Positions 1 through 51,698 of a stretch of 51,698 bases of DNA are shown here, piece by piece. The DNA is from Clostridiales bacterium (GTDB taxonomy: Bacteria > Bacillota > Clostridia > Oscillospirales > Oscillospiraceae). How positions within the stretch are numbered: position 1 is the stretch's first letter; each line of letters opens with the position of its first letter. The notes under the pieces were generated by a model. The model was not told where the DNA came from, did no database searches, and saw only the letters and a program-made list of their open reading frames with translations. Both the position numbers and the translations under genes were made by a program. The stretch lies in assembly GCA_029265975.1 (NCBI GenBank), contig JAJUGN010000011.1, forward strand, positions 1 to 51,698, in the 5' to 3' direction.

Positions 1-1
1 G

Positions 2-34
2 AGAATTTTGAAATACAAAGCATCACCATCTTAA
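2..34 (+). CDS. possible 3' end of an upstream gene (partial)
   Basis: One forward frame is open from the window edge and ends at a TAA at 32-34, three bases before a terminator-like hairpin (about 37-61). This is what the tail of a gene lying mostly outside the window would look like. Only ten codons are visible, so no family can be recognised and the frame could be open by chance. The call rests only on the stop codon sitting directly in front of the hairpin. Confidence 0.2.
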   Translation, partial: RILKYKASPS

Positions 35-36
35 AA

Positions 37-61
37 AGCCTGCCCCGAAGGGCAGGTTTTT
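37..61 (+). terminator. hairpin terminator, left flank of repeat A
   Basis: The stem CCTGCCC/GGGCAGG with a CGAA loop is preceded by an A-run and followed by five T residues, so it can terminate in either direction. It directly follows the putative stop at 32-34 and is duplicated at 257-281 on the other side of the repeat core. Confidence 0.65.
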
Positions 62-256
62 GCAGTCTGTCAAAAAAGCCCAAAGGGCTTTTTTGACAAG
101 GGGGTTACATGACGTCCGCTCTGCCGCGCCCGTCATGAGAGGTGCCATTTCCGACGTACACGCCGCCGGAAATGACAGATTTGACTTGTTTCCGCCATTC
201 GCGGCGGAAATTCTGCGAAGCTTTCTTGCTGTAAACAAGTTTTTTGACAAGCTGAA

Positions 257-281
257 ACCTGCCCCAAAGGGCAGGTTTTTG
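257..281. terminator. hairpin terminator, right flank of repeat A
   Basis: This is a second copy of the left-flank hairpin (CCTGCCC, loop CAAA, GGGCAGG) followed by a T-run. It lies just beyond the stop codon of the minus-strand PPOX gene and could terminate that gene as well as forward transcription. On the minus strand the T-run is only three bases long. Confidence 0.55.
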
Positions 282-293
282 TGTTTTGGAGGG

Positions 294-689
294 TCAGAAT
301 TTTATAATTTCCTGGGCGTTGCCGTTGTTGAGCTCGGCCACGCCGTCCTCTATGTAGAAAAGTCCCATCACAAAGCCGGTCTTTTCGTTATAGATGTTTT
401 TCAGATGCGGGAAGTACTCGAAGCCCTTTGCCACGGCCTCCGGACGGTCGTCGGGGACGGCCTTTCCGCTTATGCGGATCCACTGGCGCTGCGGGTTGCA
501 GGCGCAGATGGCTATGTTGGGATTGGCTATCGTCTGCTTATAGCAGTTTTTATGCTTGCCCATGCCCACATAGAGCTTTCCCTCGTACTCCATTACAAAG
601 CCGAAGGGGCGGATTACAGGTTTCGAGTCCTCGACCGTGGCGTAATAAAAGGTGCCGGTCTCTTTCAGAAAATCAAATACCTTGCTCAT
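294..689 (-). CDS. pyridoxamine 5'-phosphate oxidase family protein
   Basis: This 131-residue protein has the size and N-terminal pattern of small clostridial PPOX/FMN-binding split-barrel proteins: FLKETGTFYYATVE, then KPVIRPFGFVMEYEGKLYVG, then a core ending WIRISGKAV. Family members bind FMN (or occasionally F420 or heme) and often reduce small molecules. The substrate here is unknown, and the vitamin B6 oxidase activity of true PdxH should not be assumed. The start is an ATG with AAGGAGATG nine bases upstream. The gene stands alone, divergent from spoIIIAA, with repeat A directly downstream. A plausible sigma-A promoter lies at 730-758. Confidence 0.85.
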   Translation of the reverse strand: MSKVFDFLKETGTFYYATVEDSKPVIRPFGFVMEYEGKLYVGMGKHKNCYKQTIANPNIAICACNPQRQWIRISGKAVPDDRPEAVAKGFEYFPHLKNIYNEKTGFVMGLFYIEDGVAELNNGNAQEIIKF

Positions 690-729
690 GGCTGCATCTC
701 CTTATAATAAAATTTTTCTTCCAAGAGAA

Positions 730-758
730 ATTTTAGCATTTTTCCGGGACAATCACAA
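730..758 (-). promoter_or_regulatory. candidate sigma-A promoter of the PPOX gene
   Basis: Read on the minus strand, TTGTGA (758-753) and TAAAAT (735-730) are 17 bp apart and about 40 bp upstream of the start codon. Both hexamers are partial matches to consensus, so this is a moderate call. I looked for a sigma-E type promoter for spoIIIAA in the same gap and could not identify one convincingly. Confidence 0.35.
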
Positions 759-819
759 TAGTTTTTAAGCGAAATAATAAATAGTCAGGGACCGCGATGA
801 AGCGTGCGGAGAGGTGAAT

Positions 820-1722
820 ATGGAAACGGATTACCTGATTTCGAGATTTCTGAGCGCGGCCGCCCTCCTGCCCGGGGGACTGAGGGAGAGCTTCGAAGCA
901 ATGCCGAAAAGCGAAAAGGCCTCTGCCGAGGAATTCCGACTGCGCGCAGGGCTTCTCCCGAGCGTGCTGCTGCCGTGGGGCGAAAAGTGGCTGGGCGAAA
1001 AACCGGTCACACCGAGAAATCTGGCGGATGTTTTGGAGATTGCGACGGACTCCTCTCTCCACACCGCTACGGACAGCATAAAAAACGGATTTGTTACAGG
1101 AGCCGGGGGGCACAGGATAGGCATTTGCGGCACCGCAATAGTGAAAAACGGAGCGATAGAAGGACTGCGCTCCGTGTCCTCTCTCGCCGTCCGCATAGCC
1201 AAGGAGATAAAGGACTGCGGCAAGGCGGCGGCGCGCCTGCTCGCCCCGGAAAAGGAGTTTTCCTCCGCAATCATAATTTCGCCGCCCGGCGGGGGGAAAA
1301 CGACGCTTCTGCGCGACATCGTAAGGCTTTTATCCGATAAGGGTTTTCGAGTCGCCCTCGCGGACGAGAGAGGGGAAATAGCCGCGATGCGAGGCGCTGT
1401 ACCGCAGATGGATGTGGGCGTGAGGACCGACGTGATTTCGCTTTGTCCCAGAGACGAGGCGGTGATGCTTCTGCTGCGGACAATGAACCCCGAAATCATA
1501 GCTATGGACGAAATAACGGCGCCCCGCGACGCAAAGGCGCTTTCGAGCGCCTTCAGCTGCGGCGTAGGGCTGCTCGCCACGGCGCACGCCGCGGATTTGA
1601 ACGAGCTCCGGCGGCGCGGCCTATACCGTGAGCTTCTCGCGGAAGGAGTTTTCAAAAAGGCGGTCGTGATAGAAAAAAGAAACGGGGAGCGCGTCTGCTC
1701 CGTTCATGATCTGGAGGTTTAA
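820..1722 (+). CDS. spoIIIAA: stage III sporulation protein AA, ATPase
   Basis: This is the first gene of the spoIIIA operon, which builds the mother-cell side of the channel linking mother cell and forespore during engulfment. SpoIIIAA is the cytoplasmic ATPase, related to secretion ATPases of the GspE/VirB11 type. The 300-residue product has a Walker A motif SPPGGGKTT at about residues 154-162 and a Walker B-like IIAMDE at about 226-231. An upstream GTG at 814 is in frame but overlaps the GGAGAGG at 808-814. ATG 820 sits five bases after that motif and is preferred. Expression in the mother cell under sigma-E is expected from the family, but I did not find the promoter. Confidence 0.95.
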   Translation: METDYLISRFLSAAALLPGGLRESFEAMPKSEKASAEEFRLRAGLLPSVLLPWGEKWLGEKPVTPRNLADVLEIATDSSLHTATDSIKNGFVTGAGGHRIGICGTAIVKNGAIEGLRSVSSLAVRIAKEIKDCGKAAARLLAPEKEFSSAIIISPPGGGKTTLLRDIVRLLSDKGFRVALADERGEIAAMRGAVPQMDVGVRTDVISLCPRDEAVMLLLRTMNPEIIAMDEITAPRDAKALSSAFSCGVGLLATAHAADLNELRRRGLYRELLAEGVFKKAVVIEKRNGERVCSVHDLEV

Positions 1723-1723
1723 T

Positions 1724-2239
1724 GTGCTTAAAATAATCGGAGCCGTTTTAGTGACCGCCGCGACGACCGCGCTGGGGATGCGGTCCGCGGCTCAGCTCAA
1801 AAACAGGGTTAAAAGCCTTTCGAGCCTCGTTGCGGGCCTTGACATCATGAAGCCCGAAATATGCACGCGGCTTACCCCCATGCCGGAGCTCCTGGAGCTG
1901 CTTGCAAGACAGAGCGGGGAACCGGCAAGCCTGTTTTTCGCCGAATGCCTTATAAAGCTGAAAACAATGCGCGGCAGGCCCTTCTCGGAGGTTTGGAAAT
2001 CCGCGCTTTTATCGGCGAAAGGACTTGAGCTTTCGGAATCGGAGCGCGAAATACTGCTCGAGCTAGGCGCGGCGCTGGGCCGCTACGACTCGGAGCGCCA
2101 GGGAGATGCGATCTCATCGGCGAGGAAAAGGCTGGAGGGGCGGCTCTCGAAAGCCGAGAGCGAAAGAGACAAGGAAAGCAGAACAAGGCTCATGCTCGGA
2201 GTCGCGGCGGGGCTCGCGATAGCCATAATACTGATATAG
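1724..2239 (+). CDS. spoIIIAB: stage III sporulation protein AB
   Basis: This 171-residue protein has the same length as the Bacillus subtilis protein. It has an N-terminal membrane segment (IIGAVLVTAATTALGM), a helical soluble middle and a hydrophobic C-terminal tail (LGVAAGLAIAIILI), the layout of type II secretion GspF-like SpoIIIAB. The start is taken as GTG 1724, six bases after GGAGG at 1713-1717. An in-frame ATG at 1706 would place that Shine-Dalgarno inside the gene. The gene follows spoIIIAA by one base, so translation is probably coupled. A 141-bp gap separates it from spoIIIAC. Confidence 0.92.
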   Translation: MLKIIGAVLVTAATTALGMRSAAQLKNRVKSLSSLVAGLDIMKPEICTRLTPMPELLELLARQSGEPASLFFAECLIKLKTMRGRPFSEVWKSALLSAKGLELSESEREILLELGAALGRYDSERQGDAISSARKRLEGRLSKAESERDKESRTRLMLGVAAGLAIAIILI

Positions 2240-2380
2240 GCCGTTCCGGAAGACTCGAAATGCGCCTGCGGGCGGAAAACAAAGTTTTTCCGGCGTTATC
2301 ATAAATCCGGACAACCGGCAATAGAATGTGAAAGCGGGGGGACTCGGCAAGAAAAATCCTGGATTCGAGAGGTTATGGAA

Positions 2381-2575
2381 ATGGATGTAAACCTTATTTT
2401 CAAAATCGCGGGAGTCGGCATACTCGTGGCGGTGCTCAATATCCTGCTTTCAAAATCCGGCAGGGACGAGCAGGCGCTCATGATAACTCTTGGGGGGCTG
2501 ATCGTCGTCCTGCTTATAATCGTGCGCGAAATAAGCCAGCTTTTCGACGTGATAAAGACGCTTTTCGGGTTCTAG
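2381..2575 (+). CDS. spoIIIAC: stage III sporulation protein AC
   Basis: This very small (64-residue) two-helix membrane protein has the MDVNLIFKIAGVGILVAVLN start typical of SpoIIIAC, followed by a second hydrophobic helix (ALMITLGGLIVVLLIIV). With SpoIIIAD it forms part of the membrane base of the channel complex. Two ATG codons lie six bases apart. The second (2381) is eight bases from GAGAGG (2367-2372), whereas the first (2375) is only two bases away, so 2381 is preferred. Confidence 0.92.
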   Translation: MDVNLIFKIAGVGILVAVLNILLSKSGRDEQALMITLGGLIVVLLIIVREISQLFDVIKTLFGF

Positions 2576-2576
2576 C

Positions 2577-2963
2577 ATGGACATGATAATAAAAGTCGCG
2601 GCGATAGGAATATCCGGAGCCTCCATCGCCCTGCTTCTCAAAAAAAACATGCCGGAGCTCGCGCTGCTCCTGTCGGTCGCCACCGCAGTGGTGATGCTTC
2701 TCCTCGCGCTGGACAACTTCCTCGGGATAAGCGGCTTTACGCAGGATCTGATAGAAAGCGCCGGGCTTTCCTCCGCGATAGTGTCGCCGGTTGTCAAAAC
2801 CGTGGGAATAGGGCTTATAACAAAGCTTTCATCGGACATATGCCGAGATTCGGGCCAGAACACCGCGGCTACGGTTGTGGATACTGCGGGCACGATAGCC
2901 GCCGTCACCGTGGCCCTGCCGCTTATGAAAACCGTATTCAGCATGATAAGCGCTCTTATGTGA
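2577..2963 (+). CDS. spoIIIAD: stage III sporulation protein AD
   Basis: This 128-residue integral membrane protein has about four hydrophobic segments and the conserved central region (VVKTVGIGLITKLSSDICRD, then GQNTAATVVDTAGT) that marks SpoIIIAD. It is part of the spoIIIA channel in the mother-cell membrane facing the forespore. It begins one base after the spoIIIAC stop and lacks its own clear Shine-Dalgarno, so it is probably translated by coupling. The start could be ATG 2577 or ATG 2583. Confidence 0.93.
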   Translation: MDMIIKVAAIGISGASIALLLKKNMPELALLLSVATAVVMLLLALDNFLGISGFTQDLIESAGLSSAIVSPVVKTVGIGLITKLSSDICRDSGQNTAATVVDTAGTIAAVTVALPLMKTVFSMISALM

Positions 2964-2971
2964 GGAAAGCC

Positions 2972-4084
2972 ATGAAAAAACTTCTGATAATCGCCATCCT
3001 GACGCTGGCGCTGCTGCCGTTTTACGCCCGCGCGGCCGACGACGTCTTTCAAAGCCAGTATGAAGCCCTGCGTGCCGGGGAGCTGAAGGACGCGCTGAAG
3101 GGCGAGGCATCCGAAATGCTTGAGGACATCGATATAGGGGACGGCTCCAACTTCGAGTCGGCCTTCAGGAAAATTTACGAGAGCGCGGCCTCGAAATTCG
3201 GGGCCATACTGAGGAAAGGCGTTTCGAGCGCCGCCACCATAATCGTCACCGCCATGCTTACAAGCCTTGCCGAGACGCTCTACGAAAGCCTTTCCTCGGG
3301 CGCTACTCCGAGCTACATACCCATGATAGGCACGATTGCGATAGCCGCGGCGGCGGTGGGAGATGTCGGAGCCTTCCTGAAGCTGGGGAGCGACACGATA
3401 TCGGAGCTCGGCAGCTTTTCGAAAATATTGCTGCCCACCCTTACGGCCGCCGCCGCGGCGGGCGGAGCCGTGACTTCGGCCGCGGCCAAGTACGCCGCGA
3501 CGGCGCTTTTCATCGATATACTTATTACCCTCGCCCAGAAAGTCGTGGTGCCGCTCATATTCGCCTATACCGCGGCCGTCATCGCAAACGCCGCGATAGG
3601 CGGCGAGGAGCTGGCGGGAGCCGCCAGCGTGCTTAAATGGATAGCCGTGACATCGCTGACCGTGCTGATTTTGATTTTCATCGTCTATCTCTCGATAAGC
3701 GGCGTCGTAACGGGTACGGCGGACGCCCTGACCTCGAGAGTCGCAAAAACCACGCTTTCGACCATACTTCCCGTTGTCGGCAGCATAATATCCGACGCGG
3801 CCTCGTCGATAATCGCAGGCGCGGGGATGCTGCGAAACGCTGTCGGCATTTTCGGACTGCTCTCGATAGCCGCCATCTGCGCCATACCCTTCCTGCGCCT
3901 CGGGGTGCATTATCTTTGCTACAAGTTCGCGGCGGGCGTCACGGCGGCGGTTTCGGGCGGGCGCATAGCAAAGCTGATAGGCGGCATAGGCACGGCTTTC
4001 GGAATAATGATGGGGCTTACCGGGAGCATGGCGGTGCTGCTTTACTTCAGCATAATATCGCTTGTCAAGGCGGTGGGCTCATGA
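2972..4084 (+). CDS. spoIIIAE: stage III sporulation protein AE
   Basis: This 370-residue polytopic membrane protein begins with a signal-like segment (MKKLLIIAILTLALLPFYAR followed by AADD). A soluble stretch and about six or seven transmembrane helices follow, which is typical of SpoIIIAE, the largest channel component. The frame is open further upstream to 2840, but that would overlap spoIIIAD. ATG 2972 follows GAGGAAA at the right distance and creates the signal sequence. The stop overlaps the spoIIIAF start. Confidence 0.94.
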   Translation: MKKLLIIAILTLALLPFYARAADDVFQSQYEALRAGELKDALKGEASEMLEDIDIGDGSNFESAFRKIYESAASKFGAILRKGVSSAATIIVTAMLTSLAETLYESLSSGATPSYIPMIGTIAIAAAAVGDVGAFLKLGSDTISELGSFSKILLPTLTAAAAAGGAVTSAAAKYAATALFIDILITLAQKVVVPLIFAYTAAVIANAAIGGEELAGAASVLKWIAVTSLTVLILIFIVYLSISGVVTGTADALTSRVAKTTLSTILPVVGSIISDAASSIIAGAGMLRNAVGIFGLLSIAAICAIPFLRLGVHYLCYKFAAGVTAAVSGGRIAKLIGGIGTAFGIMMGLTGSMAVLLYFSIISLVKAVGS

Positions 4085-4578
4085 TGGCGCTTATAAGGGC
4101 TTGGATACTAGGAATAGCGGCGGCCGCCCTGGCTGCGGCGATCTTTACCGCCCTTTCCCCGCAGGGCAAAGCCCGAAAAATCACAATGTTCGCCTCGGGC
4201 TTCATGCTTATGGCGGCGATGATAAAGCCTGTGATAGGCTTCGATTTTTCCGTTTTTTCCTCCGCTGTCATGCAGTACGGAACAATGGGGCAGGAATACG
4301 CGGTCATGCTTAACGAAAAAAACGATACTTTGCTCAAAACTATCATAGAAGAGCGCTGCGGCGCATATATATCGGACAAGGCGACAAGCCTGGGGATGGA
4401 AAACGTGAAAATAAGGGTCAGAGCGGTGAAAGGGGATGGGGGATATCCGTATCCGTACGAGGTTTACATAAGCGCAAAATACAGCCAAAGCAGAAAAAAG
4501 GCTCTGACAGATTATCTGGAAAGCGAATTCGGAGTGCCTGCATCTAGGCAGCATTGGAGCGGCGCGGATGGAAATTAA
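4081..4578 (+). CDS. spoIIIAF: stage III sporulation protein AF
   Basis: This 165-residue protein has two N-terminal membrane helices (IRAWILGIAAAALAAAIFTA and the following MFASGFMLMAAMI) and a soluble domain in the position of the ring-forming domain of SpoIIIAF. The first ATG overlaps the spoIIIAE stop (ATGA arrangement), and a second ATG follows at once, so the start may be 4081 or 4084. The frame is open upstream to 3637, but that part lies antiparallel-free inside spoIIIAE in another frame and is not coding. The 3' end overlaps spoIIIAG by 11 bases. Confidence 0.9.
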   Translation: MMALIRAWILGIAAAALAAAIFTALSPQGKARKITMFASGFMLMAAMIKPVIGFDFSVFSSAVMQYGTMGQEYAVMLNEKNDTLLKTIIEERCGAYISDKATSLGMENVKIRVRAVKGDGGYPYPYEVYISAKYSQSRKKALTDYLESEFGVPASRQHWSGADGN

Positions 4579-5071
4579 AGAATTGTCCGAAAGGACCAGA
4601 GGGCTTCTCTCGAAGCTTAAAAAAAACAAGTTCATAGCGGCGGCTCTTTTCCTCGGGATAGTCATGCTGCTCGTGCCGACAGGTTCGGAGAGCGCAAGGG
4701 AAAAGGGGAAGAGCTCGGGGCTGTCGGAACCTCCTTTCTCGCTTGCGGAGCAGGAGCGCCGCATGGCGGAGGTGCTGTCAAAAATCTCGGGCGCCGGCAG
4801 GGTGGAGGTGATACTCACGCTTAAAAACGGGGTCGAACGGGAGCTCGCCGAGGACAGAACCGGCTCAGACAGCCAGGTGAAGCATGTGATGGTGCAGTCG
4901 GGCTCGGGCACGGATACGGTAACCGTCCGATACAATTATCCCGTGTATCAGGGCGCGCTCATAGTGTGCCAGGGCGCGCACAGTTCCGGCGTGAGACTTC
5001 AGATAACGGAGGCGGTGAGAGCGCTCACGGGGCTGACGTCGGATAAAATAACTGTAACAAAAATGGATTAG
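4568..5071 (+). CDS. spoIIIAG: stage III sporulation protein AG
   Basis: This 167-residue protein has one membrane helix near residues 23-41 (KFIAAALFLGIVMLLVP) followed by an extracytoplasmic domain. The family folds like the ring-building motif of type III secretion proteins and assembles into a large ring in the intermembrane space around the forespore. The C-terminal part contains the conserved YPVYQGALIVCQGA stretch of the family. It overlaps spoIIIAF slightly and is followed after 12 bases by spoIIIAH. Confidence 0.94.
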   Translation: MEIKELSERTRGLLSKLKKNKFIAAALFLGIVMLLVPTGSESAREKGKSSGLSEPPFSLAEQERRMAEVLSKISGAGRVEVILTLKNGVERELAEDRTGSDSQVKHVMVQSGSGTDTVTVRYNYPVYQGALIVCQGAHSSGVRLQITEAVRALTGLTSDKITVTKMD

Positions 5072-5083
5072 GAGGCATGAGCG

Positions 5084-5620
5084 GTGAAGGTATTCAAGAG
5101 GAACGCGGTAATTCTTACAATGATAGTTTTTGTATGCGCTGCGGTATACTTAAACTGGGCTTACAACAAGACGGATAAGGCGTCGGGCACGGTCGCGAAG
5201 CAGACTGTGACCTCCACGGACGCGGGCGGCGCGGGGCTTTTCTTTGAAAGCAAAAAATCCGGCACGACCGACTATTTCGCGGCGGCCCGCCTTGAGCGTC
5301 AACAGGCGAGGGACGAGGCGATAAGCAAGCTCAATTCGGCGGTGCAGACCATGAGCACCTCCCAGCAGGAGCGCGACAGCGCCGCTGCCAAAATAAAGGC
5401 AATCACCGAAACGGCCCTCAACGAAAAGGAAATAGAGAGCATGATAAAGGCGAAGGGCTTTACCGACTGCGTAGTGTTCCTCAAGGAAAACGCCGCCGTG
5501 GTTACGGTCGCCTCTCCTCCGAACGGGCTCAATTCCTCGCTGGTGGCTCAGGTCGCCGATATAGTGACTCAGCAGACAAAGTACAGCCTTGCACAGCTTA
5601 AGATCAACGAGGTGAAATAA
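5084..5620 (+). CDS. spoIIIAH: stage III sporulation protein AH
   Basis: This 178-residue protein has one N-terminal membrane anchor (residues about 7-27) and a C-terminal YscJ/FliF-like ring-building domain (from about residue 95, KIKAITETALNEKEIESMIK). SpoIIIAH binds forespore SpoIIQ across the intermembrane space to make the feeding channel. The start is GTG 5084, eight bases after GGAGG. It is the last spoIIIA gene and is followed by a strong hairpin at 5625-5650. The partner spoIIQ is not in the window. Confidence 0.94.
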   Translation: MKVFKRNAVILTMIVFVCAAVYLNWAYNKTDKASGTVAKQTVTSTDAGGAGLFFESKKSGTTDYFAAARLERQQARDEAISKLNSAVQTMSTSQQERDSAAAKIKAITETALNEKEIESMIKAKGFTDCVVFLKENAAVVTVASPPNGLNSSLVAQVADIVTQQTKYSLAQLKINEVK

Positions 5621-5624
5621 TTCT

Positions 5625-5650
5625 TCCGGGGGATAGGGCTATCCCCCGGA
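5625..5650 (+). terminator. hairpin after spoIIIAH
   Basis: A perfect 11-12 bp inverted repeat (TCCGGGGGATAG / CTATCCCCCGGA) starts five bases after the spoIIIAH stop. No T-run follows directly, only AGTATTTGGG, so it may act as an mRNA-stabilising end or a weak terminator. Position and strength make it the likely end of the spoIIIA transcript. Confidence 0.55.
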
Positions 5651-5754
5651 CAGTATTTGGGACTCTCGTCGTATTGGACATAAATTATCTAAAATTTTCT
5701 TTATTTTTTTCACCCTTTGTGGTACACTAAATGTGTATGAAGGGAGTGTTTCCA

Positions 5755-6132
5755 TTGGGCGAAAATAAGGAATACGTAACGCAGACCGGCGAAAAGGGCA
5801 GCGTAAATATTTCCGAGGACGTTATCGCGATCATCGCATCCTCGGCTGTCGCCGAGGTGAACGGCGTGGACGGCTTCCCGACTACCCTCGGAACCGACAT
5901 CGCGGGTTTTCTCAGCAAGAAGAATTCGGCCAAGGGCGTCAGGATACAGATAAGCGATTCCGAAATAACCGTCGACGCATATATCCTGGTCAAGTACGGC
6001 TTTGTCATCAGCGATGTCGCCAAGGACGTCCAGAACTCCGTCGTAGCGGCCGTGGAGGCGACGACCGGGCTCAAGGTGCCCGAAGTCAACGTCCATGTCT
6101 GCGGAATCACTTTTGAAAAAGAAAAAAACTGA
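5755..6132 (+). CDS. Asp23/Gls24 family envelope-stress protein
   Basis: This protein of about 125 residues belongs to the Asp23/Gls24 (DUF322) family: GSVNISEDVIAIIASSAVAE near the N-terminus, then VRIQISDSEITVDAYILVKYG-type strands and a C-terminal VPEVNVHVCGI. The family is membrane-associated or cytosolic and linked to envelope homeostasis in Firmicutes, where it commonly sits beside nusB as here. The start is uncertain. TTG 5755 is eight bases after AGGGAG (5741-5746), while ATG 5731 and ATG 5737 lack a Shine-Dalgarno. TTG is preferred. A terminator-like hairpin follows at 6137-6162. Confidence 0.88.
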   Translation: MGENKEYVTQTGEKGSVNISEDVIAIIASSAVAEVNGVDGFPTTLGTDIAGFLSKKNSAKGVRIQISDSEITVDAYILVKYGFVISDVAKDVQNSVVAAVEATTGLKVPEVNVHVCGITFEKEKN

Positions 6133-6136
6133 TCTA

Positions 6137-6162
6137 AAAACCCCTTGCTTGCAGGGGGTTTT
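6137..6162 (+). terminator. terminator after the Asp23 gene
   Basis: AAAACCCC and GGGGTTTT pair around a short TTGCTTGCAG loop starting five bases after the stop codon. The T-run is only four bases, so read-through into nusB is likely. Confidence 0.55.
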
Positions 6163-6272
6163 GATTTGAAAGTATTTTACGGCCCGAAAGGCCGCTTTCC
6201 CGCAGCGGAAAAGGGAAGGAACGCCGCCGCGGGTTTCGCATATCCGCCGCGATGGCAGGAGGAGTGTAATTT

Positions 6273-6728
6273 TTGAAGAGAAGCACGGCAAGAGAAATCG
6301 CAGTCCATATGTCTTTCCAGACGGCGGTCAACGACATGCCCGCCGAGGCTATTCTGGCGGAGTTTTTCGACAGGGAGCATTACGAAACGCTCGCCTCGGA
6401 GGACGAGGTGTATTCCGAATACCCGAACGCGAAGCAGCTGGAGTATATTAAACGGCTCACTAGCGGCATTGCGGAGCACGCCGCCGAGCTGGATATGTAT
6501 ATAGAAAAGTATGCGAAGGACTGGAGCGTTTCCCGGATATCGAGGGTCGCTTCGGCCATAATGCGAGTCGCCATGTATGAAATACTTTATATGCAGGATA
6601 TTCCGAACAGCGTTGCCGTGAACGAGGCCGTAGAGATCGCCAAAAAGTATGAGGACGCGGACACGGTCTCCTTCATAAACGGAGTGCTCGGTACTTTTGT
6701 AAGAAAAGAGTTGACGATTGATGGGTAA
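6273..6728 (+). CDS. nusB: transcription antitermination factor NusB
   Basis: This 151-residue all-helical protein matches NusB: TAREIAVHMSFQTAV at the N-terminus, then DWSVSRISRVASAIMRVAMYE, and NSVAVNEAVEIAKKYEDADT with the terminal FINGVLGTF. NusB binds boxA RNA with NusE (S10) and supports transcription of rRNA operons. The start is a TTG at 6273, about ten bases after AGGAGG. The stop overlaps the next gene by eight bases, so translation of the two is probably coupled. Confidence 0.94.
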   Translation: MKRSTAREIAVHMSFQTAVNDMPAEAILAEFFDREHYETLASEDEVYSEYPNAKQLEYIKRLTSGIAEHAAELDMYIEKYAKDWSVSRISRVASAIMRVAMYEILYMQDIPNSVAVNEAVEIAKKYEDADTVSFINGVLGTFVRKELTIDG

Positions 6729-7638
6729 AATCAGCCTTGCATTCGACACGAGCAATTATACGACAAGCGCGGCCTGGTTCGACGGGGAGGGCGGCGAAAA
6801 CGCCGGAAGAGCGCTGGAAGTGCCGGAGGGGGAGCTTGGGCTCCGCCAGAGCGAAGCGCTTTTCGCCCATATAAAAAGGCTTCCGGAGGTAACGGAAGCG
6901 CTTAAGCTAAGGCACGGCGCGGACATCGCGGCAATCGGGGCGGCCTCGAAGCCCAGGGAGGGCGAGGACTCGTATATGCCCTGCTTCCTTGCGGGACTTT
7001 CGCAGGGCAGCACGACCGCAATGGCGATAGACGTGCCGTTTTTCGCATTTTCCCACCAGCAGGGGCATATAGCCTCCGCTGCCTGGTCTGCGGGCCGAAT
7101 CGACCTTCTTACACAAAAGCATCTCGCCTGGCACATATCGGGAGGAACTACCGATCTGCTCCTCGTCGAGCCCAACGACCGGAGCATAAGCTGCAAATGC
7201 ATAGGGGGATCCACCGACCTCGCGGCGGGCCAAATCGTCGACAGGGCGGGAGGGGTTCTCGGACTCCGCTTCCCGGCCGGCAGGGAGCTTGAAGCCCTGT
7301 CCTCAAAGGCCGACAAAAAGGATTTCTTTGCGCCGAAGGTAAACGAGCTCAGCTTCTCGCTCTCGGGCGTTGAGAACAAGGTGCAGGAATACTATTTTAC
7401 CACCAAGAACAGGGAGAATACCGCCTACTTTGCCATGCGCTCGATAATTTCGGCGATAGAGCGCGTGACGCTGAACGCGAAGGAGAGGTTCGGAGACCTT
7501 CCGGTGCTCTTTGCGGGCGGGGTTTCCTCCAATCTTCTTGTAAGGGAGATCGTGCCAGGCGTATATCCGGAGCCGAGATACGCAACCGACAACGCGATGG
7601 GTATCGCTATTCTGGCGTACAGGCAGGTTTTCAAATGA
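6721..7638 (+). CDS. TsaD/Kae1-like (peptidase M22 superfamily) protein
   Basis: This 305-residue ASKHA-fold protein starts ISLAFDTSNYTTSAAW and carries an HxxxH metal site (FSHQQGHIASA) plus SGGTTDLLLV and a C-terminal FAGGVSSN motif. These are the hallmarks of the TsaD/Kae1 family, which transfers threonylcarbamoyl to tRNA A37. It is shorter and more divergent than true TsaD, and clostridial genomes usually have a separate TsaD, so it is probably a paralogue of unknown role. ATG 6721 overlaps nusB by eight bases, and the stop overlaps xseA (ATGA). It could instead be a sole, reduced TsaD, which this window cannot settle. Confidence 0.82.
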   Translation: MGKISLAFDTSNYTTSAAWFDGEGGENAGRALEVPEGELGLRQSEALFAHIKRLPEVTEALKLRHGADIAAIGAASKPREGEDSYMPCFLAGLSQGSTTAMAIDVPFFAFSHQQGHIASAAWSAGRIDLLTQKHLAWHISGGTTDLLLVEPNDRSISCKCIGGSTDLAAGQIVDRAGGVLGLRFPAGRELEALSSKADKKDFFAPKVNELSFSLSGVENKVQEYYFTTKNRENTAYFAMRSIISAIERVTLNAKERFGDLPVLFAGGVSSNLLVREIVPGVYPEPRYATDNAMGIAILAYRQVFK

Positions 7639-8843
7639 ATCCCAGAATCTACGGCGTAACCGAGCTCAACAACAGAATCAAGGCCCTGCTGGACTCTGAC
7701 GCGGAGCTCGCCTCGGTATTTGTCCGGGGCGAGCTGTCAAATTATAAGGTCTACCCTTCGGGGCACCATTACTTCACTCTGAAGGACCAGGAGGGCACGC
7801 TCCGCGCCGTTATGTTCAAGTACGACGCGTCAAAGCTCAAATTCCGCCCCGAAAACGGAATGAAGGTAATAGCGCTCGGCAGAATAACCGTGTTCCCGCG
7901 CGACGGGCAGTACCAGCTTTACTGCTCGGAGCTTTCCGCCGACGGAGTCGGCGACCTGCATTTGGCCTTTGAGCAGCTCAGGGACAGGCTTTTTAAGGAA
8001 GGGCTCTTCGACAAGGCCCATAAAAAGCCGCTGCCGCGCTATCCTGAAAGGATTGCGGTGATTACATCCTCTGCCGGAGCCGCCGTACGCGATATTATAC
8101 GCGTCCTCGGGAAACGCTACCCGGCGGCAAAAGTCGTCGTGCTGCCCGTCAGGGTGCAGGGTGAGGAGGCTCCGCCGGAAATCGTCGGCGCGATAAGGTA
8201 CGCGAACCGGTATAAGGTTGCCGACCTGATAATAACAGGGCGCGGAGGAGGCTCCATAGAGGATCTTTGGGCCTTTAACGACGAGCGGGTCGCCCGCGCG
8301 ATATTCGATTCGGAAATCCCCGTGATTTCGGCGGTCGGGCACGAGCCGGACGTCACGATAGCGGATTACGTCGCCGATCTGAGAGCCGCGACTCCCTCTA
8401 ACGCCGCGGAGCTTGCCGTGCCCGATTCCTCGGAGCTGCGCGAGGCGCTTTTAAGCATGGAGATACGCTCCGTGCAGGCCCTGAAAAGGTCGATAAATTC
8501 GCGCAGGGAAAGGCTCGCAACAATCGCGGAAAAGCGGGTTATGAAAAACCCGCTTTATTACCTGGAGGACAGGCGGCTGCTCCTCGACCATCTGCAGAAG
8601 AGGCTCGCCGCCGCCGCGCAGAGAACCGTTTCGCTTGGAAAGGAGCGTTATGTGCGCCTGGCGGCGTCGCTTGACGCGATGAGCCCGCTCAAGGTGCTCG
8701 CGAGGGGCTATTCGCTGGCTCAGAGGACCGACGGCGGAGTGGTCAAGTCGGCCGGCGAAGTCGAGGAGGGAGAGGACCTTATACTGCGCCTTTGCGAAGG
8801 CGCCCTGAAATGCGAGGTAAAGGAGAGGCTTGAAAATGTCTGA
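7635..8843 (+). CDS. xseA: exodeoxyribonuclease VII large subunit
   Basis: This 402-residue protein has an N-terminal OB-fold (RIYGVTELNNRIKALL through the GHHYFTLKD strand) and a catalytic central domain beginning RIAVITSSAGAAVRDI. Later motifs are GRGGGSIEDLWAFNDE and SAVGHEPDVTIADYVADLRA, diagnostic for XseA, then a long coiled-coil helix and a short tail. With XseB it degrades single-stranded DNA bidirectionally to oligonucleotides. ATG overlaps the preceding stop by four bases. It is part of a nusB-xseA-xseB-ispA run often conserved in Firmicutes. Confidence 0.95.
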   Translation: MNPRIYGVTELNNRIKALLDSDAELASVFVRGELSNYKVYPSGHHYFTLKDQEGTLRAVMFKYDASKLKFRPENGMKVIALGRITVFPRDGQYQLYCSELSADGVGDLHLAFEQLRDRLFKEGLFDKAHKKPLPRYPERIAVITSSAGAAVRDIIRVLGKRYPAAKVVVLPVRVQGEEAPPEIVGAIRYANRYKVADLIITGRGGGSIEDLWAFNDERVARAIFDSEIPVISAVGHEPDVTIADYVADLRAATPSNAAELAVPDSSELREALLSMEIRSVQALKRSINSRRERLATIAEKRVMKNPLYYLEDRRLLLDHLQKRLAAAAQRTVSLGKERYVRLAASLDAMSPLKVLARGYSLAQRTDGGVVKSAGEVEEGEDLILRLCEGALKCEVKERLENV

Positions 8844-9066
8844 AAAAATGAACTTTGAAAAGTCCATGGCGAGACTGGAGGAGATTGTGAAGCAGCTTGA
8901 GCGCGGCGACGTGCCGCTTGAAAGCTCGCTGGCGCTTTTCGAGGAGGGGACAGCCCTTATAAGGAGCTGCGGGAGCTTTCTCGACGAAGCGGAGCAGAAG
9001 GTCGTCAGGCTTATGAAGACGGAAAGCGGCGAGCCGGCGGAGATTCCTTTCGGCGGGGAAGAATAG
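8836..9066 (+). CDS. xseB: exodeoxyribonuclease VII small subunit
   Basis: This 76-residue helical protein contains FEKSMARLEEIVKQLERGDV and PLESSLALFEEGTALIR, the canonical XseB hairpin that wraps the long helix of XseA. ATG 8836 overlaps the xseA stop by eight bases and is seven bases after GGAGAGG inside xseA. An in-frame TTG at 8830 is too close to that Shine-Dalgarno. The ispA start follows after two bases. Confidence 0.94.
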   Translation: MSEKMNFEKSMARLEEIVKQLERGDVPLESSLALFEEGTALIRSCGSFLDEAEQKVVRLMKTESGEPAEIPFGGEE

Positions 9067-9068
9067 CC

Positions 9069-9941
9069 ATGCGCGGGATTTATGACAGGTACAGGGAGCT
9101 TACGGAAGCGCGGCTCGGCGCGTTTTTTACGGAGGAGAGGATTCCGCAGAGGCGCCTTCTCGAGGCCATGCGATACAGCCTCCTGGCCGGAGGAAAACGC
9201 ATACGCCCCGTACTCGCGATGGCTTTCTGCGCGGCTTCGGGAGGAAAAGCCGAGGACGCGCTGGATTTCGGCTGCGCCATCGAGATGCTCCATACCTATT
9301 CGCTGATACACGACGATCTGCCCTGCATGGACAACGACGAGCTCCGCCGGGGCAAGCCGACCAGTCATGTCGTTTTTGGAGAATATACGGCGGTGCTTGC
9401 GGGGGACGCTCTTCAGAGCGCGGCCTTTGAAACGCTGCTTTCCGCACCGCTTGACGCTGAGAGAAAGGCCTCTGCGGCCCTGATTCTGGCTAAAGCCTCG
9501 GGAGCCTACGGTATGTGCGGAGGCCAGCAGCTGGATATGGAGGGCGAGGGAAGGACTCTTTCCGTTTCCGAGATCGAGCTAATCCATAAACTGAAGACAG
9601 CGGAGATGATAAGGGCTGCGGCGCTGCTGGGCTGTACCGCCGCCGGAGCGGACGCAGAGAAACTGGCGGCGGCGGAGAACTATGCGGCGGCGCTCGGGCT
9701 TGCCTTCCAGATACGCGACGACATTCTCGACGTCGAAAGCACGACCGCCGCGCTCGGAAAGCCGGCCGGCTCCGACTGCGAGAATGAAAAAGCCACCTTC
9801 GCTTCGCTTCTGGGGGCCGAAAAATGCAGGGAACTTGTCATTGAAAACACGCAAACGGCCAAAAGAGCGCTCAAGCCGGCTTTTTCGGACACCGACTTCC
9901 TCGAATGGCTGGCGGATTTCCTGGCGGGAAGGCTTGCGTGA
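9069..9941 (+). CDS. ispA: polyprenyl synthetase (geranyl/farnesyl diphosphate synthase)
   Basis: This 290-residue trans-isoprenyl diphosphate synthase condenses IPP with allylic diphosphates for quinone, undecaprenyl or other isoprenoid precursors. The first aspartate-rich motif is DDLPCMDND and the second DDILD, with GGKRIRPVL near the N-terminus and GGQQLDM in the middle. The two residues between the aspartates of the first motif and the overall size fit the FPP/GGPP type. Chain length cannot be assigned firmly. It ends the nusB-xseAB-ispA cluster and is followed by a strong terminator. Confidence 0.93.
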   Translation: MRGIYDRYRELTEARLGAFFTEERIPQRRLLEAMRYSLLAGGKRIRPVLAMAFCAASGGKAEDALDFGCAIEMLHTYSLIHDDLPCMDNDELRRGKPTSHVVFGEYTAVLAGDALQSAAFETLLSAPLDAERKASAALILAKASGAYGMCGGQQLDMEGEGRTLSVSEIELIHKLKTAEMIRAAALLGCTAAGADAEKLAAAENYAAALGLAFQIRDDILDVESTTAALGKPAGSDCENEKATFASLLGAEKCRELVIENTQTAKRALKPAFSDTDFLEWLADFLAGRLA

Positions 9942-9954
9942 TTTATCGGAAACG

Positions 9955-9985
9955 AAAAAGGCTTGAGCATCAGCTCAAGCCTTTT
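9955..9985. terminator. bidirectional terminator between ispA and the MarR gene
   Basis: AAAAAGGCTTGAG pairs with CTCAAGCCTTTT around a CATCAG loop, giving a 12-bp stem with A-run and T-run on opposite sides. It lies between convergent genes and can stop both transcripts. Confidence 0.85.
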
Positions 9986-10021
9986 GCATAGATAGCATAT
10001 TGGAGAGGTGAAACGGAAATC

Positions 10022-10510
10022 TCAGACAATAGGTTTTGCGGGATCGGCCGTAGCCTCGTCCAGGGCCTCCGCGTTTGCGAGAGCCTTATCGAGAAGCATC
10101 CCGAGGCTCTCCTTCTCTTCTTCCGTGAAATTTGCCAGAATCGCATCCTCGCAGAAGAACATGTGCTCGAGCATTACTGCTCTCTGCTCCAGGGCCTTCT
10201 CCGTAGGAAGGACGCAGTTGTAGCGCGCATCCTTGATGCTGGGGGTTCTGGTTATGAAGCCCTTGTCCTCAAGCCTGTTCAGCAGACCCGAAACGGTGGG
10301 GTTTGAAAGCTGGAGAAACTTCTGGATATCCAGCTGGTTTATCTCGTCCTTGTCCTTGTAGTGGCGGATAAGATACAGAAGAATGTCGGATTGCGCCGCT
10401 GTGATGTCAAAATCTGCCAGCCGCTTGTTTCGGACCTTCAGGATCGCGTTGTTGATGCGTCTGATCTGTCTGAGGGTTCTGGTTTTCTGCGGATCATACT
10501 CAATATTCAT
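10022..10510 (-). CDS. MarR-family transcriptional regulator
   Basis: This protein of about 162 residues has a winged helix-turn-helix: AAQSDILLYLIRH, then LDIQKFLQLSNPTVSGLLNRL as recognition region, and GFITRTPSIKDARYNCVLPT as the wing. MarR proteins bind palindromic operators as dimers and are usually released by small ligands. The preferred start is the third in-frame Met (10510), six bases after AAGGTG. Starts at 10516 or 10519 would overlap that signal. A near-perfect promoter overlapped by an inverted repeat lies upstream (10556-10596), suggesting autoregulation. Target genes and ligand are unknown. Confidence 0.9.
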   Translation of the reverse strand: MNIEYDPQKTRTLRQIRRINNAILKVRNKRLADFDITAAQSDILLYLIRHYKDKDEINQLDIQKFLQLSNPTVSGLLNRLEDKGFITRTPSIKDARYNCVLPTEKALEQRAVMLEHMFFCEDAILANFTEEEKESLGMLLDKALANAEALDEATADPAKPIV

Positions 10511-10555
10511 TTCCATCACCTTATAAGCATATTTGCCATGTTAAATAACGAATAA

Positions 10556-10596
10556 ATAATAGCACCACGCTCTATTGTTGTCAATTATTAAACAAT
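10556..10596 (-). promoter_or_regulatory. MarR gene promoter with overlapping inverted repeat
   Basis: On the minus strand, TTGACA (10584-10579) and TATTAT (10561-10556) are separated by 17 bp. The perfect inverted repeat ATTGTT-N11-AACAAT (10574-10596) covers the -35 element, and a longer imperfect palindrome runs over 10578-10595. This is where an autorepressing MarR dimer would be expected to bind. Binding itself is inferred. Confidence 0.65.
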
Positions 10597-10616
10597 ATTT
10601 CAAAAATGTTAAAAAA

Positions 10617-11471
10617 TTATTCCTTAAAATGAACGTGGTTATTTATGTGATCCTCGCAGAAGCAGTGGTAGCCGACGCAGCGGGAGCAGTATCGGAATTC
10701 GAGATTGGGATAGTCCGCGTCAGTCCTTCCGCAGACGGAGCATTTGCGGCTGTAAGGCAGCTGGGCGCCCTTCTTAGGCTTGACCGTCCTCGGTTTCGGG
10801 CTTTTTGCGTATCTCCGCAGATGGTATTTGAGAGGCGAAAGCACACCGGCAAGGTAGCCGCCGCAGAAGAGATAATAGTTGAGAGCGGCGATGATCGGAA
10901 GGAAGTTGAGAGGGAAGGGATATATGACAAAAACCAAAAGAAAGTAAAAAGCGTCCAGAAGAGCGAGCCACTTTATTTTTATTGGGATAAAAAAGAACAG
11001 CAGAACCTGCGTGTCCGGGTAAAGCGTCGCAAAAGCTAAGAACATAGAGAGATTGAGGTAATGAGAGGTAATATATCCGGAAATGAGAGCCGAACGGGTG
11101 ATCAGCCAGACGATGAAGCCGTAAATGACGGTTATGAGCATGCCGGTCAGGTAGTAAATCGTGAATTTGGCGGTTCCCCACGTATTTTCAAGGTTGCTGC
11201 CTATAAAATAGTAAAAGTACAGAAACAAGGCGACGAACAGAGGGTTTCCGCCCTCGGGTATAAGGACAAAAGTCAGCAAGCGCCATACTTCGCCCGCCAG
11301 AATCCGTGACGGAGCAAATCGGAGATAGCTTATGAAGCTGCCCGTCCTGTCCATGGCGGAGAAAATGTAAACGACCGCGTTCGCTATTACGATATAGAGC
11401 ATCAGGTTCTGAACGCCGAAGCGCGGATGCTTGTAGCAGAACCTGTCTACGGCCCGTGTGAAAAATTTCAA
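10617..11471 (-). CDS. rhomboid-like membrane protein with C-terminal Cys-rich motif, probably not a protease
   Basis: This 284-residue protein has about six hydrophobic helices (residues about 22-215). The rhomboid-type loop EVWRLLTFVLIP (about 61-72) and GSNLENTWGTAKFTIYYL (about 91-108) support membership of the rhomboid/Derlin fold. The usual catalytic GxSG segment is replaced by NLSMFLAFATLYPD, so proteolysis is doubtful. The cytoplasmic tail (about 243-276) has CSVCG, CSRC and CFC with nearby histidines, like a zinc-binding knuckle. The start is TTG 11471, seven bases after GGAGGT. The MarR gene follows after about 100 bp but has its own promoter. Confidence 0.75.
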   Translation of the reverse strand: MKFFTRAVDRFCYKHPRFGVQNLMLYIVIANAVVYIFSAMDRTGSFISYLRFAPSRILAGEVWRLLTFVLIPEGGNPLFVALFLYFYYFIGSNLENTWGTAKFTIYYLTGMLITVIYGFIVWLITRSALISGYITSHYLNLSMFLAFATLYPDTQVLLFFFIPIKIKWLALLDAFYFLLVFVIYPFPLNFLPIIAALNYYLFCGGYLAGVLSPLKYHLRRYAKSPKPRTVKPKKGAQLPYSRKCSVCGRTDADYPNLEFRYCSRCVGYHCFCEDHINNHVHFKE

Positions 11472-11511
11472 GAGAGCACCTCCGCAGAAAAAATAGCCTT
11501 TGCAGGTATTA

Positions 11512-11540
11512 ATTATAGCAGAATTGTTCCGAATTGTCCA
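11512..11540 (-). promoter_or_regulatory. promoter of the rhomboid-like gene
   Basis: On the minus strand, TGGACA (11540-11535) and a consensus TATAAT (11517-11512) are 17 bp apart and about 40 bp upstream of the TTG start. Confidence 0.6.
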
Positions 11541-11606
11541 ATGAGTATTTTAGACGAAAAAGAGCCTCTGAAATCGAATTTTAGACTTTAAGTTGAGATA
11601 AAACTA

Positions 11607-11615
11607 TGATATAAT
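11607..11615 (+). promoter_or_regulatory. metK: extended -10 promoter for metK
   Basis: TGATATAAT is an extended -10 element with a consensus TATAAT at 11610-11615. The -35 region at 17 bp spacing (TTTAAG) is poor, as is common for extended -10 promoters. Transcription would start near 11622, leaving a leader of about 180 nt. Confidence 0.55.
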
Positions 11616-11621
11616 CATCTT

Positions 11622-11802
11622 TATCTACCACGCGAATATTCAAAAAAATGACAAAACCATCACATGGGTTCCGCGCGGGCAGCAAGTCCCGCTGACGAAA
11701 ATTTATAACGGCGAGCCGCGGCCTATGCGGCAAACGCGAATGACGGGCAATTGCTTTCCTCAGGGAAGCGCCCATCCTTTCGCGGAATGAATGGAGGTTT
11801 AT
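11622..11802 (+). ncRNA. structured 5' leader of metK, class not identified
   Basis: This accounts for most of the 330-bp gap before metK. Predicted stems in order: AACCAT/ATGGGTT with a bulge (11655-11670); GCGGG/CCCGC with an 8-nt loop (11675-11692); GCCGC/GCGGC (11715-11731); and a long irregular stem CGCGAA...TTCGCG enclosing GGGC/GCCC and GCTTTCC/GGGAAGC (11735-11784). It ends just before the GGAGG of metK. I do not see the conserved core of SAM-I, the SAM-II layout, or a T-box sequence. A cis-regulatory RNA, possibly sensing S-adenosylmethionine or a related metabolite, is an inference from position and structure. No U-run terminator is present, so control at translation initiation is more likely. 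Confidence 0.5.
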
Positions 11803-12984
11803 ATGACTAACAGAATTTTTACATCCGAATCCGTTACAGAAGGCCATCCCGACAAGATGTGCGACCAGATTTCGGACGCGGTGCTCGACGCAATAATTTC
11901 CATGGACAGGGACGCAAGGGTGGCCTGCGAGGCGGTGGTAACCACCGGCATGGCGCTCGTAATGGGTCAGATAACTACATCCTGCTATGCGGATATCCCG
12001 TCCATCGTGCGCGAGACCGTCAGGGACATCGGGTACGACAAGCCGGAGTTCGGCTTTGACTGCAACTCCTGCGCCGTGCTCACATCCATCTGCGAGCAGA
12101 GCCCCGATATCGCGCTCGGCGTCGACAATTCCTATGAGTATAAGCAGAGCGGAGAGGACGACGCCGACAAAATAGGCGCGGGAGACCAGGGCGCGATGTT
12201 CGGCTTTGCCTGCGACGAGACTCCGGAGCTAATGCCGGCCTCCATTTCAATGGCTCACGCTCTCGCCAGAAGGCTCGCGGAGGTCAGAAAGAACGGCGAG
12301 CTGCCATTCCTGCGCCCGGACGGCAAAACCCAGGTTTCAGTTGAGTACGGCGAAGGCAATAGGATCGAGCGCTGCTCCGCCATAGTGATCTCGACGCAGC
12401 ATGCCCCGGAAATAGGAATTGAAAAGCTGCGAGAAGCGGTCTACGACTCCGTTATCAAACCCGTCATAAGCGAGAAGTATATCGACAAGTCTACCAAAAT
12501 ATATATAAACCCGACCGGCAGGTTCGTCGTAGGAGGACCGGTCGGCGACACGGGTCTTACGGGGAGAAAAATAATTGTGGATACCTACGGAGGGCGCGGG
12601 GCCCACGGAGGCGGAGCCTTCTCCGGAAAGGACCCCACCAAGGTCGACCGCAGCGCTTCTTACATGGTGCGCTACATTGCAAAAAACATAGTCGCTGCGG
12701 GGCTGGCCAGACAGTGCCAGATCGAGGTATCGTACGCGATAGGCGTCGCGCATCCCGTATCGGTGCTCATAGACACCATGGGAACCGGCGTCGTACCCGA
12801 CGAGAGGCTCGCACAGCTCGTCGGCGAGATGTTCGACCTTCGCCCCGCAAAGATAATATCGTACTTTGATCTTCGCCGTCCCATATACAGGCAGACCGCC
12901 GCTTACGGCCATTTCGGCAGACCGGACCTTGACCTCCCCTGGGAGAGGACGGATATGGCCGAAGGGCTTAAAAACAGCATCTGA
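11803..12984 (+). CDS. metK: S-adenosylmethionine synthetase
   Basis: This 393-residue enzyme makes S-adenosylmethionine from methionine and ATP. Family motifs are present in order: [20 protein letters not shown] at the N-terminus, the ATP-binding [30 protein letters not shown], and the phosphate-binding [17 protein letters not shown]. Length is normal for bacterial MetK. The start is ATG 11803, six bases after GGAGG; an in-frame ATG at 11791 contains that Shine-Dalgarno. It stands behind the structured leader at 11622-11802 and is followed 22 bases later by the glycosyltransferase gene. Confidence 0.97.
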
Positions 12985-13006
12985 GCTTGTAAAGGGATGA
13001 TTGCAA

Positions 13007-14023
13007 ATGCCTAAAATAAGCGTTATCGTGCCCGTATATAAGGCGGAAAACCTGCTCAGGACCTGCGTTGACTCCGCTTTAGCTCAGACTTACACCGATA
13101 TAGAGGTAATACTCGTGGACGACGGCTCCCCGGACTCAAGCGGCAGGATATGCGACGAATATGCCGCGGCGGATCCGCGGGTGCGCGTAATCCATCAGGA
13201 GAACGCCGGCGTCAGCGCCGCGAGAAACGCGGGCATAGGCATAGCCAGAGGCGACTATCTGCTTTTTCTCGACAGCGACGATTACCTCGACAGGGACGCC
13301 TGCAAGAAGCTCGTAGGAGCCTTTAAAATCAGCGGAGCGGATGTGGTCGGCTGCGGGAACTGGAACGTGGGACCGGACGGCTCGCGTGTCAGCGTGCCTT
13401 TTTTCCTGCCGGCCGGAACCTATGATAAGAAAGATATAATGGACAAGATAGTGCGCCCAATGCTGAGGGACAGGACCAGCGGAAACGCCCTCAACGGATT
13501 CATATGGCATTACCTGTTCAGCCGCGAGGTTGTGACCAGCAACGGGATCAGCTTCTCCGGCGCATATCTTGAGGACGAGCTCTTCCTCATCGAATACCTT
13601 TGCTGCTCGAACAGGCTCATCTCGATACAGGAGAACCTTTACAGCTATTACAACAACCCGGCCTCGGCGACCAAGCGCTACATGAAAAACTTCGAAGAGG
13701 TTTTTATGGACTTTTTTGCCGCAAAGAGCAGGCTGGTTTCCAAATTTGACATACAGGGCATATCCGGCTGGGAGAACTCCACTCTCTGGGCGGGTATACT
13801 TATTGCCGTCGGAAACGAATACGCACCGGGAAACGAAGCGTCTGTTTTGGGAAAAATGAAAAACATAAAAACCCTTTGCGAAAAGGAACCCTTCAAAACG
13901 GCCATCGCTTCGGGAAAGCCCGAGGGGGCGGGGAAACGCAAGCAGATAGTGATAGATCTCGTGTCGTCAAAAAGCTACTGGCTGCTGACGCTCCTTTATC
14001 TTATAAAAAACAGCGGAAGATAG
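13007..14023 (+). CDS. glycosyltransferase family 2
   Basis: This protein of about 338 residues begins PKISVIVPVYKAENLLRTCV and has the nucleotide-sugar and metal motifs of GT-A/GT2 enzymes: ILVDDGSPDSSG, then GVSAARNAGIGIARGDYLLF and LDSDDYLD. It probably transfers a sugar from an NDP donor to a cell-surface polysaccharide. The acceptor and sugar are unknown. ATG 13007 is favoured over TTG 13001 on spacing from AAAGGGA. It is directly followed by an O-antigen-ligase-like gene, so the pair probably serves one surface glycan. Confidence 0.9.
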   Translation: MPKISVIVPVYKAENLLRTCVDSALAQTYTDIEVILVDDGSPDSSGRICDEYAAADPRVRVIHQENAGVSAARNAGIGIARGDYLLFLDSDDYLDRDACKKLVGAFKISGADVVGCGNWNVGPDGSRVSVPFFLPAGTYDKKDIMDKIVRPMLRDRTSGNALNGFIWHYLFSREVVTSNGISFSGAYLEDELFLIEYLCCSNRLISIQENLYSYYNNPASATKRYMKNFEEVFMDFFAAKSRLVSKFDIQGISGWENSTLWAGILIAVGNEYAPGNEASVLGKMKNIKTLCEKEPFKTAIASGKPEGAGKRKQIVIDLVSSKSYWLLTLLYLIKNSGR

Positions 14024-14041
14024 ACCTTGGGAGGAAAAGAA

Positions 14042-15538
14042 ATGAATTCAGCCTCGGGCGGCAGGTTCGGGGATTTTTGGGGGCGCTTATGGCGGACGGT
14101 GAAAGAAAGCCGCATCGCGAAGCTTTTTATCCCGCCCGAATCCTTTATCCTCGATATTCCTCATGAAAGCTTTATAGACAGGGCGTGGACAGGCAGTCTT
14201 GCCTTCGGAATTTTCGACTGGCTTCTGAATCTTGTTCCGCGGGCTCTCGGCGCCGTTTACCTGCGTTTTCGGAATCGCTTCGACTCCAGCCTGATTTTCG
14301 GGCTGCTTGGCAGGCTGTCCGATGAAATGGGGCTTTTTTCGGGCCTTTTCATGGCCCTTCTTCTGATAATTCCGCAGAAGTACTGGAACAACATGTTCAG
14401 CCTTTTCGGCGCTCTCGGCCTGCTTTTCCTTTTCCTCGTATACGCGATGAGAAAAGAGGGGAGGATAAAATCGGAGCTGATAAGCCCTTATATGCTGGCT
14501 TTCGCGGTCTTTGTCTGCCTTTCCTTCCTTACTTCGTATTACCGCTCGCTCAGCCTGAGGTTCCTCATGTTCAATTTTACCTGTATGCTTCTTGTGCCCG
14601 TGCTCGTAAGCTCGCTTACGGACAGGCGGCAGCTTGACAGGTTCGTTCTGCTCATGCTTTCGGGCCTTGCGGTGGCGGTGCTTTACGGCTGCTATCAGAT
14701 GGTGGTCGGAGTTCCCGTCGTTCTTTGGCAGATGGATATTACGGTCAACGGCTCCATGCCCGGCAGGGTCTATTCATTCTTTGAAAACCCCAACGCCTTC
14801 GCCGAGGTGCTTACCATGCTCGCCCCGTTCAGCGCGGCGGTGCTTGCAAACAATAAAAACAGGTATATAAAGCTTTTGTCGGCTTTGCTGCTGCTAGCTT
14901 CGCTTGCGGTCATGGCGATGACGCTCTCGCGCGCGGGATACATGGCCTTCGCTGCGGAGGTCGCGCTGGCGGTGCTTTTCTACAACTGGAAGCTGGTGCC
15001 GCTTTTCGCGGTGCTCGGCATACTCTCGATGCCCTTTATGCCGGCCACCATATCGAGGCGCCTTATCACCATAGTCACCGGGGACTCTTCGATTTCGAGC
15101 CGTTCCTACACCTATAATTCGGCGCTGAAGCTGATACAGGATTTCTGGACGCTCGGCGTAGGGCTCGGAGTCGATCCGGCGCAGAAAATCGTTAACGTCA
15201 ATTCCTACTATTCAAACGGCTACAAGTTTATCCACAGCCACAACACCTTCATTCAGATATGGGTGGAGATGGGCTTGCTAGGGCTACTGTCGTTCCTCGG
15301 AACCGCAGCGAACTGGTTCAAACGCTCATCCTCATGGATAATCGACAGGAGATGCCCGAAGGACATGAAAAACGTCATTCTCGCGGGAACGGCCGGCATA
15401 ATGGGCGTACTTATTTTCGGTCTGGTGGATTTCGTATGGTTCTACCCGAGGATAATGGTGATCTTTTGGGCGGTCATAGCGGTTACGGTAGCAGCGGCGA
15501 AAATTGCCTCGGACGAGGCGGAGTACAAATCTGAATAA
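14042..15538 (+). CDS. O-antigen ligase/polymerase-like membrane protein
   Basis: This protein of about 498 residues has roughly ten to twelve hydrophobic helices and a large loop near residues 380-410 carrying GYKFIHSHNTFIQIWVEMG followed by LLGLLSF. This His-containing pattern is the signature of the Wzy_C (O-antigen ligase/polymerase, WaaL-like) family. In Gram-positives such proteins polymerise or attach exopolysaccharide or teichuronic-like chains. The start is ATG 14042 after GGGAGGAAA; an in-frame TTG at 14027 is unlikely. The gene is 18 bases downstream of the GT2 gene. Confidence 0.85.
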   Translation: MNSASGGRFGDFWGRLWRTVKESRIAKLFIPPESFILDIPHESFIDRAWTGSLAFGIFDWLLNLVPRALGAVYLRFRNRFDSSLIFGLLGRLSDEMGLFSGLFMALLLIIPQKYWNNMFSLFGALGLLFLFLVYAMRKEGRIKSELISPYMLAFAVFVCLSFLTSYYRSLSLRFLMFNFTCMLLVPVLVSSLTDRRQLDRFVLLMLSGLAVAVLYGCYQMVVGVPVVLWQMDITVNGSMPGRVYSFFENPNAFAEVLTMLAPFSAAVLANNKNRYIKLLSALLLLASLAVMAMTLSRAGYMAFAAEVALAVLFYNWKLVPLFAVLGILSMPFMPATISRRLITIVTGDSSISSRSYTYNSALKLIQDFWTLGVGLGVDPAQKIVNVNSYYSNGYKFIHSHNTFIQIWVEMGLLGLLSFLGTAANWFKRSSSWIIDRRCPKDMKNVILAGTAGIMGVLIFGLVDFVWFYPRIMVIFWAVIAVTVAAAKIASDEAEYKSE

Positions 15539-15555
15539 TTTCCGGAGGAAGCCCG

Positions 15556-16311
15556 ATGACTGACGAAAGGCGGGAAGGCCTGATCGAGGGCAGAAACGCA
15601 GTGATAGAGGCCCTGCGCGCGAAGAGGCCCATCGATAAAATTTATATCGCAAAAGGCGAAACGGACGCTACGCTCGGGCATATCGCATCAAGGGCCAGGG
15701 AGGCCGGGATCGTGGTGGTGGAGGCCGACAGGCGGAAGCTCGACTACATGAGCGTCACGCATTCGCATCAGGGCGTCATAGCCATCGCCGCCGTGCGCGA
15801 GTACTCGAGCATCGAGGACATCCTCAAGGCGGCTCGGGACAGGGGCGAAAAGCCTCTGATAGTGATCTGCGACGAAATCTCCGATCCGCATAACCTGGGC
15901 GCAATAATAAGGACCGCCGAGTGTGCCGGGGCGCACGGCGTTATCGTGCCGAAAAGGCGGAGCGCGGGCATTACCCCCATCGTATCAAAGACCTCCGCCG
16001 GAGCGGTGGAGCACATCGCCGTTGCCAGAGTAGCTAATATAACGGCCGCGATCAGGGAGCTCAAAAAGGCCGGCGTCTGGGTCTACGGAACCGCCGCCGA
16101 GGCCGGGACGGAGCTTTGGGACGCGGATCTTTCCGGGCCCGCCGCGATAGTGATAGGCTCGGAGGGGGAGGGAATGGGAAGGCTCGTTTCCGAAAGCTGC
16201 GATTTCAGCCTGAGAATACCGATGTATGGCAGGGTTTCTTCCCTGAACGCTTCGGCCTCCGCCGCCATACTGATTTTTGAAGCCGTAAGACAGAGAAAAA
16301 AGCGACATTAA
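15556..16311 (+). CDS. rlmB: 23S rRNA (guanosine-2'-O-)-methyltransferase RlmB, TrmH family
   Basis: This 251-residue SPOUT methyltransferase has the N-terminal substrate-binding domain (IEGRNAVIEALRAKRPIDKI) and the knot motifs ISDPHNLGAIIRTAECAGAH, AIVIGSEGEGMGRLV and MYGRVSSLNASASAAILIFE. RlmB methylates the ribose of G2251 (E. coli numbering) in 23S rRNA. The family also includes tRNA enzymes, so the exact target is assigned by best resemblance. GGAGGAAG precedes the ATG. Confidence 0.9.
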   Translation: MTDERREGLIEGRNAVIEALRAKRPIDKIYIAKGETDATLGHIASRAREAGIVVVEADRRKLDYMSVTHSHQGVIAIAAVREYSSIEDILKAARDRGEKPLIVICDEISDPHNLGAIIRTAECAGAHGVIVPKRRSAGITPIVSKTSAGAVEHIAVARVANITAAIRELKKAGVWVYGTAAEAGTELWDADLSGPAAIVIGSEGEGMGRLVSESCDFSLRIPMYGRVSSLNASASAAILIFEAVRQRKKRH

Positions 16312-16335
16312 GCTATAACGGGAGGAGGCACCTTT

Positions 16336-18543
16336 GTGTCCGAAGACAAAAACATAACGGAACACAGCGACGGCTTATCTCTCGAGGACATTCTTGCCGA
16401 GTACAAGGGCGAAGCCTATATTGCGGGCGAAAAGAAGCTGCCGGTCAGCGAGATGCACGAACGCTCGGAAGCGATAATGAGGGAGGAAACCGCCGGGAAC
16501 AGTGGATTTTATACCGGGGACAGAGAGGAAGAAAACTCCGAAGCCCCCGTTTCTGAAACAAAAAGAGAAGACAAAAGGTCAAGGGTGACGATAATACCCT
16601 TTGAGGAATTCGAAAGAATAAAGCAGGAAAACGAGCATTCAAGGGACCCGCTTCCGGCGGACAAAAAGGCTGGGGGAGATACGGCGCGGTCCGAGGGAGA
16701 AGCGCACGGAAGCTCAAGGGAAGATACTCCCGGCGCCGCCGAGGAGGAAAGCCGGCAAGAAACGGAGAAAGCGCCGCGAAGGCGCCGGGGTCTGCTGCAG
16801 AGACTCTTTAATCGGAATAGAAAATCGCCGCAGGAGACGGAAAGCTCCGGAAACGCCGATGACGGGGACGAATGCCACGAGGACGACATTCCCGAAGACG
16901 AACCCGCGCTCAAGGATGTTTACAGAGCTTATTCCAAAAAAGCCAAATCGCTTTTCACAAGGAGCATACTTGCGGGAATCTTATGTGCCGCTGCGGCTGC
17001 GCTGACCTTCCTCTCCGATACAAATTTTCCGTTTTCAAAGATGCTGGCTATGGATCCCGTCATTTTAGCGGCGGTTTTTCTCGTATCGGAGCTGCTGGTC
17101 ATGGCGCTCGGATTTGATATTATCCTGTCCGGTTTGAAAGATATATTCACCCTTAAAGCAGGGGCCGAGTCACTTGCGACAATATCCTGCATAGCGTCGC
17201 TGGCGGATGCGGCGTCGGTTTTGCTTGCGGGCGATTTCGAGCGAGGCCTTCCCTTCTGCGCCGTAGCATCCTGTTCAGTTTTTTTCTCGCTTGTGGGAGC
17301 ATTCAACACCGCCCGTGGATACATGCTTTCCTTCAGGGCCGCCGCGACCTTTTCGGTAGCCTACTGCGTAACCTCTGAGGACGACAGGCTGGAGGGAGGG
17401 TCGGTTCTAGTGAAGAGCAGGCAGGGGCCCGAGGGCTTCGTGACAAAGAGCCATATGCCGAATCTTACCGAAAAGGCGCTCGTTTACGCCGCCCCTGTGC
17501 TGATATTCGGATCAATCGGGCTTTCGCTGCTGGCCTCGGTCGGGAAGGGAGAAGCTGCGCTGTTTTTCCGATGCTTCGCCGCGATATCGGCTGCGGCGGC
17601 GCCGTTTTCCCTGCTGATGGCCTTCGGCCACCCGTTCAAGACTCTCGCCGCACGCCTTTCGGCCGCGGGAGCCGCCGTTGCAGGATGGCGCGGCGCCTCC
17701 GATATCGGAGATGCCGTCGGCACGGTTATCAGGGACGACGACCTTTTTCCTCCGGGAACCCTCTCAATAAGCGCGGTAAATATAGTAGCCGGCACTCCCA
17801 GCGACAAGGTGCTTTCCTATGCGGGGAGCATGATAATGGCTTCCGGCTCAGGCCTTTCAGGGGTTTTTGAGGAGCTTATCAAAAAACAGAGAAGCCACAC
17901 GGTTAATATACAGAATTTTTCTCTTTACGAGGGCGGAGGCCTTTCGGGAAGCGTCGGGAACGACAGAATTCTTGTAGGCTCCTCCGGCTTCATGAACCTC
18001 ATGGGGATAAGAGTGCAGGAGAGCATGAATATAAAAAACGCGGTGTTCTGCGCCATTAACGGCAGCCTTGCGGGAGTGTTCCTGGTCGAATACAACCCCA
18101 CGAAACAAGTACATAACGCTCTTGTTGCGCTCCTCTCGCAAAAAATGATGACACTCTTCGCCATCCGCGATTTCAACATAACCACGATGATGCTGAGGCA
18201 GAAGTTTAAGATACCCTCCTCGAAGGCCGACAAAATGGACGTTCTGACATTCGCCGACCGATACAGGCTTTCCGACCCTCCGGTGCGCAAAAAACAGCCC
18301 TCCGCCCTTGTTTTCAGAGAGGGGCTCGCGCCTTACGCAAACGCGGTGCTCGGGGGAAGGAGCCTGCAGCTTGCCGTAAGGATTGGCACGGTCATTTCAC
18401 TGCTCGGCGCGGGTATAGGCGTTGCTCTGATGTTTTTTATGTGCAACAAGGGCGCGTATACTGCGGCGACCGCAGCGAACACCCTGATTTTCATGCTCGC
18501 GTGGCTTTTGCCGACCTTCCTGCTTTCAAAACTGGTAAACTGA
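16336..18543 (+). CDS. P-type-ATPase-like membrane protein lacking catalytic motifs
   Basis: This 735-residue protein has an acidic, Arg/Glu-rich and probably disordered N-terminal half (to about residue 205), then hydrophobic segments at about 209-226, 240-262, 278-298, 305-322, 380-402, 410-430 and two at the C-terminus (about 688-733). The order resembles a heavy-metal P-type ATPase. AAPFSLLMAF (about 421-430) occupies the CPx helix position, and TVIRDDDLFPPGT (about 463-475) the DKTGT site. GSVGNDRILVGSSGFM (about 538-553) recalls the nucleotide domain, and LAGVFLVEYNPTKQ (about 578-591) the start of the P-domain return. The phosphorylated Asp, TGD and GDGxND motifs are absent. Pump activity is unlikely; a regulatory role is conjecture. 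The start is GTG 16336, seven bases after GGAGGAGG. Confidence 0.6.
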   Translation: MSEDKNITEHSDGLSLEDILAEYKGEAYIAGEKKLPVSEMHERSEAIMREETAGNSGFYTGDREEENSEAPVSETKREDKRSRVTIIPFEEFERIKQENEHSRDPLPADKKAGGDTARSEGEAHGSSREDTPGAAEEESRQETEKAPRRRRGLLQRLFNRNRKSPQETESSGNADDGDECHEDDIPEDEPALKDVYRAYSKKAKSLFTRSILAGILCAAAAALTFLSDTNFPFSKMLAMDPVILAAVFLVSELLVMALGFDIILSGLKDIFTLKAGAESLATISCIASLADAASVLLAGDFERGLPFCAVASCSVFFSLVGAFNTARGYMLSFRAAATFSVAYCVTSEDDRLEGGSVLVKSRQGPEGFVTKSHMPNLTEKALVYAAPVLIFGSIGLSLLASVGKGEAALFFRCFAAISAAAAPFSLLMAFGHPFKTLAARLSAAGAAVAGWRGASDIGDAVGTVIRDDDLFPPGTLSISAVNIVAGTPSDKVLSYAGSMIMASGSGLSGVFEELIKKQRSHTVNIQNFSLYEGGGLSGSVGNDRILVGSSGFMNLMGIRVQESMNIKNAVFCAINGSLAGVFLVEYNPTKQVHNALVALLSQKMMTLFAIRDFNITTMMLRQKFKIPSSKADKMDVLTFADRYRLSDPPVRKKQPSALVFREGLAPYANAVLGGRSLQLAVRIGTVISLLGAGIGVALMFFMCNKGAYTAATAANTLIFMLAWLLPTFLLSKLVN

Positions 18544-18562
18544 CTGCTTACCTGATACTATT

Positions 18563-18601
18563 AAAAACGGCCGCCCGCCATTGAGCTGAGCGGCCGTTTT
18601 T
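18563..18601 (+). terminator. terminator after the ATPase-like gene
   Basis: AAAAACGGCCGC pairs perfectly with GCGGCCGTTTTT around a 15-nt loop, giving a 12-bp stem running into a T-run. It ends the metK-to-ATPase-like gene run. Confidence 0.88.
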
Positions 18602-18675
18602 GCACGTCAGGCGTTTTTTGCTATGATAAATAGGAAAAAATGCTGCAATAAGCCTCTATGGGTTCAAAAAATTTG

Positions 18676-18704
18676 TTGAATTATATAAAAGTGTAATGTA
18701 TAAT
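18676..18704 (+). promoter_or_regulatory. sigma-A promoter of the EF-G-like gene
   Basis: TTGAAT (18676-18681) and consensus TATAAT (18699-18704) are separated by exactly 17 bp and lie about 50 bp upstream of the start codon. Confidence 0.75.
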
Positions 18705-18753
18705 ATTTAAGCGTGTTACTGAACCTTTAAACCATTAGGAGAGGAATTGTTTT

Positions 18754-20820
18754 ATGAGCTACGCGATTGAGAACATCCGCAACATATGCCTTATGGGACA
18801 CGGCGGCACAGGCAAAACAAGTCTCGCCGAGAGCATGCTGTATCTCAAGGGCGCGACCGACAGGCTGGGGAAGGTCACGGACGGCAATACCGTCGGAGAC
18901 TACGATCCCGAAGAAATCAAGCGCAAAATCTCGATTTCGCTGTCTGCCATGTATGTAGAGCACGATAAGCACAAGATCAACATTCTGGACACGCCGGGCT
19001 ATTTCGATTTCTCGGGAGAAGTAGCCGAGGCCCTGAGGGTAGCTGACAGCGGCGTCATCGTATGCGCCGCAAAGGGCGGCATAAGCGTCGGAACAGAAAA
19101 GGCGTGGTCCGCGCTCGAGGAGCAGAAGAAGCCCAGAATGTTTTATATATCCAAGGTCGACGAGGAAAACGGCGATTTTGAAAGTGTTTTCAACGATCTG
19201 CGCGCAAAGTACGGCAGCTCCGTCTGCCCCTGCATTGTGCCTATGAAGGACGCATCGGGAAACGTAATCGGAATATATGACGTGATATCCAAGAAGGCGT
19301 TCGCTCTTGAGAAGGGCAAGGCCGTCGAAATACCGGTTCCCGCGGGCTTCAGCGACAAAATCAAGAGCTTTGCAGACGCCGTAAACGAAAGCGTAGCAGA
19401 AACCAGCGAAGAGCTTATGGACAAGTTTTTCTCCGGCGAGGAGTTCACCGAGGAGGAGCTGATCCGGGGCATGAGACAGGGTGTGAAGGATCTCACGCTG
19501 TTCCCCGTGCTCGGAGGCTGCGCGGTCAGCGGAATAGGCACCCTTTCGCTCCTCGATACTATTGTGCGGCTCATGCCATCTCCGAAGGACGCAAAAACGG
19601 AGCTTTCAAACGACGGCAAGACCGAAGTGAAGGCCGACGCGGGCGAGCCCGCCTGCGCCTTCGTTTTCAAGACTCTCTCCGATCAGTACGGAAAGTTCAG
19701 CTTCTTCAAGGTCGTTTCCGGCAAGGTTACAGCCGATATGACGCTTGTAAACCCCAGAACGGGAACAAGCGAAAAAATGGGCCATATATATGTAATGCAG
19801 GGCAAAAAGAGCATAGAGGTGAAGGAAATCGACTGCGGCGACATAGGAGCGGTCTCGAAGCTCAGCGATACGAAAACCTGCGACACTCTCTGCGATCCCA
19901 AACGTCCCGTAACGCTTAAGGGCATTGAATTCCAGAAGCCCTGCTATTCGATGGCTATTTCGCCGAAGGTCAAGGGGCAGGAGGAAAAAATAGCCGCAGG
20001 ACTCACAAGGCTTGCCGAGGAGGACCTTACATTCAGCGTGCTCAATAACGCCGAAACCCACCAAATGGTGCTTTCGGGCTCCGGTGACATACATCTCGAC
20101 GTGCTTTGCTCAAAGCTGAAGACGAAATTCGGAGTCGATGTCGAGCTGAGCCCGGCCAGAGTGCCATACCGCGAAAAAATCCGCAAAAAGGTAAAGGTGC
20201 AGGGACGCCACAAAAAGCAGTCCGGAGGACACGGTCAGTTCGGAGACGTATGGATAGAGTTCGAGCCGGGCGAAACCGAGGATCTCACCTTTGAAGAAAA
20301 GATTTTCGGCGGAAGCGTACCGAAAAACTTCCATCCCGCCGTTGAAAAGGGACTGCGCGAATGCATAACCGAGGGCGTGCTGGCCGGATACCCGGTGGTT
20401 TTCCTCAAGGCCACGCTTGTGGACGGCTCTTACCATGAGGTCGATTCATCCGAAATGGCGTTCAAGCTTGCCGCCGCCCTGGCGTACAAGGCCGGCCTTC
20501 CGCAGGCGAACCCGGTCATTCTCGAGCCCATAGGAACCCTTAATGTCACAATCCCGGACAGCTACATGGGAGACATCATAGGCGACCTCAACAAACGCCG
20601 CGGCAGAGTGCTGGGCATGACGCCTTCGGCCGCAGGAACTCAGATAGTCGAGGCGGAGGTTCCTATGGCGGAAATGAGCAGCTACGCCATCGACCTTCGC
20701 AGCATGACGCAGGGCAGAGGATCCTTCACCTTCGAATTTGTGCGCTATGAAGAGGCTCCGGCCAATGTTCAGGCAAAGATAATCGAGGAAGCAAAGGCGT
20801 TAAACGCCGCAAAGGAATAA
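18754..20820 (+). CDS. elongation factor G-like translational GTPase
   Basis: This 688-residue protein has the five-domain EF-G layout: a GTPase domain with P-loop GHGGTGKTS (about 15-23) and DTPG (79-82), a domain II, and the domain III-V region with GRHKKQSGGHGQFGDVWIEF and a C-terminal RSMTQGRGSFTFEF. Several G motifs differ from canonical EF-G. The P-loop lacks the AHIDAGKTT pattern, the switch-I RGITI is KISIS, and NKxD is SKVD. It is therefore probably an EF-G paralogue rather than the main translocase, which usually sits beside rpsL/rpsG. It is monocistronic, with its own promoter. Its precise role on the ribosome is not known to me. Confidence 0.85.
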   Translation: MSYAIENIRNICLMGHGGTGKTSLAESMLYLKGATDRLGKVTDGNTVGDYDPEEIKRKISISLSAMYVEHDKHKINILDTPGYFDFSGEVAEALRVADSGVIVCAAKGGISVGTEKAWSALEEQKKPRMFYISKVDEENGDFESVFNDLRAKYGSSVCPCIVPMKDASGNVIGIYDVISKKAFALEKGKAVEIPVPAGFSDKIKSFADAVNESVAETSEELMDKFFSGEEFTEEELIRGMRQGVKDLTLFPVLGGCAVSGIGTLSLLDTIVRLMPSPKDAKTELSNDGKTEVKADAGEPACAFVFKTLSDQYGKFSFFKVVSGKVTADMTLVNPRTGTSEKMGHIYVMQGKKSIEVKEIDCGDIGAVSKLSDTKTCDTLCDPKRPVTLKGIEFQKPCYSMAISPKVKGQEEKIAAGLTRLAEEDLTFSVLNNAETHQMVLSGSGDIHLDVLCSKLKTKFGVDVELSPARVPYREKIRKKVKVQGRHKKQSGGHGQFGDVWIEFEPGETEDLTFEEKIFGGSVPKNFHPAVEKGLRECITEGVLAGYPVVFLKATLVDGSYHEVDSSEMAFKLAAALAYKAGLPQANPVILEPIGTLNVTIPDSYMGDIIGDLNKRRGRVLGMTPSAAGTQIVEAEVPMAEMSSYAIDLRSMTQGRGSFTFEFVRYEEAPANVQAKIIEEAKALNAAKE

Positions 20821-20824
20821 TAAT

Positions 20825-20856
20825 CAAGGCCTTGGGACTTCTGTCTCAAGGCCTTG
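20825..20856. terminator. hairpin between the convergent EF-G-like and dehydratase genes
   Basis: CAAGGCCTTGGGA pairs with TCTCAAGGCCTTG (one G-T) around CTTCTG, a 13-bp stem four bases after the forward stop codon. T-runs are weak on both sides (GCGTTTTGG forward, ATTATTA reverse), so it is a moderate bidirectional terminator. Confidence 0.6.
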
Positions 20857-20870
20857 AGTGCGTTTTGGCG

Positions 20871-22100
20871 TCAGTAAGCGGGGTTGTCCCTCAGCTTTTC
20901 GCCGGCTACGGCAAGCATCAGCTTTATCCTGTTTTCCTGGTTGACCTTTGTCGCGCCGGGGTCGTAGTCTATGGGCACGATGTTGGCCTCGGGGCAAAGC
21001 GCGCGTATTTTGCGTATCATGCCCTTCCCGACAATGTGGTTCGGCAGGCAGCCGAAGGGCTGGGCGCATATCACGTTCGAGTAGCCGTGCTCGATAAGCT
21101 CCATTATCTCGGCGGTGAGCAGCCAGCCCTCGCCCATTTTGCAGCCTATGCCTATCACAGGCTCCACAAGCGATTTCAGGTGTCCGACGCTTGCGGGAGG
21201 CGTGAAGTACGGAACCTTCTTTACCGCGTCGATGATGAAGGTCTCGAATCTGCCGAGGTAACCCAGCAGGATTTTCAGAGCGGAACGCTTTATTTTGCTT
21301 CCGCCGTAAATGTTGATGTCCTCGATGTTGTTGATAAGACAGTAGTACATGAAGCCGAGAAGACCGGGCACCATAACCTCGCAGCCCTGCTCCGCCAGGA
21401 ATTCCTCGAGGTTGTTGTTCGCGAGAGCCGAGTACTTCACATAAATCTCGCCGACTATTCCGACCTTGACCTTGGGAACCCTGTTGACCTTGATGGCCGC
21501 ATAGGAATCCACAATCTGCGAAAAATAGCTTTTTATTTCCCGCTGCGAAAAGGCCTTGCGCTGCGACATTTTTTCCGAAATAAAGTCTATCCATCTCATG
21601 GTGTTTTCAAGGCTCTCGCCCTTGTTAAGCTCATACGGCTTGGTCTGGTTGTTGAGCAGCATCAGAAGGTCGCCGTAGGCCAGCGCCGCAAGGCAGCGCC
21701 TCAGTATGGGAATGCTTATTTTGAAGCCGCTGTTTTTCTCCAGGCCCGCGAGATTTACCGAGATGACCGGAACCTGCCCCATTCCCGCGTTTTTCAGCGC
21801 CTTGCGAAGCAGGTGTATATAGTTCGAGGCCCTGCAGCCTCCGCCGGTCTGCGACATGACGACGGCGGTCCTGTCAACGTCGTATTTTCCGCTCTTAAGC
21901 GCGCTGAGAAGCTGGCCGATGGTCAGAAGCGCCGGATAGCAGGTGTCGTTATGCACATGCTTGAGCCCCTCGTTTATGACCTTCATGTCCGTGTTGGTAA
22001 GCAGCTCTATATCGTAGCCGTAGCTTTGCAGGACCTTCTGGAGTATGCGGAAATGAAAGTCGGCCATGTTCGGAAAAAGTATCTTGTATTTTGACTTCAT
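20871..22100 (-). CDS. 2-hydroxyacyl-CoA dehydratase-like protein (HgdB/DUF2229 related)
   Basis: This protein of about 409 residues begins KSKYKILFPNMADFHFRILQ and contains HNDTCYPALLTIGQLLSALK, SQTGGGCRASNYIHLLRKAL and a C-terminal AQPFGCLPNHIVGKGM. These Cys-containing motifs resemble the second part of the DUF2229/HgdB superfamily that binds Fe-S clusters with BadF-type activators. The substrate is unknown; these paired genes are widespread in Clostridia and are usually annotated only by family. An in-frame Met at 22172 would overlap the upstream gene, and Met 22100 starts a well-conserved segment, so it is preferred. It is the second gene of a two-gene operon with 22129-25056. Confidence 0.8.
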   Translation of the reverse strand: MKSKYKILFPNMADFHFRILQKVLQSYGYDIELLTNTDMKVINEGLKHVHNDTCYPALLTIGQLLSALKSGKYDVDRTAVVMSQTGGGCRASNYIHLLRKALKNAGMGQVPVISVNLAGLEKNSGFKISIPILRRCLAALAYGDLLMLLNNQTKPYELNKGESLENTMRWIDFISEKMSQRKAFSQREIKSYFSQIVDSYAAIKVNRVPKVKVGIVGEIYVKYSALANNNLEEFLAEQGCEVMVPGLLGFMYYCLINNIEDINIYGGSKIKRSALKILLGYLGRFETFIIDAVKKVPYFTPPASVGHLKSLVEPVIGIGCKMGEGWLLTAEIMELIEHGYSNVICAQPFGCLPNHIVGKGMIRKIRALCPEANIVPIDYDPGATKVNQENRIKLMLAVAGEKLRDNPAY

Positions 22101-22128
22101 TTCCCGAGTAAATTCTATTCTGCCGGAA

Positions 22129-25056
22129 TTATCTATCAATTTTCTCCCTCTTTTGCTGCTCGATGGCGGCAAACAGGCTGCGAAGCCTTATCTTGACCGC
22201 GCCAAGGTTGGTGATTTCGTCAATTTTTATCTGCGTGTATATCTTGCCCTTCGACTCGAGAATTTTCCTTACCTCGTCGGTGGTGATGGCGTCCACTCCG
22301 CAGCCGAAGGACACGAGCTGGACAAGGTTGAGGTCAGGGTCCCCGGAGTCCGCCACATACTTGGCGGCGGCGTAAAGCCTCGCGTGATATGTCCATTGGT
22401 TCAGCACCGTGGTGGGGAACTGCCCGACCTCGTCGCTTACGGAGTCCTCGGTTATAAGGACGGCGCCGCAGTCGCAGACAAGCTTGTCGATGCCGTGGTT
22501 GATTTCGGGGTCAAGATGATAGGGCCGGCCGCAGAGAACTATGACAGGTATTTTTTTGCTCCTTGCGACGGCCAAAAACTCCTTCCCCTTCGCCCTTATC
22601 CTTGAAAGGAAGCGGTAATACTCTTCAAACGCAAGGTCTGCCGCCTTTTTTACCTCGGCGAGAGGGATTTTTCCGAACTCGCGCTCCAATACGGCGCGGA
22701 TCTTTTTCGGAAAGTCCCTTCTTCGGTGGAGACCCAGATAGTCGTAAATATACTTGGTCCTGCCGAGCGCCTCGACGTTCGCGCCTATCACCTCGGGATA
22801 ATATGCGACGACCGGACAGTTGTAATGATTGTCGCTGATTCCCTCGTCCAGATTATAGCTCATGCAGGGATAGAATATAGCGTCGACTCCATCCTCAAGC
22901 AGAGCCTCGATATGCCCGTGAATTATCTTTGCGGGGTAGCATACGGTGTCGGAGGGGATGGAGTGCTGGCCCTTATAATACAGCCTGCGCGTAGATTCCG
23001 GGGAGGTCTTGACGCCGAAGCCGAGAGCCTTGAAAAAGGTGTGCCAGAAGGGGTATAGCTCAAACATATTGAGACCCATCGGTATGCCTATCGTTTCCCT
23101 TTTTCCCTTGAAGGGAGCGTAAGAACAGAGAAGCTCCCTTTTGTAGTCGAAAAGATTGTACTTCTCGGAGCTGTTTTTGATGTCGAGCGGCTTTTCGCAG
23201 CGGTTTCCGCCGATAAAGCGGCTGCCGTCGTCAAAGGTGTTGAGCGTGAGGCAGCAGTTGTTCTGGCAGCCCTTGCAGTTTATCGCCTTCACTTCGTGCC
23301 GGAAGCTCCCCAGACGTTCCGCACTGATTATCGAGCTCTCTGCGGGGGCGTTGTTCTTGGCGTAAAGAGCGGCGCCGAAAGCGCCCATCAGACCCGAAAT
23401 CGCGGGCCTGGTGACATTCTCGCCTATTTCAAGCTCAAATGCGCGGAGCACCGCGTCGTTAAGGAAGGTCCCTCCCTGCACCACGACATGCTTTCCGAGG
23501 GACTCCGTATTCGCGACGCGTATGACTTTGTAAAGAGCGTTTTTTACAACGCTTATGGACAGCCCGGCCGAGATGTTCTCGATGCTGGCCCCGTCCTTCT
23601 GGGCCTGCTTGACCGAGGAATTCATAAAAACTGTGCAGCGCGAGCCGAGGTCCACGGGCTTGTCGGCAAATATTCCCATTTGGGCGAAATCCTCTATCGA
23701 GTAGCCCAAAGCGCCAGCAAAAGTCTGAAGAAATGAGCCGCAGCCTGAGGAGCAGGCCTCGTTCAGAAATATATTGTCGATGGCGCCGTTTCTTATTTTG
23801 AAGCATTTAATGTCCTGTCCGCCGATGTCTATTATGAAGTCCACCTTCGGGTCGAATTTTTTGGCGGCGGAAAAGTGTGCGATTGTTTCCACAACGCCCA
23901 TATCGATATGAAACGCGTTTTTGATGATCTCCTCGCCGTAGCCGGTGGCGGCCGAGGCGGCTATAATCGCGTTCGGGAACTTTTCGTACACCTCCAGGAG
24001 GAAGTCGCGGACGATCGGCACGGGATTGCCGCTGTTGGGCTGGTACCTCCACCACACAAGCTCGTCGTTTTCATTAAGCAGCACAAGCTTCACTGTCGTC
24101 GAGCCCGCGTCGATGCCGAGGTAAGCTCTCTCTCCGTCTCTCAGGGGATATGTTTTCACAGGTTCGCCGCTTTTGTGGCGCAGCCTGAAATCCGAATATT
24201 CGTCTTCGCTGCGGAAAAGCGGGCTTAAGCTCTTGAAGCTGCCGGAGAACGAATAGTTCCTGACCTTCTCGACCGTTTCCGCAAGGTCCACGGCGGATGC
24301 GCCGCCGCAGAGGGCCGCGCCGATAGCCACAAAATACAGGGAATTTTCGGGGCATTTTCCGCTCAGGTCAAGCGCCCTGTCAAAAAAAAGCCTCAGCTCG
24401 GACAAATAGGTCAGGGGACCGCCGAGGTACAGGACATTTCCGCAGATACGGCGTCCCTGAGCCAGTCCGGCGATTGTCTGGTTGACCACGGCGACGAATA
24501 TGCTCGCCGAAATGTCCGATTTCTGAGCGCCCTGATTAAGCAGCGGCTGAATGTCCGATTTAGCGAACACTCCGCAGCGGGAGGCTATGCTGTATATCTT
24601 GCTGTGCTCCTTTGAGAGCTCGTTCATTTCTCCGGGAGTAATATCAAGGAGTGTGGACATCTGATCGACGAAAGCCCCGGTGCCGCCCGCGCAGGTGCCG
24701 TTCATGCGGACCTCCATGGCGCCCGTGACAAAGAGTATCTTCGCGTCCTCGCCGCCCAGCTCTATAACGACGTCCGTTTCGGGCTCAAGCTTTTTTACCG
24801 CAATTCTTGTGGCGTACACTTCCTGCATGAAGTCAAGACCGATCTGCTCGGCAAAGCCCATTCCGGCGGAGCCGGAAACGCAGAGGGAGGCCTCCTCGCC
24901 GGGAAATTCAAGAAGTATGCCTTCAAGCATTGAGGCGGTCTTCTCGGCTATCTGGGAAAAATGGCGCTCGTACTTGCTGTATATCACTTCGTCGGCTTCG
25001 TTCAGAACAACGCATTTAAGCGTAGTGGAGCCCACATCAAGACCTATTCTAATCAT
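22129..25056 (-). CDS. acyl-CoA dehydratase activase with two BadF/BcrA domains fused to DUF2229
   Basis: This 975-residue protein has two tandem ASKHA ATPase domains, each opening with a phosphate loop: GLDVGSTTLK (about 5-14) and GIDAGSTTVK (about 314-323). Each domain has the paired Fe-S cysteine motifs of HgdC-type activators, CAGGTGAF (Cys about 122) with SRCGVFAKSD (about 161) in the first, and CSSGCGSF with GSRCTVFMNSS in the second. The C-terminal third, from IGIPMGLNMFELYPFWHTFF, is a DUF2229 dehydratase-like domain. Activators inject one electron per ATP-driven conformational change into a dehydratase cluster and are very oxygen-sensitive, which supports an anaerobic host. The physiological substrate is unknown. 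No clear Shine-Dalgarno lies next to the ATG. Confidence 0.88.
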   Translation of the reverse strand: MIRIGLDVGSTTLKCVVLNEADEVIYSKYERHFSQIAEKTASMLEGILLEFPGEEASLCVSGSAGMGFAEQIGLDFMQEVYATRIAVKKLEPETDVVIELGGEDAKILFVTGAMEVRMNGTCAGGTGAFVDQMSTLLDITPGEMNELSKEHSKIYSIASRCGVFAKSDIQPLLNQGAQKSDISASIFVAVVNQTIAGLAQGRRICGNVLYLGGPLTYLSELRLFFDRALDLSGKCPENSLYFVAIGAALCGGASAVDLAETVEKVRNYSFSGSFKSLSPLFRSEDEYSDFRLRHKSGEPVKTYPLRDGERAYLGIDAGSTTVKLVLLNENDELVWWRYQPNSGNPVPIVRDFLLEVYEKFPNAIIAASAATGYGEEIIKNAFHIDMGVVETIAHFSAAKKFDPKVDFIIDIGGQDIKCFKIRNGAIDNIFLNEACSSGCGSFLQTFAGALGYSIEDFAQMGIFADKPVDLGSRCTVFMNSSVKQAQKDGASIENISAGLSISVVKNALYKVIRVANTESLGKHVVVQGGTFLNDAVLRAFELEIGENVTRPAISGLMGAFGAALYAKNNAPAESSIISAERLGSFRHEVKAINCKGCQNNCCLTLNTFDDGSRFIGGNRCEKPLDIKNSSEKYNLFDYKRELLCSYAPFKGKRETIGIPMGLNMFELYPFWHTFFKALGFGVKTSPESTRRLYYKGQHSIPSDTVCYPAKIIHGHIEALLEDGVDAIFYPCMSYNLDEGISDNHYNCPVVAYYPEVIGANVEALGRTKYIYDYLGLHRRRDFPKKIRAVLEREFGKIPLAEVKKAADLAFEEYYRFLSRIRAKGKEFLAVARSKKIPVIVLCGRPYHLDPEINHGIDKLVCDCGAVLITEDSVSDEVGQFPTTVLNQWTYHARLYAAAKYVADSGDPDLNLVQLVSFGCGVDAITTDEVRKILESKGKIYTQIKIDEITNLGAVKIRLRSLFAAIEQQKREKIDR

Positions 25057-25150
25057 CGCTTTATCAACTGACTCCTGAATTTATCGATTATTTTAAAAAT
25101 TGTAGCACGATTTGAGCATTTTGTATATAACCTGATTTAAGTAAACGCAC

Positions 25151-25183
25151 AAAAATTTGGGGGAGACAGCAGGGCCATCTCCC
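25151..25183 (-). terminator. terminator of the GGDEF gene
   Basis: Read on the minus strand, GGGAGA pairs with TCTCCC around an 11-nt loop and is followed shortly by AAATTTTT. The stem is only six bp, so strength is uncertain, but it is correctly placed after the gene ending at 25205. Confidence 0.5.
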
Positions 25184-25204
25184 TTGATATAAGTTTAAGC
25201 CGAG

Positions 25205-26458
25205 TCATCTGAAGATGACATCGCCGCTGGAAACGCAGTTTTTTCCGCAGAGCCTGGCGTTGGCCAGCTGCTCGTCGGCCTTGCGGATAAGCTCCGGAAC
25301 AGGGTTGACATTTTCACAGAAAATGTCATTCTTATCAGGAGACGCGACGCCGATGCTCACCGTTATCTGCGGAAGCTTTTCGTCCGGAATTATCCTGAGC
25401 GCCTCGACGGCCCGCTTTATTCTCAAGGCGAAGGAAATCGCCCCGTCGTTTTTCGTATCGCTTATTATCAGGAAATCTCCGTCGCCGATAAGCGCGACCG
25501 CGTCCGTGCTCTGGCAGGCGCAGGCCTTTATGCACTCGGCAACGCGGACAAGACAGGCGTCTTTTGTTTCGCGGAGCATATTATAGCTTCTGTAATTGTC
25601 TATTCCGAGCATCAGGACGAAAATATAGTCTCTAGAAAACCTGTAATAGTTGTCGTATTCGTTAAGGTGGCTTTCTATGCCGCGGCGGTTAAGAAGCCCC
25701 GTAACGGGATCGGTTTCGCAAAGTCTTTCAAGCCGGTCGTTTTTCTCGTGAAGATGCTGGCGCTCGATAAAAACGTTCATGTGCGACACATACTGAGTCT
25801 GGGAGGCGAAAATGTTTATTCCCAGCAGGATCAGAAGCTGCTGGATAAAGTAGTGGGGAATATTAAGACAAAGACCTATGGCAATATTCACCGCCATGTA
25901 CGGCACGAGGAAGGCCAGCACTTCCCTGAAGGAAAAAACGGGAATTATGGAAAGCGCCATGACCAAAAGGGCGATGTTGTAAGCGGCGGTCCTTTCCTCG
26001 ACGAAGTTCGCGTATGTAAACCACAGGGAGCATAAAAGCATAAGGGCCCAGAAGCTCTTCACGACAAAATACCGAAACGCTCTGCCCGGGCTTTTCTTCC
26101 TTATGTAAACAAAAAGAAAAGCGTATACCACGCACACAACGGTGTAGCATATCGTGCCGTTCCTTATGGCGAAAAGGCACTGGGCGTGCTGCTCGGTGGT
26201 GAGATTGTAAAAGTAGTTTACAATCTGGATGAGCAGAACCAAGTAAAGGGCGAAGTGGGTTCTTACGATAGTTGAATGCAGAATCTCGTCTTTGAAAAGC
26301 TCGCGCTTTTCACCCTGAAAAACGCGGTCGCCGAGAATGGCTCTCATCGAGCCTTTTCGTAGAGTGTCAAAATAAGAAAAGTATCCCATCTCGCTCCTTT
26401 TCTGCGGGAAACAAAGTACTTCGGCGCCCGCGAGTCCCTTTCGCATATCAGGGTTCAA
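25205..26458 (-). CDS. membrane GGDEF-domain protein with degenerate active-site motif
   Basis: This 417-residue protein has about five to six hydrophobic segments (residues about 66-217) as sensor region, then a linker helix and a GGDEF domain from DPVTGLLNRRG (about 250-260) to the terminal KADEQLANARLCGKN. The signature itself reads GDGDF (about 325-329) instead of GG(D/E)EF, and the metal-binding region around LGIDNYRSYN is also shortened. Cyclic-di-GMP synthesis is therefore doubtful, and a GTP- or nucleotide-sensing role is possible. The start is TTG 26458, six bases after AAGGA. It is transcribed divergently from the CoA-disulfide-reductase-like gene. Confidence 0.82.
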   Translation of the reverse strand: MNPDMRKGLAGAEVLCFPQKRSEMGYFSYFDTLRKGSMRAILGDRVFQGEKRELFKDEILHSTIVRTHFALYLVLLIQIVNYFYNLTTEQHAQCLFAIRNGTICYTVVCVVYAFLFVYIRKKSPGRAFRYFVVKSFWALMLLCSLWFTYANFVEERTAAYNIALLVMALSIIPVFSFREVLAFLVPYMAVNIAIGLCLNIPHYFIQQLLILLGINIFASQTQYVSHMNVFIERQHLHEKNDRLERLCETDPVTGLLNRRGIESHLNEYDNYYRFSRDYIFVLMLGIDNYRSYNMLRETKDACLVRVAECIKACACQSTDAVALIGDGDFLIISDTKNDGAISFALRIKRAVEALRIIPDEKLPQITVSIGVASPDKNDIFCENVNPVPELIRKADEQLANARLCGKNCVSSGDVIFR

Positions 26459-26476
26459 TACTATTCCTTAGCGTAT

Positions 26477-26505
26477 ATTATACGATTGCAGTATTTCATA
26501 AGCAA
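26477..26505 (-). promoter_or_regulatory. promoter of the GGDEF gene
   Basis: On the minus strand, TTGCTT (26505-26500) and consensus TATAAT (26482-26477) are 17 bp apart, about 20 bp upstream of the TTG start. Confidence 0.65.
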
Positions 26506-26528
26506 GACAAATTTGCCAAAAAAAGTTT

Positions 26529-26555
26529 CTTTGTGACGAAGTTACAGTAACAAAG
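26529..26555. promoter_or_regulatory. inverted-repeat operator candidate
   Basis: CTTTGTGAC (26529-26537) and GTAACAAAG (26547-26555) are inverted repeats matching at eight of nine positions, separated by nine bases. Inside lies a smaller perfect palindrome, GTTACAGTAAC (26541-26551). The site covers the expected -35 region of the downstream oxidoreductase promoter (-10 TATAAT at 26568-26573) and lies 24 bp from the divergent promoter. TTTGTGAC-type half-sites recall Rex or CRP/FNR-family operators, but the spacing does not match either exactly. Confidence 0.5.
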
Positions 26556-26567
26556 CGCCGACATGGA

Positions 26568-26573
26568 TATAAT
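26568..26573 (+). promoter_or_regulatory. -10 element of the oxidoreductase fusion gene
   Basis: A consensus TATAAT lies about 38 bp upstream of the start codon. No good -35 hexamer exists at 16-18 bp, where the inverted repeat sits instead. This suggests activator dependence or repressor control. Confidence 0.5.
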
Positions 26574-26611
26574 AATGAAAAATACTGTGCGATTTTTAAG
26601 GAGGAAACAAA

Positions 26612-29065
26612 ATGGGCAAGAAGATACTGATTGTAGGGGGGGTCGCCGGAGGGGCATCGGCGGCCGCAAGGCTGCGCAGACTGGACGAAAGCGCTGAAAT
26701 AATCGTTTTCGAGCGCGGCGAGTATATATCCTACGCCAACTGCGGACTTCCTTATCATATAGGAAACGTGATAAAATCAAGAAGCGCCCTTTTGCTGCTC
26801 ACTCCCGACGCGATGAAGGTGAAGTACAATGTCGATGTCCGGGTGAAGCAGGAGGTTGTTTCGATAGACCGCGCGGCCAAAACCGTTAAGGTGAGAAAAG
26901 CGGATTCGGGCGAAACCTATGAGGAGAGCTACGACAAGCTGGTGCTTTCGACAGGCTCGTCGCCGCTGAGACCGAACATTCCCGGGATAGAGTCGCCGAA
27001 AATCATGAACCTCTGGACGGTGCCGGATACCGACAGAGTCAAGAACTACATCGCCGAAAAAAAGCCTAAGAGCGCCGTAGTCGTGGGCGGCGGCTTTATC
27101 GGGCTTGAAATGGCGGAAAATCTGCATGAGGCGGGATTGAAGGTCACAATAGTCGAAAAAGCCGACCAGGTGATGACGCCGATCGATCCTGAGATGGCGC
27201 AGCTCCTGCACGAAAATATCGAGAAGAACGGGGTGGATATCTGCCTGGGCTGCGGAGTTGAGTCCTTCAGGGAGGAAAACGACAGGCTTAAGATACTCCT
27301 CTCAAACGGCAAGGAAATAGAGACTGACCTTGTATTGCTTTCCATCGGAGTGAAACCCAACGGGGAGCTCGCCGCCGCGGCCGGCCTGGAGTGCAACGCC
27401 CAGGGAGGAATTGTTACCGACGAGTTTTTGAGAACCTCGGACCCGGATATTTATGCCGTGGGCGACGTGATCCAGGTTAAGGATTTTATTGACGGCAGCC
27501 CGGCCATGAGGCCGCTTGCGGGGCCGGCAAACAAGCAGGGGCGCATAGCGGCGGACAATATAGCGGGGGCGGAGGAAAAATACAACGGCACGCAGGGAAC
27601 CTCGATAGCGAAGGTCTTCGAGCTTACTGCCGCTTCCACCGGGGCGAATGAAAAGGCCCTTATAAAACGCGGTCTTGTAAAGGGAAAGGATTACGAGCGG
27701 GTTATCATAATACAAAACTCCCACGCAAGCTATTACCCCGGCGCGACGCCTCTTGCGCTCAAGCTGCTGTTCTCAATGGACGGAAAGAAGATTTTCGGCG
27801 CCCAAATAGTTGGGCGGGACGGCGTCGATAAGCGCATAGACACGATAGCCGTAACGATGAGGCTCGGAGGAAGCGTTTTTGACTTAAAGGAGCTTGAGCT
27901 TGCTTACGCACCTCCCTATTCCTCGGCGAAGGACCCGGTGAACATGGCGGGCTTTGTGGCGGAAAACATTCTGACGGGGAAGGCCGCCTTCTCAGACTGG
28001 GATTCGGTCGAGAAAAACCCGGACGCCTTCATTCTCGACGTCCGCGAGGAAATAGAGAGGGTGGCTTACTCGGTGCCGGGCTCGGTGGGCATACCTCTGG
28101 GACAGCTGCGTTCGAGGCTCGGCGAGATCGACAGGAATAAAGAGATCAACGTTTTCTGCGCGATAGGAGTGAGAGCGTACAACGCCGCGCGAATTCTTAT
28201 GCAGAACGGCTTTAAGAACGTAAAAATCTATCCGGGCGGCACGCGCTTCTATATGTCTACGCATTACAAGGACATTGCCTCTGGGGAAGCCCCGCAGAAA
28301 GTCGAGGACAGCGGGAATACGGTAAGGGAGACCCCGAGCGCCTCGATGCGAATAGACTGCAGCGGTATGCAGTGCCCCGGGCCGCTGATGAAAGTGTTCG
28401 AGACCATGAAGGGTATGAAGGAAGGGGAGATAATGGAGGTTTCGGCTTCCGATCCGGGCTTCGCTCGGGACATCGGAGCCTGGACAAGGCGGACCGGCAA
28501 TACGCTGCTTTCGAACGAGCGCAGGGGCTCGGATTATGTAGCCATCATCAAAAAAGGTTCGGGCGTCGCCGAGCAGGGGACGGCGAAGCGGGACGCCGAG
28601 GGCAAGACTATAATCGTGTTCAGCGGAGATCTGGACAAGGTCCTCGCCTCATTCATAATCGCCAACGGAGCCGCGGCGATGGGAAGGCCGGTGACCATGT
28701 TCTTCACCTTCTGGGGCCTTAACGTGCTGAGAAAGCCCGAAAAGCAGGACGTAAAAAAGTCGCTTATCGAGAGCATGTTCGGCGGCATGATGCCCCGCGG
28801 AATGGGAAAGCTGAAGCTTTCCAAGATGAACATGGGCGGACTCGGAACCGCGATGATGAAAAAGGTTATGAAGGATAAGAACATCGACAGCCTGGAGGAT
28901 CTGGTCAAAAAGGCATTGTCGAACGGCGTTAAGATAGTCGCCTGCACTATGAGCATGGACGTAATGGGCATAAGGCGGGAGGAGCTCATCGACGGAGTCG
29001 AGCTCGGCGGCGTAGGAGCTTACCTCGGGGACGCCGAGGAGTCGAACGTAAACCTTTTCATATAA
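26612..29065 (+). CDS. CoA-disulfide-reductase-like FAD oxidoreductase fused to rhodanese, TusA and DsrE domains
   Basis: This 817-residue protein has four domains. Residues 1 to about 450 are a pyridine-nucleotide-disulfide oxidoreductase: FAD motif ILIVGGVAGGASAAARLRR, redox Cys about 44 in YANCGLPYH, and NAD motif VVVGGGFIGLEMAE. A rhodanese domain follows (ILDVREEIERVAYSVPGS, with Cys in NVFCAIGVRAYNAAR). Next is a TusA/SirA domain with the CPxP-type motif CSGMQCPGPLMKV. A DsrE-like tail begins TIIVFSGDLDKVLASFIIAN. Together they suggest handling of persulfide or polysulfide sulfur with NAD(P)H. The exact reaction is inferred from the parts. ATG follows AAGGAGG. It appears monocistronic and ends at a strong terminator. 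Confidence 0.88.
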   Translation: MGKKILIVGGVAGGASAAARLRRLDESAEIIVFERGEYISYANCGLPYHIGNVIKSRSALLLLTPDAMKVKYNVDVRVKQEVVSIDRAAKTVKVRKADSGETYEESYDKLVLSTGSSPLRPNIPGIESPKIMNLWTVPDTDRVKNYIAEKKPKSAVVVGGGFIGLEMAENLHEAGLKVTIVEKADQVMTPIDPEMAQLLHENIEKNGVDICLGCGVESFREENDRLKILLSNGKEIETDLVLLSIGVKPNGELAAAAGLECNAQGGIVTDEFLRTSDPDIYAVGDVIQVKDFIDGSPAMRPLAGPANKQGRIAADNIAGAEEKYNGTQGTSIAKVFELTAASTGANEKALIKRGLVKGKDYERVIIIQNSHASYYPGATPLALKLLFSMDGKKIFGAQIVGRDGVDKRIDTIAVTMRLGGSVFDLKELELAYAPPYSSAKDPVNMAGFVAENILTGKAAFSDWDSVEKNPDAFILDVREEIERVAYSVPGSVGIPLGQLRSRLGEIDRNKEINVFCAIGVRAYNAARILMQNGFKNVKIYPGGTRFYMSTHYKDIASGEAPQKVEDSGNTVRETPSASMRIDCSGMQCPGPLMKVFETMKGMKEGEIMEVSASDPGFARDIGAWTRRTGNTLLSNERRGSDYVAIIKKGSGVAEQGTAKRDAEGKTIIVFSGDLDKVLASFIIANGAAAMGRPVTMFFTFWGLNVLRKPEKQDVKKSLIESMFGGMMPRGMGKLKLSKMNMGGLGTAMMKKVMKDKNIDSLEDLVKKALSNGVKIVACTMSMDVMGIRREELIDGVELGGVGAYLGDAEESNVNLFI

Positions 29066-29100
29066 AGACTGCCTGCCATTTGGGAGAGGATTATATATAA

Positions 29101-29136
29101 GCATGCCCGCAAAGCGTTTTCGCTTTGCGGGCATGC
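29101..29136. terminator. bidirectional terminator with 16-bp perfect stem
   Basis: GCATGCCCGCAAAGCG and CGCTTTGCGGGCATGC pair perfectly around a TTTT loop between two convergent genes. It is followed by TTTGTGTCTT forward and by TTATATATAA in reverse. Confidence 0.82.
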
Positions 29137-29152
29137 TTTGTGTCTTAGGAAG

Positions 29153-29482
29153 CTATTCTCTGGTTTTCCTGCCGGTTATTATCGTGAAAATAAGGGAAAA
29201 AACGGTTATGGCGGCAAAAACGGCAAAGCATGCCGCAAAAAAATTCCTTCTGGCGTTCAGGGCGGCGGATATGGCGGCAAATTTTGCCGTTGCGTCGTCT
29301 ACGGGCTTGACATCCTGGCTCTTAACGGAGATGTTGTTTATCGAGTCGTACTGCTTGTAATACTTTCTGCAGTCGGAACACTCCTTGAGGTGGGCTTCCA
29401 CCGCTTTTTTCGTACCCTCGCTGGCAAGCCCGTCCTTGTATATGGCGACGCAGTCCATTACGATATCACAATTCAAACTCAC
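29153..29482 (-). CDS. zinc-finger (zf-HC2) anti-sigma factor
   Basis: This 109-residue protein has an N-terminal zf-HC2 motif: CDIVMDCVAIYKDG, then HLKECSDCRKYY with the H-x3-C-x2-C zinc ligands typical of ZAS anti-sigma factors. One C-terminal transmembrane helix follows (FFAACFAVFAAITVFSLIFT). The short extracytoplasmic tail suggests that sensing, if any, is cytoplasmic or membrane-borne. It overlaps the upstream sigma gene by 17 bases, so the pair is co-translated. The start is GTG, preceded by GGAGGAG within the sigma gene. Confidence 0.88.
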   Translation of the reverse strand: MSLNCDIVMDCVAIYKDGLASEGTKKAVEAHLKECSDCRKYYKQYDSINNISVKSQDVKPVDDATAKFAAISAALNARRNFFAACFAVFAAITVFSLIFTIITGRKTRE

Positions 29483-29975
29483 TTTTTATCTCCTCCATAA
29501 GCATTTTTTTTGCCCGGAAAAATATGACCTTTGCGGAGCTTTCGGTAATGCCGAGGGCCTCTGCAACCTGAGAAAACGGCATCTCGCCGTATATTCTGAG
29601 AATTACCACGTCGCGGTATTTTTCGGGTATGCGGTTTACCATTTTGCGTATTGCTTCCCCGACCATTTTCTTTTTCAGCTCGTTTTCAGGGTCTCCGAGA
29701 GTGTTTGAACAGTAGGTATCGGTCAGGTGCTCGATGCTGATTGCATCGGCGCCGAGCCTGTTTTTCCTCAGGTAATGGTAAAACGTGTGCTTGGCTATCG
29801 CGGTGAGCCAGGTTGCGATCCCGCATCTGCCCTTGAATTTGTAGAAGCTCTTGAAAGCCTGCAGAAAGGTCTCCTGAGTAAGCTCCTCGGCAAGAGAGTA
29901 GTCCTTGCAGAGCTTATAAAGAAAGGAAAATATCCTGGGCGAAAATTCCCTGTAAATCTCCTCAAATTCTTTCAC
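29466..29975 (-). CDS. ECF-type RNA polymerase sigma factor
   Basis: This 169-residue sigma-70 family protein has only regions 2 and 4. Region 2 is FSFLYKLCKDYSLAEELTQE and the following TFLQAFKSFYKFKG with GIATWLTAIAKHTFYHYLR. Region 4 is YRDVVILRIYGEMPFSQVAE followed by ALGITESSAKVIFFRAKKML. It is encoded with its likely anti-sigma partner and is divergent from the fab operon. The start is GTG 29975 with GGAGGTGATG upstream. A shared motif with identical spacing lies before this gene and before fabH (30019-30049 and 30138-30167), indicating autoregulation and control of fatty acid synthesis. Confidence 0.93.
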   Translation of the reverse strand: MKEFEEIYREFSPRIFSFLYKLCKDYSLAEELTQETFLQAFKSFYKFKGRCGIATWLTAIAKHTFYHYLRKNRLGADAISIEHLTDTYCSNTLGDPENELKKKMVGEAIRKMVNRIPEKYRDVVILRIYGEMPFSQVAEALGITESSAKVIFFRAKKMLMEEIKSEFEL

Positions 29976-30018
29976 CGCATCACCTCCATGCTTTTGAGTG
30001 ATGCTTGATTATACCATA

Positions 30019-30049
30019 TATTTAGTGTCACTTCATAGCAAAAGGTTAC
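30019..30049 (-). promoter_or_regulatory. putative ECF sigma promoter of the sigma/anti-sigma operon
   Basis: On the minus strand, TTTTTGTAACC ends at 30044 (GTAACC = 30049-30044). It is followed after exactly 17 bp by ACTAAATA (30026-30019). The same two blocks with the same spacing stand in front of fabH on the other strand. A separate TATAAT at 30013-30008 could serve sigma-A but has no good -35 partner. Confidence 0.6.
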
Positions 30050-30137
30050 AAAAAGGCGAAAATAATTTGCCCGGCAAAGCTGCGGGGCGAAAGTTTCTGG
30101 CTGAAAATAATATTATCAGAAAAATTTTCATTTTTTT

Positions 30138-30167
30138 GTAACCAAATCGAAAAAAGCGGTACTAATA
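30138..30167 (+). promoter_or_regulatory. putative ECF sigma promoter of the fab operon
   Basis: GTAACC (30138-30143), preceded by seven T residues, is followed after exactly 17 bp by ACTAATA (30161-30167). This matches the sigma gene's own promoter region in both blocks and in spacing. The expected transcription start is near 30174, about 20 bp before fabH. An alternative reading is a sigma-A promoter TTGTAA-N18-TACTAA. Confidence 0.6.
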
Positions 30168-30195
30168 GGTTGAAGGCAGAAATTCGGAGGCTGAA

Positions 30196-31149
30196 ATGAC
30201 TTTTTCTATTATCGGTACCGGAATGTATGTACCCCCAAAAATCGTCACCAACGACGACCTCTCAAAAACGCTCGATACAAATGACGAATGGATAAGGCAG
30301 CGCGTGGGCGTTCAGAGAAGGCATGTCTGCACGGGTGAAACGACTGCGGAACTCGCGTATCAGGCCGCTTTGAGGGCGCTTGAGAACAGCGGCTGCACTC
30401 CGGAGGACCTTGACCTTATCATCTGCTCGACCATCAGCGGCGACCTTGTTTCTCCGGCGCTCGCCTGCGTGGTGCAGAAAATGCTGGGGGCAAGCTGCCC
30501 CGCCTACGACGTTAACTCCGCCTGCTCGGCCTTCCTTTTTCTTCTTGAAACCGCGGCCGGATATTTCGCGCGGGGAAAGGTGAAGAAGGTTCTGGCTATC
30601 GGCGCGGAGCGTATGAGCAAGCTGCTCGACTGGCAGGACAGAGGCACCTGCGTTATTTTCGGGGACGGAGCGGGAGCGGCGGTTCTGGCCTCAGGGGAAG
30701 GCTATATAGACTCTACGATTTCCACCAAGGGAAACGACGAGGTCATCAGGGTTCCGGCCTTCGCGGGCGAATCTCCCTATTCAACGCTTGAGCCGGAAAG
30801 GCCTTTTATAAGGATGCAGGGACAGGAGACATTCAAATATGCCGTCAACGCGATGTGCTCCGATATATCAAAGCTGATGCAGAACAACAGGCTTACGGCG
30901 GAAGACATAGCCTATGTTGTCCCCCATCAGGCAAACAAGAGGATAATTGACCTCGCCTGCATGAGGCTCCGCATACCCATCAAAAAATTCTATGTAAACA
31001 TACAGGAATACGGGAACACTTCTTCCGCAAGCATTCCCATCGCCCTTGACGAACTGAACCGAAAAGGACTTTTAAAGCGCGGGGATAACCTGATACTCTC
31101 GGCCTTCGGCGCGGGAGAGTCAAACGCTTCCTGCCTTTTGAAGTGGTAG
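30196..31149 (+). CDS. fabH: 3-oxoacyl-ACP synthase III
   Basis: This 317-residue thiolase-fold enzyme starts fatty acid synthesis by condensing an acyl-CoA primer with malonyl-ACP. The catalytic Cys lies in AYDVNSACSAFLFLLE, the His in YVVPHQANKRII and the Asn in NIQEYGNTSSASIP, completing the Cys-His-Asn triad. GTGMYVPPKIVTNDDLSKTL at the N-terminus is typical. It is the first gene of the fab operon, with GGAGG before the ATG and the putative ECF promoter just upstream. Confidence 0.97.
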   Translation: MTFSIIGTGMYVPPKIVTNDDLSKTLDTNDEWIRQRVGVQRRHVCTGETTAELAYQAALRALENSGCTPEDLDLIICSTISGDLVSPALACVVQKMLGASCPAYDVNSACSAFLFLLETAAGYFARGKVKKVLAIGAERMSKLLDWQDRGTCVIFGDGAGAAVLASGEGYIDSTISTKGNDEVIRVPAFAGESPYSTLEPERPFIRMQGQETFKYAVNAMCSDISKLMQNNRLTAEDIAYVVPHQANKRIIDLACMRLRIPIKKFYVNIQEYGNTSSASIPIALDELNRKGLLKRGDNLILSAFGAGESNASCLLKW

Positions 31150-31203
31150 TGCCGCTTAAAGCGCGGCATTGCGGCTAATATAAAATTTTAAGGAGATTTA
31201 GTT

Positions 31204-31425
31204 ATGGTATTCGAAAAAGTAAGCAAGATAATCGCCGAAAAAATTAACTGCGACGCATCGGAGCTCACGGCCGACACGAAGTTTGCCGATCTCGGCATCG
31301 ATTCCCTGGACGTCACCGAGCTTGTAATGAACATCGAGGACGAATTCAGCATCGAGCTGGAGGTCGATTCCTCCCTCGCCAGCATAGGCGATCTTGTGAA
31401 TCTTGTCGAGTCAAAGCTTAAATAG
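31204..31425 (+). CDS. acpP: acyl carrier protein
   Basis: This 73-residue acidic four-helix protein has the phosphopantetheine attachment site in FADLGIDSLDVTELVMNIED, where Ser carries the prosthetic group. It holds the growing acyl chain for the enzymes encoded by the rest of the operon. AAGGAG precedes the ATG. It is followed by a 142-bp gap before fabK. Confidence 0.96.
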   Translation: MVFEKVSKIIAEKINCDASELTADTKFADLGIDSLDVTELVMNIEDEFSIELEVDSSLASIGDLVNLVESKLK

Positions 31426-31567
31426 CCTGGAAACGGCCCGCAAAGTCAGCCTGACTATATCGAGAGGTCTGCCGCCCCGATGAAAGCGGCGGCCCGCGCG
31501 GGACTTCCGGGGGTTTGAGGGTTCTCAGGGCTCCGAATTGCTTTCGTGCGGAAAAGTGGAGGTTTTT
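31426..31567 (+). other. 142-bp intergenic region between acpP and fabK
   Basis: This is the longest gap inside the otherwise tightly packed fab operon. It contains a GC-rich inverted repeat, GCCGC near 31472 with GCGGC about ten bases later. I see no T-run terminator, no clear promoter and no frame with coding character. It may set the relative level of ACP mRNA against the downstream genes. Confidence 0.4.
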
Positions 31568-32518
31568 ATGATAGCATCCCCCATTTGCGAAATGCTCGGG
31601 ATCAAATATCCTATATTTCAGGGCGGCATGGCCTGGATCGCCGACGGAAAGCTCGCGGCCGCGGTATCCGAGGGCGGAGGGCTGGGCATCATATCTGCGA
31701 TGAACGCCAACGCCGAATATCTCAAGGGACAGATAGAAGCGGCGAGAAGGCTTACCGACAAGCCGTTCGGCGTAAACATCATGCTTATGAGCCCTTACGC
31801 GGACGAGGTCGCTGAGATAGCTGCAGAAGAGAGGGTAGCCGTTGTTACGACGGGTGCGGGAAATCCCTCGAAGTATATGGAGCGCTGGATAAGCGCGGGA
31901 ATAAAGGTCATCCCGGTAGTCGCTTCCGTGGCTATGGCTAAAAGGGTCGAAAAATACGGAGCGGCCGCGGTGATTGCAGAGGGCGAGGAGTCAGGAGGCC
32001 ACATAGGCGAGCTGACTACCATGGCCATAGTCCCCCAGGTGCGCGACGCCGTACAGATTCCGGTTATAGCCGCCGGCGGCATCGCGGACGGGCGCGGAGT
32101 CGCGGCGAGCTTCATGCTCGGAGCCTGCGGAGTGCAGCTTGGCACCAGATTCCTTGTGGCGGAAGAGTGCTCCGTGCACCGGAACTACAAGGAAATGATT
32201 CTGAAGGCCGGGGACATTTCAACGGTCACCACCGGCAGGCGCTTCGGCGGCAATACCTGCAGGAGCATAAAAAACAATTTCACCAGAAACTTCATTAAGG
32301 AAGAATACGCCCCCGAGGCAACCCCCGAGTCGGTCGCAAACCTCGGAATCGGCGCGCTCCGCAAGGCGGCCGTCGAGGGGGACATACAGGACGGCTGTTT
32401 CCTCGCCGGCCAGATAGCGGGTCTTGTAAGCAGGGAGCAGCCTGCCGCGGAAATCATAAAAGAAATATTTGAAGAGGCCGAAAAACTTCTGAAGGAGGCG
32501 CCTTTATGGGTAAAATAG
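31568..32518 (+). CDS. fabK: enoyl-ACP reductase II, FMN-dependent
   Basis: This 316-residue TIM-barrel flavoprotein of the nitronate monooxygenase-like family begins ICEMLGIKYPIFQGGMAWIA. Other motifs are IAEGEESGGHIGELTT and PVIAAGGIADGRGVAAS, characteristic of FabK, which reduces enoyl-ACP using FMN and NAD(P)H. No FabI is present, so FabK is the operon's reductase, as in streptococci and many clostridia. ATG 31568 follows GGAGGT at good spacing; an in-frame ATG at 31538 is too early. The 3' end overlaps fabD by 13 bases. Confidence 0.93.
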   Translation: MIASPICEMLGIKYPIFQGGMAWIADGKLAAAVSEGGGLGIISAMNANAEYLKGQIEAARRLTDKPFGVNIMLMSPYADEVAEIAAEERVAVVTTGAGNPSKYMERWISAGIKVIPVVASVAMAKRVEKYGAAAVIAEGEESGGHIGELTTMAIVPQVRDAVQIPVIAAGGIADGRGVAASFMLGACGVQLGTRFLVAEECSVHRNYKEMILKAGDISTVTTGRRFGGNTCRSIKNNFTRNFIKEEYAPEATPESVANLGIGALRKAAVEGDIQDGCFLAGQIAGLVSREQPAAEIIKEIFEEAEKLLKEAPLWVK

Positions 32519-33423
32519 CTTTCGTTTTTTCCGGTCAGGGAGCTCAGTATGCCGGAATGGGAAAAAGTTTCTACGAAAACAGCGCTGCCGTGAGAGAGCT
32601 TTTCGACAGCGCGGAGGCCTACCGGAAGGGCACCCTGGAGCAGTGCTTCGAGGGCGACGACGAGACTCTTAGGAATACGAAAAACACTCAGCCATGTCTG
32701 TACCTTGCGGATCTCGCGGCTGCCATAACGCTCTATGAAAACGGAATAGAGCCCGAGGCCGTGGCGGGATTTTCACTCGGCGAGCTTCCGGCGCTCTCGT
32801 TCTCAAAGGCCTTTTCCTATATAGACGGCTTTAAAATAGCCTGCCGCAGGGGAGAGCTCATGGGAGCGGAGTGCGAAAAAATGCCCGCGTCGATGATGGC
32901 CGTGCTCAAGCTGGAAAACCGCCGGGTTGAGGAGCTGTGCAAAAAATACAGCAAGGTTTTCCCGGTGAACTACAACTCCCCCGGACAGCTCGTCGTTGCG
33001 GGGCTTAAGGATGAGCTTGAGCTTTTCAAGAAGGATGTGTCCGAGGCGGGAGGCAAGGCGATGCCGCTATCCGTCAGCGGAGGCTTCCACTCGCCGTTCA
33101 TGGACGGCGCCTCGCGCAGCTTCGGCAAGTATTTAAGACAGGTGAAGATTGAGAAGCCCGCGATCACAGCGTATTCGAACGTCACCGCCCTGCCATACGG
33201 AGACGATGTCAGGACCCTGATGGAGAAGCAGATAAATCACCCGGTGAAATGGGATTCCATCGTCTCGGACATGGTCGCAAGCGGCATAGACACTTTTATC
33301 GAGACCGGAGCGGGCAACGTGCTTCAAAAGCTTATAAAACGCATAGCGCCGGAGGTCGGCGCTTACTCCGTCGAAAACTTTGAAAGCGCGATTTCGCTGG
33401 CAAAGGAGTTAAAAAGTGCTTAG
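32506..33423 (+). CDS. fabD: malonyl-CoA:ACP transacylase
   Basis: This 305-residue acyltransferase starts KIAFVFSGQGAQYAGMGKSF. The nucleophile elbow is GFSLGELPAL, and the catalytic His is in the VSGGFHSPFM segment. It loads malonate from malonyl-CoA onto ACP. It overlaps fabK at its start and fabG (GTG 33416) at its end, so translation of fabK-fabD-fabG is likely coupled. No acetyl-CoA carboxylase genes are in the window, so malonyl-CoA supply is encoded elsewhere. Confidence 0.95.
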   Translation: MGKIAFVFSGQGAQYAGMGKSFYENSAAVRELFDSAEAYRKGTLEQCFEGDDETLRNTKNTQPCLYLADLAAAITLYENGIEPEAVAGFSLGELPALSFSKAFSYIDGFKIACRRGELMGAECEKMPASMMAVLKLENRRVEELCKKYSKVFPVNYNSPGQLVVAGLKDELELFKKDVSEAGGKAMPLSVSGGFHSPFMDGASRSFGKYLRQVKIEKPAITAYSNVTALPYGDDVRTLMEKQINHPVKWDSIVSDMVASGIDTFIETGAGNVLQKLIKRIAPEVGAYSVENFESAISLAKELKSA

Positions 33424-34150
33424 GGATAAAACGGCGGTCATTACGGGCGGCTCTAGAGGTATAGGCCGCGCAATCTGCGAGAAATTCGCGGAAAACGGCG
33501 CGAATATAGCCGTTATTTATTCAGGCAGCGAGGGAAAAGCCGCGGAGCTTACGCAAAAGCTCATTTCTTCCGGAGTTAAGGCGAACGCCTACAAGTGCAA
33601 CGTCGCCAGCTTTGAGGAAACCGCATCTGCGTTCAAACAGATCATCAGGGATTTCGGCACCATAGACATACTTGTAAACAACGCCGGCATAACGAAGGAT
33701 AAGCTCGTGCTCGCAATGCGGGAGCAGGATTTCGACGACGTTATAAGCGTCAATCTCAAAGGGGCGTTCAACGCCATAAAGCAGGTGTATCCCGTCTTTG
33801 CTAAGCAGAGGTCGGGAAAGATAATCAATATCAGCTCGATATCGGGTCTTATCGGCAACCCGGGGCAGGCGAATTATTCGGCCTCGAAGGCTGGGCTTAT
33901 AGGACTCACAAAGACCGTCGCAAAGGAGCTTGCGTCCAGGGGCGTATGCTGCAACGCGATAGCGCCGGGCTTTATAAGGACGGATATGACAGCGGCGTTT
34001 ACCGAGGAGAACCCCTTCGTAGGGAGCATCCCGATGGGCAGGATGGGGCTTCCCGAGGAGGTCGCGGAGCTTGCGCTGTTCCTCGCGTCAAAAAGCTCAG
34101 ACTACATCACCGGCGAGGTAATCCGCATTGACGGCGGACTCGCGATGTGA
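33416..34150 (+). CDS. fabG: 3-oxoacyl-ACP reductase
   Basis: This 244-residue short-chain dehydrogenase has the NADPH motif TGGSRGIGRAICEKFAENGA, NNAGITKDKL, catalytic Ser in INISSISGLIGNPGQ and YSASKAGLIG (Tyr-x3-Lys). It reduces 3-oxoacyl-ACP to 3-hydroxyacyl-ACP. The start is GTG 33416, inside the end of fabD. A 60-bp gap precedes fabF. Confidence 0.95.
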   Translation: MLRDKTAVITGGSRGIGRAICEKFAENGANIAVIYSGSEGKAAELTQKLISSGVKANAYKCNVASFEETASAFKQIIRDFGTIDILVNNAGITKDKLVLAMREQDFDDVISVNLKGAFNAIKQVYPVFAKQRSGKIINISSISGLIGNPGQANYSASKAGLIGLTKTVAKELASRGVCCNAIAPGFIRTDMTAAFTEENPFVGSIPMGRMGLPEEVAELALFLASKSSDYITGEVIRIDGGLAM

Positions 34151-34210
34151 TCGGATAATTTCAAGATTAATCATTTTAGATGCCGATGAAGGCATGGAAA
34201 CGAGGCGTTC

Positions 34211-35437
34211 ATGAACAGAGTCGTCATAACCGGCATCGGGGCTCTGACTCCTGTCGGAAATGATATAAAAACATTTTGGGAAAACCTTGTCAAGGGCGTA
34301 AACGGTATAGACAATATTTCATATTTCGATACCTCGCCCTTCAAGAATAAGCTCGCGGCGGAGCTTAAGGGCTTCAAGCCCGAGGATTGTCTCGACAAGA
34401 ACTTTGTAAGGAAGAACGACGCTTATACCCTTTACGCTCTTGCCGCGGCGCAGGAGGCTATGGCGGACAGCGGGCTGGAAGGCAAAATAGCGGGCGAGGA
34501 CATAGGGGTTTATTTCGGCTCGGGTATCGGCGGCTTCAAAACCTTCTGCACGGAGCACGAGGCCCTTCTCACAGGCGGCGCCAGAAAGGTTTCTCCTCTC
34601 TTTATTCCGAAAATGATAAGCAACATAGCGGCGGGAAATATAGCGATCAGGTTCGGCGCCAGAGGGCCGTGCTTCTCGGTCACCACCGCCTGCGCCTCAT
34701 CCTCCAGTTGCATAGGCGAGGCTTACAGGGCGATAAAGCACGGCTACGCCAAGGCGATGATCAGCGGAGGGAGCGAGGCGCCCATAATACCGCTGGCTAT
34801 CGCCGGATTCGGCAACGCTCTTGCCCTCAGCCCGTCGCAGGACAAAAACGCGGCATCGCTGCCCTTCGACAAGAGAAGGGACGGCTTTGTAATCGGCGAG
34901 GGAGCCGGGGCGCTGATACTTGAAGAATACGAACACGCGCTGAGGCGAGGAGCCAAAATATACGCGGAAATCTGCGGATACGGCTCAACCTGCGACGCCT
35001 ACCATGTCACTGCGCCGGATCCCGAGGCGAAGGCGACGGCAAAGGCCATTTCTGATTCGCTTGCAGGACTGGAATTCGACGCCTCAAAAACCTATGTAAA
35101 CGCGCACGGAACAGGCACCAAGCTTAACGATAAAACGGAAACGGCCGCGATAAGAAACGCATTCGGAGAGGATAAGGCGAAGCTTCTGCATATAAGCTCT
35201 ACAAAATCCATGACGGGGCATATGCTTGGCGCCGCGGGCGCCGTAGAGGCCATCGCGGCCGTGCTTGCGCTCAAAAACGGGGTGATTCCCCCGACAATCA
35301 ATTATCTTGTGCCCGACGAGGAGTGCGACCTCGACTACACCCCGAACAAGGCCGCAAAGGTCGATCTTGAGCTGGCTCTTTCCACGTCCTTCGGCTTCGG
35401 TGGGCATAACGCCTGCCTCGCCTTCAGAAAGGTATAG
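34211..35437 (+). CDS. fabF: 3-oxoacyl-ACP synthase II
   Basis: This 408-residue condensing enzyme has VVITGIGALTPVGNDIKTFW at its start. The active-site Cys lies in SVTTACASSSSCIGEA, and the two His are in NAHGTGTKLND and MTGHMLGAAGAVEA. It elongates acyl-ACP with malonyl-ACP and in family members is the site of temperature-dependent control of unsaturation. It directly abuts fabZ. Confidence 0.96.
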   Translation: MNRVVITGIGALTPVGNDIKTFWENLVKGVNGIDNISYFDTSPFKNKLAAELKGFKPEDCLDKNFVRKNDAYTLYALAAAQEAMADSGLEGKIAGEDIGVYFGSGIGGFKTFCTEHEALLTGGARKVSPLFIPKMISNIAAGNIAIRFGARGPCFSVTTACASSSSCIGEAYRAIKHGYAKAMISGGSEAPIIPLAIAGFGNALALSPSQDKNAASLPFDKRRDGFVIGEGAGALILEEYEHALRRGAKIYAEICGYGSTCDAYHVTAPDPEAKATAKAISDSLAGLEFDASKTYVNAHGTGTKLNDKTETAAIRNAFGEDKAKLLHISSTKSMTGHMLGAAGAVEAIAAVLALKNGVIPPTINYLVPDEECDLDYTPNKAAKVDLELALSTSFGFGGHNACLAFRKV

Positions 35438-35446
35438 GTGAGGACG

Positions 35447-35869
35447 ATGGAACGTGAAGAGATAATGAAGATTCTCCCGCACAGGGACAATATGCTCCTT
35501 GTGGACAGGGCGGAGCTCAGGGACGGCAAGGCCTACGGAGAAAAGACGATAAACGGCGACGAGTGGTTTCTTAAAGGGCACTTTCCCGGAAACCCCATAG
35601 TACCCGGAGTAATACTCTGCGAGATACTCGCGCAGTCCGCCTGCGTCCTGCTGGCGTCGGATGCGGACGGAGAGATTGACACGTTTTTGACGGGACTTGA
35701 CGGCGTGAGGTTCAAAAACCCGGTCACAGTCGGGGACACCTTTAAGACCGAGTGCACCATCGTAAAATCCAAGGCGCCGTTTTACTGGGCCTCGGGAAAG
35801 GGCTATGTTAACGGAAAGCTGAGCGTCAGCGCCGAGTTTTCCTTTGCTTTGGTAAAAAAATCAAAATGA
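35447..35869 (+). CDS. fabZ: 3-hydroxyacyl-ACP dehydratase
   Basis: This hot-dog-fold protein of about 140 residues begins MEREEIMKILPHRDNMLLVD and carries the catalytic His in LKGHFPGNPIVPGV with the conserved Glu in ILCEILAQSA. It dehydrates 3-hydroxyacyl-ACP before FabK reduction. GTG 35438 is in frame directly after the fabF stop, but ATG 35447 follows AGGTGAGGA and is preferred. It is the last fab gene. No terminator is visible before the aro promoter. Confidence 0.93.
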   Translation: MEREEIMKILPHRDNMLLVDRAELRDGKAYGEKTINGDEWFLKGHFPGNPIVPGVILCEILAQSACVLLASDADGEIDTFLTGLDGVRFKNPVTVGDTFKTECTIVKSKAPFYWASGKGYVNGKLSVSAEFSFALVKKSK

Positions 35870-35883
35870 CTTTGCATTTATTG

Positions 35884-35912
35884 TTGACAAAAACGAAAAA
35901 TAACATTATAAT
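35884..35912 (+). promoter_or_regulatory. consensus sigma-A promoter of the aro operon
   Basis: TTGACA (35884-35889) and TATAAT (35907-35912) both match consensus perfectly with the ideal 17-bp spacing. A promoter this strong directly before a leader peptide and attenuator fits control by premature termination rather than by initiation. It begins 15 bp after the fabZ stop. Confidence 0.92.
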
Positions 35913-35938
35913 TAACTAAAATAAGACGGAGGGTTACA

Positions 35939-36019
35939 ATGAAGTCGGTATTTGCAGCTTTTTATTACTTTTACTTTTACTTTATTTATGACAAAGTAAA
36001 AGTGATTTTTGCTGCTTAA
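35939..36019 (+). CDS. Phe/Tyr-rich attenuator leader peptide
   Basis: This is a 26-codon frame with GGAGGG five bases before its ATG. The peptide has Phe at positions 5, 8, 11, 13, 15 and 24 and Tyr at 9, 10, 12, 14 and 17. Nine of the ten residues at positions 8-17 are Phe or Tyr. It lies between the promoter and an intrinsic terminator in front of the Phe/Tyr biosynthesis operon. Its probable role is regulatory: ribosome stalling on scarce Phe-tRNA or Tyr-tRNA would free the downstream antiterminator. It is too short for normal gene prediction and need have no function as a protein. Confidence 0.92.
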   Translation: MKSVFAAFYYFYFYFIYDKVKVIFAA

Positions 36020-36098
36020 AACGTAAATTGTATACCCGGATTTACAAGAAGTACGTGAGCCTCGCAGTGAAATCACTGCGGGGCTCTATAATTTTTTT
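35971..36098 (+). promoter_or_regulatory. transcription attenuator of the aroF-tyrA-aroBAC-pheA operon
   Basis: Three mutually exclusive pairings are visible. The 1:2 hairpin pairs CTTTTACTTT (35974-35983) with AAAGTAAAAG (35993-36002), extendable to 13 bp. The antiterminator 2:3 pairs AGTGATTTTTGCTGC (36001-36015) with GCAGTGAAATCACT (36064-36077). The terminator 3:4 is a 13-bp stem between GAGCCTCGCAGTG (36057-36069) and CACTGCGGGGCTC (36074-36086), followed by TATAA and seven T residues (36092-36098). The Phe/Tyr codons of the leader peptide overlap segment 1, so a stalled ribosome blocks 1:2, allows 2:3 and prevents termination. This is the trp/phe attenuator design. Confidence 0.9.
36057..36098 (+). 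terminator. attenuator terminator upstream of aroF
   Basis: A 13-bp GC-rich stem with an AAAT loop ends five bases before a seven-T run. It lies only 16 bases before the aroF start codon, so it can act only as a regulatory terminator of the aro operon. Confidence 0.88.
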
Positions 36099-36113
36099 AC
36101 AGGAGGAACAGCC

Positions 36114-37118
36114 ATGATAGCCGTACTGAAACAGGGAGCGACAAAACAGCAGATAGAAAACCTTTGCACATGGTTCAAAAGCCAGGGCCTGGACGTTCAT
36201 ATCTCGGAGGGAAAGTTCTACACGGTCATGGGCCTTATAGGCGACACCAGCAAGATAGACATAGACATGCTTCAGGATCTAGAAATAATAGAGTCCGTTA
36301 AGCGCATAAGCGAGCCGTTCAAAAGCGCTAACAGGAAGTTCCATCCCGAGGATTCGGTAATCGGTATCGGCGGCTTAAAAATAGGCGGAGGGAACTTCCA
36401 GCTCATCGCAGGGCCCTGCTCCGTCGAGTCTCCCGAGCAGATAATGGAGATCGCCGAAAAGGTCAAAGCGTCGGGTGCGTCCATACTTCGCGGCGGCGCA
36501 TTTAAGCCCCGCACGTCTCCTTACGACTTCCAGGGCCTTCGCGCCGAAGGGCTTGAGCTTCTCCTTATGGCAAAGGAGAAGACGGGAATGCCCATAATCA
36601 CGGAAATTATGGACGCAAATCACTTACCGCTCTTCGAAAAAGTTGATATAATCCAGGTTGGGGCGCGCAATATGCAGAATTTCGAGCTTCTGAAGGAGCT
36701 CGGGAAAACGAAAAAGCCCATACTTTTGAAGCGGGGGCTGGCTAATAACCTGAAGGAGCTGCTTATGAGCGCCGAATATATAATGGCGGGAGGCAACAAC
36801 GACGTCATACTCTGCGAGCGGGGCATAAGAACCTTTGAGACATACACCCGAAACACTCTTGATTTGTCGGCAATACCCATGCTCCGCGAGCTTACGCACC
36901 TTCCGATAGTCGTCGATCCCAGCCACGCGACCGGCATAGCGAGGCTTGTAAAGCCTATGGCGATGGCGGCGGCTGCGGCGGGAGCGGACGGAATTATGAT
37001 AGAAGTCCATAACGATCCCCAGCATGCCCTCTGCGACGGCGCGCAGTCCCTTACCCCGGAGCAGTTCGAAGACGTCGCCGAGCGCATAGGAAAGATACTC
37101 GAGGTGGTCAAGCAGTGA
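36114..37118 (+). CDS. aroF: 3-deoxy-7-phosphoheptulonate (DAHP) synthase
   Basis: This 334-residue type I-beta DAHP synthase condenses phosphoenolpyruvate and erythrose 4-phosphate, the first step of the shikimate pathway. It has an N-terminal ferredoxin-like domain (MIAVLKQGATKQQIENLCTW to about residue 70) that in Thermotoga-type enzymes binds Tyr or Phe for feedback. The barrel follows, with LIAGPCSVESPEQ, GGAFKPRTSPYDFQGL and a terminal VVDPSHATGIARL. AGGAGG precedes ATG 36114. As the first gene after the attenuator, it would be controlled by both attenuation and probable allosteric feedback. The stop overlaps tyrA. Confidence 0.95.
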   Translation: MIAVLKQGATKQQIENLCTWFKSQGLDVHISEGKFYTVMGLIGDTSKIDIDMLQDLEIIESVKRISEPFKSANRKFHPEDSVIGIGGLKIGGGNFQLIAGPCSVESPEQIMEIAEKVKASGASILRGGAFKPRTSPYDFQGLRAEGLELLLMAKEKTGMPIITEIMDANHLPLFEKVDIIQVGARNMQNFELLKELGKTKKPILLKRGLANNLKELLMSAEYIMAGGNNDVILCERGIRTFETYTRNTLDLSAIPMLRELTHLPIVVDPSHATGIARLVKPMAMAAAAAGADGIMIEVHNDPQHALCDGAQSLTPEQFEDVAERIGKILEVVKQ

Positions 37119-37951
37119 AAATAGGGATAGCGGGTCTCGGGCTCATCGGCGGCTCCTTCGCAAAAGCCTATAAGAGCGCGGGCGGCCATACGGTTCTGGC
37201 CTACGAAATGAACAAGACGATGCTCGGCTTCGCAGGGCTTTCCGGGGCTGTCGACGGCGAGCTCACGGACGACAATATCGGCGGCTGCGACCTTATAATT
37301 ATCGCTCTTTACCCAAAGGACTCAATTGAGTATCTGAAGAGCAAGGCTCCTCTCTTTTCAAAGGAAGCGACGGTGGTCGACTGCTGCGGAACAAAGCGCG
37401 AGATCTGTAAAATCGGATTTGCCCTTGCCGAAAAATACGGCTTCAAGTTCTTCGGAGGTCATCCAATGGCCGGCACTCAGCACTCAGGATTCAAGCACAG
37501 CACCGCAACTATGTTCAACAGGGCTTCAATGATCATTGTGCCGCCTCGTTTTGACGATATGGCGCTCATAAACGGCGTTTCAGAGCTGCTGAAACCTGTA
37601 AAGTTTGGAAACTTTACAATAACGACAGCCGAGAAGCATGACGAGATGATAGCTTTCACCTCGCAAATGGCTCATGTGGTGTCGAATGCCTATATAAAAA
37701 GCCCGACAGCCACTGCGCACAAGGGTTTTTCGGCGGGAAGCTACAAGGATCTCACCAGGGTGGCTTATCTTAACGAGGAAATGTGGGCCGAGCTTTTTGT
37801 GGAAAACAGGGACTACCTTGTAAAGGAAATTGACTTTCTTATAGATTCGCTCAAGAAATACAGGGATGCGATAGCCGAGGGGGATGAAGACAGCCTCAAA
37901 CAGCTTCTGGCGGAAGGTAAGGCCAGAAAAGCGGAGGTGGATTTAAGGTGA
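37115..37951 (+). CDS. tyrA: prephenate dehydrogenase
   Basis: This 278-residue NAD(P)-dependent enzyme converts prephenate to 4-hydroxyphenylpyruvate for tyrosine. The Rossmann motif is GIAGLGLIGGSFAKAYKSAG, followed by VVDCCGTKRE and the active-site FFGGHPMAGTQHSGFKHST with conserved His. No C-terminal ACT domain is present, so feedback inhibition on this enzyme is not evident. The start is GTG 37115, overlapping the aroF stop by four bases. The stop overlaps aroB in the same way. Confidence 0.93.
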   Translation: MKIGIAGLGLIGGSFAKAYKSAGGHTVLAYEMNKTMLGFAGLSGAVDGELTDDNIGGCDLIIIALYPKDSIEYLKSKAPLFSKEATVVDCCGTKREICKIGFALAEKYGFKFFGGHPMAGTQHSGFKHSTATMFNRASMIIVPPRFDDMALINGVSELLKPVKFGNFTITTAEKHDEMIAFTSQMAHVVSNAYIKSPTATAHKGFSAGSYKDLTRVAYLNEEMWAELFVENRDYLVKEIDFLIDSLKKYRDAIAEGDEDSLKQLLAEGKARKAEVDLR

Positions 37952-39015
37952 CTAACGTAAGGGTGGAGGCATCGAAGCGCTACGACATACTAATAGGCAG
38001 GGGCCTGCTTGAAAATTCGGGAAAACACGTCAGAAGCGCGGCGGGAGGAGAAAAGGCCGCGGTTATAACAGACGATGTTGTCGACCGCCTTTACGCGCAC
38101 ACGGTCGTGAAATCGCTGCAGGCTGAGGGCATGAAGACGAGCAGGTTTGTAATTTCGCATGGCGAGAAGTCAAAAAACGCGGTAAATTTCATAGCGATGC
38201 TGAATTTTCTCGCCGAGAACGGCTTTACACGCAAGGATACCGTAATCGCCCTGGGCGGGGGAGTCGTCGGGGATATAGCCGGATTCGCGGCGGCGACATA
38301 TATGCGCGGCATAAATCTCGTCCAAATCCCTACAACGCTTCTCTCGGCCGTGGATTCCTCCGTTGGAGGCAAAACAGCCATCGACCTCGATACGGGGAAA
38401 AATCTTGCGGGAGCTTTTTACCAGCCCGGTCTTGTTATCTGCGACTATTCGACGCTTGATACACTGAGTGGGGAGCTTATAAGCGCCGGCTGCGCAGAAA
38501 TAATAAAATACGGCGTAATAGCCGATTCCGAGCTGTTTTCAATGCTGAAGCAGCCCGTACAAGAAAATTATGAGGAAATAATAGCGCGCTGCGTTTCCAT
38601 AAAGCGTGACATAGTCTGCGAGGATGAGAGGGACGAGGGCAAAAGAAACATCCTGAACTTCGGGCACACCATAGGTCACGCGGTCGAGCTTTGCAGCGGC
38701 TACGAAATCCCGCACGGCTTTGCGGTAGCCGCCGGCATGGCGGCGATGGCGCGCGCTTCGTTCAAGCTGGGGCTTTGCACCAAGGCGTGCAGGGACGGCA
38801 TTATTGACATGATAAGGCTGCACGGGCTGCCTGCGGAAGTCAAATTCGGCGCCGAGGAGCTTTTTAAGGCTGCGCTTTCAGACAAAAAGGGCGGGGGCGG
38901 CACAATAACGATTATCGTTCCGAGAGAAATAGGGCGCTCGGAGCTTAGACAGGTCACAATGGCGGAGCTTAAGGAAATCATAGCTCTCGGAATCGCGGAA
39001 CAGGGGGGCGCATAG
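37948..39015 (+). CDS. aroB: 3-dehydroquinate synthase
   Basis: This 355-residue NAD- and metal-dependent enzyme converts DAHP to 3-dehydroquinate. Motifs are VIALGGGVVGDIAGFAAATY, QIPTTLLSAVDSSVGGKTAI, and the metal ligands around ILNFGHTIGHAVE and IPHGFAVAAGMA. The start is GTG 37948, overlapping tyrA. The stop shares a base with the aroA start. Genes for the next shikimate steps (aroD, aroE, aroK) are absent from this operon and must lie elsewhere. Confidence 0.95.
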   Translation: MTNVRVEASKRYDILIGRGLLENSGKHVRSAAGGEKAAVITDDVVDRLYAHTVVKSLQAEGMKTSRFVISHGEKSKNAVNFIAMLNFLAENGFTRKDTVIALGGGVVGDIAGFAAATYMRGINLVQIPTTLLSAVDSSVGGKTAIDLDTGKNLAGAFYQPGLVICDYSTLDTLSGELISAGCAEIIKYGVIADSELFSMLKQPVQENYEEIIARCVSIKRDIVCEDERDEGKRNILNFGHTIGHAVELCSGYEIPHGFAVAAGMAAMARASFKLGLCTKACRDGIIDMIRLHGLPAEVKFGAEELFKAALSDKKGGGGTITIIVPREIGRSELRQVTMAELKEIIALGIAEQGGA

Positions 39016-40289
39016 TGGAAGTAACTCTCGTTCCGTCGGGGCTCGGAGGCTCAGTCAGGGCCATAGCCTCGAAATCATGCGCACACAGGCTGCTGATCTG
39101 CTCGGCCCTCTCCGATAAAAAAACCTTTGTCGCCTGTACGGAAAGCTCGGACGATATCGAGGCGACAAGGGAATGCCTCAAGGCGCTGGGCGCCAAAATC
39201 GAAAAGATTTCGGGCGGTTTCGAGGTCGTTCCGATTAGCGCCGGGAGCTTTATAAACAAACCGGTGCTCAATTGCGGAGAAAGCGGCTCGACATACAGGT
39301 TTCTTCTGCCTGTCGCATGCGCTTTGGGCGCGGAAGCGACCTTCAGGCTTTCGGGAAGGCTGCCGCAAAGACCGATCTCACACCTTTCGGAGGCGCTCGA
39401 AAAAAACGGATGCAGTTTTGAGGGCATAGGCGAATCGGCGGTGAAATCTTCCGGAAGGCTGCGCAGCGGTGTATTCCGGCTCCCGGGAAATGTGTCGTCG
39501 CAGTATATAAGCGGGCTTCTTTTCGCCCTGCCGCTGCTTTCGGGAGACAGCCTCATAGAGCTCTCCGGAGAGGCCGAATCCAGGGATTACATTTCGATGA
39601 CTCTCTCTGCGCTCGAAACCTTCAAAGCGGATGTGAAAACCGGCGGGAACAGATACTCCGTCCGGGGAGGAGCAAAATACCTGTCTCCGGGCAGGGTCGA
39701 GGTCGAGGGCGACTGGTCGAACGCGGCGTTCTGGCTTTCCGTCGGCGCAATAGGAAATTCGCCGATAGAATGCAGAGGCCTTAAGCCGGACTCCGTGCAG
39801 GGGGACAGGGCTGTTGCGGAAATCCTGAAAAGGTTCGGCGCCGAAGTAAGCACATGCGGCATGAATTGCACGGTAAGGCGCGGCAGGCTCCGGGGCACCG
39901 AGATAGACGCGGGTAATATACCGGATCTGGTTCCGGTTCTGTCCGCGGTGGCTTCTGTTTCCGAGGGCGAAACTCTTATAAAGAACGCCGGACGCCTCCG
40001 CATAAAGGAAAGCGACCGGCTGAGAACGGTTTTCCTGACCCTTTCCGCTCTCGGCGCGGAAATAAAGGAAACCGGCGACGGACTGATCATCAGGGGCAGG
40101 GAACGGCTCTCGGGGGGCGTGGTGGACTCGTTCGGAGACCACAGGATAGCGATGACGGCAGCCGTTGCCTCGACTGTCTGCGAAAAGCCGGTGACAATAA
40201 AAAACGCCGAGGCGGTCAACAAGTCCTACCCGGGATTTTTTGAGGACTTCGCTTCGCTGGGCGGCAAGGTGTTGAAAGGGGGCGTCTGA
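39015..40289 (+). CDS. aroA: 3-phosphoshikimate 1-carboxyvinyltransferase (EPSP synthase)
   Basis: This 424-residue inverse-barrel enzyme joins shikimate 3-phosphate and phosphoenolpyruvate. Recognisable segments are ASKSCAHRLLICSALS, NCGESGSTYRFLLPVACALG, RLRIKESDRLRTV and the terminal VDSFGDHRIAMTAAVAS. The phosphate-binding loop reads GESGSTYR where many enzymes have GNAGTAMR, as in divergent class II-like forms; glyphosate response cannot be judged by eye. The start is GTG 39015, one base overlapping aroB. Confidence 0.93.
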   Translation: MEVTLVPSGLGGSVRAIASKSCAHRLLICSALSDKKTFVACTESSDDIEATRECLKALGAKIEKISGGFEVVPISAGSFINKPVLNCGESGSTYRFLLPVACALGAEATFRLSGRLPQRPISHLSEALEKNGCSFEGIGESAVKSSGRLRSGVFRLPGNVSSQYISGLLFALPLLSGDSLIELSGEAESRDYISMTLSALETFKADVKTGGNRYSVRGGAKYLSPGRVEVEGDWSNAAFWLSVGAIGNSPIECRGLKPDSVQGDRAVAEILKRFGAEVSTCGMNCTVRRGRLRGTEIDAGNIPDLVPVLSAVASVSEGETLIKNAGRLRIKESDRLRTVFLTLSALGAEIKETGDGLIIRGRERLSGGVVDSFGDHRIAMTAAVASTVCEKPVTIKNAEAVNKSYPGFFEDFASLGGKVLKGGV

Positions 40290-41390
40290 GTGGCGTCGGT
40301 TTACGGGAAAAATTTCACGATAACAATATTCGGGCAGTCGCATTCCGGGGGAATAGGAGTCTGCATAGACGGGCTGCCGCCCGGGCTGAAAATAGATTTC
40401 GGAGAGCTGCAGGCTTTCCTTGACAGGCGGGCGCCCGGAAAGAACGGCTATTCCACAAAGCGAAGCGAAGCGGACGTGCCGGAGGTGCTTTCGGGGGTTG
40501 TGAACGGCGTTACCTGCGGAGCTCCGTTTGCCGCCGTAATCCGGAACACGGACGCACGCTCGTCCGATTACAACGAAATAATAGATATACCTCGTCCCTC
40601 GCACGCCGATTATACCGCCAACATTAAATACGGCGGAGCGCAGGATGTAAGAGGAGGCGGGCACTTTTCGGGCAGGCTGACCGCTCCGCTCTGCATCGCG
40701 GGGGGGATATTCATCCAGTTTCTAAGAGCCGAGGGAGTCGAAATCGCTGCCCATGTTCTAAGAATAGGCGGGATATCCGACAGGGCCTTCGACCTGGCGG
40801 GAGTCAGGAGCGAGGATTTCAAGAAACTTAGAAAGAACGCGTTCCCGGTCTTGGACAAAGAACGCGGCGACAGGATGATTGAGCTTATCGAGGACGCGGC
40901 GGCAAAGGGAGATTCTGTGGGCGGGGTAATCGAGTGCGCCGCGCTGGGTCTTCCCGCAGGCCTCGGAGACCCCATGTTCGACGGAATGGAGAACAAAATC
41001 GCCTCGGCCGTATTCGCGGTTCCCGCCGTTAAGGGCATCGAGTTCGGAAACGGCTTCGAGTGCGCGTCGCTCAGGGGCAGCGAGAATAACGACGCGTTTG
41101 CCACTGACGGAAAAAGGATACGCACTCTGAGCAACAATCACGGCGGCATACTCGGAGGCATAACATCAGGAATGCCGCTGGTATTCCGTGCGGCGTTTAA
41201 GCCCACGCCATCGATATCGAGGGAACAGAAAAGCGTGAGCCTTTCGAGAATGGAGAATACGCTTCTTACGATTAAGGGAAGGCACGACCCGTGCATAGTG
41301 CCGAGAGCGGTGCCGTGCGTTGAGGCGGCAGCCGCCATCGCCATTTACGATGCCCTACTGGAAAGCAAAAAATATGAGGGAGGCCTATAA
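40290..41390 (+). CDS. aroC: chorismate synthase
   Basis: This 366-residue FMN-requiring lyase makes chorismate from EPSP. Motifs include TIFGQSHSGGIGVCIDGLPP, RPSHADYTANIKYGGAQDVR, GGHFSGRLTAPLCIAGG and the C-terminal NNHGGILGGITSGMPLVFR with KGRHDPCIVPRAVP. The start is GTG 40290 directly after the aroA stop. It supplies chorismate to the following pheA product. Confidence 0.95.
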   Translation: MASVYGKNFTITIFGQSHSGGIGVCIDGLPPGLKIDFGELQAFLDRRAPGKNGYSTKRSEADVPEVLSGVVNGVTCGAPFAAVIRNTDARSSDYNEIIDIPRPSHADYTANIKYGGAQDVRGGGHFSGRLTAPLCIAGGIFIQFLRAEGVEIAAHVLRIGGISDRAFDLAGVRSEDFKKLRKNAFPVLDKERGDRMIELIEDAAAKGDSVGGVIECAALGLPAGLGDPMFDGMENKIASAVFAVPAVKGIEFGNGFECASLRGSENNDAFATDGKRIRTLSNNHGGILGGITSGMPLVFRAAFKPTPSISREQKSVSLSRMENTLLTIKGRHDPCIVPRAVPCVEAAAAIAIYDALLESKKYEGGL

Positions 41391-42533
41391 ATGGACCTGA
41401 CTGATTACAGAAAACAGATAGACGAGGCGGACAAGGAGCTTGTAAGGGTTTTCTGCGAGAGAATGGAAATTTGCAAAAACATTGCGAAGTATAAAATGGA
41501 GAACAAGCTGCCCGTATTCGATTCCGCAAGAGAGCGCAGCAAGCTCGCGGAGCTCTGCGATTCCGTGGATGAGAGCATGAGAAGCTATATAGGGGCGCTA
41601 TATCCAATGATTTTCGAGCTGAGCCGCCTGTACCAGAAAAGGATAATAGGTTCGGATTCGGGGCTTCTCGAGAAGATAAAGGGGGCCATCGAGGCGACTG
41701 ACAAGGTGTTTCCGGAAAGCGCAGTCGTCGCCTGCCAGGGCGTTGAGGGAGCCTATTCGCAGATAGCCTGCGAAAAGCTGTTCAGGATACCGAACATAAT
41801 GTACTTCAGCAGCTGGGAGGGTGTGTTCGCCGCAATTGACAAGGGCCTTTGCCGCTACGGCATACTTCCCATCGAGAACAGCACGGCGGGCTCGGTGAAC
41901 AGGATATACGATCTCATGATGAAGTACAATTTCAGCATTGTGAAGAGCGTGAGACTGAAGGTCGATCACAATCTTCTCGCCAGAAAGGGTGCGAAGCTCG
42001 AGGAAATAAGGGAGATATTTTCTCACGAACAGGCAATCAACCAGTGCGGCGAATTCCTTTCGTCTCTCAGGAACGTAAAGGTGACGGTCTGCGAAAATAC
42101 CGCCGCCGCGGCAAAGCTTGTGGCGGAATCGGGAAGGGGAGACGTCGCGGCGCTTTCCTCACGCTCCTGCGCGGAGATATACGGCCTTGAGTGCCTTGCC
42201 GAGGCCGTTCAGGACACGGGCAACAACTATACGAGGTTCATCTGCATCTCAAAGAAGCTCGAAATATACGCCGGAGCAGACAGGACCAGCATAATGATGA
42301 TAATTTCGCACAAGCCCGGCTCGCTGTATAACGTGCTCTCCAGATTCTACGCTCTGGGCATAAACCTCGTAAAGCTCGAAAGCCGCCCGCTTCCCGACAG
42401 GGACTTTGAGTTCATGTTCTACTTCGATCTTGAAACATCGGTATATTCAAGTCAGTTCGCGCAGCTTATCGCGGAGCTTGACAGCATCTGCGAAAAGTTC
42501 AGGTATTTGGGCAGCTATTCGGAAATGGTATAA
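41391..42533 (+). CDS. pheA: bifunctional chorismate mutase/prephenate dehydratase (P-protein)
   Basis: This 380-residue protein has three parts: an AroQ chorismate mutase (residues about 1-90, DLTDYRKQIDEADKELVRVF and following ICKNIAKYK); a prephenate dehydratase (about 105-280, VACQGVEGAYSQIACEKLF, GILPIENSTAGSVNRIYDLM and the catalytic NNYTRFI); and a C-terminal ACT domain (about 295-372) with GSLYNVLSRFYALGINLVKL and ESRP, the Phe-binding motif. It makes phenylpyruvate for phenylalanine and is probably Phe-inhibited. It is the last gene of the attenuated operon, and the terminator-nested repeat B follows 15 bases after its stop. Confidence 0.95.
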   Translation: MDLTDYRKQIDEADKELVRVFCERMEICKNIAKYKMENKLPVFDSARERSKLAELCDSVDESMRSYIGALYPMIFELSRLYQKRIIGSDSGLLEKIKGAIEATDKVFPESAVVACQGVEGAYSQIACEKLFRIPNIMYFSSWEGVFAAIDKGLCRYGILPIENSTAGSVNRIYDLMMKYNFSIVKSVRLKVDHNLLARKGAKLEEIREIFSHEQAINQCGEFLSSLRNVKVTVCENTAAAAKLVAESGRGDVAALSSRSCAEIYGLECLAEAVQDTGNNYTRFICISKKLEIYAGADRTSIMMIISHKPGSLYNVLSRFYALGINLVKLESRPLPDRDFEFMFYFDLETSVYSSQFAQLIAELDSICEKFRYLGSYSEMV

Positions 42534-42549
42534 AGCATGAAAAAATGCA

Positions 42550-42581
42550 TCGCCCCCCAGGCAAAAGCCTGAGGGCGATGC
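42550..42581 (-). terminator. terminator hairpin, left flank of repeat B
   Basis: The stem GCATCGCCC/GGGCGATGC has an inner CAGGC/GCCTG part and an AAAA loop. On the minus strand it is followed by ATTTTTTC, a good T-run, so this copy can end the leucine operon transcript. On the plus strand no T-run follows. Confidence 0.7.
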
Positions 42582-42771
42582 AGACTGTCAAAAAGCCCTT
42601 TGGGCTTTTTTGACAAGGGGGCTACATGACGGCCGCTCTGCCGCGCCCGCCATGAGAGCTGTCATTTCCGACGTACAGGCCGCCGGAAATGACAGATTTG
42701 ACTTTTTTCCGCTATTCGCGGCGGAAATTCTGCGAAGCTTTTTTGCTGCAAGCAAGTTCTTTGACAAGCTG

Positions 42772-42810
42772 AATCGCCCCCCAGGCAAAAGCCTGAGGGG
42801 CGATTTTTTA
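42772..42810 (+). terminator. terminator hairpin, right flank of repeat B
   Basis: The stem ATCGCCCC/GGGGCGAT has an inner CAGGC/GCCTG part and an AAAA loop followed by TTTTTTATATTTTTT, a strong terminator on the plus strand for the aro operon. It lies at the very end of leuB. Confidence 0.78.
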
Positions 42811-43881
42811 TATTTTTTGAAGTATTCTTTCCGTCATCTCGGAGGTGCCGAGGGGTTTCGCCTTGCTGTCCCCGAGGATGTCGGCGGTCCTCGCACCCTC
42901 TGCAAGAACCGCTGCGACCGCGTTTTCTATGCAGTCCGCCTCCTTTGCGAGATTGAAGGAGAAGCGCAGCATCATCGCTGCCGAGAGTATGGTGGCTATC
43001 GGATTAGCCACGCCCTTGCCGGCTATGTCGGGAGCGGAGCCGTGTATAGGCTCGTACATTCCCAGAGTTCCGGTCCCAAGCGAGGCGGAAGGAAGAAGAC
43101 CGATGGAGCCCGTTATCATGGAGGCCTCGTCCGAGAGAATGTCGCCGAACATGTTGCTTGTCACTACGACGTCGAACTGCGAGGGCTTTCTCACAAGCTG
43201 CATGGCGGCGTTGTCAACAAGCATATCTGAGTACTCGACCTCGGGGTATTCGGATCTTAAGGCGTGCATGGTTTCACGCCACAGCCTCGAGCTTTCAAGT
43301 ACGTTGGCCTTGTCGATGCTCGTGAGCTTTTTCCGGCGCTTCATCGCCATTTCAAAGCCGATTCTGCCGATGCGTTCGATTTCGGATACGGAGTAAAGCT
43401 CCGTATCGAAGGCGTAGGGACCCGTTTCACCTACGCCCCGTCCGCTTTCGCCGAAGTAGATTCCTCCCGTAAGCTCCCGGATTATTATGAGGTCTATGCC
43501 CTCCTCGGCTATGCCGCTCTTTAAGGGGCACTCGGATACGAGAGCCCTGTGGAGCACCGCGGGGCGGATGTTCGCGTAAAGCTTCATGGCGCTTCGAAGC
43601 CCCAAAAGAGCTTTTTCGGGACGGAGATGACCCGGCAGCGTGTCCCACTTGGGGCCGCCTACCGCGCCGAGCATGACGCTGTCGCTTTCAAGACAGGTTC
43701 TGACGCTCTCCTCGGGAAGCGGCACTCCCGTCGCGTCTATGGCGCAGCCGCCTGCGAGCACATCTGTATAGCTGAAGCTGTGTCCGAATTTGGCCCCGAT
43801 TTTGTTCAGCACCAAAACCGCGGAGTCAATTATTTCAGGGCCTATTCCGTCGCCCTTTACAAGCGCAATTTTATAGTTCAT
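42808..43881 (-). CDS. leuB: 3-isopropylmalate dehydrogenase
   Basis: This 357-residue NAD-dependent decarboxylating dehydrogenase has KIALVKGDGIGPEIIDSAVL, the signature RELTGGIYFGESGRG, and the nucleotide region NMFGDILSDEASMITGSIGL with EPIHGSAPDIAGKG. It oxidises 3-isopropylmalate for leucine, and with CimA products it also acts on beta-methylmalate toward isoleucine. It is the last gene of the branched-chain operon, 10 bases after leuD. Confidence 0.96.
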   Translation of the reverse strand: MNYKIALVKGDGIGPEIIDSAVLVLNKIGAKFGHSFSYTDVLAGGCAIDATGVPLPEESVRTCLESDSVMLGAVGGPKWDTLPGHLRPEKALLGLRSAMKLYANIRPAVLHRALVSECPLKSGIAEEGIDLIIIRELTGGIYFGESGRGVGETGPYAFDTELYSVSEIERIGRIGFEMAMKRRKKLTSIDKANVLESSRLWRETMHALRSEYPEVEYSDMLVDNAAMQLVRKPSQFDVVVTSNMFGDILSDEASMITGSIGLLPSASLGTGTLGMYEPIHGSAPDIAGKGVANPIATILSAAMMLRFSFNLAKEADCIENAVAAVLAEGARTADILGDSKAKPLGTSEMTERILQKI

Positions 43882-43891
43882 GGCGGCTCCT

Positions 43892-44392
43892 TTACTTCAG
43901 CACGTTCTTTTCGGCTGCGGCGAGAAGGCCTCCGGCCGCAATGATGGCTTGCAGGAAGGGCGGGAAGGGCGCTATCTTGAATTCCTTCGACTTCGTTACG
44001 TTGCGTACTATGCCCTTGTCAAAATTAACCTCGACTTCGTCGCCGTCGTCTATGCCGGCCACGGCTTCCGGCGATTCGATTATGGGAAGGCCGATATTGA
44101 TCGAGTTCCGGTAGAAAATCCTCGCGAAGTCCTCGGCTATGACGCAGGAAACGCCGGCGGCCTTGATGGCCAGGGGCGCGTGCTCTCTGGAGGAGCCGCA
44201 GCCGAAATTCCTGCCGGCGACCATGACCGTGCCATTAGCGGACGCTACGCGGCTCGGGAAGGTTTTGTCCAGGTCCTCCATGCAGTGGGAGGCAAGCTCC
44301 TTTTCGTCTGTGGTGTTGAGGTATCTCGCGGGGATTATGACGTCGGTGTCGACGTTGTGGCCGTACTTAATCGCTTTTCCCTTTACGTTCAT
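43892..44392 (-). CDS. leuD: isopropylmalate dehydratase small subunit
   Basis: This 166-residue swivel-domain protein has [20 protein letters not shown] and [20 protein letters not shown], the signature of LeuD, the small subunit that completes the aconitase-like enzyme with LeuC. The size fits the short archaeal/clostridial type. It is 12 bases downstream of leuC. Confidence 0.95.
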
Positions 44393-44404
44393 TTCATTTG
44401 CCTC

Positions 44405-45664
44405 CTATATCTCGTCCGGAGATGCTATTTTGCCGGCAATCGCAGAAGCCGCAGCGACCGCGGGGCTCGCAAGGTAGACCTCGCTCTCAACGTGTCCCAT
44501 GCGCCCGACGAAGTTGCGGTTGGTGGTTGCCACGGCGCGCTCGCCCTTGGCCAGTATGCCCATGTGCCCTCCGAGACAGGGGCCGCAGGTGGGCGTCGAA
44601 ACCGCGCAGCCGGCGTCGATGAAGATTTCCAGAAGCCCCTTCTTCAAGGCCTGCAGGTATATTTCCTGCGTGGCGGGGATTATCAGAACGCGGCAGCCCT
44701 TGTGCACTTTTTTGCCCTTCATTATTGCGGCGGCTATCTCGAAATCTTCGAGCCTTCCGTTGGTGCAGGAGCCTATAACTACCTGGTCTATCCTTATTTC
44801 TCCGACCTCGTCGATGGTCTTCGTGTTTTCAGGCAAATGCGGGAAAGCCACGGTCGGCTTGACGGCTGAAAGGTCGATTTCTATCGTCCTGTCGTATTCG
44901 GCGTCCGGATCGGCCTTATAGACCACCGTGCGCTTGCGCCCGTGCGCCTTCTCGTATTCCTCGGTCTTTTCGTCGACCTCGAAGATGCCGTTTTTAGCGC
45001 CGGCCTCTATCGCCATGTTCGCCATGCAGAGCCTGTCGTCCATACTGAGGTGAGAAAGCCCGTCTCCGGTGAACTCCATCGACTTGTACTGTGCGCCGTT
45101 GACGCCTATCATCCCGATGATGTGGAGGATGATGTCCTTGCCGGAGACCCACTTGCCCGGCTTGTTCTTAAGCACGAATTTAATGGCCGAGGGAACCTTG
45201 AACCATGCGGTTCCGGTCGCCATGCCGTAAGCCATGTCGGTGGATCCGACGCCTGTGGAAAACGCGCCGAGCGCGCCGTAGGTGCAGGTGTGGGAGTCCG
45301 CTCCGATTACTAGGTCGCCGCTGCCCACCAGCCCCTTTTCCGGAAGAAGCGCGTGCTCGACGCCCATTTCGCCCACGTCGAAGAAGTTTGTGATGCCCTT
45401 TTCTCTCGCAAACTCTCTGACAATCTTGCACTGCTCGGCGGCTTTTATATCCTTGTTGGGAGCGAAGTGATCCATGACCAGGGCTATTTTATTGCAGTCA
45501 AATACGGCCGGAGCTTTGGTTTTGGCGTATTCCTTTATTGCGACCGGCGCCGTGACGTCGTTGCCGAGCACCAGGTCGAGCCTGGCCATTACTATTTCCC
45601 CGGCCTTTACCTCCTCGCGTCCGCAATGGGCGGCAAGGATTTTCTGAGACATTGTCATTCCCAT
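44405..45664 (-). CDS. leuC: isopropylmalate dehydratase large subunit
   Basis: This protein of about 419 residues belongs to the aconitase superfamily, LeuC/homoaconitase-type, and carries a [4Fe-4S] cluster. Conserved parts are [37 protein letters not shown] and [18 protein letters not shown], which supply cluster cysteines. The frame is open up to 45718, but ATG 45664, nine bases after AGGAGG, is the likely start and lies 13 bases after the cimA stop. With LeuD it isomerises isopropylmalate and citramalate. Confidence 0.94.
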
Positions 45665-45677
45665 ATCTGTCGTCCTC

Positions 45678-47252
45678 CTATGCTGATTTTGCCAGCATGT
45701 ATTCAAAAGAATCGGCAAGAGCTATCCAGCTTGCCTCGATTATATCCGTGGATACTCCGACTGTCGTCCATGTGCTTTCTCCGTCGGTGGATTCGATGAG
45801 GACCCTTACCTTTGACGCGGTGGCATGGTCGCCCGCGAGAACCCTTACCTTGTAATCGATGAGATGCATTCTGGAAAGCTGCGGGTAAAAAACGAGCAGC
45901 GCCTTGCGGAGAGCGGAGTCCAGAGCGTTGACCGGTCCGTTTCCGAGCGAGGCTGTTATTTCGTTTACGCCGTCCACGTCGATGTTTATCATGGCGTTGG
46001 ACGACAGCTCGGGGTTGGGGGCCGGGTATTCTCCGGTCGTCTTGTACATTTTAAGCGAAAAATGCGGCTGATAAAGGTTCAGGACCTTTTTCATAATGAG
46101 CTCGAGGCTGGCGTCGGCAGATTCGAACTGGTATCCCTCGTGCTCGTACTGCTTTATCCTGTTCACGATCTCGATTACCTCCGGAGAGTCCTTGGTCAGC
46201 TCCGGAGCCAGGTCCTTAAGCTTCGCGAGTATGGTGGTTCTTCCCGAAACCTCGGACATGAGGAAGCGGCGCTTGTTGCCCACGGCCTCGGGGCTTATAT
46301 GCTCAAAAGAGCGAGAGAGCTTTGAAACCCCGTCTATGTGCATTCCGCCCTTGTGAGCGAAGGCGCTTTCGCCGACATAGGGTTTGTCGCGCGGAACGGT
46401 AAGGTTAGATATGTCCGCTATCTTTATAACCGCTTCCGTGAGCCTCGAAACGTCACCCTCTACGCAGCGAAGGCCTTTCTTGAGCTGAAGGTTCGGGATG
46501 ATCACGCTGAGATCCGCGTTCCCGCAGCGCTCACCGTAGCCGATAAAGGTGCCCTGTATATGGACGGCTCCCGCGGAAACCGCCATCATGGAGCTTGCGA
46601 CGGCGCAGCCGACGTCGTTGTGGCAATGTATGCCTACCCGGACTCGGGGGAAGGCGGCGCAAACCGCCTTTGTTATCTCGTAGATCTCCTCGGGGAATGC
46701 CCCGCCGTTGGTGTCGCAGAGGCAGAGCACATCCGCTCCGCTCCCGGCTGCGGCGTCAAGAACCTTGAAAGCATATTCGGGATTTGATTTGTAGCCGTCG
46801 AAGAAATGCTCTGCGTCAAATATGATCTCCTTTCCCCTGCTTTTGAAAAAACCCACCGTGTCCTTTACCATGCAGAGGTTCTCGTCAAGCGACACCTTGA
46901 GTATTTCCGTCGCGTGAAGATCCCACGATTTTCCGAAGATGGAAACGGCGGGAGTTCCGGCGCCGAGCAGGGAGAGCACATATTCGTCGTCCTCTGGGCG
47001 CATGCCTTTCCTTCTCGTGCTGCCGAAAGCGCAAAGCTTTGAATTTTTCAGGTTCATCCCCGCGGCCCTCTGAAAAAATTCAATGTCCTTGGGGTTTGAC
47101 GAGGGGTTTCCCGCTTCGATATAGGCGACGCCGAATTCGTCGAGCGCATGGACAATGTTCAGCTTATCCTGCACCGAGAATGAAATACCTTCGCTCTGTG
47201 CGCCGTCCCGCAGGGTGGAATCAAAAATTTCAAGCCGTTTCACAAATTTCAA
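45678..47252 (-). CDS. cimA: (R)-citramalate synthase
   Basis: This 524-residue DRE-TIM metallolyase begins [20 protein letters not shown] and contains [40 protein letters not shown], and a C-terminal LeuA-type regulatory domain. The [14 protein letters not shown] version, the [10 protein letters not shown] stretch and the length point to the CimA branch rather than LeuA. It makes citramalate from pyruvate and acetyl-CoA for threonine-independent isoleucine synthesis. 2-Isopropylmalate synthase remains the main alternative. The start is probably TTG 47252. It sits between ilvD and leuC in one operon. Confidence 0.88.
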
Positions 47253-47272
47253 CTCGTTTCGTCAATAAAAGT

Positions 47273-48937
47273 CTAATCCTCAAGCACCGCGCCCTTGTCG
47301 GCTGAGCTTACCATCTTCGAGTAGCGCTTCATATAGCCCTTAAGCTCGGGCGCGGGAGCGGGACGCATGGTTTTCCGCCTTTCGGCAAGCTCCTCCTCGC
47401 TTACGAGAAGGTCGATGCGGTACTCGGGTATGTTTATTTCTATCATATCGCCTTCCTTTACATAGGCGATATTGCCGCCTCTGCGCGCCTCCGGGGAGAC
47501 GTGGCCGATCGCGGCGCCCCTTGTGGCGCCGGAAAAGCGCCCGTCCGTGATGAGAGCGACCTCCTTGTCGAGGCCCATGCCCGCAATCGCCGAGGTCGGC
47601 ATCAGCATTTCGCGCATGCCGGGGCCTCCGGCGGGGCCTTCGTTCCTGATGACCACCACGTCGCCGGGCCTGATCGCTCCCGAATATATTGCCTTTACCG
47701 CAAGCTCTTCGTTTTCAAAGACTCTTGCGGGGCCCTTGTGGCGCTGCATTTCAGGCGAAACGGCGCTGCGCTTTACCACTCCTCCGTCGGGCGCGAGAGA
47801 GCCGAAAAGTATGGCGAGTCCGCCTGTCTTCGAATATGGAGTCTCGATGCTCCTTATTACATCGGAGTTTAAGACCCTAACGCCCTTAAGGTTTTCCGCG
47901 ACCGTGCAGCCGGAAGCCGTAATAAGCGTTCCGTCAAGAAGCTTAGCCTTCATGAGCTCGCTCATAACGGCGTAGACGCCGCCCGCCGAATAGAGGTCCT
48001 GCATATGGTGGGGGCCGGCGGGAGCGAGGCGGCAGAGGTTCGGCGTGCGCTCGCTTATCACGTTTATGAGGTTGAGATCGATTTTCACTCCCGCCTCGTG
48101 TGCGATCGCGGTCAGGTGCAGCACCGAGTTCGTGGAGCAGCCGAGCGCCATGTCGACGGTGAGGGCGTTTTCAAAGGCCTTGGCGGTCATGATATCCAGC
48201 GGCCGTATATCGTCCCTGATGAGGCGCATTATCTGCATTCCAACGGTCTTGGCGAGCCTTACGCGCTGGGCGTAGACGGCGGGTATCGTGCCGTTGCCGC
48301 GGAGTCCCATCCCGAGGGCTTCCGTGAGGCAGTTCATGGAATTGGCCGTGAACATTCCGGCGCAGGAGCCGCAGCCGGGACAGGCGTTGTCCTCGTAGTA
48401 GGAGAGAGCCGCCTCGTCTATTTTGCCGGCCTTGTAGGAGCCGACAGCTTCGAACACGGTGTTCAGATCCATCGCCCTGCCGCTCTCGTCATTGATGGAA
48501 AGCATGGGGCCTCCGGAAACGAAAATCGAGGGTATGTTGAGCCTTGCCGCCGCCATGAGCATGCCGGGAATTATCTTGTCGCAGTTTGTCACAAAGACCA
48601 GTCCGTCGAACTGGTGAGCCATCACCATGCTCTCGATGGAATCGGCTATAAGCTCGCGGCTTGCAAGGGAGTACTTCATGCCCTCGTGCCCCATTGCGAT
48701 ACCGTCGCATATGCCTATGGTGTTGAACTCTATGGGCGTCCCGCCGGCGGCAAGGACGCCGTCCTTTACGGCGCGGGCTATCTGGTTGAGATGTATATGC
48801 CCGGGTATTATTTCGTTGAAGGAATTGACTATACCGACAAGAGGCTTTTTAAGCTGCTCGTCGGTGTATCCCATGGCCTTGAAGAGAGAGCGGTGCGGCG
48901 CTCTCTCAGCGCCGGACTTTACGCTGTCGCTTTTCAT
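47273..48937 (-). CDS. ilvD: dihydroxy-acid dehydratase
   Basis: This 554-residue Fe-S enzyme of the IlvD/Edd family contains [60 protein letters not shown] and a terminal [20 protein letters not shown]. It dehydrates the dihydroxy acids of valine and isoleucine synthesis to 2-oxo acids. It is preceded by a 116-bp gap after ilvC and followed 20 bases later by cimA. Confidence 0.96.
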
Positions 48938-49053
48938 TACTTAACCTCCGTTTAATCGGGGCGCGGGAACGGAGCTTCGCGGAAGCCCCGTCCGATACGC
49001 GATCCCAGTCTGTGCGGTAATCTGAAAAATTCGCTGTGCGCCGAGCGAAAGCC

Positions 49054-50067
<1,014 letters not shown>

Positions 50068-50152
50068 TTAATTAGGCGGCGGGAAGATGGTCCGCGTCGT
50101 CTTTAACGGGCTTGTGAGAGCCCGCGGTTAACAAAGCTTTGTGTCGGGCGTG

Positions 50153-50659
50153 TCAGGATTCGGATTTCAGGATGTAATCGCCCCTGCCTATCGCCGTGAC
50201 TCCGGTACGGCAGAGCTCTATGATGCCGTATGGCGCCAAAAATTCAATGAAAGCATCGACTTTGGAGCTCTGTCCGGTGAGCTCGAGAGTGGCGGTGTTC
50301 GACGCGAGGTCTATGACCTTGGCCCTGAAGACCGAGATGGCCGACATCAGCTCCGTAAGCTCGCCCTTCTTAAACTTGACCTTTACCATCATCAGCTCGC
50401 GCATTACGGTGTTTTCCATATCCATTAGCTCGACCGTGATGACGTCATGCAGCTTCATGAGCTGCTTTTCCAGCTGCTCCTTGGTGTATTCGTCGCCCTT
50501 GGCGGAAATCGTGATGCGCGAGATAAGCGGGTTTTCCGTTTCGCCTACGGAAAGGCTGTCAATGTTGAAGCCCCTGCGGGAAAAAAGGCTGGATACCCTG
50601 GTCAGCACGCCCGCCTCGTTGTTTACGAGAATCGAAAGTATGAATTTTGAACTTGCCAT
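50153..50659 (-). CDS. ilvN: acetolactate synthase small (regulatory) subunit
   Basis: This 168-residue protein has an N-terminal ACT domain (ILSILVNNEAGVLTRVSSLF, RRGFNIDSLSVGETEN) and a second ACT-like C-terminal domain, as in IlvH/IlvN. It confers valine feedback inhibition and boosts catalysis of IlvB. It starts four bases after the ilvB stop with AAGGGGTGA upstream, so the two are probably translated together. Confidence 0.95.
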   Translation of the reverse strand: MASSKFILSILVNNEAGVLTRVSSLFSRRGFNIDSLSVGETENPLISRITISAKGDEYTKEQLEKQLMKLHDVITVELMDMENTVMRELMMVKVKFKKGELTELMSAISVFRAKVIDLASNTATLELTGQSSKVDAFIEFLAPYGIIELCRTGVTAIGRGDYILKSES

Positions 50660-50663
50660 CGTC

Positions 50664-51698
50664 TCACCCCTTCAGAATGATGTCGTTGATGGTTCCGCCG
50701 GCCGGTATCATGGGGAGAACCTTCTCGTCGCAGTCTATTTTAACGTCTATGAGCACAGGCCCGTCGGAGGAAAAAGCCTTATCCAAAGCGGGCGCAAGCT
50801 CGGCCAGCTCGCTTACCCTGTATCCCTTGGCGCCGAAGGCTTCCGCAAGCTTAACGAAATCCGTCACCCTGTTCAGCGTCGTGTTCGAGTAGCGCTTGTC
50901 GAAGAAAAGCGTCTGCCACTGGCGCACCATGCCGAGAACGCCGTTGTTCATGACGATGACGACGATGGGGAGGTTGTTAGTCACCGCGGTCGCCATCTCG
51001 TTCATGTTCATGTGGAAGCTGCCGTCGCCGGTGAAGAGGACCGTGCGCTTTTTGCCTCTTCCTATGCAGGAGCCCATCGCGGCGCCCATGCCGAAGCCCA
51101 TCGTGCCGAGGCCGCCTGAGGTTATAAAGGTTCTGGGCTTGGAAAAGCTGTAAAACAGACTGACCCACATCTGGTGCTGTCCCACGTCGGTCGCCACCAC
51201 GTCGTCGTCCTTCATGTACCTGCGAACGGCTTCTATGACAGTCTTGGGAGCAAGCCTTCCCTCGGAGGACTCCGGCTGGTTTTCCGGGCTGTTTTTAAGC
51301 GCGTCGACCTCCTTGTCCCAATCGGCGCGGCTGACTTTCGGAAGGAGCGAGTTGAGCCTTGTCAGAACATCCTTTACGTCGCCGACTACGGAAACGTAGG
51401 CGGGGATATTCTTGCCTATCTCCGCGGGGTCTATGTCTATGTGCAGGAATTTCTTGCCCTTTATAAAATCCGGTTTGCTTCCCGTCGCCCTGTCGGAGAA
51501 TCTGGCGCCTATTGCGATTATAAGGTCCGATTCGGACATGGCCTTTGTCGCCGCGTATTTTCCGTGCATGCCGGTCATGCCCAAAAACCTGGGATGGTTT
51601 CCGGGGACGGAGGTCAGGCCCATCATGCTGAGCCCTATCGGAGCGTCGATTTTTTCGGCGAACTCCAGAAGCTCGTCTGTTGCCTCTGAGGTTACGAC
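50664..51698 (-). CDS. ilvB: acetolactate synthase large subunit (partial, N-terminus outside the window)
   Basis: The frame is open to the window edge, so the N-terminal third or so (including the catalytic Glu domain) is missing. The visible part begins VVTSEATDELLEFAEKIDAP and includes GLTSVPGNHPRFLGMTGMHG, SDLIIAIGARFSDRATGSK and the thiamine diphosphate motif FTGDGSFHMNMNEMATAVTN with NNGVLGMVRQWQ. It condenses pyruvate with pyruvate or 2-oxobutyrate. It is the first visible gene of the branched-chain operon; the promoter and any leader lie beyond 51698. Confidence 0.95.
   Translation of the reverse strand, partial: VVTSEATDELLEFAEKIDAPIGLSMMGLTSVPGNHPRFLGMTGMHGKYAATKAMSESDLIIAIGARFSDRATGSKPDFIKGKKFLHIDIDPAEIGKNIPAYVSVVGDVKDVLTRLNSLLPKVSRADWDKEVDALKNSPENQPESSEGRLAPKTVIEAVRRYMKDDDVVATDVGQHQMWVSLFYSFSKPRTFITSGGLGTMGFGMGAAMGSCIGRGKKRTVLFTGDGSFHMNMNEMATAVTNNLPIVVIVMNNGVLGMVRQWQTLFFDKRYSNTTLNRVTDFVKLAEAFGAKGYRVSELAELAPALDKAFSSDGPVLIDVKIDCDEKVLPMIPAGGTINDIILKG

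Follow-up and report, generated by a model that had tools for sequence, protein, structure and literature searches.

The window, by which the whole analysed stretch of 51,698 nucleotides is meant, contains a run of six genes, aroF-tyrA-aroB-aroA-aroC-pheA, with a promoter and a short leader upstream. These genes cover the common aromatic pathway together with the Phe and Tyr branches. Their NCBIfam names, which for tyrA and pheA come from matches below cut-off, agree with the preliminary description, where the leader was said to precede an operon for aromatic amino acids. The host was there called a Firmicute, and this also holds: aroF matches that of Sporobacter termitidis, the next named isolate, at 81% among the best 80 of at least 593 named-genome relatives. 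Table 1 lists the features of the locus. Two hairpins lie 3' of pheA at about 42547-42612, with a T run on the second. Further downstream, the frames at 42610-43230 and 43880-44869 have no Pfam match at E 1e-5, and the first has no NCBIfam match either; these frames may not be genes.

Table 1. Features of the aroF leader and operon (positions are those of the window).
Feature	Position	Strand	Basis or remark
Promoter TTGACA-17-TATAAT	35884..35912	+	12/12 consensus match by scan; TTGACA 35884-35889, TATAAT 35907-35912, sigma-70-type
Shine-Dalgarno GGAGGG of leader frame	35928..35933	+	sequence; also found by frame scan
Leader peptide MKSVFAAFYYFYFYFIYDKVKVIFAA + stop, 26 codons, 9 Phe/Tyr in codons 8-17	35939..36019	+	sequence
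Segment 1, the Phe/Tyr codon run	35964..35983	+	pairs with 35993-36006 in two alternative registers
Segment 2, within leader frame	35993..36015	+	partner is segment 1, or segment 3 through 36001-36015
Segment 3, part pairing with segment 2 (antiterminator)	36064..36077	+	
3:4 intrinsic terminator	36057..36098	+	13-bp stem 36057-36086, tail TATAATTTTTTT to 36098; found by scan
aroF, DAHP synthase	36114..37118	+	NCBIfam
tyrA, prephenate dehydrogenase	37115..37951	+	NCBIfam, every match under its curated cut-off
aroB	37948..39015	+	NCBIfam
aroA	39015..40289	+	NCBIfam
aroC	40290..41390	+	NCBIfam
pheA, chorismate mutase / prephenate dehydratase	41391..42533	+	NCBIfam, under curated cut-offs, best by 4 bits

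The short frame, its good Shine-Dalgarno sequence and the nine Phe/Tyr codons among the ten at positions 8-17 are all present in the sequence at the place first noted. The MKSVFAAFYYFYFYFIYDKVKVIFAA frame is probably translated as a leader peptide. The leader RNA is unusually stable, with a folding z of -7.16 and none of 200 shuffles equally stable. The terminator stem has an energy of -25.0 kcal/mol and is followed by a U tract and then aroF.

The proposed 2:3 antiterminator is borne out by both the sequence complementarity of the two segments and folding, and the codon run pairs with segment 2 on folding, which places the Phe/Tyr codons on segment 1 as described. The other helices differ in detail from the preliminary description. 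Segments 1 and 2 are complementary as claimed, but the lowest-energy ribosome-free helix is shifted to another register within the TTTTAC repeat, joining 35964-35977 to 35993-36006 and 35954-35958 to 36011-36015. The terminator has its 13-bp stem, but the T7 run assigned to it (36092-36098) is not contiguous with that stem, the tail being TATAATTTTTTT. The statement that only one of the competing pairs can form at a time is true of the full 1:2 helix; on folding, a partial 1:2 helix coexists with 2:3 when the ribosome is at codons 8-11.

Regions upstream of aroF were collected from named genomes (the best 80 of at least 593 relatives), from related genomes (48 of 60 matched, 30 best loci) and from the window's own genome. 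Because only the best loci were taken from the first two sources, the sample leans to close relatives. Two loci were dropped before the count of 111: L003, which duplicates L084, and L027, for which the upstream sequence is just 57 bases long. L004/L087 and L042/L100 are probably the same records counted twice. With a leader frame defined by at least 6 Phe/Tyr in 10 residues, a frame is present in 85 of the 111 regions and is accompanied by a Shine-Dalgarno sequence in 73. Retention of the short frame by relatives had been fixed beforehand as a point on which the attenuator reading could fail. Shuffled upstream regions gave a frame in 50 of 2220 cases and a frame with Shine-Dalgarno in 4 of 2220, and the opposite strand gave a Phe/Tyr-rich frame in 2 of 111 regions. 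A chance frame is rejected on these counts. The same scan with other residue pairs, in which coding stretches of upstream genes can count, found 27 (I/L), 25 (L/V) and 19 (K/R) of the 111 regions.

The remaining 26 regions fall below the frame threshold. Five of these have weaker aromatic frames at fitting places, and two (L001 and L002) belong to the other DAHP synthases of the window genome. Eighteen of the 26 were compared with Rfam and gave no match at gathering score, a threshold that misses six of the nine T-boxes in the window genome.

At least two Phe and at least two Tyr residues occur in 84 of the 85 leaders. Trp accounts for 4 of 2208 residues across 81 distinct leaders. The near-constant presence of Phe and Tyr and near absence of Trp fit an operon making Phe and Tyr. 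One leader, MKNSNCTANKIWYWYYFAMNDSKVSLQCTEL (L050, 196 bases upstream of aroF), has Trp mixed with Tyr/Phe codons. Another, with a Phe/Tyr leader 181 bases upstream of aroF, is from a record named Treponemataceae (L012); its aroF is 77% identical to that of the window, and the locus reflects either transfer or a misbinned contig.

The core of segment 2, GCTGC, lies within the leader frame in frame 0, 1 and 2 in 19, 8 and 4 of the 81 distinct leaders, respectively. Another 22 matches to the core pattern after the stop codon may include the terminator arm and were left out as evidence. Because its reading frame varies among relatives, the core is conserved at the RNA level rather than as peptide, and conservation of the frame for its peptide alone is rejected on the same grounds. 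This bears on the idea that the frame is a gene for a small hydrophobic (membrane) protein that has a function of its own, next to an incidental terminator. Such a protein would account for a short Phe/Tyr-rich peptide and for the Ala-containing stretch before the run (for example FAAEY), which recurs in relatives. Its length, its C-terminus and the frame of the segment-2 core vary, however, while the RNA motif is constant.

A terminator lies downstream in 81 of the 85 leaders, and the helix statistics use these 81, the four without a terminator being dropped. The complementarity of segment 2 to the 5' arm of the terminator exceeds that of 95% of shuffles in 64 of the 81 leaders, and 1:2 complementarity does so in 44. 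In only 26 of the 81 does the 2:3 duplex equal the terminator in stability. Pairs were counted in an alignment of 24 of these leaders, which were picked for similar layout, so the counts favour the conserved type. In the 24 rows, pairing in the terminator reaches 92.0%, and 10 of its 13 pairs show both-side changes, against 2-6 when the arms are slid. For the antiterminator, pairing is 85.6%, and 5 of 12 pairs show such changes, against 1-2 when slid; its covariation score is 0.141, and a slide of +3 comes nearly equal (0.137, at 61.4% paired).

The 1:2 helix was counted in the register first noted, extended to 35971-35983 with 35993-36005. This 13-bp helix is 90.7% paired in the 24 rows and has both-side changes in 4 of 13 pairs. 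Over all 18 1:2 pairs, pairing is 80.5% and drops to 42-60% on sliding; in the lower part (GCAGC/GCTGC) it is only 54.2%. Both-side changes occur in 5 of the 18 pairs and are exceeded at slides +2 and +3 (7 and 6, respectively). Compensatory change thus argues strongly for the predicted 3:4 helix and clearly for the predicted 2:3 helix, and the putative 1:2 helix draws its support from pairing rather than compensation. Covariation of all three helices had been named as a check; it is seen for the terminator and antiterminator, and for the 1:2 helix the both-side changes are matched by slid controls. That the terminator and antiterminator covary also speaks against a membrane protein with an incidental terminator.

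A covariance model (R1) was built from the 24 leaders, ending at the tail of the terminator and containing no genes, and was searched at E <= 0.01 in 391 genomes of the class. Under this narrow model and its strict filters, 60 places were matched in only 49 of the 391 genomes. Downstream of them are aroF (38), pheA (9), tyrA (1), tyrS (1), a paaK-like gene (1), a leuA-like gene (1) and nothing recognised (9); among the last nine, one place is truncated where its contig ends, and two almost coincide on opposite strands. The 60 include four rows of the model itself (window, L047, L059 and L020), all before aroF. Two of the pheA places, L164 and L177, have no leader frame in the scan. Each of the 35 places at E <= 1e-5, among them that of the window, has aroF, pheA, tyrS or the paaK-like gene downstream. 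A search of 398 genomes of the phylum at E <= 0.001 gave a match in only eight, namely the window's own and seven outside the class. Six of these seven are before aroF, and a leader frame is seen in five of the seven.

With all 35 of the stronger matches preceding aro/phe/tyr-type genes, a membrane protein of independent function is very improbable. The genes downstream bear equally on a second possibility, that the leader senses a general slow-down of translation, for example by antibiotics, and not Phe/Tyr supply. In its favour, other Firmicute leaders reportedly sense ribosome-targeting drugs. In 84 of 85 leaders, however, the codons correspond to what the operon makes, and the linked genes are mostly Phe/Tyr genes. 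A general sensor is given only a slight chance, little above that of the membrane protein and raised a little by the weak covariation of the 1:2 helix, and a response to Phe/Tyr supply is the preferred reading.

Three of the matched places have other genes downstream. Upstream of tyrS at L187:460-615 (G410:C4) are a terminator and a Tyr leader, MTTFLRNRSHKQAYYYLFS, in which Tyr is encoded three times (YYY); the tyrS of the window genome has a T-box (L120). At L186:315-480 (G166:C158), leader MFLSVLFVFICLYFYFFAFLFCKSKSVLCCG and a terminator precede a phenylacetate-CoA-ligase-like gene at 434-1816. This single instance may tie aryl-acid salvage to Phe/Tyr supply. At L188:530-720 (G344:C54), an Ile/Leu-rich leader, MNTLLFANYILLLIAIIILITKKSKNSAICRV, and a terminator-like hairpin precede a 2-isopropylmalate-synthase-like gene; leader attenuation may therefore extend to branched-chain genes in the clade.

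Control of the operon by a different RNA regulator (a T-box, a TRAP-like leader or a riboswitch) has in its favour that T-boxes are common in the window genome, with nine matches to the T-box model, three of them above gathering score. The window leader, however, has no match at gathering score in Rfam 15, enterobacterial leader families included. At E up to 5, it has six matches under gathering scores to unrelated families, none of them a T-box. A T-box, riboswitch or other Rfam family is rejected for the site, and the earlier remark that no T-box is visible there is upheld by a model that finds nine elsewhere in the same genome. Across 20 loci, the window's among them, Rfam at gathering score returned only five tRNAs and a glmS element. 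TRAP-regulated leaders have GAG/UAG repeats and go with a TRAP gene. On these T-box and Rfam searches, a different RNA regulator is given a negligible probability, and a leader-peptide attenuator is preferred.

Eight of the T-boxes precede trpE, trpB, a trpB-like gene, asnB, tyrS, thrS, a symporter and a frame of unclear kind. The window genome has three DAHP synthases. In one locus (L122:295-6083, G000:C71), a T-box is followed by trpEGDCF, and a second aroF ends the run. The specifier of this T-box, read by eye from the alignment, is UGG. With a trp T-box and the aroF leader in one genome, one cell therefore seems to sense Trp by T-box and the Phe/Tyr supply for synthesis by leader peptide. 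The T-box at L116:1501-3240 (G000:C37) is followed by a frame that combines a xylose-isomerase-like barrel with an AMP-binding domain.

The leader was folded after removal of everything 5' of the leading edge of the ribosome, at nascent ends 36074, 36077, 36080 and 36083 and as the full transcript. By convention, this edge lies 13 bases beyond the first nucleotide of the codon in the A site. At nascent end 36077, the ribosome-free RNA has 17.9 computed expected pairs of 1:2 and none of 2:3. A ribosome stalled at codons 8-17 gives 13.5-14 pairs of 2:3, which for codons 8-11 stand beside a partial 1:2 helix, and a ribosome at the stop codon gives no 2:3 pairs. The computed pattern, in which a stalled ribosome frees segment 2 and one at the stop codon covers it, holds at nascent ends 36074 and 36077. 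At 36080, terminator and antiterminator are roughly balanced when the ribosome stalls at codons 11-15. By 36083 the terminator is ahead, and on the full transcript it is the best fold in every ribosome state. E. coli pheL folded in the same way keeps the antiterminator as its best full-transcript fold with a stalled ribosome (codons 6, 7 and 10 tried), and such an equilibrium antiterminator is absent from the masked full-transcript folds of the window leader. The folding check proposed earlier thus gave the expected states on nascent RNA but termination in every state on the full transcript. Since the terminator prevails in every state once the transcript is complete, the switch would have to be a kinetic one, decided during transcription.

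The folding results suggest the following course of events. In a leader free of ribosomes, segment 1 would pair with segment 2, leaving segment 3 free for segment 4, and transcription would stop. A ribosome passing quickly through the Phe/Tyr run would reach the stop codon and cover segment 2, and the terminator would again form. If tRNA-Phe or tRNA-Tyr is uncharged, the ribosome would stall in the run and cover segment 1. Segment 2 would then pair with segment 3 before segment 4 is complete, and RNA polymerase would read through into aroF-tyrA-aroB-aroA-aroC-pheA. Stalling, read-through and the choice of fold during transcription are all predicted steps.

The leader is accordingly taken, with a probability of roughly 0.9, for a ribosome-mediated transcription attenuator responding to the charging of tRNA-Phe and tRNA-Tyr. 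Judging from sequence comparison, a similar switch probably precedes these genes in many Clostridia of gut and rumen.

The closest well-known counterpart is the pheL-pheA attenuator of E. coli (Rfam family Phe_leader). Both have a short leader with Phe codons and 1:2, 2:3 and 3:4 helices, the 1:2 helix of the window leader being putative; pheL controls a prephenate dehydratase, and the window leader would do the same. Unlike pheL, the window leader has Phe and Tyr codons together and precedes a whole aroF-tyrA-aroBAC-pheA operon; its segment 2 lies inside the frame, its antiterminator is favoured only on nascent RNA, and it has no Rfam match. The enterobacterial design named in the preliminary description is therefore kept in its logic, but not in the position of segment 2 or in the equilibrium between terminator and antiterminator. 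T-box leaders of aromatic genes likewise sense tRNA charging for related pathways. T-boxes bind tRNA directly, without translation of a leader, and Clostridia are better known for a kind of switch other than leader peptides.

It had also been remarked that Firmicutes usually control such genes by T-boxes or TRAP. Leader-peptide attenuators already published from the phylum temper this surprise; the following is taken from the available portions of the publications. His leaders of hisS/hisZ were described in bacilli, to their authors' knowledge as the first outside Proteobacteria and Actinobacteria (PMC2965389), his attenuators in the B. cereus group, Eubacteriales and Erysipelotrichales (PMC9413887), and an ilv-leu leader in S. 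aureus (PMC5794164). These His and Ile/Leu leaders share codon runs, competing hairpins and a T-box-rich phylum with the window leader and differ in amino acids and genes. Tyrosine biosynthesis in the B. cereus group is under T-box control (PMC2494555). Nearest in gene context is uORFC-13-1, a candidate uORF with 24 representatives before aroF in Acholeplasma and environmental sequences (PMC8632094). Like the window leader, it contains one or more Phe codons and has a terminator between it and aroF. Compared by its description only, the available text mentions a further paired substructure and does not mention Tyr codons or 2:3 pairing. A literature search that mostly covered papers outside subscription found no description of a dual Phe/Tyr leader family in Clostridia. 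The kind of switch is already known, and the broad dual Phe/Tyr leader family in Clostridia, which has no Rfam match, seems new.

On balance, and with some reserve, the leader is placed in a large, probably old family of dual Phe/Tyr leader attenuators with a small regulon (the aroF operon, pheA, and at times tyrA, tyrS or a phenylacetate-CoA-ligase-like gene), spread over numerous clostridial families and one or more further classes of Bacillota beside T-boxes that run Trp genes. If this is true, annotators could mark an element for which Rfam 15 gives no match. The ribosome would also have to trail RNA polymerase closely enough at aroF-type genes to decide termination. This would contrast with B. 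subtilis, the model organism of the phylum, where, according to the available part of a review (PMC7858274), RNA polymerase outruns the ribosomes (runaway transcription); a working attenuator in Clostridia would thus need local coupling or pausing. Clostridia would then have a second, translation-coupled way of sensing Phe/Tyr alongside the T-boxes that the same genome carries, and its many natural variants would lend themselves to comparison.
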